This document shows, in pieces, positions 1 to 64,000 of a stretch of DNA of 64,000 nt. Location: assembly GCA_002355935.1 (NCBI GenBank), contig AP017895.1, positions 806,001 through 870,000 of the forward strand. The letters are read 5' to 3'. How positions within the stretch are numbered: position 1 is the first letter of the stretch; the number at the start of each line of letters is the position of its first letter. A program made the position numbers and the translations under genes. The notes beneath the pieces were generated by a model. That model had not been told where the DNA came from. It did not search any database and saw nothing but the letters and a program-made list of their open reading frames with translations. This DNA comes from Rothia aeria (GTDB taxonomy: Bacteria > Actinomycetota > Actinomycetes > Actinomycetales > Micrococcaceae).

Positions 1-83
1 ACCCGATAATGCATAAATATGTGAGCAGGGGGGGGCAAGGGCAATGCACCACACACGCTCTTCGGTACGCCCCAGCTGGGAGA

Positions 84-1908
84 CTATTGTTCGTTATTGA
101 GTTCGTCCCATGAGGCGCGCATCGTCGCAAACCGCCCGCCAGTGGCCGTTAGCGCCTGCGGGGAGCCGTCCTCAACCACCTCGCCAGCATCAATCACCAG
201 CACCCTGTCGGCGGCTAGCACCGTCGATAACCGGTGGGCAATAATAAACGCGGTACGCCCCGACAGCAACGTATTCAGCGCCCGCTGCACCGCCCGCTCA
301 CTCGGAATGTCCAAGGAGGCGGTGGCCTCATCAAGAATCACCACATTCGGGTCCGCCAAAAACACGCGCGCAAACGACACCAGCTGCCGTTGACCCGCCG
401 ACAGGTTCGTTCCGGCGCGGCCCAGCATCGTCTGGTACCCCTGCGGAAGGGCACTAATAAACCCGTGCGCGCCCACCGCCTGCGCCGCCGCAACAACCTG
501 CTCATCGGTGGCGTTCGGGTTACCCAAACGAATGTTCCCGGCGATCGTGTCAGAAAACAGGAACACTTCCTGAGTGAGCATCACCACTTCCTGCCGTAGC
601 TGAGCGTCTGAGAGCCTGCGAATATCAACGCCATCAAGCAGTACCCGCCCATCACTCACATCATAGAACCGCGACAGAAGCTTAGCGATCGTAGACTTGC
701 CCGCGCCCGTAGCACCCACCAGCGCCACCCGCTGCCCCGCCGGTACGCTCAACGATGTGCGCTGCAGCGCCGGAGTGCCCTCCACATAGGCGAACTGGGC
801 GTTTTGAAACTCGACCGCCCCGCGCGCGGCACCCTCAAGAACCTGCCGCTGCACGGGGTGCTCAGCCTCACGCACCTGCGGACGCTCCGCCAAAAAACCG
901 GAAATCTTCTCTAGTGCCGAGAACGCCGACTGGAACAGGTTATAGAACTCGGAGAGCGTCATAATCGGCTCAAACACCCGGTTCGCATAAATAATGAGCG
1001 CCAGCAGGGTGCCCACCTGCATAGTCCCGCCCAGCACCGCATACCCGCCAATCACCAGCGCCGCCGCCACAAACACATTCCCGAAAAGCATGAGAGTGGG
1101 GAGTAGATGCCGAACATCTTAATAGAGTCCATCACGCTCACCCGGTACCGTTCGGCCACGGCGGCGTACTCTGCACGCGCCGCCGCTTCCGCGCCGAACC
1201 CCTTGACCGCGCGAATACCGGTGAACGTCTCAACGAAGCGGGTGGTCAGCTGCGCAGACTCGTTCCGTAAAGACCGGAAAATACGCGAAATACCGCGCTG
1301 AAACCAGCGGGTCAGCAGGTAAATCGGTACGCCCGTAAGCAGCAGAAGAACCCCAATACGCCAGTCCAGCACAAAAATGGCCACCACCGAGAACAGCATG
1401 TTCAGCAGGGTAGTCACCAGCTGGCTTAAACCGCTGCCCAAGAACGTGGCGATCGTCTCAACGTCGTTCGTCAGACGCGATATGACCCTGCCCGAAGTGT
1501 ACGACTCGTGAAAAGAGACGCTCAGCGCCTGCGAATGTTTAAACACTCGGGTGCGTAAATGCAGCAGCACCCCTAAGGAGACGCGCACCGTATACGCCAC
1601 ATTCGCCCATGTGGCGCCCGCATTTACCAGCACACTCACCGCAAACACCGCTAAAAGTGTCAGCAGCGGGCCGGTGTCGCCGTGCGTGACCGGGGCAATC
1701 GCCGTGTCGAGCACCCGCGCTATGAGCACCGGCTGGGCTGCTGCCGCAACAGCCGCCACCAGCACCGAGACGACCGAAGCCGCCAGCGCCCCCATGTACG
1801 GCCGGAGCATCTGCCGCAGCAGCGCGAAGGAGCGTTTCCGCGCCTGCTTCTGCTCCTTAGGGTCAGGTCCGTGCGCTCGTGCGGGGCTTTAGCCCCGGTT
1901 AGTTTCAT
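84..1908 (-). CDS. ABC exporter half-transporter, subunit with canonical ATPase site (two frameshifts)
   Basis: Membrane-spanning domain followed by an ATPase domain, about 608 codons once the frame is repaired, the usual size of a type-I exporter half-transporter. Visible motifs are Walker [10 protein letters not shown], signature LSAGQ, Walker [13 protein letters not shown] with the catalytic Glu, and H-loop AHRLST. The ATG at 1908 overlaps the stop of the upstream ABC gene as ATGA, so the pair is translationally coupled and probably forms a heterodimer in the cytoplasmic membrane. The frame breaks at the G-runs 1860-1862 and 1098-1101; adding one base in each restores continuous homology ([13 protein letters not shown] at the first, [11 protein letters not shown] at the second). 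Substrate cannot be inferred. Family assignment is secure; whether the breaks are real is doubtful. Confidence 0.85.
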
Positions 1909-3928
1909 TGGGTGCCTCCGCCCTCCCCGGTGGGGGAGCCCTCACGATTCTGCGTGCTCTCAGCGGCGGCGGATACCTCACTCTCGGCAATCCCAAAGAG
2001 CATGTCCGCAATATGCGCCAGAGACGCGGGGGCCTCCGGTTCGGCGCTCATTAACGCACGGTATGCAGGGAGTTTCATCAGCTCGGTGTGCGTCCCGTCG
2101 GCAACGATTTTCCCGCCCTCAAGCAGCAGAACCCGGTCTGCTAAGGCCACCGTGGAGGGCCGGTGAGCCGTCAGCAGGGTGGTTGCCCCGCCCAAGTTCC
2201 CCTCACCGCCGCGCAGGTTCGTGATGATGCGCTCCTCCGTACCCACATCCAGCGCCGAGAACGGGTCATCCAGCAGAAGCACCGCCGGGCGTGCCGCCAG
2301 CGCACGCGCCAACGAAAGGCGCTGCCGCTGACCACCCGAAAGGCTCAGCCCTCCTCGCCGATGACGGTATCCACGCCCTCAGGCAAATCCGCCACGAAAT
2401 CGCAGGCGGCAAGTTCAAGAGCGCCCGTTAGGGTCTGCTCCAGCTCCTCATCGCTGTATTCACCGCGCACACCCATCAGCACATTCTGGCGCACCGTACC
2501 CGAGAACAGCACCGCCTCCTCAAACACGAAAGCGGTCTGTGCGCGCAGCACCGGCAGGGGCATGTCGGCAATATCTTCACGCCCCAAGAGGATGCGCCCG
2601 CTGGTGGGGGAGTAGAAACGCGGAACCAGCGTCAGCGCCGTGGACTTGCCGCTGCCGGTGGCACCCACCAGCGCAACCACCTCGCCCGCGAACGCCTTAA
2701 AACTCAGCCCTCAAGCACCCCGCCCGGTGCGGGCGCATCGATGGCGTGTTCTTCGGGCTGTGTTCTTGGGAGCTGGGCTCTTGTGCGGGGTCGTAGGTAA
2801 AGTGCACGTTATCGAACGTCACCGATAAAACACCGCCGGAAGGGATAGGAGCCTGCTCGGCTGCCTCGTCGGTGAGTACTACTTCTTCATGCCCGTTTTC
2901 GCTCATTACTTCAACATGCCTTTCCATAGCTACCCGGTAGTTCAAATACGAAGAAATCAGTGTGGTTGAACGCAGAACGTGCCCCAGCACCACGGTCAGC
3001 ACCGCAAAATAGGCGGTGAGCGACCCTAACGAAACCTCCCCCGAGGCCACCTGCGGAACCCCCACCCACAGGGCGATGAGGGTGCTCACCCCAACAATAA
3101 CCCGCTGATAAAACGCCACCAGCGCCACCAGCATAGACCGCCGGTAATCCAGGGAGTTCAGCTCCTCAACGGCTGCGGTGTACTTCTGAATTTCTTCCTG
3201 GGAACGCCCTAAAGCTTTAATGACGCGGATGCCGCGCACCGACTCCTCAATACGGGTTGATACATCCCCGGTGAGCTGCTGAAGCTCCTTAGTGTACGCA
3301 TTGTATTTACGCACATAGCTCACCAGGGACACCAAAAGCACGGGTACGGTCACCACGAACACCACCGCCAGCTGCCACGAGGCACCGAACATGAATGAGC
3401 TGCCCACCAGGAACATGACCGCCACCGAGATCAGCTGCACCAGCGCGAAGGAGAGCCACCGGCGGATCGTCCCCAGGTCAGACATTGACCGGGTGAGCAG
3501 CTGCCCGGATGACCAACGGTCAATCATTGACAGGGGCGCGCGCAGCAACTTGTCGAAGAAGTTCATGCGCATCCGCATTTCCATCGTGGAGGTCGGATCC
3601 ACAATCAGCCACCTGCGCCAGTAAGCCAAGGATGCCTGCCCCACACCGATGAGCAGCACCAACGACCCGCCAATCCAAATGCCTGTCTCGGTGGCGTTGC
3701 GGGTCAGCTCATCAACAATGAACTGAAGCATCTGCGGAACCGATATTTCAAGTACAGCAGCGCCGATCGCAACCACCAGACCCACCGCCCACCGGCCGCG
3801 TATGGGCTTCGTGTACGGTGCGAACTTTAGGGGTGCCCGCTCACCGGCCGCGTAGTCTACGGGCGCCGGGATGGGTTCGGGAGCGGTCTCAAGGAACGGG
3901 TTGCGCCGCCGGGAGGTGCTGGTGGCAT
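1905..3928 (-). CDS. ABC exporter half-transporter, subunit with degenerate ATPase site (three or four frameshifts)
   Basis: Partner of the downstream half-transporter. An N-terminal membrane domain is followed by an ATPase domain with Walker [10 protein letters not shown], Walker [12 protein letters not shown] and H-loop TAHRPST. Asp replaces the catalytic Glu after Walker B, as in the degenerate site of heterodimeric exporters of the TM287/288 type (known family behaviour). The frame is broken at 2348, 2707 and 2768-2770; one added base each gives [13 protein letters not shown] and [11 protein letters not shown] across the first two joins. No start codon lies in the long frame near residue 1. 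The ATG at 3928 becomes usable only if one base is also missing at the G-run 3898-3900, which makes exactly 676 codons. The N-terminus is therefore uncertain. Confidence 0.8.
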
Positions 3929-4040
3929 GTGTGCGAGTCGTTGCCGGTTCCTCCTGATCGGTTGCGGGGTTGTTACCCCTGCTGTTTATGAGCGGATGCG
4001 CCGCATCGGGCGCTATTGGTGATGTGAGCCTGAGGTTTCT

Positions 4041-4046
4041 ATTATA
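4041..4046 (-). promoter_or_regulatory. possible -10 element for the ABC exporter pair
   Basis: On the minus strand this reads TATAAT, a perfect -10 hexamer, about 110 bases upstream of the proposed start of the first ABC gene and within the gap after the metallophosphoesterase gene. No good -35 box lies 16-18 bases upstream, so this is only a candidate. Confidence 0.35.
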
Positions 4047-4126
4047 GACAGCGGCCTCTTGCCGTCTGCCGCGGGCTTGCTCTGCTGTGGGGTGCCCGCC
4101 CGAGATCCCGGCCGACAGCTGGGTGT

Positions 4127-5118
4127 TTATTCGCTCTTGGCTGTGAGGGTGACCAGCACCGCCTCTGGGGGCAAAAAAGCCGCACCGGCGCGAACCGTGA
4201 GGTACCCAACCCCGCCGTGACCTGCACCGGCACATCCTGCTGGTAGCTTACGCCCTTAGCGCGTGAAGGCGGTAAATCGCAGTTGCTCACCAGTGCCCGC
4301 CCACCCGGTAAACACACCTGCCCGCCGTGCGTGTGCCCGGCGAAAATTGCTTGCGCGCCGTCAGCGACGAACCGTTCAAGGGTGCGCATATAGGGGGCGT
4401 GCGCAACCCCGATACGCACCCGCGGGGTGGAGCCGGTATCAAACGCTTCAGGGGCGAACCCGGGGTGCTGATCGTAACGCAGGTGCGGGTCGTCAACCCC
4501 CGAAAACTCTAGGCGCAGCCCGCCGATGCTAATACTGTCATACCGGTTAATAAGTCCCGTCCAGCCGCGTGACTCAAAAGCATCATGCATTTTCCCAATA
4601 GGAAGCGGCACGCGTGAGCCTTCCTCAATTTCTTGGGGGGTGCGTGCCTGCCACAGGTACCGGGCCGGGTTCTTGAGCACAGGGGCGAAGTAGCAGTTCG
4701 ACCCCGGCACGAATACGCCCGGGAAGTCCATGAGCGGGTCTAAAGCATCCAGCAGGGGCGGCAGCCCATTAATATGTGAGAGGTTATCACCGGTATTGAT
4801 CACCAGATCGGGGCGTAACCCCGCCAGCGAATGCATGAACTCTCTTTTACGTGCCTGCCCCGGAATCATGTGCATATCCGAAATGTGCAGGATACGCAGA
4901 TCTGCCGTCCCCGCTGGGAGAACCGGCAGCCGCTCGTGGCGTACCACAAAATTATTCAGCTCAATAAAGTGGCCGTACGCTGCTGCGGCGACCCCCAGAA
5001 CAGCACCGGCGGCAACGGTCTTTTTCAGTACCGAACCGGTGCGTGCTGCAGGAGCCGCCGCTCGGAGCATACGGCGGGACGGGGCGGAATCACGCATTCC
5101 ATCCAGCCTTTCGCTCAT
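4127..5118 (-). CDS. calcineurin-like metallophosphoesterase (one frameshift near the C-terminus)
   Basis: About 330 residues after repair. A hydrophobic segment near residues 30-50 suggests a signal anchor. The metal-binding blocks are HISDMHMIPG, NTGDNLSH, PGSNCYF (where GNHD is usual) and FAGHTHGGQ, which place it in the YaeI-like metallophosphoesterases. It follows the class A PBP gene by about 30 bp, the same pairing I recall for M. tuberculosis Rv3682-Rv3683, so an envelope role is plausible but not shown. The frame is lost in the G-run 4167-4171; one added base gives LFCPPEAVLVTLTAKSE and a stop at 4127. Substrate unknown; the family is clear. Confidence 0.85.
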
Positions 5119-5147
5119 TCAGTTGTATGATTCACTCACCCGTAACC

Positions 5148-7283
5148 TTAGTTGGCGGTTGAGAGCACCTTCGCGCTGGGTTGGGTGAAGTTGTCGGTGT
5201 TGTACTTCGGTGCGACCGCCTTCATGTACGTCTGCCATTGCGCACCCGCGTAGGTTGCGCCGTCCACGTACTCACGTACCTGACCGTTAATTGCCAGCCC
5301 GTTCATGGAGCGGAAGCCCTTTGCCACGTTACCAACCCAGGAGGTGGTCACCAGGCCGCGGGTGTAACCGGCAATCCAGGTTTGTGACGAGTTATCGTTC
5401 GTACCGGTTTTCGCAGCGGACCCTTCGGGCAAACCAATCCCTCGGGTGGGGGCCGAGCCTCCCTGTTGGATCACGCCTTTAAGCACCCAGCTCACACCGT
5501 TAGCGATGTCCGGGTCAAGAACCTGTTCACACTTGGCCTGGTATTCCTTGAATACCTCGCCGTTGTTCTTGGTGACCTTGTTCATCGGGCGCGGCTCACA
5601 GTACTTCCCCTCGTTCGCAAAGACCGCGTAGGCTGAGGCCAATGTCAGCGGGGACACACCGTTTTTGGTACCGCCAATGTCAGTACCCAAATCGGGGATG
5701 CTGTGAAGCGGCTCTCCTGTGCCGTCGTACATGTGCAGGGTTTTAGACATTTCGTGCACATCGCACAAATCCAGCCGTGAGAGCATACCGTACAGGTATG
5801 AGTTCAGCGACTGCCGGATACCGTATGCCGCCGTGTTGTACCCCAGACCGCCGTTTACGGCGTTCTTGAAGGTCCACCCTTCCGGCTGGTTGCGGTAGTA
5901 GTATTTGCCGCCTGTCTCGTCGTAGCATTTGGCGTTCCACGCGAAACTGGTGGGGTACGACAACTGCGTACCATTGACCATGCCGTTGACGCCCTTGCCG
6001 TCCTTAATCCACTGGGCAAGGATCACCGGTTTGAACGTTGAACCGGGCTGGAAGCCATTGGTGCCGCCGTACTTGGCATCAACGTTGTAGTTGAACTGCG
6101 AGACCGAATGGTCATTGGCGTCCTTGGGGCTGCCCCATTCTGTGTTCTGCGCCATCGCCACCACATTACCGTTGGAAGGCTCGATGCTGGTCAGTGCGGT
6201 GTTAATGTCATTAGTGTTGGTTGCCCCAGGCTGAGTGGATTCAACTGCCTGCTTCGCAACCTTCTGTGCCTCCGTGTTCAGGGAGGTGTAAATCTTCAAA
6301 CCACCGCGCTGCAGCATGGCATTGCGCTGAATATCGGTGGCACCGTAGGACTCATCCTGCAGGATATTATTCACCACGTAGTTGCAGAAGAAGGCGTACT
6401 CGCCAGCGTTGCTGCACCCCTTCTTCACCGGGTGAATGTCCAGGTTTACTTCGCTGGCCACTGCCTCGTCGTACTCTTGCTGAGAGATCTTCCCGTCACG
6501 CAGCATGGTGGAGAGCACCACGTTACGGCGTTCAACTGCGTTATCGGGGTGCTCGTCCGGCCGGTAGGTGTTGGGGGACTGCACCAGCCCGGCCAGCAGC
6601 GCTGACTGGGCAACGTTCAGGTCCTTCGCAGGAATACCCCAGTAGTACTGGGCTGCGGCCTCAACACCAAAGTTTGAGCCGCCCATGTTCACGATGTTCA
6701 GGTAGCCTTCAAGGATCTCGTCCTTGGACTTGTTCTGCTCCATCGAAACGGCCAGCTTCATTTCTTTGATCTTGGCGAAGTAGTTCTTGTTCCCGCCCAG
6801 GGTGGCGTTCGCGTCCTCACCGTTCTGCTCAGCAGCGTTAACGATCAGGTTGTTCACGTACTGCTGGGTGAGGGTGGAAGCACCCTGACGTTTGCCGGGA
6901 TTCATCGCGTTATTGAAGAACGCACGTCCAATACCGACGGCAGAGACCGCGCCGTGGCTATAGAAATCACGGTCCTCAACCGAAATGATGGCGTTCCGCA
7001 TATGCGGGGAGATCTGGTCGAGCTTCACCTGTGTACGGTTCTCTTCGTAGAAGGTGGCCAGCTCGGTCTTACCATCTGCGGCGTAGATCGTTGAGGGACG
7101 TGCCAGGGGGCCCTCTGAAATCTCATCCGGTAAGTCTTGGAACCAGCTCATGGATGCGTTCACCACTGAGCCAGCGCCTACGACGGGCGGCACAACAATG
7201 ACCGCCACCAGAAAACCTGCAATGACGCTGTAAGCAATAAACTGCAAAAGGTCGCGGCCGCGACGTTTCTTAGGAGAAGCCAT
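5148..7283 (-). CDS. ponA: class A penicillin-binding protein (transglycosylase/transpeptidase)
   Basis: 711 residues: a basic N-terminus (KKRRGRD), one membrane anchor at about residues 15-38, a GT51 glycosyltransferase domain (ISVEDRDFYSHGAV, then QGASTLTQQYVNN) and a C-terminal transpeptidase domain. The serine motif is PGSTFKP and the third motif KTGTNDNSSQTW. The usual SxN tripeptide appears as GYN before TAAYG. It polymerises and cross-links peptidoglycan at the membrane surface. The ATG at 7283 was chosen because the basic cytoplasmic tail starts there; an upstream ATG at 7325 adds 14 unlikely residues. It heads a minus-strand run with the phosphoesterase and ABC genes. No PASTA domain was seen. 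Confidence 0.93.
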   Translation of the reverse strand: MASPKKRRGRDLLQFIAYSVIAGFLVAVIVVPPVVGAGSVVNASMSWFQDLPDEISEGPLARPSTIYAADGKTELATFYEENRTQVKLDQISPHMRNAIISVEDRDFYSHGAVSAVGIGRAFFNNAMNPGKRQGASTLTQQYVNNLIVNAAEQNGEDANATLGGNKNYFAKIKEMKLAVSMEQNKSKDEILEGYLNIVNMGGSNFGVEAAAQYYWGIPAKDLNVAQSALLAGLVQSPNTYRPDEHPDNAVERRNVVLSTMLRDGKISQQEYDEAVASEVNLDIHPVKKGCSNAGEYAFFCNYVVNNILQDESYGATDIQRNAMLQRGGLKIYTSLNTEAQKVAKQAVESTQPGATNTNDINTALTSIEPSNGNVVAMAQNTEWGSPKDANDHSVSQFNYNVDAKYGGTNGFQPGSTFKPVILAQWIKDGKGVNGMVNGTQLSYPTSFAWNAKCYDETGGKYYYRNQPEGWTFKNAVNGGLGYNTAAYGIRQSLNSYLYGMLSRLDLCDVHEMSKTLHMYDGTGEPLHSIPDLGTDIGGTKNGVSPLTLASAYAVFANEGKYCEPRPMNKVTKNNGEVFKEYQAKCEQVLDPDIANGVSWVLKGVIQQGGSAPTRGIGLPEGSAAKTGTNDNSSQTWIAGYTRGLVTTSWVGNVAKGFRSMNGLAINGQVREYVDGATYAGAQWQTYMKAVAPKYNTDNFTQPSAKVLSTAN

Positions 7284-7484
7284 TCCCCAGTTTAGCGGAT
7301 ATAACTGGGAACTGTAGCCGCCCACGTCAGCCCGCTTTTCATGCCCGGCATGCCGCCGAACAACCTCCTTAGGGTGTCTTAATATTTGGTGTTAAACATG
7401 AAGGTGCCCGCTGTATTCTGTCACGTACCCGTGAAATGACCGGTGATATTGTACAGTACGCCCCCGAAGGACTACCCTAGGTGT

Positions 7485-7688
7485 ATGAAGAAATGGGAAT
7501 ACGCAACTGTGCCTCTGATGATCCATGCTACTAAGCAGATCCTCGACAGCTGGGGCGAAGATGGCTGGGAGCTTGTGACGGTACTCCCCGGTGCCTCCGC
7601 ACCTTCCGGCCCGAACCCTGCAGGTAATATGGTCGCCCCCACGCAGGGCAACCCCATCGCCTACTTTAAGCGCGAAAAGGCGCAGTAG
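7485..7688 (+). CDS. small DUF4177-like protein
   Basis: 67 residues beginning KKWEYATVPLM and containing ILDSWGEDGWELV, the W-E-Y ... D-GWELV pattern of DUF4177 proteins. The ATG at 7485 matches the family start; an in-frame ATG at 7443 would add 14 unlikely residues. It lies upstream of the RidA gene, the position in which related Actinobacteria carry a short protein of this kind. Function unknown. Confidence 0.75.
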   Translation: MKKWEYATVPLMIHATKQILDSWGEDGWELVTVLPGASAPSGPNPAGNMVAPTQGNPIAYFKREKAQ

Positions 7689-7840
7689 TATACGCACCGC
7701 CCGGTGACCGCCCCATCTAGGGGTCGCGGCACCGGGTTTAGCGTCTTTTGCTTGTGCGGCTGCGGACAACCCCGCGAAAATATACCGCTTAAGGGCATCC
7801 TTAAACCAATCGCCGATCCCTTACCCACGGAGAGAGCATC

Positions 7841-8323
7841 ATGACCGAACCCCGTATAGAACAACGTATCCGAGACCTTGGCTACGAGCTGCCTGAGGTT
7901 GCTGCGCCTGTGGCCGCTTATGTTCCGGCTGTTGTCTCCGGCAGTTACGTGTACACTTCCGGGCAGCTGCCTTTTACGAAGGGGGAACTGCCGGCTATTG
8001 GTAAGGTATCTGCCAGCGGGCAAGCAGGCTTTGTGGCACCTGAGGACGCTAAAAAATACGCCGCCATTTGTGTGCTTAACGCCTTGGCTGCCGTAAAATC
8101 TGTGATTGGCGATCTTGACCGGGTGCGCCGCATTGTGAAGGTTGTCGGTTTTGTCTCTTCTGAACCGAACTTCACCGGTCAGCCCGGCGTTATTAACGGT
8201 GCATCCGAGCTGCTGGGCGAGATTTTCGGTGAGGCTGGGCAGCACGCCCGTTCGGCGGTCGGCGTACCCGTGCTCCCGCTCGATTCCCCCGTAGAAGTTG
8301 AGATTATCGTCGAATATGCGTAG
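7841..8323 (+). CDS. RidA (YjgF/YER057c/UK114) family protein
   Basis: 160 residues with the RidA core: VVSGSYVYTSGQLPF near the N-terminus, then a central LDRVRRIVKVVGFVSS and a C-terminal SAVGVPVLPLDSPVEVE. Members are trimeric; canonical RidA hydrolyses reactive enamine/imine intermediates from PLP enzymes. This longer subgroup has a less certain substrate, and the Arg that defines true RidA is not evident in the expected segment, so I do not use the gene symbol. GGAGAG precedes the ATG. The stop overlaps the start of the Nudix gene by 8 bp, indicating coupled translation. Confidence 0.85.
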   Translation: MTEPRIEQRIRDLGYELPEVAAPVAAYVPAVVSGSYVYTSGQLPFTKGELPAIGKVSASGQAGFVAPEDAKKYAAICVLNALAAVKSVIGDLDRVRRIVKVVGFVSSEPNFTGQPGVINGASELLGEIFGEAGQHARSAVGVPVLPLDSPVEVEIIVEYA

Positions 8324-9383
8324 CGAACTGTACACCGGCGCTATCCCCGTGGCGGGTTCCCCTCGCGTTTATTCCGGCAGGAAGAGCGCCCCCGCCCCGC
8401 GTACCGAACAGGTGCAGCGGCTGTACACTATCCCAGACTTTATGCGCACCGCCGCGGAGACGTGGGCGAACGAGCATTCCGGGGAGGCAGCCGGTACTGC
8501 CGAATCCACCGGGTGCGCCCTCAAGCATGCGGCCTCCGTCATTTTTGTGCGTGATGGCGACGACGGGCTGGAAACTATCCTTACCTACCGGCCCGGCTGC
8601 TCTCCTTTAGGGATTGTTGCTTTTCCCGGCGGTATGGTCACCGCAGAAGATGCACAGAATATCCCCTGGTGTGGCGCTGATGCGGAGCATTGGCAGCGCA
8701 CCTTCGCGTTCGGTGACGCAACGATAGCCCATAAGGTGGTGGTCGCTGCGGTGCGTGAAACCTTTGAAGAAACCGGGCTGTTATTGGCTGGTGAGGACGA
8801 GGGGAGCGTAGCTGAGTACACCGCTGGCAGCGACCAGATGAACCACCGGGAGGCGATCTCGGACCGCGACGAAACCCTCAGCAAATACCTGGCGATGAGC
8901 GGACTAAAAATCCGGGCTGATCTGCTGCGCCCTGTGGTGCGCTGGCAGTCGCCGGACTTCTGCCACAAACGGTACGATGTCGCGTATTTCACCACCGCCG
9001 TGCCTGTCGGCCAGCAGGCAAGCCTGCTGAAGGATAAAGGTATTTGGGGTGACTGGGTGAACGTGCGGGAGCTGCTTGCAGGCCGGGCCACCAGCGACCT
9101 CGGCGACCGTATTAACCAGCCCGATACCGCCGGTAAAACCCTTGATGAGCTGGTCACCCCCGGGGTCATGTGTACCCTTGAATCCCTGGCGAAGGTCGGT
9201 ACGAGCGTGGCCTGGTTGGCTAAGAAACGAACGGTTGAGGTGAAAAAACCCATCCTTGTTAAGAACGACGGACAGTGTATGCTCTCATTCACTGAGGTGG
9301 TGAAGGCTGCCCCACGCACCGGAAAGTTTGGTGCGGTGGCTGCACCAGCAACCTCAGCCATTCCTACAGTCACCCCTTCATAA
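8316..9383 (+). CDS. Nudix hydrolase, large form
   Basis: 355 residues. The Nudix box is split by an insertion: FPGGMVTAEDA, about 30 residues, then AAVRETFEETGLLL with the catalytic REx2EE core. Such long Nudix proteins beside RidA are common in Actinobacteria; the substrate (a nucleoside diphosphate derivative) is unknown. The ATG at 8316 sits inside the last codons of the RidA gene. A TTG at 8298 is in frame but would overlap further and is less likely. A strong hairpin terminator follows 9 bp after the stop. Confidence 0.82.
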   Translation: MRSELYTGAIPVAGSPRVYSGRKSAPAPRTEQVQRLYTIPDFMRTAAETWANEHSGEAAGTAESTGCALKHAASVIFVRDGDDGLETILTYRPGCSPLGIVAFPGGMVTAEDAQNIPWCGADAEHWQRTFAFGDATIAHKVVVAAVRETFEETGLLLAGEDEGSVAEYTAGSDQMNHREAISDRDETLSKYLAMSGLKIRADLLRPVVRWQSPDFCHKRYDVAYFTTAVPVGQQASLLKDKGIWGDWVNVRELLAGRATSDLGDRINQPDTAGKTLDELVTPGVMCTLESLAKVGTSVAWLAKKRTVEVKKPILVKNDGQCMLSFTEVVKAAPRTGKFGAVAAPATSAIPTVTPS

Positions 9384-9391
9384 AAACGTGG

Positions 9392-9432
9392 AAGGCCGGA
9401 TTTCCGCACAGCGCGGAAAATCCGGCCTTTGT
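9392..9432 (+). terminator. rho-independent terminator after the RidA-Nudix pair
   Basis: A near-perfect stem pairs AAGGCCGGATTTCCGC with GCGGAAAATCCGGCCTT around a 5-6 base loop and is followed by TTTG. It closes the RidA-Nudix operon before the oxidoreductase gene. Confidence 0.85.
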
Positions 9433-9467
9433 TGTAGGCAGATAATCACAGTGAAAGGAGGAACCTC

Positions 9468-10466
9468 ATGATTCGCAAAATTCAGCATAACGCTTATGGC
9501 GATCCCAGCGTTCTAGAAATGGTTGAGACAGATGAGCCTACACCGGGCGAAGGTGAAGTCCGTGTGAGTGTCAAAGCGGTCAGCCTGAACCCCGTGGATC
9601 TGAAAACTTTTGAGGGGTATAAGCCGCTTCGTATCGCAGAGACGAGCAACCGTTTGCGTCACCCGTCCTGGTGGTTTGGCCGCGGTCCCGCACGTTTTCC
9701 GAAGGGCGTGGGGCGTGACTTTTCTGGTGTGATAGATGCCCTCGGTCCCGGTGTGAACAATATTGCTGTGGGCGATGCGGTACTGGGAACCCTGCGCAGC
9801 GCTCCCGGCTCCGGCGTGACGGAAGGCTCCCTGGCTGAGAAACTGGTGACTTCTGCCCAGAATATCGTTGCGAAACCTGAAAACCTGAACTTTGAGGTTG
9901 CCGCAGCCTTGGGCGTCGCCGGGGAGACCGCGTGCGGGGCGTTCCGTGCAATCGATCTGAAACCCGAGGATGTGCTGGTTATCAGTGCCGCATCCGGCGG
10001 TGTGGGAGCCGTGGCGGTTCAGCTTGCGGTGCATCGGGGAGCAACAGTTATCGGTATCGCATCGGAGAAAAACGCGGAGTTCGTACGCTCTCTGGGGGCT
10101 ATTCCGGTTGCATACGGTGACGGTTTGAAAGAACGTATTCTCAAGGCAGCACCGACCCCGGTTACGAAAATACTTGACTGCTACAACGGTGACTACATCC
10201 CGTTAGGGGCAGAGCTCGGCCTGAAAAAGGACGCGATGGGCACACTGATTCCTACGCCGAAGGCAATGATAAAAGGCGCGCAGTTTACGGGGGCGCGGCA
10301 TGCGCAGCCCGGTGACCTGAAAGAAGTCGCCGATCTGGTGGCATCGGGAGATATTGACGTGACCTTAGCGCATGTGTACCCGTTCAAACTTACTTCCATC
10401 CGTGACGGCTATAAGGAACTGGGCACGGGGCATGTGCGCGGTAAACTTGTGGTCACTATTCCCTAA
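9468..10466 (+). CDS. NADPH:quinone oxidoreductase-like MDR protein
   Basis: 332 residues of the zinc-free medium-chain dehydrogenase type. The N-terminal GroES-like domain carries SLNPVDLKTFEGYK; the Rossmann domain has VISAASGGVGAVAVQLA for NADPH binding at about residues 165-185. No structural-zinc cysteine cluster is present, which fits quinone or enone reductases rather than alcohol dehydrogenases. A clear ribosome site, AAAGGAGG, precedes the ATG by 6 bases. A second dehydrogenase-like gene follows 15 bp later, so the two are probably co-transcribed. Substrate unknown. Confidence 0.85.
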   Translation: MIRKIQHNAYGDPSVLEMVETDEPTPGEGEVRVSVKAVSLNPVDLKTFEGYKPLRIAETSNRLRHPSWWFGRGPARFPKGVGRDFSGVIDALGPGVNNIAVGDAVLGTLRSAPGSGVTEGSLAEKLVTSAQNIVAKPENLNFEVAAALGVAGETACGAFRAIDLKPEDVLVISAASGGVGAVAVQLAVHRGATVIGIASEKNAEFVRSLGAIPVAYGDGLKERILKAAPTPVTKILDCYNGDYIPLGAELGLKKDAMGTLIPTPKAMIKGAQFTGARHAQPGDLKEVADLVASGDIDVTLAHVYPFKLTSIRDGYKELGTGHVRGKLVVTIP

Positions 10467-10481
10467 CAAAAGTCGAAAACT

Positions 10482-11117
10482 ATGAAAATTTTAGTATCCG
10501 GTGCTACCGGAAACGTGGGCCGTTTGGTCGTGGAACAGGCACTTGCGCGTGGCCATGAGGTAGTTGCACTTGCCCGAAACCCGCAGAATCTTCAGCGTGA
10601 ACACCCGAACCTCACCACGGGCGCTGTAGATATTCTTGATGCTCAGGCCCTCAAACCCTGGCTTCAAGGCGTAGATGCGGTCATTAGTACCGTAGGGATT
10701 GGCACCTCGAAAACGCCGACAACCCTTTACTCTGCCGGGACAAAGAATCTTCTGGACGCCATGCAAGAGCATGGGGTATCACGTTTGGTTGTGATCTCTT
10801 CGGAGGTCGCCGAACATTGGGCTCATCAAGGGCTCTTCAAGCTCTGGGTGGTATTGCCGCTGCTGCAGCACTTTTTGGGTGCAACCTACGATGATATGCG
10901 GCGTATGGACGTGGTTTTGTGGGAAAGCACCGCGCAGTGGACGGCGGTGCGTGCCCCTCGCATTCAGCCGATGAAACCCAAAGGCTCTTATCGGCTAGAT
11001 GCCCACAAGCCGCTTCGACGCGGCTGGATGATTACCCCGGCAGATATGGCGACTGCGTTGCTCGATATTGCCGAACGTGAGGATCTGAACCGGCAGCACG
11101 TCTACGTTGCTAACTAG
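10482..11117 (+). CDS. NAD(P)-binding atypical short-chain dehydrogenase (NmrA/YwnB-like)
   Basis: 211 residues opening with the dinucleotide motif VSGATGNVGRLV and continuing with the strand-helix pattern of extended or atypical SDRs (GVDAVISTVGIG, SRLVVISS). The classical YxxxK catalytic pair is not evident, so it may act as an NAD(P)H sensor or flavin-type reductase, as NmrA-like proteins do. It follows the quinone oxidoreductase gene closely and ends before a bidirectional terminator. Confidence 0.75.
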   Translation: MKILVSGATGNVGRLVVEQALARGHEVVALARNPQNLQREHPNLTTGAVDILDAQALKPWLQGVDAVISTVGIGTSKTPTTLYSAGTKNLLDAMQEHGVSRLVVISSEVAEHWAHQGLFKLWVVLPLLQHFLGATYDDMRRMDVVLWESTAQWTAVRAPRIQPMKPKGSYRLDAHKPLRRGWMITPADMATALLDIAEREDLNRQHVYVAN

Positions 11118-11181
11118 GGGATACCTCACGGAGAAAAGGGCACCTGTTATCGCATGCGTAAATGTGAGGGGGAGCGGGTAT

Positions 11182-11236
11182 ACAAAAACCGCATCCGAAA
11201 CCGTCGAATAACACGACGTATCGGATGCGGTTTTGT
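11182..11236. terminator. bidirectional terminator between SDR and crp genes
   Basis: ACAAAAACCGCATCCGA pairs with TCGGATGCGGTTTTGT across a 22-base loop. A-rich and T-rich flanks on both sides let it serve the convergent SDR (+) and crp (-) genes. Confidence 0.8.
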
Positions 11237-11266
11237 GTGTGAAGACTTCAGATGTCCTCAGAGAAT

Positions 11267-11944
11267 TTAGCGTGAACGCTGACGCAGACGCGGCAGGTCG
11301 AGAATGACGACCGCGCGTGCCTCCAAGCGAATCCAGCCGCGGGAGACGAACTCGGCCAGAGCCTTGTTCACGGTCTCACGGGACGCACCCACCAGCTGCG
11401 CAAGCTCTTCCTGAGTGAGCTCGTGGGCCACGAGGATGCCGTCGGTTGCGGGGCGACCGAAACGATCCGCCAGATCCAGCAGGGCCTTAGCGAGACGCCC
11501 GGGAACATCCGAGAACACCAGGTCTGCCAAGGCCTCATTTGAGTGGCGCAGACGGCGTGCCAGGGTCTTGATGACCTGGTCCGAGATGCTGGGGTCCTGC
11601 TGCTGGGCGCGTTTGAACGACTCGTGCTTAATAGCAGCCAGGCGGGTCTCAGAGACAGCCACGGCATTGGTAGAACGCGGGGAGGGATCAAAAAGTGCCA
11701 TTTCGCCGAAGACATCGCCGGGGCCCATGATAGCGATCATGTTTTCACGCCCATCGGCGGCGGTGCGGCCAAGCTTAACCTTGCCGGAGAGTACGGCGTA
11801 GAGCTGGTCGCCGGGGTCTCCTTCGTAGAAGAGCACGGCGTTACGGGAAAGGTCGATTTCGGTAATATCGTCGGTGAGCAGCTTGAATGCGGCGTCATCG
11901 AGGGTCGCGAACAGCGGCGAGCGGCGCAGGATATCTAGATCCAT
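11267..11944 (-). CDS. crp: Crp/Fnr family cAMP-responsive regulator (GlxR-type)
   Basis: 225 residues: an N-terminal cyclic-nucleotide domain with the phosphate-binding cassette GEMALFDPSPRSTNA, a dimer helix, and a C-terminal winged helix with ELTQEELAQLVGASRETVNKAL as the DNA-reading part. Length and sequence match actinobacterial GlxR/Crp, a global regulator that binds TGTGA-N6-TCACA sites with cAMP. AAGGAG lies 9 bases before the ATG. The gene faces away from marP, as crp lies near nth and marP in the mycobacterial arrangement I recall. Confidence 0.92.
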   Translation of the reverse strand: MDLDILRRSPLFATLDDAAFKLLTDDITEIDLSRNAVLFYEGDPGDQLYAVLSGKVKLGRTAADGRENMIAIMGPGDVFGEMALFDPSPRSTNAVAVSETRLAAIKHESFKRAQQQDPSISDQVIKTLARRLRHSNEALADLVFSDVPGRLAKALLDLADRFGRPATDGILVAHELTQEELAQLVGASRETVNKALAEFVSRGWIRLEARAVVILDLPRLRQRSR

Positions 11945-12256
11945 TGTTTTGTTCTCCTTGAATATGGGTGGGGTGCGAGCACCCCTTGTGTGAGCATTCC
12001 GGCTGGTGCACCTGCTCGAACCTATGAGCTGAGGGGCCCAAGAACCGGATGTGATATATTCAACTTACTGTTATTGAGATTACCTCAAAAATCTTATTTA
12101 TGCATCTGAAAACGGTTGGCCGAAAGCAAAACTTCCCTGGGAATTTTTTAAAAAACTAAAGATTTTCACAGCTTAACCCTTTAGCATCAGTACATGAGTG
12201 CGGCGTTTTCCACGCCATCATTCATTATTTCTTTATATTTCAAGAGAGGAACGCTT
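11945..12256. other. AT-rich divergent promoter region between crp and marP
   Basis: No convincing gene. The part from 12050 to 12180 is much more AT-rich than its surroundings and must hold promoters for the divergent crp and marP genes. At 12050-12060 it contains TGTGATATATT, a good left half of a Crp/GlxR operator, but the right half is poor, so autoregulation is only a suggestion. Confidence 0.5.
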
Positions 12257-13441
12257 GTGTTTGCTAACCTGAGCCCCCTCGACATTATTATTCCCATCAT
12301 CCTCGTGCTGTATTTCCTTATGGGCTTACGAAGCGGGTTCTTTACCACGCTCGGAACGTTCTTAGGGTTGGCACTGGGTGTGTGCGCCGCCGCATGGCTG
12401 GTGCCGCTGGCGGTTGCCGCCGTCAGCCCGCAGTGGATGCTTCCCACCGCTATCGGGCTTCTTTTGCTATGCCTGGTGATTGGGCAGTGGCTGGGTGTCA
12501 TTGCTGGCAGGAGTATCCGTAAAGTAACAGATGTCACACCTATAAAGGGTGTGGAGAGGTTCTTCGGCGGCGTGCTGAACGTAGCCGCCTGCGCCCTCGT
12601 ACTCGTCGTCATCACCCTATCCATGCGCACGGTGCCCATCCCGTCAGTAAACACGGCGCTGGGCGAATCGAAAACCCTCACCTGGATGGTTGAAGCAACC
12701 CCATCTGCCGTGAAAGACCGCATCGACAGCGTCCGCAACGATGTACTCACCGCAGGCAGCATCCCCGAAGTCAAACAGCTGCTCTACCCCGAGACGAACG
12801 CACCCACCCAGCAGGTTCAATCCGATGCACTTGAGAACGCCTCATCCTCGGTAGTGCAGATCCTGGGTGCCGCTGAGCAGTGCGGATACACCTCCACCGG
12901 CTCCGGGTTCGTCGCTGGGCAGGACCTCGTAGTCACCAACTCGCATGTGCTTTCCGGAGTTACCTCACCCACCGTGCAAGACTCACGAGGACGCACCTAC
13001 CCCGGCACCGTGGTCTACAACAACCCGGCGCAAGATCTAGCGTTCATTCGTGTGCCGCGTTTGCCTATCCAACCGCTGCAGGTGGCCAACACTAACTCCG
13101 AATCCGGCGAAACCGTGACCTTCATGGGCTACCCGAAGGGCGGCCCGTTCGCCGCGAAACCCGCCACCGTACAGGGCGTGGGCAATATTCAGACCATCGA
13201 CTCTGAAACCGGTAAAGCCAACCCCACCCGCCAGGTGTACCAGATCGCCGCAGACGTGCAGCACGGTAACTCCGGCGGCCCGATGCTCACCCAAGACGGC
13301 ACCGTAGTGGGTGTGGTCTTCGCAAAAGCAACCGAAGGCCAGACCGGCTATGCGATAACCGCATCCACCCTGAAACAGGCGTTGGCTGCCAACGGCAATA
13401 ACACCACGCCTGTCTCAACCGGCCAATGTAAAGCACGCTAG
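12257..13441 (+). CDS. marP: MarP-like membrane serine protease (CvpA domain plus trypsin-like domain)
   Basis: 394 residues. Four hydrophobic helices (about residues 8-140) form a CvpA-like membrane domain; a trypsin/HtrA-like protease domain follows with His in TNSHVLSG, Asp in NNPAQDLAFIRV and Ser in QHGNSGGPML. A cysteine just before the protease core (EQCGYTST) and one at the C-terminus (GQCKAR) match the disulfide pair described for M. tuberculosis MarP, needed for acid resistance. The GTG at 12257 has GAGAGGA six bases upstream; the in-frame ATG at 12194 lacks a ribosome site and would add 21 residues before the first helix. Confidence 0.9.
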   Translation: MFANLSPLDIIIPIILVLYFLMGLRSGFFTTLGTFLGLALGVCAAAWLVPLAVAAVSPQWMLPTAIGLLLLCLVIGQWLGVIAGRSIRKVTDVTPIKGVERFFGGVLNVAACALVLVVITLSMRTVPIPSVNTALGESKTLTWMVEATPSAVKDRIDSVRNDVLTAGSIPEVKQLLYPETNAPTQQVQSDALENASSSVVQILGAAEQCGYTSTGSGFVAGQDLVVTNSHVLSGVTSPTVQDSRGRTYPGTVVYNNPAQDLAFIRVPRLPIQPLQVANTNSESGETVTFMGYPKGGPFAAKPATVQGVGNIQTIDSETGKANPTRQVYQIAADVQHGNSGGPMLTQDGTVVGVVFAKATEGQTGYAITASTLKQALAANGNNTTPVSTGQCKAR

Positions 13442-13484
13442 GGTGATCAGCACACCCTCATAACCCGCGTACAGCGGACTAAAA

Positions 13485-13521
13485 CGGGGCGCCCGGTACC
13501 GAAAAGGTACCGGGCGCCCCG
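13485..13521. terminator. terminator between convergent marP and aroQ
   Basis: A perfect 16-bp stem (CGGGGCGCCCGGTACC and its complement) closes a GAAAA loop. On the minus strand it is followed by TTTT, making it a good terminator for aroQ; in the plus direction it lacks a long T-tract. Confidence 0.85.
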
Positions 13522-13541
13522 TTCGCTGGTGCGAGGCCCCG

Positions 13542-13988
13542 TTAAATATCGTCTTTAAGGTACTCGGCAATAAAATCAATAGCCATCACATACCCATAAG
13601 CACCCGCACCACTAATCACGGTGGTTGCCTGCGGGGACACATACGAGTGATGCCTGAACTCCTCACGCCGGTAAATATTCGACAGGTGCACCTCGACGAC
13701 GGGCAGTTCGGCGGCCTCCAGCGCATCGTGAAGCGCCACCGACGTGTGCGTGTACGCTGCCGGGTTAATCACAATCGCAGCCCCACGGGTGCGGGCCCGC
13801 TGAATCTCATCCACCAGCTTCCCCTCATAGTTTGTTTGCATAAACTCCACATCAAACCCGTGCAGGGCGGCACGTTCACGCACCGACAACTCAATATCAA
13901 CCAGGGTGGTGTGCCCGTAAATTTCGGGGCGGCGGTGCCCCAGCAGGTTCAGGTTAGGGCCATTCAGCACAAAAATAGTTGCAGACAT
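13542..13988 (-). CDS. aroQ: type II 3-dehydroquinate dehydratase
   Basis: 148 residues, the standard length. Family signatures are [12 protein letters not shown] at the N-terminus, the flexible-loop/Tyr segment [40 protein letters not shown] and [17 protein letters not shown] with the catalytic His. It removes water from 3-dehydroquinate in the shikimate pathway, in the cytoplasm. The ATG at 13988 gives the family N-terminus; the in-frame ATG further upstream would add 19 unrelated residues. It is an isolated aro gene between marP and nth. Confidence 0.95.
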
Positions 13989-14130
13989 GCTTTTAGTGTG
14001 GCACATTGAAGCGTCCCCGCGCAGGATGCACGCCCACCAAACCACCCCGCCACCACTATTTAGGTTCGTGAACCAGCCGCTTCGGCATCCCTAGCTGGGA
14101 AAAGCAGACAAAAAACGGTAGGCTCGCGCT

Positions 14131-15057
14131 ATGAGCGCATCCGCACCGAAAAGCACCACCGACACAGCCCCAGATCTACAGCTCACCGAGGAAGAACGTG
14201 AGCTGCTAAGCATCCGCACCGTGCCCGAGTTTGAGGCGGCACAGGCGGCACGCCGCCGCGCGAAAGCACTCACCAAAGCCCCCGAAAGCCACCTTGCCAC
14301 CGTGCGCCGCGCCCGCAAAATCAACCGTATCCTGGGTGAAACCTACCCCTACGCTGTGGCTGAACTCGACTTCACGAACGCCTTTGAACTGCTGATCGCC
14401 ACGGTGCTCTCGGCACAAACCACCGATGTGCGCGTCAATCAGGTAACCCCGGCGCTCTTCGCCCGCTACCCGGATGCGCCCGCCCTCGCCGCCGCCACCG
14501 AAGAAGAGGTCGAACCCTATATTCAATCCCTCGGGTTCTACCGCGCCAAAACGAAATCTATTGTCAAACTCGCCCGCCAGCTCACAGACGACTACAACGG
14601 AGAAGTGCCCGGAACCCTCGATAAACTGGTGAAACTGGCAGGAGTCGGGCGCAAAACCGCAAACGTGGTACTCGGCAACGCTTTCGGGGTACCCGGGCTG
14701 ACCGTCGATACCCATTTCGGCAGGCTCGCACGCCGCATGGGATTCACCACCGAAGACGACCCCGTCAAAGTCGAACACGACGTTGCCGAACTGATCGAAC
14801 CGCGCGAATGGACCAACTTCTCACACCGCATGGTCTACCACGGGCGGCGCATCTGCCACGCCCGCAAACCCGCCTGCGGAGTCTGCCCCATCGCCGACCT
14901 GTGCCCATCCTGGGGTGAAGGCGAGACGGACGAAACCAAAGCGCGTAAACTCATGAAATATGAAATGGCACCCGGTCGTGAACGCCTGCACCTGCGCTTC
15001 CTCACCGGTGCCACACGCCGCCAACTGCACGCCGAAGGATACCCGCTGAGTGCTTAA
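14131..15057 (+). CDS. nth: endonuclease III (DNA glycosylase/AP lyase)
   Basis: 308 residues, longer than E. coli Nth owing to an N-terminal extension of about 60 charged residues and a C-terminal tail. The core has TVLSAQTTDVRVN, the helix-hairpin-helix LAGVGRKTANVVLG with catalytic Lys, VDTHFGRLARR with catalytic Asp, and the iron-sulfur loop CHARKPACGVCPIADLC (C-x7-C-x2-C-x5-C). It removes oxidised pyrimidines and nicks abasic sites. The start follows a GC-rich leader. Its stop overlaps the GTG of the Nudix gene by 8 bp, so the two are coupled, as I recall for Rv3674c and its neighbours. Confidence 0.95.
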   Translation: MSASAPKSTTDTAPDLQLTEEERELLSIRTVPEFEAAQAARRRAKALTKAPESHLATVRRARKINRILGETYPYAVAELDFTNAFELLIATVLSAQTTDVRVNQVTPALFARYPDAPALAAATEEEVEPYIQSLGFYRAKTKSIVKLARQLTDDYNGEVPGTLDKLVKLAGVGRKTANVVLGNAFGVPGLTVDTHFGRLARRMGFTTEDDPVKVEHDVAELIEPREWTNFSHRMVYHGRRICHARKPACGVCPIADLCPSWGEGETDETKARKLMKYEMAPGRERLHLRFLTGATRRQLHAEGYPLSA

Positions 15058-15816
15058 CACCCTGAACACCGCCGCCGAACAAGCCCGCGATGCACTCGCG
15101 AACCTTGCCGCAGGAAAACTCGATTTCAAGATAGACTCCCTCATGCGGTACGCGTCCAACAGTAAGCTCTCCAAAGAGGCGGCAGTGCTCGTTCTCTTCG
15201 GGGTACTCGATGATGAACCGAGCGCATCCGCAGACTTTGACGGATGCCCAGAGTGCGTGGGAGAGAACCTGGACGTTCTGCTTCTGGTGCGGGCGGATAC
15301 TCTGCGCTCACACGCCGGTCAGCCTGCATTCCCGGGCGGCAAAATCGACCCCGAGGATTACGAACTGGCGCGCCAGCAGAGAGTTCCGGTGGGGCGCATC
15401 GCCGCCCTGCGTGAGGCCGTGGAAGAGACCGGGCTTGACCCTGCGGGTGTTGAAATTCTGGGGAGCTGCCGACCCTGCCGCTTGCCGTGAGCGATTTCAG
15501 GGTGACCCCGGTGCTGGGGTGGTGGGCTTCACCCACGCGGGTTGGCGTGGTCGATACGAACGAGTCTGCCCTGATTGCGCGGGTGCCCGTGCGAGATTTG
15601 CTCAACCCCGCCAACCGGCATACGGCATATGTGAAGCGCGGGCGCATAACCCATAAAACCCCGGCGTTTGAGGTCGTGCACTCTAGCGGCGATGCGCGGG
15701 TCGAGTTCACCGTGTGGGGATTCACTGCGATCGTGCTCGATAAGATTTTTGATGCGCTCAGCTGGACGGTCCCGTGGGATGACTCGGTGCTTAAACCTGC
15801 GCCCGCCTTAAAATAA
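15050..15816 (+). CDS. CoA-pyrophosphatase-like Nudix hydrolase (frameshifted)
   Basis: About 255 residues after repair. The Nudix segment is FPGGKIDPEDY, a short insertion, then AALREAVEETGLD; RSHAGQPAFPGGK is characteristic of the CoA diphosphatase (NudL/PCD1) group. The frame is lost at the G-run 15460-15463; one added G gives ILGELPTLPLAVSDFRVTPVLGWW, typical of the family, and the downstream part reads to TAG/TAA at 15816. The GTG start lies inside the end of nth. A terminator hairpin follows. It resembles M. tuberculosis Rv3672c beside marP. Confidence 0.85.
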
Positions 15817-15833
15817 GCGGGCCGGGTACGCAG

Positions 15834-15878
15834 AAGGGCCTGCTCCCCAGAACCGCACAATGCGGGGAGCAGGCCCTA
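15834..15878. terminator. bidirectional terminator between Nudix and glycine-rich gene 1
   Basis: AGGGCCTGCTCCCC pairs perfectly with GGGGAGCAGGCCCT around a 14-base loop, between a plus-strand and a minus-strand gene that converge here. Confidence 0.85.
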
Positions 15879-15902
15879 GCTTATGAGTATTCGCAGCCGG
15901 TA

Positions 15903-17438
15903 TTAGTGGCTGGGAACCACCGGAGCGGGAACACCCGGGTCATCCGGGTAGTCCTTATGCGAACCGCTCGGGTCGCACCAGATCACCTTAATACGGCCGT
16001 GGCCGTTGGTGTCATTGGTGCCGAAAGTACGGTTATTGTGTGCCCAGAACTTCTTACCGTTGGAATCCCACATTTCGATTCCCGGTGCCAGGTAGCTGCC
16101 GCCGGCACCGCCAGCACCAGCGGATGCGAAAGCACCCGAGTACCGGAACTTGTTCGAGCTGCCCTCAATATCCTGTTCCTGATCCGGGGCAGTAACACGC
16201 ACACCCTGACCAATGACGCTGCCGGAGCCGCCGCCGCCGTAGCCGCCGCCACCGCCGCCGGAGACCGCGTACACGTAGTAGTTGGCGTTGTCGTACCCAT
16301 CGGCGTAGTGACCGTCGTAGGTCTGAACCGCACCCCAGGCACTCACACCGTCAGCACCGTTAACGGGCTCGGTGGGGTTGGAGGTGCTGTTGCCCTCTGC
16401 GCCTTCAAAAGCGGAAGCGAAGATATTGCCATCGTCTGAGTAGTTAATGTATGCACCCGTCGGTTGATCGAATTTGGCGTAGCTCAGGTATTCCTGGGTG
16501 ACCCGGTCCTGATCTGCTGCGGGTGCTTCACCGCCAGCGCCACCGGTTCCGTTGCTGCCGCCTTCTGCGGTGCCGCTGCCCTTACCGCCGTAGACGGTCT
16601 GCTCGTAGTCGGGGTAGTTCTCCAGGGAGGTGCTCGCGTCGCCGCCGTCCATGCTGTCCACATGCTGCACTACTGTGACGGTCTGGCCCTCAACGCTCTG
16701 GGGGCTCTGCTGCACCTGCATACCGCCGCTGCCCTGCTCACCGATGGTGAGGGTGGCAGTCTTGTAGCTGCCTTCTTTGGTGCGGGGGTAGTCGTTGGTG
16801 TTGTGCTGCACGGTAACACCCGCGCCGCCGCCGCCGCCAGCAATAGCGATAACTTCCTTAATGGTGAACCCATCGCTTTCCATACGAACAATAGCGGATG
16901 CGCCACCACCGGAGCCACCGTACTGGATCTTTGCGGGCTTCAACTTATCAAGGATGAACTGCGCCTGGTTATTGCGAATACCTACCTGAGAGTCGGTGGG
17001 AAGAGCAGCTGAGGAACCGCCGTCACCAAATCCTTTACCGCCTTCAGCGGGGGTACCGTCGAAGTTTGCGGTACCAGCTGCGCCGGTCACGAAGGTAAGG
17101 GTTTCGCCGGGGGTCACATCAAGGTAGCCGGCTACCTCGGCGCCAGCGCCGCCGAAGCCGCCACCGTACTGGTCTTCGTGAGTGGAGCCACCGGCGGCAC
17201 CGCGCACATAGAACTTGATCTGGTGCACGTCGGCGGGGACTGTCCAGTGGTCGTAGACCTTTTCGCGGGTGTTGCCGCGCGGGGGCTTAGCGTAGTGCTG
17301 CGAGTTAAACGTTTTATCTGCTACACAGGGCTCGACCGGCGATGTGGCGAACGCCGGGATGGAGCTAGAAGCCATGACCACGGGTGCCGCCCAAGCCGCG
17401 CCGGTAACAAGCGTGCGGCGTGAGAGTTTATTCTGCAT
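15903..17438 (-). CDS. Tat-exported glycine-rich protein, paralogue 1
   Basis: 511 residues. The signal has a twin-arginine core, SRRTLVTGAAWAAPVV, and a likely cleavage after PAFA. The mature part has a beta-rich N-terminal block (WTVPADVHQIKFYVRGAAGG, then LDVTPGETLTFVTGAAG), repeated GGSS and AIAGGGGGAG segments, and a VSGGGGGGYGGGGSGS block before the C-terminus. This resembles bacterial glycine-rich proteins and the glycine-rich domain of ALK/LTK receptors. Only two cysteines are in the mature chain, PCVADK and IWCDPS. No LPxTG or membrane anchor, so probably secreted or loosely bound. The ATG at 17438 follows AAGGA by 7 bases. Four paralogues lie at 33.8-41.2 kb. Function unknown. Confidence 0.8.
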   Translation of the reverse strand: MQNKLSRRTLVTGAAWAAPVVMASSSIPAFATSPVEPCVADKTFNSQHYAKPPRGNTREKVYDHWTVPADVHQIKFYVRGAAGGSTHEDQYGGGFGGAGAEVAGYLDVTPGETLTFVTGAAGTANFDGTPAEGGKGFGDGGSSAALPTDSQVGIRNNQAQFILDKLKPAKIQYGGSGGGASAIVRMESDGFTIKEVIAIAGGGGGAGVTVQHNTNDYPRTKEGSYKTATLTIGEQGSGGMQVQQSPQSVEGQTVTVVQHVDSMDGGDASTSLENYPDYEQTVYGGKGSGTAEGGSNGTGGAGGEAPAADQDRVTQEYLSYAKFDQPTGAYINYSDDGNIFASAFEGAEGNSTSNPTEPVNGADGVSAWGAVQTYDGHYADGYDNANYYVYAVSGGGGGGYGGGGSGSVIGQGVRVTAPDQEQDIEGSSNKFRYSGAFASAGAGGAGGSYLAPGIEMWDSNGKKFWAHNNRTFGTNDTNGHGRIKVIWCDPSGSHKDYPDDPGVPAPVVPSH

Positions 17439-17974
17439 GTTTATATCCTTGCGAAGTACTGATATACACACGCCGGTGCCCAGTACCGTGCCCGCCCCTA
17501 GCGGAAAAAGGGCGGGGTACGTGAACACAACGAGCGTATATTGAGTGTTGTGATGCGCAGTAGAACCGCGTATACGGTGAATATTCTACTCGTAAAGTCT
17601 TTCATCTTCCATATATTCATGCATGTACTGAATGCCTTGCTGTAACCCTGAATCTCAAGCTATAGCTCAAAATTTACCGCGCGGTTCCCACATCAATAAG
17701 TGAATAATTATTCTATAAATTATGTATTTTGATGCATTTTAATCATTTCGTAATAATTGGGTCATGCGATGCACCGCAGAAATATACGCTCACCCGGCAC
17801 TCAGGCACTCAAGCACCCTGGAAAGAACTCTAAGGCACCTTCTGAAACTTAATTGAAGCGTTAAAAATGCCAAAATATTTTTAAGAGGCCCAAATCATAA
17901 AACGACACAGAAACTAAGTTTAACCTTATAAAATACTCACCTAAGACTCAGTATCTCTTCTCTTTAAGAAGACA
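17439..17974. other. 536-bp AT-rich gap upstream of glycine-rich gene 1
   Basis: No coding region recognised. The stretch 17580-17960 is far more AT-rich than neighbouring genes and carries several TATAAA/TAAAAT-like words. It separates the polymerase gene from glycine-rich gene 1 and presumably holds the promoter of the latter on the minus strand. Similarly long AT-rich leaders precede the other glycine-rich paralogues. Confidence 0.5.
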
Positions 17975-20008
17975 CTACTTCGCCTCCGCATAGTTCCTCG
18001 TAACCGTCACAGACACTGGAAAGTCCACCGGGACCCCGCCAAAGAGCAGCTGCGCAGCCTGCTGAGCAGACTCCCGCACGATCGCCTCAACACGTTTCGC
18101 CTCAACAGAGGGGCCGCACAATACAAGCTCATCGTGCAGAAAATACACAATCTTTGTGCGCATCGGGCTGCCGAAAACTGTTTCACTCAGCAGGCGCGAA
18201 CGCACCCTGCCCATCCAGCACAAAGCCCACTCCGCCGCCGTACCCTGCACCACAAAATTACGGGTCATACGGCCCCACGCACGAGACGCAGAAACCGCCC
18301 GGGCCTCCGCAGCACCCGTTGAACGATCCGCCACCGTGCGCCGCCACGCATCGGAAGGGGCAGGGGAGGTGCGACCTAAAAACGTGGTGACCTGCCCGCC
18401 CTGCTCGCCAATACGCGCCGCCCGCTCCGTAAACTCCATAGCGCGCGGAAAAAGCTGCGCAATATGCGGCAGCAGCGCCCCAACCTCGCCGCTGCGGCCC
18501 CCATACATAATGGCCAGCAGCCCCACCTTCGCCTGCGCCCGCTCAGTCAGCGCCAGCCCGTGAGAACGGCTCAGCTCGGCAATGCCCTCGTACAAGTCGG
18601 TGCTGTGCCCCGCAACGCCACGTCCCGCCGCAGCCAACGCCTCATCCCGGCTGAGCGCCGCCAGAATACGCGGCTCAATCTGTGACCCATCGGCCACCGT
18701 AAACACTTGATGCTGCGGGGCTATTATTGCCGAACGGATCTCCGCAGGCAGCTGCAAAGCACCCCCGCCGGAAGCACCCCACCGTCCGGTTGCTGCACCG
18801 CCCACCTCAAGATGCGGGCGGAAACGCCCCTGGTGCACCCACGTATCAGCCCAATTCCAGCCGTTAGCAGTCCATATCCGGTACAGCTTCTTATACCGCA
18901 GCACCGGGTCGATCATGGCGTGCCTTTCCTGGGCCCGCGCCGGGTTCTGCTGCGCCCACGCCTTCAATTTCCATGAACGGGTGCTCTCAACCTGCGCGCC
19001 CGCACGCTGAAGCGCCCGCAGCAGATCCTGCGGGGAATCCGGGTTCAGCTGCGGAGCGAACAGCACACGCCGAATATGCTCAGCAAGCTCAACCATTTTC
19101 GCCGGATGCTCGCCCTCACCAGGGCGCGGCCCCAACAGCTGCTCCAGATTTTTATGGTGCTCCTGCGCATCGAACGGGATGCCCCAGTGCCCGATCTCCG
19201 CGGCAACAAGAGCACCGGCCGACTCCGCATGAGCCAACAGAGAAAGCCGGTCAGGGTGCGCGGCAGCGGCAATAGCGTGCAGCTGCGCCGCGAACTCGCC
19301 GAACGTCGCGGCAATAAGCGGGGTACGTGATGCTGGGGAACTCGCATCATCGGAACGCACGGCTGGGCTGGCAGAATCCGCTGAAGACTGCTGGGCAGCG
19401 GAAAAACTCAGATCATCAAAGAGCGCCTGCTGATCGCTCACCTGCCGAGCGGGCGGCAGGTACCCGCGCGGTGGTTCGTGGTGCGGTTCGTGCATCAGCT
19501 CAAGCACCGGCGAATAACGAACATACCCGCCGGGGTGGGTTGCGGCAGCACTGAGAATACGCTGCACCAGCCGCAAATCATGGCATAGATGCACCCGTAC
19601 CTGCGCCTCTAACAGGAGGGGGCCAAGCACACGTGTATCGGCCCACACCCACCGCACCCGCGCACTCTTGCGCGCATCAGCGCGGGACTCAACCTCACGC
19701 ACATAGGCGGGCAGGTTCTCGGCGCTCACCCTGTGCCCACGCACAATACGTGGGGCCGTACCGGGGGTGCTGGAGGTGACCGTTTCTTCCCCCGCACTGG
19801 CTGGCGCATCAGCAGAGTCGTTGGCGTGGGCCTCGGCGGCAGTCTCCACATGGAAAACACCCCAGTATGCGGTGGATGAGCCTCCCGCAGGGTTCTGAAA
19901 ATGCACAGGTTCCCCGCTGTTTGCAGCATCGTTCACTGTGTTGCGCACAGAGGTGGCGCCGGGGTTCTGGGCGTCGGCGTTATCTGCGGGAACAACGAGA
20001 ATGTACAC
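17975..20008 (-). CDS. family A DNA polymerase (actinobacterial 3'-5' exonuclease/polymerase type)
   Basis: About 677 residues. Polymerase motif A is VADGSQIEPRILAALS, motif B (finger helix) is ERAQAKVGLLAIMYGG, and motif C is YFLHDELVLCGP. A primer-grip-like segment GGAATGRWGASGGGALQLP precedes motif A. No 5'-nuclease domain is present and the N-terminal third looks like a divergent exonuclease fold, so it matches the second, PolA-like polymerase common in Actinobacteria rather than PolA itself. The proposed GTG at 20008 gives the family N-terminus VYILVVPAD; upstream in-frame starts to 20221 lack support. It is divergent from the Rph-like gene. Its role, perhaps repair, is inferred. Confidence 0.82.
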   Translation of the reverse strand: MYILVVPADNADAQNPGATSVRNTVNDAANSGEPVHFQNPAGGSSTAYWGVFHVETAAEAHANDSADAPASAGEETVTSSTPGTAPRIVRGHRVSAENLPAYVREVESRADARKSARVRWVWADTRVLGPLLLEAQVRVHLCHDLRLVQRILSAAATHPGGYVRYSPVLELMHEPHHEPPRGYLPPARQVSDQQALFDDLSFSAAQQSSADSASPAVRSDDASSPASRTPLIAATFGEFAAQLHAIAAAAHPDRLSLLAHAESAGALVAAEIGHWGIPFDAQEHHKNLEQLLGPRPGEGEHPAKMVELAEHIRRVLFAPQLNPDSPQDLLRALQRAGAQVESTRSWKLKAWAQQNPARAQERHAMIDPVLRYKKLYRIWTANGWNWADTWVHQGRFRPHLEVGGAATGRWGASGGGALQLPAEIRSAIIAPQHQVFTVADGSQIEPRILAALSRDEALAAAGRGVAGHSTDLYEGIAELSRSHGLALTERAQAKVGLLAIMYGGRSGEVGALLPHIAQLFPRAMEFTERAARIGEQGGQVTTFLGRTSPAPSDAWRRTVADRSTGAAEARAVSASRAWGRMTRNFVVQGTAAEWALCWMGRVRSRLLSETVFGSPMRTKIVYFLHDELVLCGPSVEAKRVEAIVRESAQQAAQLLFGGVPVDFPVSVTVTRNYAEAK

Positions 20009-20208
20009 ACTCCTATTATCGGTGAGAGAACCCCGAATATGCGAAGGTGACGGTGAACGAACCTGCATGTCAGGGCGAATTCGATGACAACAATCTATGT
20101 CCAAACCCCGCCGCGGCAGATATTCTAAGAAGATAGAAAAGCGCTTTTCCGCTGAGACTGGATAAGGCGACAATCGGCACGAAGCACGATTAAGGCGGTG
20201 ATTGGGCG

Positions 20209-22692
20209 ATGACAACCCCACACAAACAAGAGACGACCGCGTTCATATCCTGGTTCCGGCGAGGTCATCCCTTCGGGGACGCTCAGGTAGTCAGCGTCGG
20301 CGGCAAGGGCGCCAACCTTATAACGATGCATCGCGCCGGTCTGAACGTGCCGCCAGGATTTTGCATGACAACCGACGCCTACAGGGCAGCCGTCGCACCG
20401 ATTGCTGAAGATATTATTCACGAGGCAGCCGGTACGAACTCTCACGCTGCACGAGAGCTGATCCTGAAGCAGGAAGTCCCGCGTGCCGTGCGAGATGCCG
20501 TCGTAGGGGCTTATCGGGCGCTGGGATCGCCGGTTGTGGCGGTACGTTCATCAGCGACAACGGAAGACCTGGACAGCGCGAGTTTCGCGGGGCAGCAGGA
20601 TACCTATCTCGGTGTGCAGGGAGAAGACTCTGTTGTCGATGCCCTAAGGCGATGCTGGGCATCCCTCTGGACGGATCGAGCGGTGGCATACCGCACAGAA
20701 GCCGGGTTCTCCCACGAATCGGCGGAACTTGCCGTGGTGGTGCAGGAAATGGTCGCTGCAGACGTGGCGGGCGTCTTATTTACGGCAGATCCTATCTCTG
20801 GCATGACAGACCGGATGCTCATCAGCGCCTCCTACGGTCTTGGCGAATCCGTCGTCGCCGCCCACGTCAACCCGGATACATTTACGCTGGACTCACAGGG
20901 GCACGCCGTCGAGACGATCATCGGGGATAAAGAAACGCGCATCGACCTCGACCACACCGGCGGGACTAAGAGAAGCCCGGTTCCACCGGATGATCGTACG
21001 GCTTCATGCCTGTCAGACTCCGATCTTCGACGACTTCACGCTCTCGGGCGGCAGGTATCCGCCTATTACAACGCACCCCAAGATATCGAGTGGGGTATAT
21101 GCGGCGATGAGCTCTACCTCTTGCAGACTCGACCGATTACATCTTTATCGAATCCGTCGAAAACCGACTCGGGACACGGACCTGCACAGTCAAAGATTCT
21201 ACAGATGATGCGTGATGACCTGATCGAGCATTATCCCGCTCCGTATCCCCTGGATATCATGCCCGTGCGCAAGGTACAGCAGGAAGTTCAGCAAGTTCTC
21301 GGTTCTCTCGGGGTGGATACACCACCCGTTGATCGTGTTATCCGCATCAGCGATGACGGGATTGCGAGCATACATGCAACGTGGCCACGTGTTTCGCCGC
21401 GCATCGTAACGCACTTGCCGCGCACGATTCGACAGGCTTTTTCGGCGGCGAATCCCGACTGGGATGCAGACTCGCTGGATTGGAAACATGAACTTGAAGC
21501 ATTCCAGGCGGATAATCGGGCACTTGAGAGTATCACCAACTGTGATCTGATTGCGCGGAGCCACCGGGCGGTTGACGCGGCAGCTGAGCTTACGCGCGCT
21601 CGCTTCTCGCGCTACCTCATACCGCTAATGTTCAAACGTGCTGAGGCGGATATGATGATGAAAATTGCGCGGCTCGGCCCGAGCGTCACCACCGAGGATT
21701 TATTCGCGAACCTCGATTTTGTGACGGCACATATCGACCGTGAGATTTCGCGTCTCTGCGAGCGCGCCCGCGAACTCGGTCTCGATGACGTCCTTGTGGA
21801 CACGGATAACGCGGTTGAATCTCTCTCGAAGCGTCCCAATGGGTCGACGTTTCTCGAAGAGGTTCAGCAGACGCTGTCGCGGATTGGGGCGCGCACACCG
21901 CGCATGTACCTGCCCTATTCAAGCAGGTCTTGGGGCGAGAACCCCGAGGCATTTTTCACGCTGATTGCCGCCGGTATTCGCGGCAGGCACACCATGGATG
22001 CGGAACGGGCCGATAAACGTCAGCTTGTGCGCAGCCGACTGCCACGGTTCCTGCATAAACGTTGGGATAAGACGGTCACCGCGCTGCGGGCTCTGCATGT
22101 CGCACGTGAAGGCTCTCTGTATCTCATCGAAGAATGGTTTGTTGAGGCTCGTAGGGTCATGGACGAGATCGCACATCGACTCGTTGAACGCGGCGTCTTG
22201 GCGAATCCCTCAGATGTAACCTATGCGCTGTTTGATGAGGTGGAATCTGCGCTGCTTGCAGAAGAACCATCCTCCGATCTTCAGCAGAGGATTTCGCGCC
22301 GAAAGCAGAAGCGCACAACCGCTGAGACTCTGTGGTGGGACCGGGGGAATCACCGGTCTGAGACGGACGGCATCAAAGGAGTTGGCGCGAGCCCAGGGGT
22401 GACGATGGGCACGGCACGGGTCATCCACGGGCCGGAAGAGTTCGGGCTGTTGGAACCGGGCGAAGTGCTCGTGTGCCGGTACACCGATCCCACCTGGACC
22501 CCGCTGTTCAATGTGGCTGCCGCCGTGGTGGCTGATACTGGAGGTCCGCTTTCTCACGCGGCTATCGTTGCGCGCGAGGTCGGGATTCCCGCTGTACTCG
22601 GCACTCAATCCGGTACGCAGGATATTGTGTCGGGTCAGACGATTCGGGTCGATGGGAACACAGGACTGGTTACACCGGTCGAAAGTGAGTGA
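20209..22692 (+). CDS. rifampicin phosphotransferase-like (PEP-synthase family) enzyme
   Basis: 827 residues. Domain order is an ATP-grasp domain (1-320: SVGGKGANLITMHRAGLNVP, AVRSSATTEDLDSASFAGQQ, GVLFTADP, LLQTRPITS), a helical middle (330-720), and a C-terminal phosphohistidine domain (VADTGGPLSHAAIVARE). There is no PEP-binding TIM barrel, so it cannot be a complete PEP synthase. The order and size are those of Rph, which phosphorylates rifamycins using ATP. Middle-domain specificity cannot be judged by eye, so another small-molecule substrate is possible. An MFS gene follows after 6 bp, forming a modify-and-export pair. No ribosome site is strong at the ATG. Confidence 0.75.
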   Translation: MTTPHKQETTAFISWFRRGHPFGDAQVVSVGGKGANLITMHRAGLNVPPGFCMTTDAYRAAVAPIAEDIIHEAAGTNSHAARELILKQEVPRAVRDAVVGAYRALGSPVVAVRSSATTEDLDSASFAGQQDTYLGVQGEDSVVDALRRCWASLWTDRAVAYRTEAGFSHESAELAVVVQEMVAADVAGVLFTADPISGMTDRMLISASYGLGESVVAAHVNPDTFTLDSQGHAVETIIGDKETRIDLDHTGGTKRSPVPPDDRTASCLSDSDLRRLHALGRQVSAYYNAPQDIEWGICGDELYLLQTRPITSLSNPSKTDSGHGPAQSKILQMMRDDLIEHYPAPYPLDIMPVRKVQQEVQQVLGSLGVDTPPVDRVIRISDDGIASIHATWPRVSPRIVTHLPRTIRQAFSAANPDWDADSLDWKHELEAFQADNRALESITNCDLIARSHRAVDAAAELTRARFSRYLIPLMFKRAEADMMMKIARLGPSVTTEDLFANLDFVTAHIDREISRLCERARELGLDDVLVDTDNAVESLSKRPNGSTFLEEVQQTLSRIGARTPRMYLPYSSRSWGENPEAFFTLIAAGIRGRHTMDAERADKRQLVRSRLPRFLHKRWDKTVTALRALHVAREGSLYLIEEWFVEARRVMDEIAHRLVERGVLANPSDVTYALFDEVESALLAEEPSSDLQQRISRRKQKRTTAETLWWDRGNHRSETDGIKGVGASPGVTMGTARVIHGPEEFGLLEPGEVLVCRYTDPTWTPLFNVAAAVVADTGGPLSHAAIVAREVGIPAVLGTQSGTQDIVSGQTIRVDGNTGLVTPVESE

Positions 22693-22698
22693 GGGCAG

Positions 22699-23895
22699 AT
22701 GAATCGTCGTCACTGGTGTCTGGCAGCCGTGCTCATTGGTTCTGCTTCGGCTACGCTGATGCAGAACTTTATCACGGTCAGTTTGCCGACGATTGCCTCC
22801 GAGCTCGCTGGTCACAGCACCGTGGGGTGGGTTGTGGGTGCCTACATGTTAGCGTCCACCGCTGTGCTTCTGAACAGTGGTCGCTGGGCCGACCGCCAAG
22901 GACCGCGAAAGGTTTATGTTGTGGGTACCCTGCTGTATGCGGCAGCTACAGTGTTGACTTCGCAGTCTCAGTCGATGGTGCAGCTCATTATGTTCAGGGT
23001 TATTCAGGGGCTTGGCGCTGGCATTATTGTGCCCGCGAGTATGGCGGCTGTGACCCGGTACTGGCGTGATAAACGTCTTGGTAGGATTATTGGTCTGCTG
23101 GGCTCAATGCAGGTTGTTGCGACACTGATCGGGGCACCTCTTGGGGGCTGGCTGACCTCAGTTCTCGGCTGGCGTGTGGCGTTCGCAAGCCCCGCTCTTC
23201 TATCTATCACGGCTCTTGCCCTCTCGTTGAGCCTCCCCGGAAGCCGGCTGCCGAGTGAACCCGCTGAAGCGCGAAGCCTCCTGTCTGTACTGGCTGAGCC
23301 GGTACTCGTGCGAGGACTGATCAGCACGGCGGGTTTGTCGAGCCTTGCCTTCGGTGCCGCCGTCTATCTGCCCATGTCAATGGCCCATACGCTGCAGATG
23401 GATGCCGCAACTTTAGGATGGCTGGTACTGCCTCTGGTGGCGGGAAGCGGAATCGGCTCCGCAATCGGCGGACTGCGCGCGCATCATGCACGCACAGAGG
23501 TAATCGGGTGGCTGACGGCGACTATCGGCGTCCTGACGTGCCTGGTGCCTCATATCTGGTCGCTGACTGTGGGAGGCGCACTCGTGGGAATTGGTGTCGG
23601 CATCGGTATGCCCGCGATCTTCGTGAGGCTCCAGGGTGCGATCGGCGGCGGAAATGAGGCCGTGACAAGCGGGTTTGTTCAATTCGCCAGGAACGCCGGT
23701 GGTGCTTTGGGGGTGCCCCTCTACGGAATCGGGTTGATGCTGCCCGTGGTTCTCTCCGTCTCTCTGCTGCTGACCTTCTCGTTCATGTCTGCCGCCGCGA
23801 TTGGCGGACTTATCCTGTGCTGGGCGGGAATCATTGGTGTTTCTGCATGCAACCCGGTACATGAACCGTTACGTAAAGACAGGGTAACAGAGTAA
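22699..23895 (+). CDS. MFS transporter
   Basis: 398 residues, largely hydrophobic, with about twelve predicted helices. Motif A between helices 2 and 3 is GRWADRQGPRKV and helix 4 holds FRVIQGLGAGIIVPAS, as in drug-proton antiporters. The ATG lies 6 bp after the stop of the Rph-like gene with GAGGG as ribosome site, so the pair is one transcript. Export of a compound related to the substrate of the upstream enzyme is an inference from position. Substrate unknown. Confidence 0.85.
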   Translation: MNRRHWCLAAVLIGSASATLMQNFITVSLPTIASELAGHSTVGWVVGAYMLASTAVLLNSGRWADRQGPRKVYVVGTLLYAAATVLTSQSQSMVQLIMFRVIQGLGAGIIVPASMAAVTRYWRDKRLGRIIGLLGSMQVVATLIGAPLGGWLTSVLGWRVAFASPALLSITALALSLSLPGSRLPSEPAEARSLLSVLAEPVLVRGLISTAGLSSLAFGAAVYLPMSMAHTLQMDAATLGWLVLPLVAGSGIGSAIGGLRAHHARTEVIGWLTATIGVLTCLVPHIWSLTVGGALVGIGVGIGMPAIFVRLQGAIGGGNEAVTSGFVQFARNAGGALGVPLYGIGLMLPVVLSVSLLLTFSFMSAAAIGGLILCWAGIIGVSACNPVHEPLRKDRVTE

Positions 23896-24185
23896 GGCGA
23901 TAAGAACCCTTTCTGGTGGTAAGGGCACTGTACCTTTATTTCTTTCGCAGCAGTACCTATAAACAGTAAAGAATACTAAAAGTATGATAAAAGAATTTAT
24001 GACTACTTAAACTCACAATACACTGCTTCATAAAAAGTCATAGAAGAGCTTCATATGTGAATAATACGTATGAAACACTGTGAAAAAACGTGTGGAAAGC
24101 CGGGGGCACGGCCCAAAATGAAAAGTTATCCACAATATCGCAGAGCCCCGCCCCGCGTACGCGCAAAACCCGGTGAAATAGTGCC
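23896..24185. other. AT-rich gap before the Tad cluster
   Basis: No gene seen. The first 180 bases are AT-rich and contain TATGATAA-like words; the last part becomes GC-rich. It lies where related genomes carry the TadZ/Ssd-like ATPase gene upstream of tadA, and no remnant of that gene is visible. Confidence 0.45.
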
Positions 24186-25855
24186 ATGAACACCGCGCAC
24201 CCCATGACAGCACCGAGTAACACCCCGGCACCGGCCCGGGCCGCTACCCACGCCGGTCACCCCGCGGCGGCCCCCACACCCCGCCCTCACAGCTTCGCCG
24301 CCCCTGCCGCACCAGGTGCGGTAGGTATCCACACAAGTAATGACCTATCGCCCCTCGCCCCGCTTCTGGTAAGCTCAGCCACCAGCGACCCCAGTACGGC
24401 CGCACCCGCTGGAACCATTACAGCCGCCCAGCCCACTACCCAAAACCCCGAAGAACCGGCGGCAGAATCCCGCAACATGCCCGCCATCATAGGCACCGCC
24501 GAAAACCCCACCGCCCGAGAGATAGCCCTACGGGCAATGCGTATCCTACTGGGCGAATCCTCAGAATACGGACGTGAAGCCTGCGAAAACGCGCTGCAGA
24601 CCGCCATTGACGAGCGGGAAGAAAGCATTAGCGCCACCGTGACGCTCGCACCGGAACGCCCCGCCTCTTCCGAGACAGCGCAGGAACCAGCGCCGTCAGC
24701 CCACCCCGAAAACCCGGACGATACCCCAGCAGCACCCTGCACGACACCGCCCTGCGCTACCTGCACCACGAGCTGCACGGCATGGGGGCACTCGAAAACC
24801 TGACTGGCATACCCCACCTGAGCGATATATACGTTAACGGCCCCGCCGACATTTGGGTGCAGGCCGCCGGGCAAACCCAGCCAACGGCACTCACCCTCGG
24901 AAACGAGGCGCGGGTGCGTTCCCTCGCCCAGCGGCTTATCCGCGCATCCGGCGGCAGGCTCGATGCGGCCCACCCCGCCGCCGATGTACAGGATACCCAC
25001 GGGCGGCGCATCCACGCCGTTATACCTCCGCTGGTGCCCCGCACCCATCTGTCGGTGCGTGTGGCGGCTTCTCGCAGGCAAACCCTTGAAGACCTAGAGA
25101 AAACGGGTATGTTCGACGCCGGCACAGCCGCAGAACTGCGGAGCATTATTGCCGAGAAGAAAAGCTTCATCATTAGCGGCGGCACCGGAACCGGAAAAAC
25201 CACCCTGCTCAACGCGATGCTTGCCCTCTGCCCGGCTAATGAGCGGCTTCTCACCCTCGAAGACACCCCCGAATTAGCACCCTCCCACCCGCACGTGGTG
25301 GCTATGATGACCCGTGCCGCAAACACTGAAGGAACCGGAGAAATCAACCTGGGGGAGCTGATTGTTCAGGCGCTGCGCATGGCCCCAGACCGTCTTATCG
25401 TGGGGGAGTGCCGCGGGGCAGAAATCACGCACCTGCTCACCGCCATGAACACCGGGCACACCGGTGCAGGTACCAGCCTGCACGCCAACTCGGCGCGTGC
25501 CGTACCCATGCGACTAGCCGCCCTTGGGGCGCTTGCCGGGCTGGACGCCCGCACTGTTGCTCTTCACGCGGCCACCGCATTCGACCGTATTATCCACTTG
25601 CAGAAAGACGGGCCCACCCGCCGGGTGGAGGGGATCTACGAGCTCGCGCTCGACCGTGAAGAGCTTACCGTCCGGCCTGTACCCTCCCACGCGGTACCAA
25701 AAATACAACTTTCAGAGTTTGAACTTCCGCAATACACCCCAGTCGGTATTCCTTCACCTGCCGGTGCAGACACTACCCCTCACCTGAAACTTGCCACCGC
25801 CGAAGACCTCGCTCCATCCGAGCCTGTTATGGAAAGGCGCCTCTATGTTGCCTAA
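24186..25855 (+). CDS. tadA: Tad pilus/secretion ATPase TadA (frameshifted near residue 180)
   Basis: About 556 residues after repair. The first 100 residues are Ala/Pro-rich and probably disordered. The ATPase core has SDIYVNGPADIWVQ, Walker A GGTGTGKTTLLN, Asp box LLTLEDTPELAP, Walker B LIVGECRGAEI and His box GTSLHANSARAV, the hallmarks of TadA/CpaF/VirB11 ATPases that power Flp pilus assembly or secretion at the inner membrane face. The frame breaks at the C-run 24724-24727; one added C gives STLHDTALRYLHHELHG leading into the core. It is the first gene of a six-gene Tad operon and overlaps tadB. Confidence 0.9.
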
Positions 25856-26513
25856 ACAGCCCACCCCAGAAGAACTTCGCCTCTGGCCTGATGCCCTGCG
25901 TGCCATTGCCGTTCAGCTTGATGCCGGGCTGAGCCAAGCCCAAGCTATCGCCGGTGCTCTCACCCGTATTGCCTCCGACCGCGCAGAGCACTCACCGGCC
26001 GCCCCCGCTCAGCTGTCCTGGTTTGCACGCCGCGGATACCGGCAGGCGACACAGGATATTGCCACTCTATTCACCGCCCTGGGGGCCAATGCCGAACTGG
26101 GGCTGCCTCTATCTCAAGCCTGTCAACAGTGGGTTCACACCCACACCGGCACCGCCCGCCAGCACAGTGTGCAGCGTGTTAACGAGCTGCTGGTATGTCT
26201 GCATTTGAGTGAGGCAACCGGGTCCGCACTGTCGGCCACCCTGCGCCGTGCCGCCGAGCACGCTGAAGAAAGCATTGATGCGTTGCTGGGGCGAGAAAGC
26301 GCGCTCGCCGCACCTCGGGCCACGGGCCGGATCCTCTCACTGCTGCCCTTTATTGGGTTGGGGCTGGGGGAGTTAATGGGCACTTCACCGGTGAGTGTGC
26401 TGACTGGTTCGATTGCCGGGGCGTGTGCCGGATTAGTGGGGGTTGGGCTTGCGCTTGCCGGAAGACGCTGGACGGCGGCCCTAGTGCACGCCGCAGAAAC
26501 TGAGACCTTCTAA
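25845..26513 (+). CDS. tadB: TadB-like inner-membrane platform protein
   Basis: 222 residues with the type II secretion F fold: an N-terminal LRAIAVQLDAGLSQAQAIAG helix, a central SEATGSALSATLRRAAEH, and two membrane helices near the C-terminus (ILSLLPFIGLGLGELMG and a Gly/Ala-rich segment). It is the membrane platform on which TadA acts. The ATG at 25845 lies within the last codons of tadA, so translation is coupled; an in-frame upstream start at 25791 would overlap by 65 bp. It is shorter than free-standing TadB because the N-terminal helix pair is reduced, as in other Actinobacteria. Confidence 0.82.
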   Translation: MLPKQPTPEELRLWPDALRAIAVQLDAGLSQAQAIAGALTRIASDRAEHSPAAPAQLSWFARRGYRQATQDIATLFTALGANAELGLPLSQACQQWVHTHTGTARQHSVQRVNELLVCLHLSEATGSALSATLRRAAEHAEESIDALLGRESALAAPRATGRILSLLPFIGLGLGELMGTSPVSVLTGSIAGACAGLVGVGLALAGRRWTAALVHAAETETF

Positions 26514-26554
26514 AACACCAAAGAACTGCCGGAAAACCGTGAAAGGAGTGAAAC

Positions 26555-27298
26555 ATGGATGATCTGCTGATAACCGCCAGCCTATTCGCCCTGTGTGCGG
26601 CCTGCGCCCTGTCGATTGCACGCCGTATTATCAACCGCAGAAATGTTCAACGTGAAACAAAAAAGAATAAGCATTCTTTATTTTCTGCTGGGGTTTCCCG
26701 CTCTCACACTACGGCGCATCTGGACTCGCAGAGTGTAAAAACCCGTCTGCCGTTACTCACTAAACGCACCGGGCAGACTGCCGCAAAAAGCGCAGGGCCC
26801 CGTATCGACACGGCTCTTGCTCTCGAAATACTCGCCGCTCAGCTCGACTCCGGGCTGGGACTACACCAGGCACTCACCGCCTTAGCCGATGCGCTGCCTG
26901 ACACCCCTCCGCAGACTCAGCGAAAACGTAAACAGCGTTCTGATAATGCCGCACCATCGCAGCCTCAGGGAACGCCCGGGCGGCTGCGCAGCATATGCGC
27001 TGCCCTCACCCTGGGGGCAGACTGGGATACCGCGTGGGCACCGCACACTACCGACCCGCTCCTGGGTGAATTGGGGCGCATCCTCGCACCGGGTTACGCC
27101 TCCGGGGCACCCAGCGCCACCCTGCTCAGGCACCAAGCCGATGCGCACCGCACCGGCAACCGCCGTGCCGCCGAACGCGCCGCAGGGAAACTCTCCGTAG
27201 CTCTCGTGCTGCCGCTGGGGCTGTGCTCGCTACCGGCATTTATCTGCCTGAGCATCATACCGATTTTGGTGTCGCTGCTGCCTACCTTGGCAGGGTAA
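26555..27298 (+). CDS. tadC: TadC-like inner-membrane platform protein
   Basis: 247 residues: an N-terminal membrane helix (ITASLFALCAACALSIA), a basic linker, the F-domain helix LALEILAAQLDSGLGLHQAL, and a C-terminal hydrophobic pair (VALVLPLGLCSLPAFICLSI, then IPILVSLLPTL). It pairs with TadB as the second type II secretion F protein of the system. A strong AAAGGAG precedes the ATG. The 41-bp gap from tadB is the only sizeable gap in this part of the operon. Confidence 0.8.
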   Translation: MDDLLITASLFALCAACALSIARRIINRRNVQRETKKNKHSLFSAGVSRSHTTAHLDSQSVKTRLPLLTKRTGQTAAKSAGPRIDTALALEILAAQLDSGLGLHQALTALADALPDTPPQTQRKRKQRSDNAAPSQPQGTPGRLRSICAALTLGADWDTAWAPHTTDPLLGELGRILAPGYASGAPSATLLRHQADAHRTGNRRAAERAAGKLSVALVLPLGLCSLPAFICLSIIPILVSLLPTLAG

Positions 27299-27337
27299 GA
27301 CACCGCAACCTAATAAAATCCATGAAAGGAAATAACC

Positions 27338-27697
27338 ATGACCGCCGTATACCCCTCCCTTACCGCACTGGCAAACCAGGAATTTTTGGCGACCCACGAC
27401 ACCGGGTGCACCACCGAAATGTGCACACCCCTGTGCCGCCAAGCCTCCCAGTTCGCCCAGCTGCCAACCGGGATGATCGACACCGACCGTATTACCGCCG
27501 CATACACCGCCACCGGGGCTAACACCGCCGCCCACGCCCCGGTGGGCGACCCTGAAGAAGGTGCCAGCACTGCAGAATACGGTATTGTGATGCTCGCCGC
27601 CGTCGGTTTCGCGGGGCTGCTGGTGGCCATCCTCAAATCAGATGAGGTACGTGAAATGCTGCTGGGGGTAATCCGTAATGCCCTCTCCATTGGGTAG
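27338..27697 (+). CDS. DUF4244-type Flp pilin-like protein
   Basis: 119 residues. The C-terminal half reads EEGASTAEYGIVMLAAVGFA, a Flp/class IVb pilin start (G-x-x-T-x-E-Y) followed by one membrane helix. The preceding 75 residues form a long leader rather than the short one of classical pilins. AAGGAAAT precedes the ATG. Its place between tadC and tadE matches Rv3656c, so it is probably the structural pilin. No prepilin peptidase gene is in this window, so the processing enzyme must be elsewhere. Confidence 0.8.
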   Translation: MTAVYPSLTALANQEFLATHDTGCTTEMCTPLCRQASQFAQLPTGMIDTDRITAAYTATGANTAAHAPVGDPEEGASTAEYGIVMLAAVGFAGLLVAILKSDEVREMLLGVIRNALSIG

Positions 27698-27826
27698 AAC
27701 TATGCGCCGCCGCCCGGGTGTTCCCCCTTTAGCTGGTGCACCCGGGGCGGTGTGTGATTTCCTGCTCTACCCGGTGGGAATTGCACGCCTTGGCAGCCGT
27801 AATACATCAGTAAAGAGTGAATAATC

Positions 27827-28285
27827 ATGCGTATATATTCGCCGTGGCGGGTGCGTGAACCCTCCTCAGCACCCGGCCCCTCAAAAATACGTTCCGCAGA
27901 CCCCTCTGACGCTGAGCACGGGGCAGTAACCGCCGAATTCGCGGTGGTGCTGCCGGGGGTAACCCTCGTACTGGCCCTCTGTTTAGGTGCCGTCGCAACA
28001 GGGGCGGCACAGGTTCGGCTAGAGGACGCTGCGCGGGCTGCCGCACGCGCCGCCGCCCGGGGAGATACCGAAGCCAGCATCCACACGGCCGTCTCCCAAA
28101 CGGACCGGGATGCCGCCGTGAGCATTGCCCGCGAAGGGAACACGGTGCGTGTGAGCGCCGAACGGAAAGCACCTGGGGTTATCGGCGCAACCACCGGCTG
28201 GACGCTCCGCGCGCAGGCAACCGCCAGCGTCGAAGGATCCGAGGGGCTGCAAGATACTGGGGAAGCCGCACACCATGAAGAATAA
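27827..28285 (+). CDS. tadE: TadE-like minor pilin
   Basis: 152 residues. HGAVTAEFAVVLPGVTLVLA is the TadE-type processing and membrane segment (G-x-x-x-x-E-F), near residue 32, followed by an extracellular domain with an Ala/Arg-rich helix. TadE proteins are pseudopilins of the Tad apparatus. The end overlaps the next gene by 11 bp. Confidence 0.8.
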   Translation: MRIYSPWRVREPSSAPGPSKIRSADPSDAEHGAVTAEFAVVLPGVTLVLALCLGAVATGAAQVRLEDAARAAARAAARGDTEASIHTAVSQTDRDAAVSIAREGNTVRVSAERKAPGVIGATTGWTLRAQATASVEGSEGLQDTGEAAHHEE

Positions 28286-28706
28286 ACATTCTGTACTACG
28301 TGCTAATGCTCCCACACCCCGCACCGCCTCGGCTGGGCGTGCCACAGAAGAAGGCAGCGGCACCGTGCTTGCCCTCACCATTATCGCCGGGGTGCTTATC
28401 CTCACGGTACTCACGCTCGGAGCGGCGGGCGCCTACGCCGCCCACCGGCGCGCCGCCACTGCGGCTGACCTGAGCGCTCTCGCCGCCGCCGACACGCTCA
28501 GGGGCCTAAGCGAAGGAGAACCGTGCGCGAATGCTGCGCGCATCGCCCAGGAAAACGGGGCGAACTTAGCCGCCTGCACCGAACCTTCCCGCCCCGACAC
28601 GATGGATGTGCGCGTCAGTGTTCCCATTACCGGCCCCTTCGCGTTCCTGGGCGACGCAAAAGGCCAGGCGCGAGCGGGGGCACCCGATGACACCGGTGAC
28701 GAGTAG
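28275..28706 (+). CDS. TadE-like protein of the helicase/secretion neighbourhood (Rv3654c-like)
   Basis: 143 residues: EEGSGTVLALTIIAGVLILT, a membrane segment near residues 26-50, then AAHRRAATAADLSALAAADTL, the conserved stretch of the TadE-like family that neighbours a DEAH helicase in Actinobacteria. Two cysteines, in EPCANAA and LAACTE, may pair outside the cell. It is the last gene of the Tad operon and overlaps tadE. It converges on the helicase gene. Confidence 0.78.
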   Translation: MKNKHSVLRANAPTPRTASAGRATEEGSGTVLALTIIAGVLILTVLTLGAAGAYAAHRRAATAADLSALAAADTLRGLSEGEPCANAARIAQENGANLAACTEPSRPDTMDVRVSVPITGPFAFLGDAKGQARAGAPDDTGDE

Positions 28707-28848
28707 CCATGTGCGGGCCATAACGGACCCTGCCGCAAAGTGTTCACGGCACCTCGGTGCTGTATCAATAATGGCGGCGCTAGGGTGAACCACCACCCCA
28801 AAACGGCACCTAGTAAAGGGCACGTCTGCCCTCACCGCGCCGGTGCCG

Positions 28849-31464
28849 CTACCCGGCCTCATCGAGTGAGTGCAGCATTGCCCGCAGCAGGTTTTGTGCG
28901 CCCGCCTTGGAGAGCGGTTCGTTGCGGTTGCCGCATTTGGGGGACTGCACGCAGGAGGGACAGCCACTCTCGCATCCGCAGGAATCAATAGCATCCAGAG
29001 TTGCGCCCAACCAGGTGCGAACCGCCTCAAACCCGCGCTGGGTAAAGCCTGCTCCGCCGGGTGCTGCATCGTACACGAAGATGGTGGGGCGTTCCGTATC
29101 GGCGTGGTACAGGGTGGAGAGTCCGCCTAAATCCCAGCGGTCGCAGGTTGCAATCAGTGGTAGTAGGCCGATGGCGGCGTGTTCTGCGGCGTGCAGGGTG
29201 CCGGGTGCATCAGGCTCAGCCACGCCGGCGGCAAACAGGTAGCTCGGGTCAAAGGTAAACCAGATAGCCTCGGTCATCAGGATGCTCGGCGGCATCTCCA
29301 TCGGCTCATCGCCCAGGTACTCACTGCCGTACACCGAAAACCGTTGAAAGCCCATAACCTGATCGGTCACCTGAACCCGCCCGCGGTGCATCGTCAGACC
29401 AGCAGCACCGGGCTGGGCGCCGTCGAACCCGTACCGCACACCCGCCTTTTCCTGCAGAATCTTCACCTCGGTCGCCTCAATCGCCCGCGTGTAATAGTCG
29501 GGGTACACTCGCGAGAGCAGGATAACGCGCGCCGCTTCATCCAAGGACTCCACCAGGTATTGGGCGTTCTGGTGAATATAGATAGCTCCCGGGTGTCCCT
29601 GAGTCATTGCCTGCGCCGAATCCATCGTGCCGATTAGCGAACCATCCTCGGCATCAATCAGCTGATAGGGACCACCGCCGGTGGCACGCAGATCCACCAG
29701 ATTCGTGGCCGACTCCGCGTGCGTCCAATACCAGCCGTCCGCCCTGCGGCGCAGATAATTCTGCTGCACCAGCCGGTTAAGCAGAGCCTCAGTATGCTCG
29801 CCGAACAGGGAAAGCTCCTCGGCACGTAGCGGAGACTCCGCCGCGGCAGCGCACAAATGCGGCGAAAGCACGTAAGGGTTCGTTGGGTCGAATACGGTAG
29901 CTTCCACGCTCTGCCCGAAAATCGCCTGCGGATGATGCACCAGGTACGTATCCAACGGATCGTCCCCGGCGATAAGCACGGCGAGCGCATCCTGACCCCC
30001 GCGACCGGCGCGCCCAATCCGCTGAATAAAGGATGCGCGGGTTCCGGGCCAGCCCGCCACGAGTACCGCATCCAGCCCGGAAATATCGATACCCAGCTCA
30101 AGCGCAGAGGTACTTGCCAGCCCGAGCAGTTCGCCGGTGCGCAGCCGATGCTCAAGCTCACGGCGTTCCTCGGGCATATACCCCGAACGGTACGCCGCCA
30201 CCCGATGCGCCAGCCCCGCCTCCGTCTCATCAAGGTAGCGCTGCGCTCTCTGAGAGATCAGCTCGGCACCGCGCCGCGACCGGGTGAAGGCAAGCGTGCG
30301 GGTGCGTGAGAGTACCAGGTCGGTGAGCATCTGCGCGCCCTGTTCGATAGCGGAGATGCGCTGTGGTGCCTGCTTTTCTGCCTCGGAACGGGTGTCGAAG
30401 GCGCTCGCACCGGCGGCGAGTTTATCGGTCACCTGCGTATCGGGCAGGAACTCCGGTTCCCACAGGATGACGGTGGATTCTCCGCGGGGTGCGGTCGATG
30501 CGGTAATCGCGTCAACGTTCCCCTCGGGCACTCCAATGAGCTTGGCGAAAGACTCGGCAGGGTTCGCGCTCGTGGCGGATGCCCCATAAAACACCGGATT
30601 TACGCGGTAGAGCGCGCAGACTCGGCGTAGGCGGCGCAGCAGATTGGCGATATGCGCGCCGAACACGCCGCGGTAGCTGTGCACTTCGTCAAGCACCACA
30701 TAGCGCAGCCCGCGCAGGAAGTTCGCCCATTGCCGGTGGTTGCCCAGAATTCCGTAGTTGAGCATATCCGGGGTGGTGAGCACAAAATTAGCGTGTTCGC
30801 GCACCCACCGCCGCTCCTGCGCCGGGGTGTCGCCGTCATAGGTGGCGGCGTTGAGCCCGGGAAGATGATAGGCGGTGATGGCGTTGAGCTGGTCGGCTGA
30901 GAGTGCCCGCGCCGGTGAAATATATAGAACGTTCGCTCTCTGATGAAAACCTGTGGAACCTGCATTAGTGGCCGTGGCGCTGAGCGGTTCACGGCGCGCC
31001 CCGCGGTAGAGGGCATCGAAAGCGGGCATGAGGTAACTCAGCGATTTTCCGGATGCGGTCCCGGTCGCCACAATCACATGCCGCGCCGTTGTACCCGACT
31101 CATCGTGCCCCTGCCCGGAAGCTCGCCCGAAGGAGAGCCGGTGCGCGTCTTCGGCGAGTGCAGCATCGAATGCACAATGCGCTGCCTGTGCCGCCTGCAC
31201 CTGGTGGGTGTACGGTTCGTGCACGCCCAGCGACTCGAAAGCCTCAATCACGCGCGGGTGCAGCCAGTGCGGCCACGGCGAATACTGCCCTTCACGTGCG
31301 GGGATGCGGTGCACATGGGTGATTTGCGGGGGCAGCAAGCCGTCGCCGGGGAGCTTGGGCATAAGCCTGCTCAGCTGTTCGCGAAGGTTCTCGTCGGGGC
31401 GCGAGGCAGAGGGGAATCCGGGGTGCTCATCAGCCGGGGAGTCGCAGGAAGGTTCGGGGCGCAT
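28849..31464 (-). CDS. superfamily II DEAH-box helicase with C-terminal zinc-cysteine cluster (Hrq1/MrfA-like)
   Basis: About 871 residues. Helicase motifs: ATGTASGKSLSYL (I), VLDEVHSYRG (II, DEVH), GASATSANP (III), LELGIDISGLDAV (V) and QRIGRAGRGG (VI). The C-terminal domain ends with CGCESGCPSCVQSPKCGNRN, the cysteine cluster of DUF1998/Hrq1-type 3'-5' helicases used in DNA repair. It is the helicase that defines the actinobacterial helicase/secretion neighbourhood beside Tad genes (Rv3649). The start is uncertain: ATG at 31464 or the in-frame ATG at 31533, which adds 23 residues; neither has a strong ribosome site. Confidence 0.87.
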   Translation of the reverse strand: MRPEPSCDSPADEHPGFPSASRPDENLREQLSRLMPKLPGDGLLPPQITHVHRIPAREGQYSPWPHWLHPRVIEAFESLGVHEPYTHQVQAAQAAHCAFDAALAEDAHRLSFGRASGQGHDESGTTARHVIVATGTASGKSLSYLMPAFDALYRGARREPLSATATNAGSTGFHQRANVLYISPARALSADQLNAITAYHLPGLNAATYDGDTPAQERRWVREHANFVLTTPDMLNYGILGNHRQWANFLRGLRYVVLDEVHSYRGVFGAHIANLLRRLRRVCALYRVNPVFYGASATSANPAESFAKLIGVPEGNVDAITASTAPRGESTVILWEPEFLPDTQVTDKLAAGASAFDTRSEAEKQAPQRISAIEQGAQMLTDLVLSRTRTLAFTRSRRGAELISQRAQRYLDETEAGLAHRVAAYRSGYMPEERRELEHRLRTGELLGLASTSALELGIDISGLDAVLVAGWPGTRASFIQRIGRAGRGGQDALAVLIAGDDPLDTYLVHHPQAIFGQSVEATVFDPTNPYVLSPHLCAAAAESPLRAEELSLFGEHTEALLNRLVQQNYLRRRADGWYWTHAESATNLVDLRATGGGPYQLIDAEDGSLIGTMDSAQAMTQGHPGAIYIHQNAQYLVESLDEAARVILLSRVYPDYYTRAIEATEVKILQEKAGVRYGFDGAQPGAAGLTMHRGRVQVTDQVMGFQRFSVYGSEYLGDEPMEMPPSILMTEAIWFTFDPSYLFAAGVAEPDAPGTLHAAEHAAIGLLPLIATCDRWDLGGLSTLYHADTERPTIFVYDAAPGGAGFTQRGFEAVRTWLGATLDAIDSCGCESGCPSCVQSPKCGNRNEPLSKAGAQNLLRAMLHSLDEAG

Positions 31465-31750
31465 CACACCATTGTAAAACCTCGGGTACGGTAAACCGGC
31501 GTGGGCAATCGCAGGGCGCCCGGCATGTTCCACTCGCCCCGGCAGGCAGGTCTTCGCCGTGAGAAAACGGCGAAATCAGCCGGTGCAATGGGGCAGAAAA
31601 ACGACGAGACATACCTCATGGTGAAGAAACCACATGCACCCCATCATCGCGGGCGCATCTCGCAGGAGAACAAGGATTATCGGCCACATTACGGGACGAG
31701 CGCTACCGCCACGGCACACACGATGTACCCAGAAAGCGTAAAATAGGAGG

Positions 31751-32665
31751 GTGGCTCAGAATCGAATTATCTTGTATTACCAGTTTGCCCCCATAACCGA
31801 CCCCGTGGCGGTCATGCTCTGGCAGCGTGCCCTGTGCGAGAAGCTCGGTTTGCGCGGGCGCATCCTCATTTCCAAACACGGCATTAACGGCACGCTCGGC
31901 GGCGAAATCAGCGCGGTTAAGGCGTACACCAAAGAGACCCGCCAGTACCCCGGTTTCAAGAACATGGAGTTCAAATGGTCTGAGGGCGGTGCCGAAGATT
32001 TTCCCCGTCTGTCGGTCAAAGCGCGCGATGAAATCGTGGCGTTCGGCGCTCCCGACGAGCTCACAGTAGACGAAAACGGCGTGGTCGGCGGCGGCGTGCA
32101 CCTCAAACCCGAAGAGGTGAACAAGCTTGTAGAAGAACGCGGCGATGAAGTCGTCTTCTTCGACGGACGCAACGCATTCGAGGCTAAAATCGGTAAGTTC
32201 AAGAACGCCGTGGTGCCCGATGTTCGCACCACCCACGACTTTATCCGCGAGATCGAATCCGGTAAGTATGACGATCTGAAAGATAAGCCTGTCGTCACCT
32301 ACTGCACCGGCGGCATTCGATGCGAAATCCTCTCCGCCCTTATGAAGAACCGCGGATTTAAAGAGATCTACCAGATCGACGGCGGTATTGTGCGCTACGG
32401 CGAAAAGTACGGCGATAAGTCCCTGTGGGAGGGCTCGCTCTACGTGTTCGACAAGCGCATGCACATGGAGTTCACCCCGGATACCGTCACGATCGGCCAG
32501 TGTGAGCGCTGCTCGGCGCCGTCCAATAAGTTCGAGAACTGCTCGAATGAGAGCTGTCGCGAACTCGTGCTTCTGTGCCCCGAATGCGCCACCGATGATG
32601 CGAAACGCCGCTGCGTGCCCGAATGCGCGGTGGACCGCCAGAGCGCCCACGCGGGTATCTCATGA
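31751..32665 (+). CDS. trhO: tRNA uridine(34) hydroxylase, rhodanese-like (TrhO)
   Basis: 304 residues. An N-terminal ferredoxin-like domain ([22 protein letters not shown]) is followed by a rhodanese domain with the active loop YCTGGIRCE and by a C-terminal cysteine-rich region ([28 protein letters not shown]). TrhO/YceA proteins make 5-hydroxyuridine at the wobble position of tRNA with oxygen. The GTG at 31751 has GGAGG close upstream. The stop overlaps the next gene as ATGA. Confidence 0.93.
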
Positions 32666-33168
32666 GCGAGTCCGTACAGGCGCCCGTGACTGTTTCACCC
32701 GCGCGCATTGAAAAACACGGCTCTTTGCTGGTGGCGGGAGTATCCCAGGTGTATAAGCTGGGGGACGATTTCACGCCGCTGTGGGATGAGCTGAATCAGA
32801 AGGCATCCCCGGCGATGCTCGATATTCTGGCGGTCACCCAGTACATTGGCGTGTGCACCCAACCCAGTACCGATGGTTTCGTGCGCTACACGGCCGGTAT
32901 TTTGGTTGATGACCGCGCCTCGGCGCATAAACTTGGGCTGGGTCTGCTGGAACTTCCCGCGAGCACCTACGCGGTGGTTGAGGTTACCGGGCCGATTTCG
33001 CGGTCTATTCCGGCAGGTTTTGAGAGCTTTGAGCGTGAGTTCTTCCCGTCGCATCCGCAGTACCGCCCGTTAGGCGGCCTGGAGGTGTACGGTCGCGGCG
33101 ATATGCAGGCGGCAGACTACACGATGGAACTGTGGGTTCCGCTGCTAGAGGTTCCTGCCTCAGCATAA
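32662..33168 (+). CDS. GyrI-like (AraC effector-binding fold) protein
   Basis: 168 residues with no DNA-binding domain. The pattern [21 protein letters not shown] followed by [16 protein letters not shown] ... YTMELWVPL is that of free-standing GyrI-like/SOUL-type ligand-binding proteins. The ATG at 32662 overlaps the TrhO stop by 4 bp, so the two are coupled. Ligand unknown. It may bind small hydrophobic compounds or be a cyclopropanoid hydrolase, both known in the family. Confidence 0.7.
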
Positions 33169-33178
33169 AGCGCTCCGA

Positions 33179-33643
33179 CTAGAACTCCTTAGTCTTCTCC
33201 CAAGCCTCTATTTCGCCGGGGACTACCTCGAACACGGGGTGCACCGCGGGCTTACCGGCCTGGGTGAATTTCGCGAGACGCTCGGTAAGAATAGGCTCCC
33301 AATCGGCATCTCGCCCGGCAACTTTGTGCGCCAGAAAGCTCAGCTCGTAGGCAAGCTGGCCCTCGGTCACGGCAATAGGCTCCAGGTTCTTACCCCGCTC
33401 AGCGGTAATCAGCGAACGGTTGAAGGAGTACCCGCGCAGCTGCGCCTCATCGGCGAGCCCGTGCAGATAAGCCCCAATAGCCTCTACCGGCTGAGAATGC
33501 GCACGAAACCGAATGAGCTGCGGATGATTCGTGTACCCTCGGGTGAGCCCGCGCAGCACTTTCTGCGCAAGCAAGCTCTCACGCCAGCACGCGATCAGGG
33601 CGCGACGGTCAAGAAGGGACGGGTGGGCAGACCAAATACGCAT
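33179..33643 (-). CDS. pyrimidine-dimer DNA glycosylase (endonuclease V type)
   Basis: 154 residues starting MRIWSAHPSLLDRRALIACW, with LLAQKVLRG, GYTNHPQLIRFR and a C-terminal HPVFEVVPGEIEAWE. This is the bacterial Pyr_excise pattern related to T4 DenV, which cleaves at UV photodimers. The ATG at 33643 gives the family N-terminus; upstream in-frame codons to 33766 are unrelated and run through a hairpin. It converges with the GyrI-like gene, 10 bp apart. Confidence 0.82.
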   Translation of the reverse strand: MRIWSAHPSLLDRRALIACWRESLLAQKVLRGLTRGYTNHPQLIRFRAHSQPVEAIGAYLHGLADEAQLRGYSFNRSLITAERGKNLEPIAVTEGQLAYELSFLAHKVAGRDADWEPILTERLAKFTQAGKPAVHPVFEVVPGEIEAWEKTKEF

Positions 33644-33724
33644 CCATCCACTATACAGCCGCAGACCTGCGCTCTTAGGTAAAACAGCAGCGGTCTGCCC
33701 AAAAATATTGAGGCAGAATGCACC

Positions 33725-33765
33725 TGTGGGGCGCTCGCATCTGAACAGGATGCGAGCGCCCCACA
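33725..33765. terminator. strong hairpin between glycine-rich gene 2 and the glycosylase gene
   Basis: TGTGGGGCGCTCGCATC pairs perfectly with GATGCGAGCGCCCCACA around a 7-base loop, 22 bp after the stop of glycine-rich gene 2 on the minus strand. It probably terminates that gene. Confidence 0.8.
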
Positions 33766-33786
33766 TTAGTGTAGGTACCCTCTATG

Positions 33787-35165
33787 CTACGAGTTCCGCG
33801 CCATCCATTCTGGATCTTCGGGCGAGGTAGGCTCCGGATCGGGCTGCTTATTCGGATCTGAAGGGCAGAAAGAATACCTAATCATACCGTCTGTGGTTGA
33901 TCCCACCACTACGGATGAGCCGCCTTCAGCGGTAATATAGGGATCGATTACGTCAGGGGAAACAAAGTTTCCGCCGCCACCGCCACCACCGGAGGCAACA
34001 CCCACAAACGCGGTATCAGACTTGAGACTTTCGGATGCGACAGCCACCGCCGAACCTGACCCGCCTCCACCGTAGCCCGCGCCACCGCCGCCGGAAACAA
34101 TGTACCCGGTAGCATTGCGGTCATCACTCGTGTTGCCTACGGTACTGAGCGCGTACCCATAGGCGACAACGCCGTCAGCCCCGTTGCCGTTGGGGCCTGA
34201 GCCACCAGATTTGCCCGCAGAGTTTCCGGTACGAATCTCTGTTCGCGCAGTAGAGTCAAAGATCAGCTCTTTATCTCCCGTGACGGTAGCTAGGGCACCG
34301 CCAGAGCCACCGATCGCGCTGCTGCCGTTCGATCCGGAGGGAATTAGAACCTCGGCGTCGTAGTGCTGGTGGTAACGTTCCTGCCCCGAGAATCCCAAGC
34401 CTTCTGGCACATAGTCATCACCTGCGGAACCGCCCCGACCAATATGCAGATTAGGGCTTTCATAGAAGGTTGGGTCGTCTGTTATCCATGTTCCTCCCTC
34501 CTGGGTAGCGTGTGTGAATCCGCGTGCGCCCGCGCCTCCACCGCCTCCGGCAACGGCGAGTACGGTTTCTTGGGAGGTTTGTGCATCGACCATGACGATT
34601 GCTGAAGAACCGCCGCCAGAGCCCGAATAGACCGTAACCTTATTGCTGTGGCTGTTCAGTTTACCCTGTACGTCTGACCCCAGTTCGGTGGGCAGTGCCG
34701 CAGACGAACCGCCATTACCGTACCCTTCGCCGCCTTTGGCGGGGCGGTCATAATATCCGACGCCGCTGGTACCCACATAGAATTTGATGCGCTGCCCGGG
34801 TGTTACCTTGACGGTTCCCTTAATGTAGCCGCCGCCGCCTCCAGTACCGCCGGTTCGGTTAGGTCCTGTGAACTCCGAGTATGGTGCAATAAGGGTACCG
34901 CCTACACCGCCGAGTAGATCAAAGCGCATATATGAGGCATAGTCGGGAACCACAATTTCTTCATAGCCTTTTCACCGGCTGCACGATTTTCCGCCGCCAT
35001 GCGCATATCCTTGGCAAAAATCTCGTAGCTTTTATCGGGGTCTAGGCAGGGGCCGTCGTCGGCAGATGATGATGCATACGCCGGAATAACGGCGGTGCTC
35101 AGCACAAGCGGCGCAGCCCATGCGGTTCCGGTCACCAGATCTCGGCGAGAAATGCCTCGTCTCAT
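33787..35165 (-). CDS. Tat-exported glycine-rich protein, paralogue 2 (frameshifted)
   Basis: About 459 residues after repair. Signal: GISRRDLVTGTAWAAPLVLS with cleavage after PAYA. The mature part repeats the family plan: a VTPGQRIKFYVGTSG beta block, GYGNGGSSAALP, AVAGGGGGAGARG and VSGGGGAGYGGGGSGS, ending with RYSFCPSDPN. Cysteines are limited to CLDPDKS and SFCPSD. The frame breaks at 34967-34968 (CC on the plus strand); one added base gives GEKGYEEIVVPDYASYMRF, as in paralogue 3. AAGGA lies 8 bases before the ATG. Export route from the signal; role unknown. Confidence 0.78.
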
Positions 35166-35201
35166 AGAAAATATCCTTGTGTTTGAAATTGTTGTGAGTG
35201 T

Positions 35202-35399
35202 TTACCGTGCACAATGATCCCCAAGGAACAATGCGCTGCACCGCCAGGTTAGGGCTGATGAGGCTTCACAATGCGGGCGCGATGTCATAGCCAGCGGGGC
35301 TATCGTGACAGAGGCAGATACGACGGTGGAGGTGAGGACGGCTGGTGCCGCCCACGCCGCACCGGCGACGAGTTTTCTGCGTGAGATACCCCGTGTCAT
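35202..35399 (-). pseudogene. Tat signal-peptide remnant of a glycine-rich paralogue
   Basis: 65 codons. The first 28 read as a complete family signal, GISRRKLVAGAAWAAPAVLT, preceded by AAGGA, then the sequence leaves the family completely and stops 36 bp before paralogue 2. Either it is the stump of a deleted paralogue or it encodes a short exported peptide with three cysteines. No glycine-rich coding remains. Confidence 0.65.
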
Positions 35400-35873
35400 G
35401 TGTGATGTAGTCCTTGGGTTGGTCTTGTGTTTGAGCTGAGAGCACCCGGCGCTTATGCGCCTCTCCCACGTAATGGGGGAGAGGCGCAATGGGGCTAGAC
35501 TACTGTAGCTGAGTGAATACTTGAGTCTGCCGTACTGCCGCAGCAATGCGACCGGCGCTCCTTCATAAGTATGCCACATAAGCCCGATATTTAAGAATAT
35601 ATATGCATTTATAGTGCGGTGTGATGTTGACTTACTAAACTGTAAAGTCTAGCTTTATAAAGACCTTTTGGGGTGTTTAAGAGAAAATTAAGCCACTGGT
35701 CTTCGAATGCATTTTTATCCACCCAAGGTGGTGGGAAGGGGTAATAAATAAGCCGCACGGCACCGCGAACACCCAAGAGATAAACCCTAAAATAATCCCG
35801 GGTGTCCGCGCCGCCGTGCGACACGCTTATATATTTTTAGGCTAACCGGCCGATACGGGGACCGGATCAGCCG
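35400..35873. other. 474-bp gap with terminator, no gene
   Basis: Contains the leader of the remnant signal-peptide reading frame, an AT-rich stretch at 35580-35700 and the terminator of paralogue 3 at 35754-35820. No coding region recognised. Confidence 0.5.
35754..35820 (-). terminator. terminator of glycine-rich gene 3
   Basis: CGCACGGCACCGCGAACACCC pairs with GGGTGTCCGCGCCGCCGTGCG with three mismatches (mostly G-U in RNA), 54 bp after the gene's stop. On the minus strand it is followed by CTTATTTATT. Confidence 0.7.
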
Positions 35874-37186
35874 CTACTTGGAGACGCAGAATGCGTACTG
35901 GCCAATACCGTCACGGGACTCGCCGCGAACCGTGCCCTGCCCGCTTGAGCGCTGGAAGGTGGGGTTGATGACGTCGGCAGCGACAAAGCTGCCGCCACCG
36001 CCACCGCCACCGGCGACCACACCTGCACTCACTGAGTAGGCATCGCTTACGGTCTTCCCATCTCCCAACACGTTAATAGTCTGTGCGCCAATAGCTGCTG
36101 CTGCGCCTGAACCGCCGCCGCCGTAGCCGCCACCGCCACCGCCAGAAACAGCGTATGCGGTTACGTTGAACTTGTAAGGGCTTCCGCCGTCGGGCTGGTC
36201 GGTTTCTTTGGTACTGATCGAGTAGGAGTATGCCACCACACCGTCGGCACCACTAGCTTTCGCGCCTGAACCGCCCGCAACACCTGCTACGGTGCTGGTG
36301 CGGATATTTGACTCGGTGGTGCTGGAGAAGGAAAGGTCCTTAGCGGTGCTGTAGGTGGCTTTGCTGCCGCCTGCGCCGCCGTTTGCGCCGCTGCCGGGGT
36401 TACCGCCGCGTACAGTTACTATTGCGGAGGGGTATTCGCTGTACACCTCGGTGCCGTTACTGCCAGCCTGCGGGAAGTCGCTCGCATCGCCGCCATTACT
36501 GAGTACCGGGAAACCACCGTCAGTCTTCCAGCCAGCCAGCTTGGTGCCGTTCAGAGTCTCACGTGCTGCCTGGGTCATAGCGCGGGTGCCACCGCCGCCA
36601 CCGCCGCCAGCGACGGCGAGCAGTTTTTCTTCCGAAGATCCCTTATCGCTAATAAGCACGGCGCTTGCGCCACCGCCTGAGCCCGAGTACACCACAATGT
36701 GGTTGTAGGTGGGGCTCTGCATTTCATCCAGGTCAGATACTTCTACGCCGGTTTCAAGAAGAGTGTTGGAGCTACCGCCGTTCCCGTAGCCTTCACCACC
36801 TGCGGCAGGCTTGTCGTAGAGGCCAAGGCCGCCAGCGCCCACATGGAACTTCACGGTCTGTCCGGGGGTGACCTTAATGGTTCCCTCAATATCTGCGCCT
36901 GCGCCGCCATCACCGACGTTGCGGTTAGCATGGTCGACGCCGCCGCCGTAACCGCCCTGGATCTTAAACCACATGTAGGTGGCACCTTCGGGACAGTTAT
37001 TTCTTCGTAGCCCTTTTTATTATTTGCACGACCTGGGGCAACTGTCTGGCGTGCTTCGAAGTCATTGAGGTTTTGGCAGGGGTTAACTGAAGATGCATAC
37101 GCGGGTATAGCTGTAGATGTCAGCACTGCGGGGGCGGCCCAAGCGGCGCCTGCCACGAGCGACCTGCGGGAAATATTCCTGGTCAT
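35874..37186 (-). CDS. Tat-exported glycine-rich protein, paralogue 3 (frameshifted)
   Basis: About 437 residues after repair. Signal NISRRSLVAGAAWAAPAVLT, cleavage after PAYA. Family plan: VTPGQTVKFHVGAGGLGLYD, GYGNGGSSN, AVAGGGGGGGTRA, VSGGGGGGYGGGGSGA, and the C-terminal YAFCVSK. Two cysteines, NPCQNL and AFCVSK. The frame breaks at the G-run 36990-36992; one added base gives ITVPEGATYMWFKIQGGYGG. The ATG at 37186 is preferred over 37195 because the AAGGA is 10 rather than 1 base away. The closest relatives are paralogues 2 and 5. Role unknown. Confidence 0.78.
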
Positions 37187-38120
37187 GGTCTGCATGTCCT
37201 TGAGTGTAGTAGTTCGAGTGTGAACGTGTCACTGCGTGGGTATTGGGCGCGTGGTAGCCACAAGAGGGTGAATACTGCGTGCGGGAAATCAATACCTACT
37301 GATGACAGTTGAAAGCTGAGCGAGTACTACGGCACCTGAGAAGGCACCTCCCCTCAGTGTGCCCGCAGGACTCATAAAACTCAAGTAAATATTGACGATT
37401 GGGTAGATTTTTTCTTGAAAATATGATAAACAACCTATCCAGGTTGCATATACTCTACTTTTGGTTGTACTTATTCCACCCCTTGATACGTTTTAATGTT
37501 TTACCGGTGTAGTAAACCGGTGACAGGTGGCTATTTTATGATGCGCATCGCATAAAAAACAGGTTTTTCGTGATGGAAAACACCTTAAAAATAGTGTCTT
37601 GGGAGCCATGAAAAGACAAAAAACGAACCCTCTCATTTGAAAGTTAAACATTCAAACGAGAAAGTCCGTTGCTCCAACTATAGGTTTATATAAAGCTTTA
37701 CCAGAAGCTCTATAGTCCGCTGTATTTCAGGGGAATCAAGGGGTGGGTGAACCCCAAGTAAGCAGCTGCATTATTGCTGCTGTGCATCTGTTGCTAGGTG
37801 TGATGCTCCTGCTGTGAGGTGGGGTGGAGAATATGCACCGCTCCACTATTGACCGCGCCACCGCTAAATGCATAAATATAGGCTGTTCCAATCATGCAAT
37901 CAGCTGCAAAAACACTAGCCAACACCGTCCGCCGGCAGTGTGAACATCGGTACTGATGGCGTAGAACACGTCATTGGTGTATACCCGTATTTCATGCCAT
38001 TGGCAGGGCATGAAATACGGGTAGGATTGAGAGCTTCACCTGTGTGCGGCTGGAAGCCGCAGCTAGGGGTGCGCAGAGAGGCCTATAACCTGGTTTTATG
38101 ACATAAGTTCATCATTAGAC
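37187..38120. other. 934-bp gap with two hairpins and a shared leader word
   Basis: No gene recognised. Features seen: TAAAACTCAAGT at 37375-37386, repeated upstream of paralogue 4; an AT-rich block at 37380-37500; an imperfect inverted repeat at about 37622-37670; and a perfect hairpin at 37982-38023. The region may carry the promoter of paralogue 3 and the 3' end of paralogue 4, or the remains of a deleted paralogue. Confidence 0.5.
37982..38023 (-). terminator. hairpin downstream of glycine-rich gene 4
   Basis: TACCCGTATTTCATGCC pairs perfectly over 17 bp with GGCATGAAATACGGGTA around an 8-base loop. It lies about 100 bp after the gene's stop. It lacks a T-tract, so the terminator role is inferred from position. 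Confidence 0.55.
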
Positions 38121-39401
38121 CTAGGCGGGGAAACAGAAACCATATTCCAGGTACCCCGGCTCAAGATCAGTAGATGCTGTAAAGTAGGTTCCACCTATGT
38201 CTGGAGAAATATAAGAATCGCCGCCACCGCCGCCACCCATCGTGACCCCCATGCCAATGGCGTACACTTCGCCGCTGTGCTCATCATACTTTTGCATTCC
38301 AAGTGCGAGAACACCACCTGAACTGCCACCGCCCCAGCCAGCTCCACCACCGGGTGAAACCGCATACCCAGAGACGGCATGCACATATTCTGAAGCATTA
38401 GCGTCATCACCATAAAACTTATGGGTGCTGTAGGCATACCCATACGCTGCCACGCCGTCCGCTCCGTGAGCACGCAGACCGTCGCCTCCAATGCCCCCGG
38501 TGGTGCTCATGGTGCGGATGGTGACAGGTGTCTGTTCGACGCTCTTGAAAACAAACGGGTCAATAGTGGGGAGTTCGGCGGGTTCTGAGCCTTTACCCCC
38601 TATTCCACCGTATCCTCTTTTGCCTCCATGTACGAATAGTTGTTTCCCCTCGTAGAATCCGTAGTAATTACGGTAGCCGTAAAAGTTTCCGTCAACGGAC
38701 CAACCATCTCCACCGTAGTGTAGTGGATGAATTGAGTCTCCTCCCATCCCCATGTAGGGGGAACCGTAATTCTCCCATGAGGCATCCCTCTTATGATCAG
38801 ATGTATTTCTGGAATCATCTGCGGTACCTCGGAGACCGGCGCCTCCGCCGCCGCCAGCAACAACAAGAACTGTTTCTTGTGCAGGATCAGCAGGATCAAC
38901 CCTCACAATTGCTGATGACCCGCCGCCTGATCCGCCGTATATCACTACGTTGTCTGCTTTAAGGTCTGTCAGGATCTTCTGTTCTTCGGCAGGTATAACC
39001 GATGAGGGAGAAAGCTTAGAAGAACCGCCTTTACCGTATCCGGCACCCCCTTCTGCCGGTCGGGTACCGAAAGCCTCGCCAGAGGAACCCAAATAAATTT
39101 TAAAGATCTGACCGGGGGTCACCTCAAGAGCCCCCGAGACCTTTGCTCCATGTCCGCCGATAGCATACGATTCCAGGTACCCGCCTGCGCCTCCAACAAG
39201 CTCGAAGTACAGACTGGCTGCCCCATCAGGTACAACAATCTCGTGATAGTTTGTTTCTGCGGCGGTAATCCTACTGCTTTTAGGGCAGATGAGACGTGTC
39301 GATGATGCCGCATAGGCGGGTACTGCTGTGGAAGCTAACACTGCAGGTGCCGCCCAGGCGGTACCAACCACGACTCTCCGGCGTGAAATCTCTTGGGTCA
39401 T
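38121..39401 (-). CDS. Tat-exported glycine-rich protein, paralogue 4
   Basis: 426 residues, frame intact. Signal EISRRRVVVGTAWAAPAVLA, cleavage after PAYA. Mature part: ASLYFELVGGAGGYLESYAI, VTPGQIFKIYLGSSG, GYGKGGSS, VVAGGGGGAGLRG, VSPGGGAGWGGGSSGGVLAL and the C-terminal YGFCFPA. Tryptophan replaces tyrosine in the usual GYGGGGSG block, the most diverged of the set. Cysteines only in LICPKS and GFCFPA. AAGGA lies 12 bases before the ATG. Role unknown. Confidence 0.8.
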   Translation of the reverse strand: MTQEISRRRVVVGTAWAAPAVLASTAVPAYAASSTRLICPKSSRITAAETNYHEIVVPDGAASLYFELVGGAGGYLESYAIGGHGAKVSGALEVTPGQIFKIYLGSSGEAFGTRPAEGGAGYGKGGSSKLSPSSVIPAEEQKILTDLKADNVVIYGGSGGGSSAIVRVDPADPAQETVLVVAGGGGGAGLRGTADDSRNTSDHKRDASWENYGSPYMGMGGDSIHPLHYGGDGWSVDGNFYGYRNYYGFYEGKQLFVHGGKRGYGGIGGKGSEPAELPTIDPFVFKSVEQTPVTIRTMSTTGGIGGDGLRAHGADGVAAYGYAYSTHKFYGDDANASEYVHAVSGYAVSPGGGAGWGGGSSGGVLALGMQKYDEHSGEVYAIGMGVTMGGGGGGDSYISPDIGGTYFTASTDLEPGYLEYGFCFPA

Positions 39402-39814
39402 CGTATGAAATTTTCCTTGTGTTTAGGTGAATGTGAGTGAGCGTCCCGCCCAAGGCGCACAACACGCTGTGCGCAGCATATACAGCAGGTCATGCGGCCC
39501 GCCACGCAGCGGAATGCAAAAATATTCTTGCCCGTATGATAAGTCGGTCACGTAAGAAACGCCTTGAAGAGACCTGTTTATTATTCCACAGCAGAGGCAG
39601 TATTGAATATTTTCTAAAACTCAAGTGAACCGTGAAAGATACCCCTATATGCTGGCGCTTAAACCTGCCCTCTGAAAGCCATTGGCGCCCAAGAGAAAAC
39701 CACCACTAAACCTACCTATTTGGGGATAAAAATTATCTGGGCCCCACACGCTACACCCACAATTAGCGTATGGGGCCCAGATAAGTCTGTGTGCTGATCG
39801 CTCGTAAACCTTGG
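39402..39814. other. 413-bp gap between glycine-rich genes 4 and 5
   Basis: No gene recognised. It holds the AT-rich leader of gene 4, including TAAAACTCAAGT at 39615-39626, and the terminator of gene 5 at 39735-39782. Confidence 0.5.
39735..39782 (-). terminator. terminator of glycine-rich gene 5
   Basis: ATCTGGGCCCCACACGCTA pairs with TAGCGTATGGGGCCCAGAT with one or two mismatches, 33 bp after the gene's stop; a loosely T-rich run, including TTTTT, follows on the minus strand. Confidence 0.8.
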
Positions 39815-41245
39815 TTAAGGCCAGGGATACATTTTCCCGTCATGGTCGATCTGGTTGTTGCGTGACGGGCAGAACGAGTACTGTGCCGTACCGTCCGTGA
39901 ACTCTTCACGGTTCTTGCCTCGGCTGTACCCAACCATCTCAACATGTGCGTCAAGCACATTGCTGTTCACATAGTTGCCGCCCGCGCCGCCAGCACCAGA
40001 AACAGCACCGGCGCTCACCGCGTACGTTTGCGGTTTGGAGTTATTCGCAAGCTGGTCGGTGGTTTGTGCACCAACCACCACGGCCGCACCCGAACCGCCG
40101 CCGCCATAGCCGCCGCCACCGCCACCAGAGACAATGTACGCCGCCACGTTATAGTCGTAGGTTTGTGCGTTTTCCGGCAGGGTAGCGGCAATATTCGTGA
40201 CATACCCGTAGGCGGCCACACCGTCACCGCCGTGCCCGAAGTCGCCGGTGCCACCAGCGGCCCCTGCGACACCACGTGAGCGGATCTGCGACTGCGGTGT
40301 GTTTGTGAACGAGAGCCCGCGGGCGCTTCTGAACGTGGGGTTGCTGCCGCCGCGTGCGCCTCGGCCGATGTTCCTGCCTGCGGTAGCTCCTGAGGGGGCA
40401 ATAATTCGGCCGGCGCCGTACTGGGCGTATACCTCTTCAGCGTTTTTGCTGGGTTTGCTGGCCTTTGATTCACCGCCGTCGCCGCCGTTACCCAGGTAGG
40501 GCGGGCTGTAGCGCGGAGCCCATTTGGGAACATCGGGGTCGAACTGCCGCCAGGTGGGCATTTTCGCCCCATCGGGCAGGTTCGTGCGGGAAGTGGCGAT
40601 AATGCCGCGTGCCCCGCCTCCGCCGCCTCCGCCGGCAACGGCAATGAGGGTTTCCGCGTCACCATCAAGCAGCACCAGCGCCGATGAGCCGCCGCCCGAG
40701 CCTGAGTAGATGATCAGGCGGTTGTAGTCTGCGCTGGTCATGCGCTCCTTATCGGAGTCTTCGTACACGTACTCCGGCATGAGCGCCGATGAGCCGCCGC
40801 GGGTGTAGCCGTCACCGCCGTCGGCGGGCTCATAGTAGTGGCCGATACCGCCAGCCGCCAAGTAGAAACGGTACTTCTGCCCGGGGGTGACTGCGATAAC
40901 TCCGCTTACTTCTGCGCCGTAGCCGCCTGAGCCGCCGGAGTAGTCGTCCATATCAACCCCGCCGCCTTGGCCGCCTTCAATGTAGAACCGCATGTACGAG
41001 ACACCGTCGGGGATGGTGATGTCTTCAACTGCGCGCTCGCGCGGGGCGCGTTCTGGGGCGACTTCGTGCATGTACTGGCGCAGACCGTAGGCGGAATCTT
41101 CACCGGGTTCGAGGTCAAAATGCAGACAGGGAGCGAGGTCCATGATGGAGGCGGAGTACGCCGGGATCGCGGTAGAAGCTACCACCGCGGGGGCAGCCCA
41201 AGCGGCCCCTTTAACAAGATTTCTGCGAGAAAATCCCCGGGTCAT
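39815..41245 (-). CDS. Tat-exported glycine-rich protein, paralogue 5
   Basis: 476 residues, frame intact. Signal GFSRRNLVKGAAWAAPAVVA, cleavage after PAYS. Mature part: ITIPDGVSYMRFYIEGGQGG, VTPGQKYRFYLAAGGIGHYY, GYTRGGSSALMP, AVAGGGGGGGARG and VSGGGGGGYGGGGSGA, then YSFCPSRNN. Two cysteines, APCLHFD and SFCPSR. It contains long Arg/Pro-rich insertions not shared by paralogue 4. AAGGA lies 8 bases upstream of the ATG. It is the first of the four-gene group, divergent from the luciferase-like gene. Probably a secreted structural or binding protein; not demonstrated. Confidence 0.8.
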   Translation of the reverse strand: MTRGFSRRNLVKGAAWAAPAVVASTAIPAYSASIMDLAPCLHFDLEPGEDSAYGLRQYMHEVAPERAPRERAVEDITIPDGVSYMRFYIEGGQGGGVDMDDYSGGSGGYGAEVSGVIAVTPGQKYRFYLAAGGIGHYYEPADGGDGYTRGGSSALMPEYVYEDSDKERMTSADYNRLIIYSGSGGGSSALVLLDGDAETLIAVAGGGGGGGARGIIATSRTNLPDGAKMPTWRQFDPDVPKWAPRYSPPYLGNGGDGGESKASKPSKNAEEVYAQYGAGRIIAPSGATAGRNIGRGARGGSNPTFRSARGLSFTNTPQSQIRSRGVAGAAGGTGDFGHGGDGVAAYGYVTNIAATLPENAQTYDYNVAAYIVSGGGGGGYGGGGSGAAVVVGAQTTDQLANNSKPQTYAVSAGAVSGAGGAGGNYVNSNVLDAHVEMVGYSRGKNREEFTDGTAQYSFCPSRNNQIDHDGKMYPWP

Positions 41246-41662
41246 GGCATGTGTCCTTGAATATGAGCGTGAGTGATATGAAGGGTGTGAAAACTCAACA
41301 CATTATTGCTGGCGCATATCTATACGCAACGTCGATAGTGTTAATAGGCGCGTGCTCTTCGGCGGGCGTCTGAGTATTCACCCGTCATTCTGCCATACGA
41401 AGGTGCAGAACTACTATTTGGTGACATTCAACTAGACATTTATTTTTATTTCAATATTTATGCGCAAATCCTTGAAAATCAACCGCGCAAAGTTGTATAA
41501 AAATAAGTAGTGTGATGAATATTTCGCGGAATATTTTACTGTGGACACAAACCTTCATAAATACTTGACTTGTAAAGTAATTGGGTTTAGGGTAGGTGGG
41601 CATAACCGAGAATTAGACATCCTGTGATAACAGCACACGGAACACACGGAAGGCAGCGAACA
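41246..41662. other. 417-bp AT-rich divergent promoter region
   Basis: No gene recognised. It separates paralogue 5 (minus) from the luciferase-like oxidoreductase (plus). The part from 41400 to 41600 is very AT-rich, and a good sigma-70-type promoter for the plus-strand gene lies at its right end. Confidence 0.5.
41565..41593 (+). promoter_or_regulatory. sigma-70-type promoter of the luciferase-like gene
   Basis: TTGACT (41565-41570), a 17-base spacer, then TAGGGT (41588-41593), about 70 bases upstream of the ATG at 41663. The -35 box and spacing are near consensus and the -10 is fair. Confidence 0.5.
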
Positions 41663-42732
41663 ATGAATGCTCACAAAACAACTCCCACCCTCGAACACCT
41701 CCAACCGGCGCCCGGCACCAGCAAGAAGCTCGGCTTCCTCTCCTTTGGGCACTGGGCCGAAATTCCCGGCTCGCGTGTGAACAGCGCCTCCGACTCGCTG
41801 CACCAGGCTATCGATTTGGCGGTAGGTGCCGAAGAGATTGGTTTGGACGGCGCGTTCTTCCGCGTGCACCATTTTGACCAGCAGCAGGCCACCCCGTACC
41901 CGCTTCTGTCGGCGATCGCCGCTAAAACCAGCCGCATTGAGCTGGGCACCGGCGTGATCGATATGCGCTACGAAAACCCGCTGTATATGGCCGAACTCGC
42001 CGCAATGTCCGACCTGATTTCCGCCGGGCGCTTGCAGCTGGGGGTCTCACGCGGCTCGCCCGAATCCGTTATCCGCGGTTTCGAGAGCTTCGGCTATTAC
42101 CCGCCGAAGGTGAAGATGAGAGTGCGATGGCACGCCGTCACCTCGACCTCTTCATGAAAGCAATTCAAGGTGAGGGCATGGCACCCTCTGTGCGAGTACA
42201 GGGCAAGTACGCCCCCGTGCAGCCGCAGTCGCCCGGCCTGAGTGAGCGCATCTGGTGGGGTGCGGGGACCGACAACACCGCCGTATGGACAGCGCAGCAG
42301 GGCCTGAACCTCATGTCTTCAACGCTGATGCTCGAAGATAAAGGCATGCCCTTCGACCAGCAGCAGGCCGAACAGATTCGCCTCTACCGCGAGGCATGGG
42401 TCAAAGCGGGGCATACCCGCGTGCCGCGCGTGTCGGTCTCGCGTTCGGTGATCCCCATTATTGATGCCGAGTCGGCGCGTTATTTTGGCCGCCGCGCGGA
42501 GGAAGATTCGCAGGATTACACCGGTATTATCGACAACACCTTCTCCCGGTTTGGGCGCAGCTACATTGGCGACCCCAACCTAATCGCCGAAGAACTAGCA
42601 CGTGACGCGGCCGTTCAGGCAGCAGACACCGTGCTGCTGACCGTGCCGAACCAGCTGGGCGTGGACTTCAACCTGCGGCTGCTCGAATCCATTGTGAAGG
42701 ACATTAAACCCGCGCTGACGGTGAAGGCGTAA
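41663..42732 (+). CDS. LLM-class flavin-dependent oxidoreductase (frameshifted)
   Basis: About 356 residues after repair. KKLGFLSFGHWAEIPG, GLDGAFFRVHHFDQ, IELGTGVIDMRYENPLYMAE and LQLGVSRGSPE are the luciferase-like TIM-barrel blocks that bind FMN or F420. The frame is lost at the CC of 42104-42105; one added base gives YYPPEGEDESAMARRHLDLF. GAAGG precedes the ATG at 41663 by 9 bases, and a promoter lies at 41565. Substrate unknown; the family includes alkane monooxygenase-like and coenzyme-dependent reductases. Convergent with the DUF559-like gene. Confidence 0.83.
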
Positions 42733-42811
42733 CGCGGCTGAACGGTTGAACCCCTGCCTGTGTGGGCCCCCGGCCTGCCCCGGCAGGGCACGGCTGGATA
42801 GTAAAGGATGG

Positions 42812-43585
42812 CTAGATAACGCCTTTGCGGTGGAGCTTACGCTCCACCGCATCGGGGCGATAACGCACATCCGCCCAAGTGAGATGCACAAAATCCCAGC
42901 CTTCGCCACGAATCGCCTCTTCGCGGGCTTTCTGGGCCGGGGTATCTTGCGGTGAAACATCCTGCGGCGGGGCGTGCCCCGGTGCGCCAACAACCTCAAC
43001 CACCACACCGTGCTCAACGAGTGCCGCACCCACCCGGAACGTCTGCAACGGGGTAGAAATCTGGTACTGCTGCACCGGCTCCAACCCGAGGTTCAGAAGC
43101 GCCACCCGTGCCAGCGTCTCGGCAGGTGAAGCGGATAAGGAGCTCATAGCAGCCGCCACACGGTGCGCATTCTTAGACCCCCGGCTTCTGCGCACCGCCA
43201 TGAGGCTATCGTGCAGCTCAGTATGCGTGAGCTCGGGGAAGGAACGCAGGGCGCTTTCGGCAATCACCATGGCCTCCGCGAAATTCGTATCGCGCACGCT
43301 CCCAATGGTCGCGGCCACGGGGTCAACCACCCGCAAACCGCCGGGTCCGGTCAGTATGGTGGCGCGGTGGCTGGGCTCATCCTGCCGGTACTGCAGGCCA
43401 CTATTGGTTGCCCCGCCGCTTCCTAGTACCTGGAGCTTATCGGGGACGCTCAGCGTTTGTATACCGTGAATAATGGCTGCGCTGCGGTGACTAAAGACGG
43501 GGTCACGCAGCACGCGGGCGTGCGCAATAATACGCGCCAAATGCTTATCAGCAGGGTTCAGCTCAGCCCACTCGGGGGCGCTCAT
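42812..43585 (-). CDS. DUF559/AbiEi-like actinobacterial protein
   Basis: 257 residues as called. An N-terminal RDPVFSHRSAAIIHGI segment and a C-terminal VVVEVVGAP ... GWDFVHLTWADVRYRPDAVER fit the common actinobacterial proteins with an AbiEi-like start and a VSR/DUF559 nuclease-like end. The Glu of VVEVVG and the Asp of ADVR may be active-site remnants. The frame stays open upstream to about 43640 and encodes DTVRLAQGQY, which looks like family sequence, yet has no start codon; the true N-terminus may be lost to another base deletion. A perfect 10-bp hairpin at 42827-42850 lies inside the 3' end. Function unknown. Confidence 0.65.
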   Translation of the reverse strand: MSAPEWAELNPADKHLARIIAHARVLRDPVFSHRSAAIIHGIQTLSVPDKLQVLGSGGATNSGLQYRQDEPSHRATILTGPGGLRVVDPVAATIGSVRDTNFAEAMVIAESALRSFPELTHTELHDSLMAVRRSRGSKNAHRVAAAMSSLSASPAETLARVALLNLGLEPVQQYQISTPLQTFRVGAALVEHGVVVEVVGAPGHAPPQDVSPQDTPAQKAREEAIRGEGWDFVHLTWADVRYRPDAVERKLHRKGVI

Positions 43586-43636
43586 GTACTGCCCCTGGGC
43601 GAGCCGAACCGTATCGCCGCCGCGCTGCCCACCGTG

Positions 43637-43675
43637 AAAAACTGGGGGTCAGGCCCTTCACTAAGACCAGTTTTT
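43637..43675. repeat. orphan terminator-like inverted repeat
   Basis: AAAAACTGG pairs with CCAGTTTTT, with an additional inner GTC/GAC pairing; T5 follows the stem on both strands. No gene ends here in either direction, so it could be an attenuator in the leader of the DUF559-like gene or a leftover. Confidence 0.45.
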
Positions 43676-43942
43676 ATATTTTTTATTTTATTAGATAGTA
43701 TTTCATGCTTTTCCATACTGTTTATAAAAGCATTATGGCCTAAGGTTCGCTTCCCGGCGTACCCTAGCCTGTGGATAATAGCGGTTTAAACGGAAATATC
43801 CACAAGCTGAGCATAAAACCCCGTCACGGCGCGTCACATAATCCGCCCGCACAAGACACCCGACCCAGACACACCAGCCCCGGGGCAACTAATAGAAACC
43901 CAAGAGAAAAGCACCCCATCTGCGCCCGCAGCATTTTATAGA

Positions 43943-45727
43943 ATGGGGAGCATGGCTGATGAACTGTACTCCCGCATCCCCGACACCCCCATAAGCGACG
44001 ATACCGCCCGGCTTGAACGCATCCGGGGTGCCCTTGAGAAGCTTAACTACAGTTACGACGGGGTGCGTGAACTGCTGGGGGAGCGCGCCTTTGAAGCGAT
44101 GGCGCGCGACCAGGTTGTGCCCGGCACCTGGCGGGTACAGAACATCCTTGATGATGCGCACACCACCGACCCCGACCGCCGCCTGGCGCGCATAATCGGG
44201 TTTTTCCTGTTCGCACGCACCCTAACCCGCACGGAACTTGCCGATGCGCTCGGCGGCGAACCCGCGCTGAACGACCTTATCGCGGCACACCTCGTGGAAC
44301 CGACGGAGTCAGAAAATACCCACACCCCCGAGAATCCCGGCGAAGAACCGCATTACCGCGCCGTGTTTGACCTGCGCCCGCATTCGGCTGATGACGGCAC
44401 CGAGCTGTGGGTGGCCTCCGATTTGGGGGCGCATCAGCGACCCGGGGTGCTGCGCAAGGACCACGTGCTGGGTATCGGGCAGGCATCCCTAACCCTGGCG
44501 CAGATTACCGAGCGCACCCCCGTGGCGCGTGCCCTCGACGTGGGAACCGGGTGCGGTATTCAGACCTTCCATCTGCTCGCCCACGCAGACCACGTAACAG
44601 CCACCGATATTTCGCCGCGCGCCCTCGCCTTCGCCCGATTTAACCTGCTGCTGAACGCCCCCGCCCTGAAACTCGACCCGCAGAACCTTGAAGCACGCGT
44701 CAGCCTCCGACAAGGCTCTTTGCTGGAACCCGTGGCGGGGGAGCAGTTCGACCTTGTGGTCTCAAACCCGCCGTTCGTCATTACCCCGCGCCGCGCAAAC
44801 GAAAGCAGCGACGACCAGTTCACGTACCGCGACGGCGGGCTGCCCGGTGATGATATTGTCAGCACGCTTATTCGGCGCATCCCCGAGGTGCTGGTACCCG
44901 GCGGGCGCGCCCAGATGCTCGGCAACTGGGAAATTCACCGCGACAACACAGGCGAAGCGCAGCCCTGGGATGCGCGCCTGCGCACCTGGTTCGCCGAATC
45001 CGCCACCGGCACCCCGAGCGAAGCGTGGGTAATTCAGCGCGAAGTGCTCACCCCCGAATCCTATGCGGAAACCTGGCTCAAAGACGCGAGTGAAAACCGC
45101 GACCGTGACCACTACGAGAGCACCTACCGTGCCTATCTCGACGACTTTAAAAACCGGAACGTTCATTCTATTGGGTTCGGGATGCTCTGGCTCCGCCGCC
45201 CGGCACACACCACCGAAACCGTACCCCTGAACCGGTTCGAAGACATCACCTACCCCATAGCCCAGCCCATCGCGCAAAGCATCACCGAGGCCGTGGCACG
45301 CTTCGACCGCCTCACCGCCCTGACCGATCAGGCGCTCACCGAAACCCACCTGGTGGTCGCCGAAGACGTGACCGAAGAACGTCACGGTCGCCCCGGCGCC
45401 GAGCATCCGAACGTGATCCTGCTGCGCGCCGGATCCGGGCTGTGCCGCACAATCCTGCTCTCAACCGAAACCGCCGGATTCGTCTCCGCATGTGACGGCG
45501 AGCTGAGTATCGGGCAGATTCTGGGGGCGCTCGCCATGCTCCTGGGCTGGGAAGACTACACACCGGATGCGCACGCCGCCTTCGGCACCGAGAACGAGCA
45601 TCCGCGCGACACCCTGCTGGTCGCTGTCCGGGAACTCATCGAAAAAGCTTCCTACACTTCGCAGACGAAAACGGCTAACCCCACCTGCCCCATGCTAAAA
45701 AGGCTCTTTATTCCAATAAAGCGTTAA
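43943..45727 (+). CDS. SAM-dependent methyltransferase with NPPF motif, actinobacterial long form
   Basis: 594 residues. An N-terminal 160-residue winged or helical domain precedes a class I methyltransferase domain with ALDVGTGCGIQTFHLL (SAM site) and VVSNPPFV (amino-group methylation motif of the RsmC/PrmC/N6-adenine type). The C-terminal 200 residues are family-specific. This organisation is a conserved actinobacterial protein, probably an rRNA or protein methyltransferase; target unknown. The start may be 43943 or the in-frame ATG at 43952. The stop codon lies in the loop of a long terminator hairpin. Confidence 0.82.
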   Translation: MGSMADELYSRIPDTPISDDTARLERIRGALEKLNYSYDGVRELLGERAFEAMARDQVVPGTWRVQNILDDAHTTDPDRRLARIIGFFLFARTLTRTELADALGGEPALNDLIAAHLVEPTESENTHTPENPGEEPHYRAVFDLRPHSADDGTELWVASDLGAHQRPGVLRKDHVLGIGQASLTLAQITERTPVARALDVGTGCGIQTFHLLAHADHVTATDISPRALAFARFNLLLNAPALKLDPQNLEARVSLRQGSLLEPVAGEQFDLVVSNPPFVITPRRANESSDDQFTYRDGGLPGDDIVSTLIRRIPEVLVPGGRAQMLGNWEIHRDNTGEAQPWDARLRTWFAESATGTPSEAWVIQREVLTPESYAETWLKDASENRDRDHYESTYRAYLDDFKNRNVHSIGFGMLWLRRPAHTTETVPLNRFEDITYPIAQPIAQSITEAVARFDRLTALTDQALTETHLVVAEDVTEERHGRPGAEHPNVILLRAGSGLCRTILLSTETAGFVSACDGELSIGQILGALAMLLGWEDYTPDAHAAFGTENEHPRDTLLVAVRELIEKASYTSQTKTANPTCPMLKRLFIPIKR

Positions 45728-45760
45728 AAACACCGCTTTATTGGAATAAAGAGCCTTTTT
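45697..45760. terminator. 27-bp perfect hairpin spanning the methyltransferase stop codon
   Basis: From AAAAGGCTCTTTATTCC to the matching GGAATAAAGAGCCTTTT, the two arms extend to 26-27 perfect pairs around a 10-base loop that includes the TAA stop. A T5 tract ends the right arm, so it is an efficient terminator on the plus strand, and also on the minus strand. Confidence 0.85.
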
Positions 45761-45794
45761 ATGCCCCGCCCGGCACACCCCCTACACTAAAAGA

Positions 45795-46214
45795 ATGAGC
45801 ATACAAGAGCACAACCAGATGATGAGCACCGAATCCTGCTGGGAAACAATACGGGAAAACACGCTCGGGCGCCTCGTCATCACCGACGGCCAGTTCGTAG
45901 ACGTACTACCAGCCTTCTACGGGGTCACCGGCGACGAAATCTACCTGCGCACCACCCGCGGCGACAAACTCTCCTCCGTGGTGGTCAGCCGCCGCGTAGC
46001 ATTCGAAATCGACGAACCCCTGCCGGAAGGCATACGCACCGTCATCGTCCAAGGGGTGGCGCACTGGCTGCCCAACGAAATGACCCCGGATGTGGTGCAC
46101 ACTCTAGGGTTGCGTCATTTTAGCGACGGCAATAAGATGCAGTGGGTGCGCATTGAGCCGCGCAAAGTATACGGCCGCGAATACCGGCTGGTTGAAACCG
46201 ACAGCGGGCAGTAG
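45795..46214 (+). CDS. pyridoxamine 5'-phosphate oxidase-fold flavin protein
   Basis: 139 residues. CWETIRENTLGRLVITDG, then DVLPAFYGVTGDEIYLRTTRG and VVSRRVAFEID with EGIRTVIVQGVAHWL fit the split-barrel flavin-binding proteins of the PNPOx-like group, which bind FMN or F420 and reduce small substrates. It starts 34 bp after a strong terminator, so it has its own promoter. Substrate unknown. Confidence 0.75.
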   Translation: MSIQEHNQMMSTESCWETIRENTLGRLVITDGQFVDVLPAFYGVTGDEIYLRTTRGDKLSSVVVSRRVAFEIDEPLPEGIRTVIVQGVAHWLPNEMTPDVVHTLGLRHFSDGNKMQWVRIEPRKVYGREYRLVETDSGQ

Positions 46215-46415
46215 ACACAGCCCACACCACGGGCACCAGCCCGCAGGGCGAACCCGGCGCGCTGCCCCACCGCACCCTAACTTGCGCCCGCCACATTAAT
46301 GGCTTTACATAGAGGGAACACCCGGCGCGTTGCGCCGCCAATGGGAGTTTCGGGCGCACTATGCGCTATTGTTGAATCGCATCTAGACTGAAAACCACCC
46401 CACACGAGGAGAGCC

Positions 46416-49216
46416 GTGCCCACCAAGGCAAAGAACGGAAAAGCCCTACTGATCGTTGAGTCCCCATCGAAGGTGAAGACCATCAGCGGTTACTTAGGCG
46501 GCGAATTTCTGGTGGATTCGTCCATGGGACATATCCGCGACCTGCCGCAGCCTTCCGAACTGCCCGAAAACCTGAAAAAAGGCCCGGTCGGCAAGTTCGC
46601 GGTCAATATCGACGACGATTTTGACCCCTACTATGTGGTCAACCCCGACAAGAAGAAAAAAGTCGCCGAACTCAAACGCAAACTCAAAGACGTTGATGCC
46701 CTCTACCTCGCAACCGATGGTGACCGCGAAGGTGAGGCAATCGCCTGGCACCTCAAAGAGGTTCTGAAACCCAAGGTTCCCGTCTACCGCATGACCTTTC
46801 CCGAAATCACCCGCGAAGCCATTGAACGCGCCTTCGGGAACTGCGCGATATTGACCTGCACCTGGTCGATGCCCAAGAAACCCGCCGTATCCTTGACCGT
46901 ATCTACGGTTACGAAATCTCACCCGTGCTCTGGCGCAAGGTCGGCCGCGGGCTATCTGCGGGCCGTGTACAGTCCGTAGCAACCCGCCTCGTTGTTGAAC
47001 GCGAACGCGAACGCATGGCCTTCGTCGCCGCCAACTACTGGGATCTGACCGGGCATTTCATCACCACCAGCAACGAGGGCTTTGACGCCAAACTCGTGGC
47101 GGTTGACGGCACCCGAGTTGCCACCGGCAAAGACTTCGCCGACGACGGCACCCTCACCTCCACTAAGGTCACCCACCTCTCAGAGGCGGATGCGCGTACC
47201 CTCGCCGAAGCCCTCACCGCCGCCCCCTTCGCGGTGCGCTCGGTCGAAACCAAACCCTATAAACGCCGCCCCGCCGCGCCGTTCACCACCTCAACCCTGC
47301 AGCAGGAGGCGGCACGTAAGCTGCGCTTCTCATCGCGCGTAACCATGCAGGTTGCCCAGCGCCTCTACGAGAGCGGCTACATTACCTACATGCGTACCGA
47401 CTCGGTGGCACTCTCAGACCAGGCCGTGAAGGCGGCACGCCGCCAAGCATCCGAACTCTACGGCACCGAATACGTGCCCTCCGCGCCGCGCACCTACGCC
47501 TCCAAGAGCAAAAACGCGCAGGAAGCGCACGAAGCAATCCGCCCCGCAGGCGACGCCTTCCGCACCCCCGACGCCGTGCGCGGCGCGCTCTCCAACGACG
47601 AATACCGGCTGTACGAGCTGATCTGGAAACGTACCGTCGCCTCGCAGATGGCAGACGCCACCGGTTCGACCGCATCCGTGCGGTTGGGAGCAACCGCATC
47701 CAACGGGCGCGACGCCGAGTTCGCAGCATCCGGCACCGTCATTACCTTCCGAGGCTTCCTCGCCGCCTATGAGGAAGGGGTGGACGCAACCCGCCTGGCA
47801 GAACGCGACGCCAAGAACGCCGAGAAACGCCTGCCCGCGCTCGCACAGGGTGACCCGCTCACCGCCAAGAAACTTGAAGCCGCCGGGCATGAGACCCTGC
47901 CCCCGCCCCGCTACACTGAGGCTTCGCTCGTGAAAACTCTTGACGAGCTGGGCATTGGACGCCCCTCCACCTACGCCGCCGTGATTTCAACGATTATGGA
48001 CCGCGGCTATGTGCAGGTGCGTTCCGGTTCGCTCGTGCCTTCGTGGACCGCGTTCTCGGTGGTGCGGCTGCTTGAAAACAGTTTCGGCCCTTACGTGAAC
48101 TACGAGTTCACCGCGCAGATGGAAGAAGACCTTGACCGTATTGCCCGCGGCGAGGAGTCGCGTGTGGAGTGGCTGGGTGCCTTCTACTTTGGTGGCGGGG
48201 CGCAGAAAAAGCGCGGGCTCAAGCCGATTGTGGATAATCTGGGCGATATTGATGCTCGCGATATTAACTCGATCCGCATTGCTGACGGCATTGTGTTGCG
48301 CGTGGGTAAATTCGGCCCTTACCTTGAGGCTGAAGGCACCGTCAATACCGAAACCGGTGAAGTTTCTGACCCCGTGCGCGCTAATGTTCCCACCGATTTG
48401 GCGCCTGATGAGCTGACCGCTGAGAAGGCGAAAGAGCTGCTTGAGCAGGGCAAATCCGATGGGCGCGTGCTCGGCACCGACCCGGCCTCCGGGAACCAGA
48501 TTATCGCCCGCGACGGGCGCTACGGCCCGTACGTTACCGAAGTTATCGAAGAGATGACGGAGGAGCAGATTCAGGCGTACCTGGATGCGCAGCCCACCGA
48601 ATACTACAAGAACGGCAAACCCAAGCCGAAGAAGAAGCCTAAGCCCGCTAAACCGCGCACTGCATCGCTTTTCAAATCTATGGATTTGGCGACCGTAACT
48701 CTAGAGGATGCGCTCAAGCTCTTGAGCCTGCCGCGCGTGCTCGGTACTGATGCGGAAGGCAACGAAATTACCGTGCAGAATGGGCGGTTTGGGCCGTACC
48801 TGAAGAAGGGTACCGACTCGCGGTCGATTGGGTCTGAGGAAGAGATCTTCACGATCACCCTTGAACAGGCGCTCGATATTTATGCACAGCCTAAACAGCG
48901 CGGACGTGCCGCCGCTAAGCCCCCGCTCGCCGAACTCGGGGTAGACCCGAACAGCGAAAAGAATATCGTGGTCAAAGACGGGCGGTTCGGGCCGTACATT
49001 ACCGACGGCGTTACCAACATTACGGTGCCGCGTTCGGAAACCATCGAATCGCTCACCCATGAGCGCGCCGTCGAACTGCTGGCCGAGAAGCGCGCTAAGG
49101 GGCCTGCGAAGCGTAAGACCGCGGCGAAAAAGACAACCGCCAAGAAGAGCACCGCGAAAAAGACAACCGCTAAAAAGTCCACTACTGCAAAGAAGACTGC
49201 GGCTAAGAAGGACTAG
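46416..49216 (+). CDS. topA: DNA topoisomerase I (frameshifted near residue 140)
   Basis: 933 residues after repair. TOPRIM domain: [17 protein letters not shown] with its Glu and [15 protein letters not shown] (DxDxE). The active tyrosine is in [13 protein letters not shown]. Four C-terminal repeats of the form RVLGTDxxxGNxI...DGRYGPYV and a Lys/Ala-rich tail ([15 protein letters not shown]) match actinobacterial TopA, in which the basic tail promotes processive relaxation of negatively supercoiled DNA. The frame is broken at the G-run 46836-46838; one added G gives [20 protein letters not shown]. Because TopA is essential in Actinobacteria, this break is very probably a sequence error. The start is an ATG or GTG-type codon (GTGCCCACC) after GAGGAGAG. 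Confidence 0.96.
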
Positions 49217-49304
49217 TCCGTCTGACGCTGGATGAGTGCGCAGTGTGCCAGACTTAACGGAGTTGTATATTATCTCGGCACCTGCCGGGGGATAGGAGCG
49301 CGCT

Positions 49305-50276
49305 GTGCGCCTTGGAGTTCTTGACGTGGGGTCGAACACCGTTCACCTGCTGCTTATTGACGGGCACCCGGGTGCCCGCCCCGAACCATACGCTTCGCAT
49401 AAGATTCCGCTGCAGCTGGTGCAGTATTTGACGCCGTCAGGTGATATTTCTGACGAGGGCCGCGCCGCGCTGACCGAGTTCGTGAAGTCTGCCCGCGATT
49501 TCGCCATTGAAAACAACGCCGAGGACCTGCTCGCCTTCGCGACCTCCGCTATTCGTGAGGCCGGTAATGGTGCCGAGGTTCTGCAGCATGTGCGGCGGAA
49601 AACCGGGGTGAGCCTGAGCGGGATTTCAGGCGACCAGGAGGCGGCTATCACCTATTTCGCGGTGCGCCGCTGGCAAGGGTGGGGTGCGGGGCGCATCCTG
49701 AATTTTGATATTGGGGGCGGCTCGTTCGAGTTTTCCACGGGCACGGATGCCTTACCGGATGCGGCAATGTCGGTGCCGCTGGGCGCTGGCCGCCTGACCC
49801 GCGAGTTTTTTGAGGAGCAGCCGCCCGCACCGAAGCAGACGAAGCGGCTGCGCGGGTATGTGCGTGAGCAGATTGAGCCGGTGGCGCAGCAGCTGCTGGC
49901 ATTCGGTGAGCCGAACATGGTGGTGGGCACCTCGAAGACGTTCCGGTCGTTGGCGCGTATCTGCGGGGCAGCACCGTATTCTGCGGGGCCGCATGTGAAG
50001 CGTGAGATGCATGTGACGGATTTGCGCCTGTGGACTCGCCGCATGGAGGCCATGGCCCCCGCCGAGCGCGCTGATTTGCCCGGTGTTTCCCGGATGCGCG
50101 CCGACCAGGTTCTTGCGGGTGCGATGGTGGCTGAGGCCGCGATGGAGATGTTCGGCGTGGAAACGATGCGTGTTTGCCCCTGGGCGCTGCGTGAGGGCCT
50201 TATTTTGAGGCGCCTGGAGCACCTGGCGGAGGGCACCAGCACCCCGCTGGACCCGAAGACCCTGGTGGGGGAGTAG
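49305..50276 (+). CDS. ppx: exopolyphosphatase / pppGpp phosphohydrolase (Ppx/GppA)
   Basis: 323 residues of the short Ppx/GppA form. Actin-like phosphate motifs are LDVGSNTVHLLLID, SGDQEAAITYFAV, FDIGGGSFEFSTG and VVGTSKTFRSLARI. It hydrolyses inorganic polyphosphate, or pppGpp to ppGpp. The GTG at 49305 starts the conserved N-terminus. The last 25 codons have a decayed copy at 52071-52138, flanking the accessory genes that follow. Confidence 0.9.
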   Translation: MRLGVLDVGSNTVHLLLIDGHPGARPEPYASHKIPLQLVQYLTPSGDISDEGRAALTEFVKSARDFAIENNAEDLLAFATSAIREAGNGAEVLQHVRRKTGVSLSGISGDQEAAITYFAVRRWQGWGAGRILNFDIGGGSFEFSTGTDALPDAAMSVPLGAGRLTREFFEEQPPAPKQTKRLRGYVREQIEPVAQQLLAFGEPNMVVGTSKTFRSLARICGAAPYSAGPHVKREMHVTDLRLWTRRMEAMAPAERADLPGVSRMRADQVLAGAMVAEAAMEMFGVETMRVCPWALREGLILRRLEHLAEGTSTPLDPKTLVGE

Positions 50277-50304
50277 CGGCGCACTGCGGGCCACGAAGCG
50301 AAGG

Positions 50305-51270
50305 CTACTGCGCAGCCGGGCTAATGAGCCGCTCCACGAGGGCTACCATAAGGTCCTTTTCTTTCGGGCTGCTCATGGCGACCATTAGGGTCATTGCCGC
50401 TAGGGCGTTGTTTGAGACGAGCGGTGTGCCATCGGCCGAAAACAGCAGGTTATTCTGGGCCAGAAACTCAATGAACAAGGCCGCGGCGCTGCGTTTATTC
50501 CCATCAACCAGCGGGTGGTCTTTGACCATGAGGTACAGTAAGTTCGCTGCTTTCTGCTCGGTGGTTGGGTAGAGGTCTTCGCCCGCGAAGCTCTGGTAGA
50601 TGGTTGCGACAACCGACTTGAGTTTATCCCCGTTTTCGATCCCGAACAGCCTATCTTGCGGGAATTCGCTGCGGGCGCGGGCAATGATCGCCTGCGCTTC
50701 GGCATGAGTGAGCTGCCACACCGGCGCGTTCCCGGTGGATTCGCTGGCAGAGAGCGTGCCTTCGTCGTAGTCGCGCAGGGCTTGCAGGCTCGGTAGATAG
50801 GCTGCGAGTACTTCACCGGTACCGGCCACAAGATGGTTATCTGCCCGTGCCATGACTTCTACGATCTGCCCGAGCTGTTCAAGCCGCTGTTGGTTAATGC
50901 TGTACCCCTGCACCAGGTATTCGCGCAGGCGCTTGGTGGCCCAGATGCGGAACTGCGTGGCCGTGGCTGATTTGACCCGGTAGCCCACGGAGATAATGGC
51001 ATCAAGGTTGTAGTGGCGCACTGATCGCCGAACCTGCCTGGTCCCCTCTTGACGAACTACCGAGAAATCCTCGGTAGTTGCCTCTTCTAGGAGCTCACCC
51101 TCAGCATAGATATTCTTCAGGTGGAGCCCAACATTGTCTGAACTGGTATTGAATAATACCGACATCTGCCGCTGGCTGAGCCACACAGTTTCGCCTTCTA
51201 TCTGAACATCAATAGCGGGCTGATCAGTATTTGGCTGGTAAATAATGATGGAGTTATTAAATTCGTTCAT
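50305..51270 (-). CDS. RhuM-domain protein with C-terminal Doc/Fic domain
   Basis: 321 residues. The N-terminal half is a RhuM domain (VWLSQRQMSVLFNTSSDNVG, YNLDAIISVGYRVKS, FRIWATKRLREYLVQGY). The C-terminal half holds HPLVDGNKRSAAAL, a Doc-type Fic motif (HPFxDGNKR) whose Phe is Leu. Doc enzymes phosphorylate EF-Tu and Fic enzymes AMPylate targets; which applies is unknown. No antitoxin helix motif is recognisable nearby. RhuM-Fic fusions occur on islands. It is convergent with ppx and divergent from the SUKH gene. Confidence 0.85.
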   Translation of the reverse strand: MNEFNNSIIIYQPNTDQPAIDVQIEGETVWLSQRQMSVLFNTSSDNVGLHLKNIYAEGELLEEATTEDFSVVRQEGTRQVRRSVRHYNLDAIISVGYRVKSATATQFRIWATKRLREYLVQGYSINQQRLEQLGQIVEVMARADNHLVAGTGEVLAAYLPSLQALRDYDEGTLSASESTGNAPVWQLTHAEAQAIIARARSEFPQDRLFGIENGDKLKSVVATIYQSFAGEDLYPTTEQKAANLLYLMVKDHPLVDGNKRSAAALFIEFLAQNNLLFSADGTPLVSNNALAAMTLMVAMSSPKEKDLMVALVERLISPAAQ

Positions 51271-51458
51271 GTGGCACTAATTGTAGTTAAAGTGGATTTA
51301 TATTTAATTATTGCATGAATTCAGCCGGAATTGAATACGCATAATCTGCCCGTACCTCAATGACCGCCAGGATAGAAACAGTTACGGCTGTGCAGTAGCA
51401 TGTAAAAAGGCTCTGTGCTGACTTGTGAACTGGACTATATCTATATTGAGGAGTTTCT

Positions 51459-52022
51459 GTGCCTATCTATACACCTGAAGAATACCTGGCCGTGATCGAG
51501 CGTATTAAGACTAAAATTGCTCAGAAGAATATCAGCATGGGGCCTACCATTTCGGAGACGGAAATTGCTGCTTTTGAGAGTGCCTGCAACACCCGCCTGC
51601 CGCAGGCGTACCGGCTGTTTCTGCTGGAGGTTGGTGACGGCTGGAACGACCCTGCGGCGGAGAGCATTAGCGCCAGTCCCATTCACCGGCTCGCAGAGAT
51701 TGAGCACAAAGACCTTTCCCTCCCCATGACGCTCACGGACGGCTGGGTTTGGGAGGATGAGGAGGACGAAGAGCAGCTTAGCGACGAGTCCTTTGAACGT
51801 AAGCTGGGGAACCAGGGTATTGAGCTCATGGATGAGGGGTGTGGCATGACCTATGAGCTGATTACCGCCGGGCCGTGCGCCGGTGAGGTGTGGAGCTTCT
51901 CGGATGTGGGTGTTAGCCCCTGCTGTGAGCGCCAGGACTTCCTGGGCTGGTTTGAGCTCTGGATAGACAGCGACGGTGACCCTGACTATTTCAAGGATTA
52001 TGTCTACGAAGAAGACGAATAG
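51459..52022 (+). CDS. SMI1/KNR4 (SUKH) family protein
   Basis: 187 residues, acidic. ISETEIAAFESACNTRLPQAYRLFLLEVGDGW is the start of the SUKH fold, continuing with GWVWEDEEDEEQL and EVWSFSDVGVSP; it ends EEDE. SUKH proteins are mainly immunity proteins of polymorphic toxins, although no toxin is adjacent. The GTG at 51459 follows TTGAGGAG by 7 bases. It lies in an accessory insert downstream of ppx. Confidence 0.85.
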   Translation: MPIYTPEEYLAVIERIKTKIAQKNISMGPTISETEIAAFESACNTRLPQAYRLFLLEVGDGWNDPAAESISASPIHRLAEIEHKDLSLPMTLTDGWVWEDEEDEEQLSDESFERKLGNQGIELMDEGCGMTYELITAGPCAGEVWSFSDVGVSPCCERQDFLGWFELWIDSDGDPDYFKDYVYEEDE

Positions 52023-52070
52023 CATATGCCGCAAGGTTTTACTGGGCCCTGTGTGAGGGGGCAGGTTTTG

Positions 52071-52138
52071 ATGCGGTTGGGGCGCCTGGTAGAGGCGCTA
52101 AGTACGCCGCTGAACCTGAAAACTTTGGCGGGTAAGTA
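52071..52138 (+). pseudogene. decayed copy of the 3' end of ppx
   Basis: Translates as RLGRLVEALSTPLNLKTLAGK followed by TAA, matching the ppx end RRLEHLAEGTSTPLDPKTLVGE codon by codon, with similar DNA just upstream (52041-52070). No other part of ppx is present. It marks the right end of the RhuM-Fic/SUKH insert. Confidence 0.7.
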
Positions 52139-52287
52139 AGGAGGAGCAGCTGCATAAGCTGCCGGTACTTTCGTTCAATAAAGTTTAGAACTGTAGAGTT
52201 TTGGGATATTTGTCGGTTATAAACTATCCTAGAACACCATGATAGGTTGGTTAGTCTTCTATACTTTCTATTGTGCTGTTTTCTAAT

Positions 52288-53624
52288 TTATACTGTGGTA
52301 ACTTCCTCCCGCCATTTGTGGAGTTCTTCGTTTAGAGCTTGCAGCTTTTTCGAAAGTTCTTCCTTCTCTTTGAGATCTTTCACCTCAAAAAGTTTATTAT
52401 TTATTTTTTCTATTTCTTGGAATTTACCTTCAAGGTATTCTTTCTGTTCCAAGGTGAGAAATTTGCATTTTAGAGGTATACCTTCTGGGTTTAGATAAAT
52501 AGGATGACCTTTATCATTATCTACCGTAAAATTATTATTAATTGAACCAAAAAGTGTTTTCTGATAATAATTTTTTGATAGAAATTAGGGGTGTATTTTG
52601 TGAAACAGGAAGAGCTACCGTTTTCATTATTTTCGCCAAAAGAAACGTCACTATAGAAAATAGACCCGATGAATACAGTCCTGCCTTTGTAGGTGGAGCC
52701 GTTGAAGATAGCCTTACTCTGGTAGGTAGAGTTGCGGAAGTAAGCCTCGCCCTTGTAGGTAGAGCCGCTGAAGTCAGCCCAACTCGTGTAGGTGGAGCCG
52801 CTGAAATTAATAGGTTTTGCGTAGTAAGAGTTCGTAAGGTCTATTGGGTAGAAGAAGGTGCTTCCCGAGAAATCGTATTCAAAGTCTGACCACGCCCCCG
52901 GTGTGTTTTGTCTGAGTCTTGTAGACGGTCGTGAATTTCTTTAATAATTCCTAGACGAACGTCTGTTTCAGAATCTAATGTTGCTTTGTCTGCATAGAAT
53001 TTTTCTTTTTATCTTTATATATTCCTTTAGGCGTGGGGTTAGATAACTCATTATAATGAGAAGCGAGAGTGAATGGGGAGCGTATATAAGCGCAGAGGTT
53101 ATTGATAATAACCTGTCCTTCTTTGAGCCTGTCCTCATATTTGTCTATAGACTCGTCTTCAAGCCATTCATCCACGAGTCCAACGAGTGTGTACACGCCG
53201 CCCATACGAATAGGAGCTTTCTCATCACCTAGCTGTTCTACCGCTTTGGTGTACCGTTCTCTGCGTCCTGCCCTCACCTGTCGCAGATGGTCTCTGTCAT
53301 TTTTCTCTTTTTCCTGATCGGTCTTGAGTTTTTCGTTATTGTTTTGCGAAAAGTTTCGATAAGACCCATCACCGCGATAGCCCCACCGGTGATATAGAGA
53401 AAAGCTAACCGGAGGTTGCTCTGAGCTAGTAAGACAGGGGCGCTCTTATCGTTGGCTGGTTCTCTAGGGGTTTCAAAAACTCGTTGCGGGATAGATAGAG
53501 CACACGCTAGCCCGGCACTAGTAATCAGCAGAATAGCAATAGGCAGCCACCACCGTTTTATCCATAACCATATTTTATGCGACCGCCTAGGCTGTTCTGC
53601 TTCCTGCTGTTTTTTATCGCTCAT
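52288..53624 (-). pseudogene. pentapeptide-repeat protein, degenerate short copy (four frame breaks)
   Basis: Starts with two membrane segments (WWLPIAILLITSAGLACALS and LRLAFLYITGGAIAVMGL), then the family domain RRERYTKAVEQLGDEKAPIRMGGVY ... and about five 11-residue repeats (FSGSTYTSWADFSGSTYKG), then a tail ending WREEVTTV. The frame breaks in T- or A-runs at about 53345, 52998, 52915 and 52553. One base in each gives exactly 447 codons, so it may be an error-damaged gene rather than a pseudogene. It is the last and shortest member of the array and the only other one with a membrane anchor. Confidence 0.65.
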
Positions 53625-53922
53625 AGGTAAGTAGACTCCTTACGGTGAGTGTGCGCAAGTACCACCCTACCGCATCTTCAGCTCGCCTTTCAGGTTTTCC
53701 TGAATTTTGGCTCAAGGTTTACCTGCAAATCTTTGCTGAGCAGGCAGATAACAGCCCGGCCCTGCGCATATTCAGAGGTCGTTGCGGGTTAAATCCTGTG
53801 GTCGAAACAAACCTGCCACGTCAGAGCAGGGTCAAACTCATAGGGGTAAACAGCACCGTAGAATCTTAGTGCTCTTATACGGCAGGAGGTGGAGACCGCG
53901 AATCCTTTGGGGCGGCTAGTTA
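53625..53922. other. 298-bp gap in the repeat array, no gene
   Basis: Separates the degenerate copy from the next gene. No repeat unit, coding region or clear terminator is seen; a short leader with GGTAAGTAGACTCC precedes the degenerate copy's start. Confidence 0.4.
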
Positions 53923-55749
53923 TTAGTTATCTTCCTCTTCGGGCGCTGTATCCTCCGCTTTTACCGTGGTGGCTTCCTCCCGCCATTCATAGAGCTTTTC
54001 GTTAAGAGCTTGCAGCTTTTTCGAGAGTTCTGCTTTCTCTTTGGGATCTTTTACCTCACGAATTTTATTCTTCGTTTCGTCTATTTCTTGGAACTTATCT
54101 GTAAGGTATTCTTTCTGCTCTGCGGTGAGAAAAGCACAGCCAAGAGGTAAGCCGTCAAGGTTGCGGTAAATGGGGTAGCCCCTGCCGTTTTCGACGGAGA
54201 AGTCATTATCAGGTGAACCAAAAAGTGTATTTTGATGGCTATTCTCATTATAAAACTGAGGGGTGCATTCTGTGAAGCGAGAAAAGTTACTGTTGTATCT
54301 ATCTTTGCCATAATAAACGTCACCGCAGAAAATAGACCCACTGAAGTTGGCCTTATCTTCGTAGGTGGAGCCGCTGAAATAAACCTCATTCTGGTAGATG
54401 GAGTCGGTGAAACCAGCCCGACCCTGGTAAGTGGAGTTGCGGAAGTCAGCCCAGCCTCGGTAGGTGGAGCCGCTGAAATGAGCCCACTGGTAGGTAGAGT
54501 TGTTGAAGTAAACCTCACCCTGGTAGGTGGAGTCGGTGAAACCAGCCCGACCCTGGTAAGCGGAGTTGCGGAAGTCAGCCCAGCCTCGGTAGGTGGAGTC
54601 ACTAAAGTCAGCCTTGTCCTGGTAGATAGAGTCGCTGAAGTCAGCCTCACTCTGGTAGGTGGAGTAGCTGAAGTAAACCTCATTCTGGTAGGTCGAGCCG
54701 CTGAAGTCAGCCTTACCCTTGTAGGTAGAGTCGCTGAAGTAAACCTCACTTTGGCAGGTAGAATTACTGAAGTCAGCCCAGCTTTGGTAGGTGGAGCTCA
54801 TGAAGGTAGCTCCGTTCTGGTACGTGGAGGCGCTGAAGTCAGCCCAGCTTTGGTAGGTGGAGCAATTGAAGCCAACCCAACCTGTGTAGGTGGAGCCGTC
54901 GAAGGTAGCCCAACTCTTGTAGATGGAGCTACCGAAGTCAGCCTCGTCCTTGTAGACAGAGCCGTCGAAGCGAACCTCGTCTTGGTAAGTGGAGCCACTG
55001 AAATTAACGGGTTTTTTGTAATAGGAGTTTGTGAGGTCTATAGGGTAGAAGAAGGTGCTTCCCGAGAAATCGTATTCAAAGCCTGACCATGTTCCCGGTG
55101 TGTTTTTGTCAGGGCTTTGTAGGCGATCGTGAATTTCTTGAATAATGCTCAGGCGAATATCTGCCTCAGATGTGAACTCTGCTTTATCAGTGTAGAATTT
55201 CTGCTGATTATCTTTATAAAACCCCTCAGGTGTGGGGCTGGCCTGAGATAACTCATCATAATGAGAAGCAAGAATAAACGGGGAGCGAATATAGGCGCAG
55301 AGATTATTAACAATAACCTGCCCTTCTCTGACTTTTTCAGGCTCAGACAGATTTTCTTCTTCAAGCCATTCGTCCGCGAGCCCAATGAGCGTATACACAC
55401 CACCCATACGAACGGGGGCACTCACATTACCAAGCTGTTCTACCGCTTTGGTGTACCGTTCTCGGCGTTCTGCTTTACGTTCTTTGAAAGCATTTTCGTC
55501 GAATTGCCGGATTTGTTCTTTGAGAACTTCCGCTTGGTGCTCTTGGTTTTTAAGGGCGGCTTTAATGTCTGCATTCGCTTTAGCGCGGTCGTTAGTATTC
55601 TTGCGGTAGGTTTCAAGTAGGACAAGCGCTGCCCCACCAGCCAGCAGCCACGGAAAAGCCTTCTCAAACCGTGCCATAAACTTGGTGTGCCGATATACCT
55701 CCGGGCTAGCAGATAATCTAGACTCTATAGTTTTGCGTTCTTCTGGCAT
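53923..55749 (-). CDS. pentapeptide-repeat protein with membrane anchor, array copy 2
   Basis: 608 residues. A membrane helix at about residues 33-48 (PWLLAGGAALVLLE), a coiled-coil-like charged stretch (60-95), the family domain RRERYTKAVEQLGNVSAPVRMGGVYTLIGLADEWL, then FEYDFSGSTFFYPIDLTNSYY leading into about 21 repeats of STYQxxADFSx type (240-475), then SRFTECTPQFYNENSHQNTLFG and a coiled-coil tail. The repeats fit the Pentapeptide_3 class, which folds as a right-handed beta-helix. A block STYRGWADFRN-S(A/T)YQGRAGFTD occurs twice. Function unknown; DNA mimicry or protein scaffolding are only possibilities from other family members. Confidence 0.82.
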   Translation of the reverse strand: MPEERKTIESRLSASPEVYRHTKFMARFEKAFPWLLAGGAALVLLETYRKNTNDRAKANADIKAALKNQEHQAEVLKEQIRQFDENAFKERKAERRERYTKAVEQLGNVSAPVRMGGVYTLIGLADEWLEEENLSEPEKVREGQVIVNNLCAYIRSPFILASHYDELSQASPTPEGFYKDNQQKFYTDKAEFTSEADIRLSIIQEIHDRLQSPDKNTPGTWSGFEYDFSGSTFFYPIDLTNSYYKKPVNFSGSTYQDEVRFDGSVYKDEADFGSSIYKSWATFDGSTYTGWVGFNCSTYQSWADFSASTYQNGATFMSSTYQSWADFSNSTCQSEVYFSDSTYKGKADFSGSTYQNEVYFSYSTYQSEADFSDSIYQDKADFSDSTYRGWADFRNSAYQGRAGFTDSTYQGEVYFNNSTYQWAHFSGSTYRGWADFRNSTYQGRAGFTDSIYQNEVYFSGSTYEDKANFSGSIFCGDVYYGKDRYNSNFSRFTECTPQFYNENSHQNTLFGSPDNDFSVENGRGYPIYRNLDGLPLGCAFLTAEQKEYLTDKFQEIDETKNKIREVKDPKEKAELSKKLQALNEKLYEWREEATTVKAEDTAPEEEDN

Positions 55750-55821
55750 TGGCGTTCTGCTCCTTAAAGTGATGGTGCGTGTTCCTTTTTACCCTACCGC
55801 ATCTTCAGCTTAACCGGGCGG

Positions 55822-57294
55822 CTAGTTATCTTGCTCTCCGGATGTTGTGCCCTCCGCTTTTACCGTGGTAACTTTCTCACGCCAAACACGGATCTCACCG
55901 TTAAGAGATAGCGGAGTGTTGACAAATATGGCGTTCCCCTCGGTATCTTTTACCTCACGAAATTTATTCTTCGTTTTTCCTATTTCATGGAACTTATCTT
56001 CAAGGTATTCTTTCTGTTCTGCGGTGAGAAAAGCACAGCCAAGAGGTAAGCCTTCAAAGGCACGGTAAATGGGGTAGCCCCTGCCGTTTTCGACCGTGAA
56101 ATCATTGTTATGCGAGCCAAAGAGCGTGTTTTTATGGTTTGTCTCGTCATAAAACTGAGGGGTGCAGTCTGTGAAGCGAGAAAAGCTACTGTTGTCTCCG
56201 TCTTGGCCAAAATATATTTCACTACAGAAAATAGACCCGCTAAAGTTAGCCTCGCCCCAGTAGATGGATCGGCTTAAATTGGCCCCTTCCTGGTAGATAG
56301 AGTTACCGAAGCCAGTCCTGCCCCGGTAGGTAGAGCCGCTGAAATCGGCCCCACCCCAGTAGACGGAGTCATTAAAGGCAGCTTCGCCCCGGTAAGCGGA
56401 ATCGCGAAAGACAGCCCAGCCTTGATAAACGGAGCCGCCGAAAACAATCTTGCCCCAGTAGGTAGAGTTGCTGAAATCAGCCCCGCGCCGGTAGGTAGAG
56501 CCACAGAAATCAGCCTCTTCCCGATAGGTAGAGCCATTGAAAACAACCCAGCCCCGGTAGACGGAGCCACGAAAGAAAACTTCACCTTGATAAGTGGATC
56601 CGCTGAAGTTAGCCCCATCCTGGTAGGTGGAGCTGCTAAAGACAGCCTTGTCCTGGTACGTGGAACCGGTGAAGTTAGCCTGACTCTGGTATGTAGAACT
56701 GAGGAAATCAGCCCCACGCCAGTAGATAGAGCCGCTGAAATCTGCCCCGCCCTGGTAAGTGGAACCGCCGAAGCGAACCTCGTCCTGGTAGGCGGAACCA
56801 CTAAAATTAACAGGCTTTGCGTAGTAAGAGCGTGTGAAATCTATGGGGTAGAAGAAGGTGCTTCCCGAGAAGTCATATTCAAAATCAGACCATGCCCCCG
56901 GCGTGTTTATTTCAGGGCTTTGTAGGCGATCGTGAATTTCTTTAATAATGCTCAGGCGAATATCTGCCTCAGATTCCAGCGCTGCCTTGTCAATGTAGAA
57001 TTCTTGTTCTCTATTTTTGTAAAGACCTTCAGCTGTTGGGCTTTCCTGAGCCAGCTCATCGTAGTGAAAGGCGAGAGCGAAGGAGGAACGGATATAGGCA
57101 CAGAGGCTATTGATAATAACCTGTCCTTCTCTGACTTTTTCTGTGTAATCCAGGTTTTCGTCTAGTAGCCACTCATCCACGAGCCCAACAAGCGTGTATA
57201 CGCCACCTATACGGACAGGGGCTTCTTTGCTTCCGAGTTGTTCCATCGCTTTGGTGTACCGTTCTCGGCGTTCTACATTATGTTTTTCTGGCAT
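55822..57294 (-). CDS. pentapeptide-repeat protein, array copy 3
   Basis: 490 residues, no membrane segment. It begins MPEKHNVERRERYTKAMEQL, then the family domain (GGVYTLVGLVDEWLLDENLD, GQVIINSLCAYIRSSFALAF), the DFEYDFSGSTFFYPIDFTRS lead-in, about 18 repeats with many WGGADFSG/RRGADFS variants, and the C-terminal FYDETNHKNTLFGSHNNDF, ending with a charged tail. Only 3 bp separate its ATG from the stop of the next copy, so they are one transcript. Cytoplasmic. Function unknown. Confidence 0.82.
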   Translation of the reverse strand: MPEKHNVERRERYTKAMEQLGSKEAPVRIGGVYTLVGLVDEWLLDENLDYTEKVREGQVIINSLCAYIRSSFALAFHYDELAQESPTAEGLYKNREQEFYIDKAALESEADIRLSIIKEIHDRLQSPEINTPGAWSDFEYDFSGSTFFYPIDFTRSYYAKPVNFSGSAYQDEVRFGGSTYQGGADFSGSIYWRGADFLSSTYQSQANFTGSTYQDKAVFSSSTYQDGANFSGSTYQGEVFFRGSVYRGWVVFNGSTYREEADFCGSTYRRGADFSNSTYWGKIVFGGSVYQGWAVFRDSAYRGEAAFNDSVYWGGADFSGSTYRGRTGFGNSIYQEGANLSRSIYWGEANFSGSIFCSEIYFGQDGDNSSFSRFTDCTPQFYDETNHKNTLFGSHNNDFTVENGRGYPIYRAFEGLPLGCAFLTAEQKEYLEDKFHEIGKTKNKFREVKDTEGNAIFVNTPLSLNGEIRVWREKVTTVKAEGTTSGEQDN

Positions 57295-57297
57295 TGC

Positions 57298-58986
57298 TTA
57301 TCGGGTCCTCTGCGCTGTGGTGACTTTTTCACGCCATTCATTGAATTCTTTGTCAAGAGGTTGCCGCTTTTCTATGAGCCCTTTTTTCTCTTCATCATTT
57401 TTCACGGCAAGGATTTTATCGCTGGTTTCTTCCATCCTGCGGAGAATACTCTTCAGGTATTCCCCCTGATCGGGTGCCAGGAAAGCACAGTTGAGGGGTA
57501 ATCCCTCAGGCGTGAGGTAAATGGGGTGGCCCCTACCGTTTTCGACCGTGAAATTATTCTTATGCGAACCAAAAAGTGCGTTTTGATGGTTTGTCTCGTC
57601 GTAGAACGCGGGGGCGTACTGCGTGAAACGGGAGGAGCAGCTGCCGTCTATATCTTCACTAAAATAGATTTTGTCGTCAAAAATAGACCCGTTAAAGGCT
57701 GCTACACCCTCATAAGTGGATCCGCTGAGATTAACCCAGCCCTGGTGCATAGACTCGCTGTAGTCAGCATTTCCCTGGTAGGTGGACTTACTGAAATCAG
57801 CCCAGCTCCCATAGGTGGAGTCAACAAAGTTAGCCCACCTCTGGTAGGTGGATCCGCTGAAGGTGGCCCATTCCCGGTATTCTGAGCCGCAGAAGTCAGC
57901 CCCAGCCCGGTAGGCTGATCTGCGGAAGTCAGCTGCACCCCGGTAAGTGGAGTAGCTGAAGTCAGTGAGGGCTTGGTAGGCGGAGCCACTGAAATCAGCC
58001 TCTTGGTAGGTGGAGAAGTAGAAGTGAGCCTCATCCTGGTACCTGGAGCCGCTGAAATTAGCCTTGCCCTGGTAGGCGGCACGGCTGAAGATAGCCCGGC
58101 CCCTATAGACGGAATCACTGAAATCAACTGTACCCGTGTAGCTGGAACCACGATGATACGCCTCACCGGCGTAGGTGGAGGCGCGGAAATCAGCCCTACC
58201 CTGATAGGTGGAATAGCTGAAATCGGTATCATCCCCATAGTCTGAATTGCTGAAATCAGCGTCACTTTTGTATGTGGAGGGAGAAATGAAATCGCTAAAA
58301 ACAGCTTTTTGCATGTAGGTGGAGCGGCTAAAGTCAGCCCGACCCTGATAGGCGGACTCCCGGAAGTCAGCTTCACCCTGATACGTGGAATAGCTGAAAT
58401 CAGTATCACCCCCGTAGTCTGAGTAGCTGAAATCAGCGTCACCGCAATAGTGGGAGCCGCTAAAATTAGCCCAGTCTTTATACACGGCATTATCGAATGC
58501 GGCAGGTTTTGCGTAGTAAGAATTTGTCAGATCTATGGGGTAGAAGAAGGTGCTTCCCGAGAAGTCGTATTCAAAATCTGACCATGCCCCCGGCGTGTTA
58601 ATCTCAGGGCCTTGTAGGCGGTGGCGAATTTCTTGAATAATGCTCAGGCGAATGTTTGCCTCAGATTCTAGCGCTGCTTTGTCAGCGTAGAATTCTTGTT
58701 CTCTATTTTTGTAAAGGCCTTCGGCTGTTGGGCTTTCCTGAGTCAGCTCATCGTAGTGGAAGGCGAGAGCGAAGGAGGAACGGATATAGGCGCAGAAGTT
58801 GTTAATAATAACCTGTCCTTCTCTAACTCTTTCTAAGTATTCCAGGTTTTCGTCTAGTAGCCACTCATCCGCGAGGCCAATAAGCGTATACACACCATCC
58901 ATACGGACAGGGGCTTTCTCATTGCCCAGTTGTTCTACTGCTTTTACGTACCGTTCTCGGCGTTCTGTATTATGTTTTTCTGGCAT
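57298..58986 (-). CDS. pentapeptide-repeat protein, array copy 4
   Basis: 562 residues. MPEKHNTERRERYVKAVEQL, family domain, then about 25 repeats, the longest single array; several use DYGGDTDFSY and a 15-residue irregular unit STYMQKAVFSDFISP. The tail reads EETSDKILAVKND and ends TTAQRTR, identical to the end of copy 5. The TAA is followed by GC(A/G) ATG of the next gene at both junctions, evidence of recent tandem duplication. Cytoplasmic; no signal. Function unknown. Confidence 0.82.
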   Translation of the reverse strand: MPEKHNTERRERYVKAVEQLGNEKAPVRMDGVYTLIGLADEWLLDENLEYLERVREGQVIINNFCAYIRSSFALAFHYDELTQESPTAEGLYKNREQEFYADKAALESEANIRLSIIQEIRHRLQGPEINTPGAWSDFEYDFSGSTFFYPIDLTNSYYAKPAAFDNAVYKDWANFSGSHYCGDADFSYSDYGGDTDFSYSTYQGEADFRESAYQGRADFSRSTYMQKAVFSDFISPSTYKSDADFSNSDYGDDTDFSYSTYQGRADFRASTYAGEAYHRGSSYTGTVDFSDSVYRGRAIFSRAAYQGKANFSGSRYQDEAHFYFSTYQEADFSGSAYQALTDFSYSTYRGAADFRRSAYRAGADFCGSEYREWATFSGSTYQRWANFVDSTYGSWADFSKSTYQGNADYSESMHQGWVNLSGSTYEGVAAFNGSIFDDKIYFSEDIDGSCSSRFTQYAPAFYDETNHQNALFGSHKNNFTVENGRGHPIYLTPEGLPLNCAFLAPDQGEYLKSILRRMEETSDKILAVKNDEEKKGLIEKRQPLDKEFNEWREKVTTAQRTR

Positions 58987-58989
58987 CGC

Positions 58990-61900
58990 TTATCGGGTCC
59001 TCTGTGCTGTGGTGACTTTTTCACGCCATTCATGGATTTCTTGGGTGAGAGACCGCAGCTTTTCTGAGAGTTCTTTCGTCTTGTCTGGGGTGTGCGGGGT
59101 ATGAATTTTATTGCTGATTTCTTCCATCCTGCGGAGAATACTCTTCAGGTATTCCCTCTGATCGGGTGCCAGGAAAGCACAGCCGAGGGGTAAGCCTTTA
59201 AGGTTGCGGTAAATGGGATAACCTCTGCCGTTTTCGGCTGTGAAATTATTGTCGTGTGAGCCAAAGAGCGTGTTTTGGTGGTTTGTTTCGTCGTAGAATT
59301 CAGGGGCGCATTGTGTGAAACGGGAAGAGCTGCCGCTGTTTGTGCTCTGGCCACAATAAATTTCGTTGCGAAAGATAGACCCGCTAAAAGCAGTTTCGTC
59401 CTCATAGGTGGAGTTGCTGAGGCCAACCTGACCCTGGTAGATGGAGCCACTGAAATTAGCTTTACCCCGGTAAGCGGAGTTGCTGAACCCTATCCCGCCG
59501 ACGTAAATGGAATTGCTGAAATCAACCTCACCCTGGTAAATGGAGTTGCTGAACCCGCCCCCATTCCAATAGGCAGAATCACTGAAACTAACCACTTCCT
59601 GGTAAGTGGAGTCGAAGAAGCTAACCATATCCAGGTAGGTGGAGTCGGTAAAACTAGCCTCATCCTGATAGGTAGAATCGTAGAAATCAGCCCAGTTCTG
59701 GTAGATGGAGCGGTCAAAATAAACAAAATCTTGGTAAGTGGATTTATTAAAACAAACCTCACCCCTGTAAGTTGAGTCACTGAAGTAAACCACATTTTGA
59801 TAGGTGGAGCTATTGAAATCAGCCCGACCTTGATAGATTGAGCCGCGGAAGTCAGCCCAGTTCCGGTAGGTAGAATCGTTAAAATCAGCCCGACTTTGGT
59901 AGATAGAGTTACTGAAGTCAACCCAATCCTGGTAGGTAGAGCCGCTGAAATTAACGGGTTTTGTGTAGTAGGAGTTTGTGAGGTCTACGGGGTAGAAGAA
60001 GGTGCTACCTGAGAAGTCATATTCAAAATCAGACCACGCCCCTGGAGTGTTTTCATCTGGGCCTTGTAGGCGGTGGCGAATTTCTTTAATAATGTTCAGA
60101 CGAATATCTGCTTCAGATTTTATGGTCGCTTTGTCTATATAGAATTCTTGTTCTCTATTTTTGTAGAGACCTTCGGCTGTTGGGCTGTCTTGAGTTAGCT
60201 CATCATAGTGGGAAACAAGGGCAAACGGGGAGCGAATATAGGTACACAGGTTATTAATAATAACCTGTCCTTCTCTAACTCTTTCTAAGTATGCCAGGCT
60301 TTCGTCTAGTAGCCACTCATCCGCGAGACCAACGAGCGTATATACGCCACCTATACGAACGGGGGCACTCGCATTACCAAGCTGTTCTACCGCTTTGGTG
60401 TACCGTCCTCGACGCTCTGCCATACGTTGTCTGAAAACGCTTTCAAGGCATTGCTGGGTCTGTTCTGCAAGAATTTTTATCTGGTTTTCATGGCTTTCAA
60501 GAATATCTTTAATAACTACATAAATCTTGGCGTGATCATTGCCGTTTTTTCGATAGTCGTCAAGTAGGGAAAGCGCTTCTCCACCTGCTGAGAACCATGG
60601 AACCTCCTCCTCAGCCCGTTTCAACTTGGTCTGCTGAGGTGTTCCTGTATTATTCGGCGAGTTGGGCGGTAATGCGGTAACTTTTTCACGCCAGTCGTGG
60701 AGTTCTTGGGTGAGAGACCGCAGCTTTTCTGAGAGCTCTTTCTCCACTTCATGATTCTTCGCGGCAAGGAACTCATCATTCGTTTCTTCTAGCCTGTGGA
60801 GGGTATTCCCCAGGTAATCCTTCTGGGCGGTTGATAGGAAGCGGCAGTCAAGGGGTAATTCGTCAGGGGTAAGGAGAATGGGGCAGCCCTCGCTGTTTTC
60901 GGCGGAGAAGTCATTATTGGGTGCGCCAAAAAGTGTGTTTTGCTGGTTTGCCTCGTCATAGAACGCAGGGGCGCATCGTGTGAAACGGGAAGAACCGCCG
61001 CTGCCTGTATCTTTACCAAAATCGATTGTGTCCTGAAAGATAGACCCGCTAAAAGTAGCCTCATCCTCGTAGATGGAACCGCGGAAGTTGACCCTACCCC
61101 AATAGATGGAGCAGCTAAGATCAACCCCCTCCTGGTAAGTGGAGCCGGTAAAACTAGCCTCATCCTGATAGGTAGAATCGTAGAAATCAGCCCAACTTCG
61201 ATAAGCAGACTCGCTGAAGTTGGCATCACCCCAATAGGTGGATTCGTGAAAGTCTACCCAGTCTTGATAAACAGACTTGCTGAGATCAACCTCAGCCTGG
61301 TAGATGGACTCGTGGAAATCGGCCCCGCCCCGATAGGTGGAGCCGCTAAAATCAGCCCGACCCCGGTAGGTGGAGTCGCTGAAACCAACCCAGGCCCGGT
61401 AGGTGGATCCACTGAAATTAGCCGAACTCCAGTAAACGGATTCACTGAAATGAACGGGTTTCGTGTAGTAAGAGCGTGTGAGGTCTACGGGGTAGAAGAA
61501 AATGCTACCTGAGAAGTCGTATTCAAAACCTGACCACGCCCCTGGGGTATTTTCGTCTGGGCCCTGTAGGCGGGCGTGAATCTCTTTAATAATGCTCAGG
61601 CGCACATCTGCTTCTGCTTGAAGCTCTGCCTTATGAATATAGAATTCTTGTTCTCTATTTTTGTAGAGACCTTCAGCTGCTGGGCTGTCCTGAGTCAGTT
61701 CATCATACTCAGAGGCGAGGGTGAAAGGGGAGCAGATGTAGGCGCAGAGCTTATTAATAATCAACTGCCCCTCTTTAATTTTTCGTCTTCAGATAGGTTT
61801 TCTTCGTGAAGCCACTCATCCACAAGCGTAACAAGTGCGTGTACGCCGCTCACGCGCGCAGAGGCGTCCTTGCTGCGAAGCTGTTTTACCGCTTGAAGAT

Positions 61901-61991
61901 ACCGTTCCTAACGCTCTGCCTTATGTTTCTCAAACGTGGTTTGGTGAGATACCTCTGAATTGTTCTCTACATTTTCGGGTGTATGCGGCAT
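58990..61991 (-). CDS. fused double-module pentapeptide-repeat protein, array copy 5 (nonsense codon and frameshift near the start)
   Basis: Two complete family modules in one frame: module 1 (about 13 repeats) and, after LKRAEEEVPWFSAGGEALSL, module 2 with its own RRGRYTKAVEQLGNASAPVR and about 18 repeats. The open frame runs to a TTG at 61764, but family sequence continues to an ATG at 61991 (MPHTPENVENNSEVSHQTTF). This N-terminal part has an in-frame TAG (AER-stop-ERYLQ, near 61908) and one base missing in an A-run near 61775. With that base the gene is exactly 1001 codons. Translation may start internally or the gene may be silent. Function unknown. Confidence 0.7.
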
Positions 61992-62087
61992 TGCTTTTAA
62001 CGGTTCCTCACAGGTGAGTGGAGCGGCGTTTATTTCCTCCCCATCCTACAGCAGATACCCCGTATATGTAGGGGAAAGCGTCATCTG

Positions 62088-63365
62088 CTAGTTGCCACCA
62101 GGCAGAGCAGTAGCTTCTTTCCTCCACGCTCGTATATCTTGGCTTAGGCTCTCCATTTTCTCCCGAAGGTCTTGCCGCTCCTGCGGCACCTGCGAGTCAT
62201 GAAGATGGGTCCACGTCTCGTGTATCTTTCGGAACTTTGCCGCGAGATAGTCTGCCTGTTCTGTAGACAAAAAGCTGCATCCCAGCGGAAGACCGTCAGC
62301 GCCGAGAGCTATAGAGTAGCCGCTGTTCGCAACCACAAAATTATTGCTAGACGAGCCAAATAACGTTGCCCGCGCATTCTTTTCAGCAACAAAACAGGGC
62401 GCACTCTGAACAAACCGCGAAGGATACGATTCCCCGAAAAAGTCGGTACCAAAATTCAGGGCACCGCAGAAAACAGACCCGTACAGGGAAACCTCGCCAG
62501 CAAAGACAGAATCATTCACAAAAACTGAGCCTTGGTACAGAGAGCCGTCGAACCCGGCCTCGCCCCGATAAGTAGAGCTATAGAATAAAGCCTCATCGTA
62601 GTAGAGAGACTGGTCGAAGAAGACCGATCCACCGTAAACAGAATCGTGGAAGGAAACCTCACCATAGTAAACAGACCAGTTGAAACGCGCCGAATCATGG
62701 TACGTAGATCCGCTCCACTGGGCTTCACCACAATAGGTTGAGTTGTTGAAGAAAACCCAATCGTAGTACGTAGAATCGCAAAAATAGGCGCTTCGTTCAT
62801 AGGTGGAACCGTTGAATTCGGCACTGGTGTAGTATGTGCACCTGCTGAAATCAACGGAATTCTGGTACCAGGAATCCTTCATATCAACCGGGTAGAAGAA
62901 AACACTATTCGAGAAATCGTACTCAAACCCAGACCACGAGCCTTCTACATAACTCCTTCTGTCGTCCTGAGGAAAATGGCGCAACCGGCGGTGAATTTCC
63001 TGCAAAGCCTGCTGACGAACCTTTGCTTCTGCCAGAAGCTCCGCTTTGTGCATATAGAAATCTTGGTGGTTGTCCCCGTATACGCCGTGCTGGCTGGGCT
63101 TATTCTGCGAGAGTTCATCGTACCGAAATGCCAGCTCAAAAGGGTCGCGGATGTAGGCGCAGAGAACATCAACGATGCGCTGGCCCTCCGTGTGCTTTTC
63201 TTCTGCGGATAAGGATTCATTGGCAAGGTATTCATCCGCCAGCCCCACGAGTGCGTGCACCGCGCCCAGCCGTGTGTATGAGTGGGCAGAGTCAAGCAGC
63301 TCGACGGCTTTTAGATAGCGATCCTGCCGTGAAGCATTCAATGTGCTCTTGTTGCTGGCGGTCAT
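62088..63365 (-). CDS. pentapeptide-repeat protein, array copy 6 (divergent)
   Basis: 425 residues, intact. SRQDRYLKAVELLDSAHSYTR replaces the usual RRERYTKAVEQLG; VHALVGLADEYLANESLSAE and GSWSGFEYDFSNSVFFYPVD follow, then about 12 repeats with Tyr- and Trp-rich variants (STYYDWVFFNN, STYCGEAQWSG). The tail reads LGCSFLSTEQADYLAAKF and ends WRKEATALPGGN. It is more GC-rich than the other copies and the most diverged, so it may be the oldest member. It is probably first in the transcript direction, with GGAG near the ATG. Function unknown. Confidence 0.82.
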   Translation of the reverse strand: MTASNKSTLNASRQDRYLKAVELLDSAHSYTRLGAVHALVGLADEYLANESLSAEEKHTEGQRIVDVLCAYIRDPFELAFRYDELSQNKPSQHGVYGDNHQDFYMHKAELLAEAKVRQQALQEIHRRLRHFPQDDRRSYVEGSWSGFEYDFSNSVFFYPVDMKDSWYQNSVDFSRCTYYTSAEFNGSTYERSAYFCDSTYYDWVFFNNSTYCGEAQWSGSTYHDSARFNWSVYYGEVSFHDSVYGGSVFFDQSLYYDEALFYSSTYRGEAGFDGSLYQGSVFVNDSVFAGEVSLYGSVFCGALNFGTDFFGESYPSRFVQSAPCFVAEKNARATLFGSSSNNFVVANSGYSIALGADGLPLGCSFLSTEQADYLAAKFRKIHETWTHLHDSQVPQERQDLREKMESLSQDIRAWRKEATALPGGN

Positions 63366-63485
63366 GGCGGGTGACTCCTTGCCTGGTGGTTGGAGGCGTG
63401 CCCCTTCACCCTACCGCAGCCGATCAGCAATACCAGGGATTTCTTGGTGCAGAATGTGAAAACTAGGCGTGTACCCGTAAACGTG

Positions 63486-63530
63486 GTTGAGCACCCGGCG
63501 GAACCAACAAACACCGGGTGCTCAACTTTT
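63486..63530. terminator. hairpin terminator between array copy 6 and the partial membrane gene
   Basis: GTTGAGCACCCGG pairs perfectly with CCGGGTGCTCAAC around a 15-base loop, followed by TTTT in the plus direction; it sits 23 bp after the stop of the minus-strand membrane gene. Confidence 0.75.
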
Positions 63531-63552
63531 CTCTATGGGATTATGGAGGACT

Positions 63553-64000
63553 CTACCCAATCCTCCGTGCGGTGTACACGTAGTATCCAATGCACGCCGC
63601 GAATTCCAGGGGAACACCAATCAGCGCCCACAACGCATCTGGCGAATTAGCCCCTGACATTATCAAGTTCACCCACAGGGGAGAGACCGCCACACACAGC
63701 ACCGCGCCCACACCATTTACGGTGCGAACCAGGGCGCCGCCGCGGCGGAAGTTGAAACAAATATTGGCGGTCACATGCGCCAGTGCATACGCCAGCATGA
63801 ACTGCCCAATCGGGTGGAACATCACGTGTGCCCACTGCGAATAAAGGTCTCCACCCAGCACCGCTGCAAACGTAAATACGTACGGTAATGCCAACCCAAT
63901 CACGCGCGCCGTGTACAGGACTGACAGTATCTTGGGGGAGGTGGTACGGTGACCCGCCGAAACCTTGGAAGCGCTGAACGAGGCTCGCAGGTTCGCCGGG
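63553..64000 (-). CDS. predicted membrane protein, partial (runs off the window)
   Basis: At least 148 residues; the frame is open to base 64000, so the N-terminus lies outside. Four hydrophobic segments are visible: ALPYVFTFAAVLGG, FMLAYALAHVTANICF, VNGVGAVLCVAVSPLWVNLI and LWALIGVPLEFAACIGYYVY, with a C-terminal ARRIG. I do not recognise the family. An internal GTG/ATG near 63903 is unlikely to be the start because upstream codons (SASKVSAGHRTTSPKILSV) continue into the first helix. Confidence 0.6.
   Translation of the reverse strand, partial: PANLRASFSASKVSAGHRTTSPKILSVLYTARVIGLALPYVFTFAAVLGGDLYSQWAHVMFHPIGQFMLAYALAHVTANICFNFRRGGALVRTVNGVGAVLCVAVSPLWVNLIMSGANSPDALWALIGVPLEFAACIGYYVYTARRIG

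Follow-up and report, generated by a model that had tools for sequence, protein, structure and literature searches.

The pentapeptide repeat proteins of the Rfr fold, among them MfpA, Qnr, HetL and HglK, form a group in which, to our knowledge, the function of most members is unknown. They are built with four pentapeptides to each coil, and MfpA and Qnr are among the solved chains (excerpts of PMC8145042). A second group of described systems, the esaG and tipC arrays of T7SS toxin immunity, consists of strings of non-identical paralogues that change in copy number, in which conserved blocks frame a variable part and recombination occurs at those blocks (excerpts of PMC9484751). Here we describe in Rothia aeria an array of genes that shares with the first group a pentapeptide face pattern and a predicted beta-helix, and with the second its tandem, non-identical and recombining paralogues. 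The immunity arrays offer the nearest published logic to that of the Rothia array; their proteins are unrelated to the array family.

The window analysed is a stretch of 64,000 nucleotides (bases 806001-870000) of the R. aeria genome, a single contig of 2,588,680 bp; the genome paper (PMC5201055) describes an assembly from PacBio reads alone, in two contigs, with PCR used to close one gap. Its minus strand carries an array of seven units, comprising five open ORFs, one of which is a two-unit fusion, and one frame-broken unit, and forming the end of a 12-unit locus that continues beyond the window. The first-pass annotation had recognised six adjacent genes of one architecture. The architecture holds, but the count is seven, because two units are fused in the ORF at 58990-61764 and another, at 52288-53624, is split between reading frames. 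Unit 1 (62088-63365) is a soluble form of 425 aa with a helical domain, about 14 repeats and a tail. Units 2a (60514-61764) and 2b (58990-60513) are the first and second halves of the fused 924-aa ORF, and the helical domain of unit 2a starts upstream of that ORF, at about 61925, in broken frames. Unit 3 (57298-58986; 562 aa) has about 25 repeats, unit 4 (55822-57294; 490 aa) was used for structure prediction, and unit 5 (53923-55749; 608 aa) has a weak hydrophobic segment close to its start. Unit 6 (52288-53624), the broken one, has a hydrophobic N-terminal piece (53274-53624) and a helical domain (52975-53277), followed by a lead-in, about five repeats and a tail.

The common layout is thus a helical domain, a predicted beta-helix of 11-residue repeats and a helical tail, with membrane segments added in some units; many lack them. 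The copies vary, as had been noted, in membrane anchoring and in the number of 33-bp repeats, which runs from about five (in the broken unit 6, counted by eye) to 25 (by manual cutting), with TRF agreeing on the 33-bp period. The 3-bp gaps of identical sequence from which recent duplication had been concluded did not survive scrutiny: just two inter-ORF gaps are of 3 bp, reading GCA and GCG, and the others are 72, 298 and 323 bp. Nor are the duplications very recent: among the four closest units the helical domains share 73-85% identity, with dS of 0.33-0.77 (four pairs computed).

The earlier assignment to a tandem paralogue family of PF13576 (Pentapeptide_3) type is confirmed: among seven ORF pieces tested, all five long ones score 34 to 83.5 bits against a cut-off of 27, and two short fragments are without a match. 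Residue identity at a lag of 11 is 0.33-0.45 in five units, compared with a maximum of 0.15 in 2000 shuffles; unit 3 was omitted owing to register shifts. An AF2 model of unit 4 is a confident beta-helix (pLDDT 86, and mostly 88-98 within the repeats), predicted as right-handed, with right-handed beta-helices among the matches. Both repeat faces, A-D-F-S-G and S-T-Y-Q-G, conform to the pentapeptide pattern, and one additional residue after each second face gives the 11-residue unit and the strands recurring every 22 residues in the model. Canonical pentapeptide repeat proteins, defined by at least eight contiguous five-residue repeats with four per coil, are therefore not what the array encodes. 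Neither single-sequence nor profile searches matched a solved protein chain at E 0.01, MfpA and Qnr included. The helical domain, or hub, matches only generic helical entries, and there was no match in NCBIfam for six proteins or in PHROGs for three window proteins. With PADLOC four of five array-family proteins had no match, and the fifth, unit 1, matched Cas8b through its helical domain (E 4e-4, 16.8 bits), which we judge to be chance; this aside, PF13576 is the sole named family or defence match.

A search of the genome with a helical-domain profile (A1, 16 rows) recovered 30 helical-domain stretches, which we grouped into 24 units at three loci, all on the minus strand: locus A (858-882 kb; 12 units, seven of them in the window), locus A-prime (908-910 kb; two units) and locus B (2509-2528 kb; ten units). 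A local search added one divergent lone relative at 1,929,754 (L015, about 5754-6977; G+C 0.355). The DNA flanking the loci is syntenic between species and the number of units differs, in a comparison of one genome per species in which all flanking-gene names except SUKH are our reading of translations. Locus A, flanked on one side by ppx and SUKH genes and on the other by proC, has 12 units compared with three in G009, which we take to be R. dentocariosa ATCC 17931. Locus B, which a permease gene borders on one side and a HepT/MntA-like pair on the other, has ten units compared with one in G009. Locus A-prime, between dnaK and a small phosphatase-like gene, has two units in both, and three to five in genomes G008, G019, G021 and G437 (one G008 unit, its fifth, was identified by eye). 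G+C content per unit spans 0.34-0.65 overall and 0.38-0.61 inside a single G021 locus. In a 40-row hub tree, with several long branches and 11 of 37 inner branches open, there is support for an R. aeria clade of units 2b, 3 and 4, unit 5 groups with one from G009 just short of the support mark (94/82), and the A-prime units have their partners in other species, with support for one of these pairs and weak support for the other. Array B is interrupted (L013 13816-17559) by ORFs that we read as resembling pilus-assembly or secreted proteins, and ORFs beside the first unit of a G021 array (L065, about 6400-7800) are presumably IS3-type transposase-like. At the window edge of locus A, the SUKH-1 family gene (51459-52022, plus strand) occupies the same place in G009. 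Between it and ppx sits a RhuM-Fic fusion gene (50305-51270, minus strand) that matches the PADLOC candidate PDC-S23 (E 7e-138); there is no such ORF at the same place in G009.

Because syntenic arrays occur in five other genomes, we reject the possibility, raised in the first-pass annotation, that the array is an assembly artefact. About ten of the 24 R. aeria units are split across frames by our reading, and these breaks are probably indel errors. Ten of at most 27 non-repeat G009 ORFs require more than one frame in the R. aeria assembly, a count from which repeat-protein ORFs were removed afterwards and which includes at least two doubtful cases (one is probably antisense and the other has an overlong start); three comparisons among the other genomes gave no split ORF out of at most 25. 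As ordinary conserved neighbours are split as well, the array is not supported as a pseudogene graveyard, and the split genes next to the arrays (loci L009-L014 and flanks) caution against pseudogene calls in this assembly.

The main new result is that the domains of the units appear to behave as exchanged modules. Units 637627 of G008 and 826729 of G021 correspond by position and sequence. In 99-nt windows their DNA is 95-99% identical over the first 790 nt, passes through one transition window of 79%, drops to 36-64% in the repeats and is again 79-94% in the cap; dS is 0.11 in the hub and 0.75 in the rest. The neighbouring pair, 635757 (G008) and 824401 (G021), is alike along its full length, as are the last units of the two genomes after the first window (0.85-1.0), so that the repeat domain has been replaced in one of three orthologous pairs. 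No donor of the replaced repeats was found among the loci compared. The reverse mosaic is seen between unit 1 of G008 and that of G437, where identity is 24-59% in the anchor and over the greater part of the helical domain, and 83-100% in the remainder.

Similar mosaicism is seen among the paralogues in the window, leaving aside unit 1 as too divergent. Hub, lead-in and the first three repeats are 74-85% identical among units 2a, 2b, 3, 4 and 5, the later repeats 59-68%, and the cap and tail 61-80%. The later repeats do better than all 20 shuffled repeat orders in a single pair (2b/5, 0.68 vs 0.66 for the best shuffle), and in the other nine of ten pairs there is no positional repeat homology beyond shuffled order; units 2a and 2b have one exact 49-bp stretch of their repeats in common. 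Unit 4 is closest to unit 3 in its hub (76/516 mismatches vs 109/504 for unit 5, p 0.004) and to unit 5 in its tail (79/399 vs 128/375, p 7e-6), these p-values coming from a comparison picked after the numbers were seen and taking sites as independent. One G009 unit contains near-perfect 33-bp repeats (L061 13270-13780), a sign of recent expansion. The frame of this unit is lost just before the repeats, beside a homopolymer, through either phase variation or a sequencing error. The rapidly evolving inventory suggested earlier is thus borne out in a sharper form, with the repeat domain exchanged as a module; the defence or phage-protein mimicry proposed along with it is conjectural.

The scenario we favour, with a probability of about 45%, is that the array is a recombining repertoire of intracellular binding scaffolds, most likely for variable incoming proteins. 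Each unit would be a scaffold around a constant helical hub, tethered to the membrane in some units by hydrophobic segments, and the hub would carry a right-handed beta-helix, built from 11-residue repeats and ending in a cap and the helical tail. Two processes, recombination between conserved stretches of the hub, lead-in and cap and the gain or loss of 33-bp repeats, would replace the beta-helix while the rest is kept, thereby giving each copy a different surface. The likeliest use would be to bind and neutralise variable proteins that enter the cell, in the way that immunity paralogue arrays counter polymorphic toxins, with phage proteins as a second candidate class of target; the array proteins are perhaps immunity proteins or decoys. 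The cytoplasmic location, the binding function and the type of partner are inferred. A binding repertoire accounts better than a single housekeeping scaffold for ends that stay constant around an exchanged rod-like middle, for fixed loci that gain and lose units and for dN/dS below 1 (see below). Since the genome has seven SUKH matches (one with internal stops) and one clear WXG100 protein, R. aeria may live among polymorphic toxins, a circumstantial point. The binding-repertoire reading is tempered by the replacement of repeats in just one of the three G008/G021 pairs, by the missing donor and by the lack of an amino-acid excess, and also because no partner gene or toxin was recognised beside the arrays, with flanks read by eye, and no family match other than PF13576 was obtained. 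A bolder version, which we offer tentatively, is one of combinatorial intracellular recognition, in which three fixed loci in oral Rothia would store variants and recombination would swap recognition domains and, separately, membrane anchors, the targets being incoming toxins or phage proteins. The swapping of target-recognition domains in restriction enzymes follows a logic akin to this.

The main rival to a binding repertoire is neutral or near-neutral repeat dynamics, as tandem genes slip and recombine readily and one generic job could tolerate any beta-helix. The near-perfect repeats of the G009 unit indicate that repeats do expand, and many repeats vary at exposed positions alone. We computed dN/dS for 12 pairs, hub and rest apart, and it is below 1 wherever it can be estimated. 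Hub values are 0.10-0.49 in ten pairs with long alignments; of the other two, one is void (0.63, from a secondary 31-codon stretch) and one saturated. The rest of the unit gives 0.16-0.38 in nine pairs (two are too short and one is saturated), from repeat alignments that are unsure because positional homology is lost, and whole-unit comparisons of R. aeria with G009 are heavily gapped. No excess of amino-acid over silent change was seen in the 12 pairs, and diversification by point mutation is accordingly not seen. This want of positive selection would suit neutrality. However, the repeat regions are open with those nine low estimates and copies are retained at three loci in several species, and we consider a neutral origin of the variation rather improbable.

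The family is found in six of 35 Rothia genomes (six of 32 of good quality), with at least two adjacent units in each, and no match came from the 14 genomes belonging to other families in a set of 39 relatives. A wider-family profile matches 65 of the 296 genomes of a class sample (own genome included), with one to seven mostly scattered matches per other genome and at most 14 candidates scored in each; in a phylum sample, ten of 396 match a narrower profile (own included; at most ten candidates scored). A helical-domain relative is present at E 1e-3 in 91 of 72,556 plasmid records (best E 3e-15 among the matches listed), those of Streptomyces (48), Rhodococcus (21) and Prescottella (15) among them. 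Only one of 50,697 phage records has a relative, gene 39 of the Mycobacterium abscessus prophage prophiT49-1, which rules out a phage-borne gene as the main form; this gene (L046 8746-9969) lies on the strand opposite to most of its neighbours and adjoins a serine recombinase gene. The helical domains of these actinobacterial proteins are 29-40% identical to that of unit 3. Three full proteins were read, and all have a hydrophobic N-terminus, hub and lead-in as in the array family, and two have clear 11-residue repeats, degenerate in the Rhodococcus protein; unlike the Rothia genes they are single and lack the Rothia-type tail. By sequence, the helical domain belongs to a scattered actinobacterial pentapeptide-repeat family, with arrays seen only in Rothia.

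The prophage relative would be at home in a phage sensor, in which a phage component is recognised by the beta-helix and the helical hub then acts by signalling or by killing the cell, and the constant-plus-variable layout resembles that of conflict systems in which repeat domains, pentapeptide repeats included, stand beside constant modules (excerpts of PMC7159879 and PMC8195603). Such a role is unlikely given the single phage record, a hub without a known effector domain and the lack of a convincing PADLOC match. Slightly more doubtful still is a structural role as an envelope or septal scaffold, on the lines of cyanobacterial HglK (a precedent in excerpts of PMC8145042), with copy number tuning its amount or length; the membrane segments of some units and of the actinobacterial relatives agree with it, but many units lack such segments and a scaffold has no need of module exchange. 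A DNA mimic protecting topoisomerases as MfpA and Qnr do is very improbable, as its pentapeptide-type beta-helix and the acidity of some repeat domains (to -2.1 charges per 22 residues) are set against near-neutral charge in other open units, an 11- rather than five-residue repeat and the failure to match any solved chain.

Returning to the binding repertoire, a repeat-built rod that seems to be swapped between copies with like ends suggests a changeable set of binding proteins. The exchange of the repeat domain on its own provides a direct handle, in that target choice should lie with the exchanged part, and orthologues that differ in their repeats and hardly at their ends are ready-made pairs for binding assays. 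The family may also reveal how a commensal of the human mouth copes with competitors or phages.
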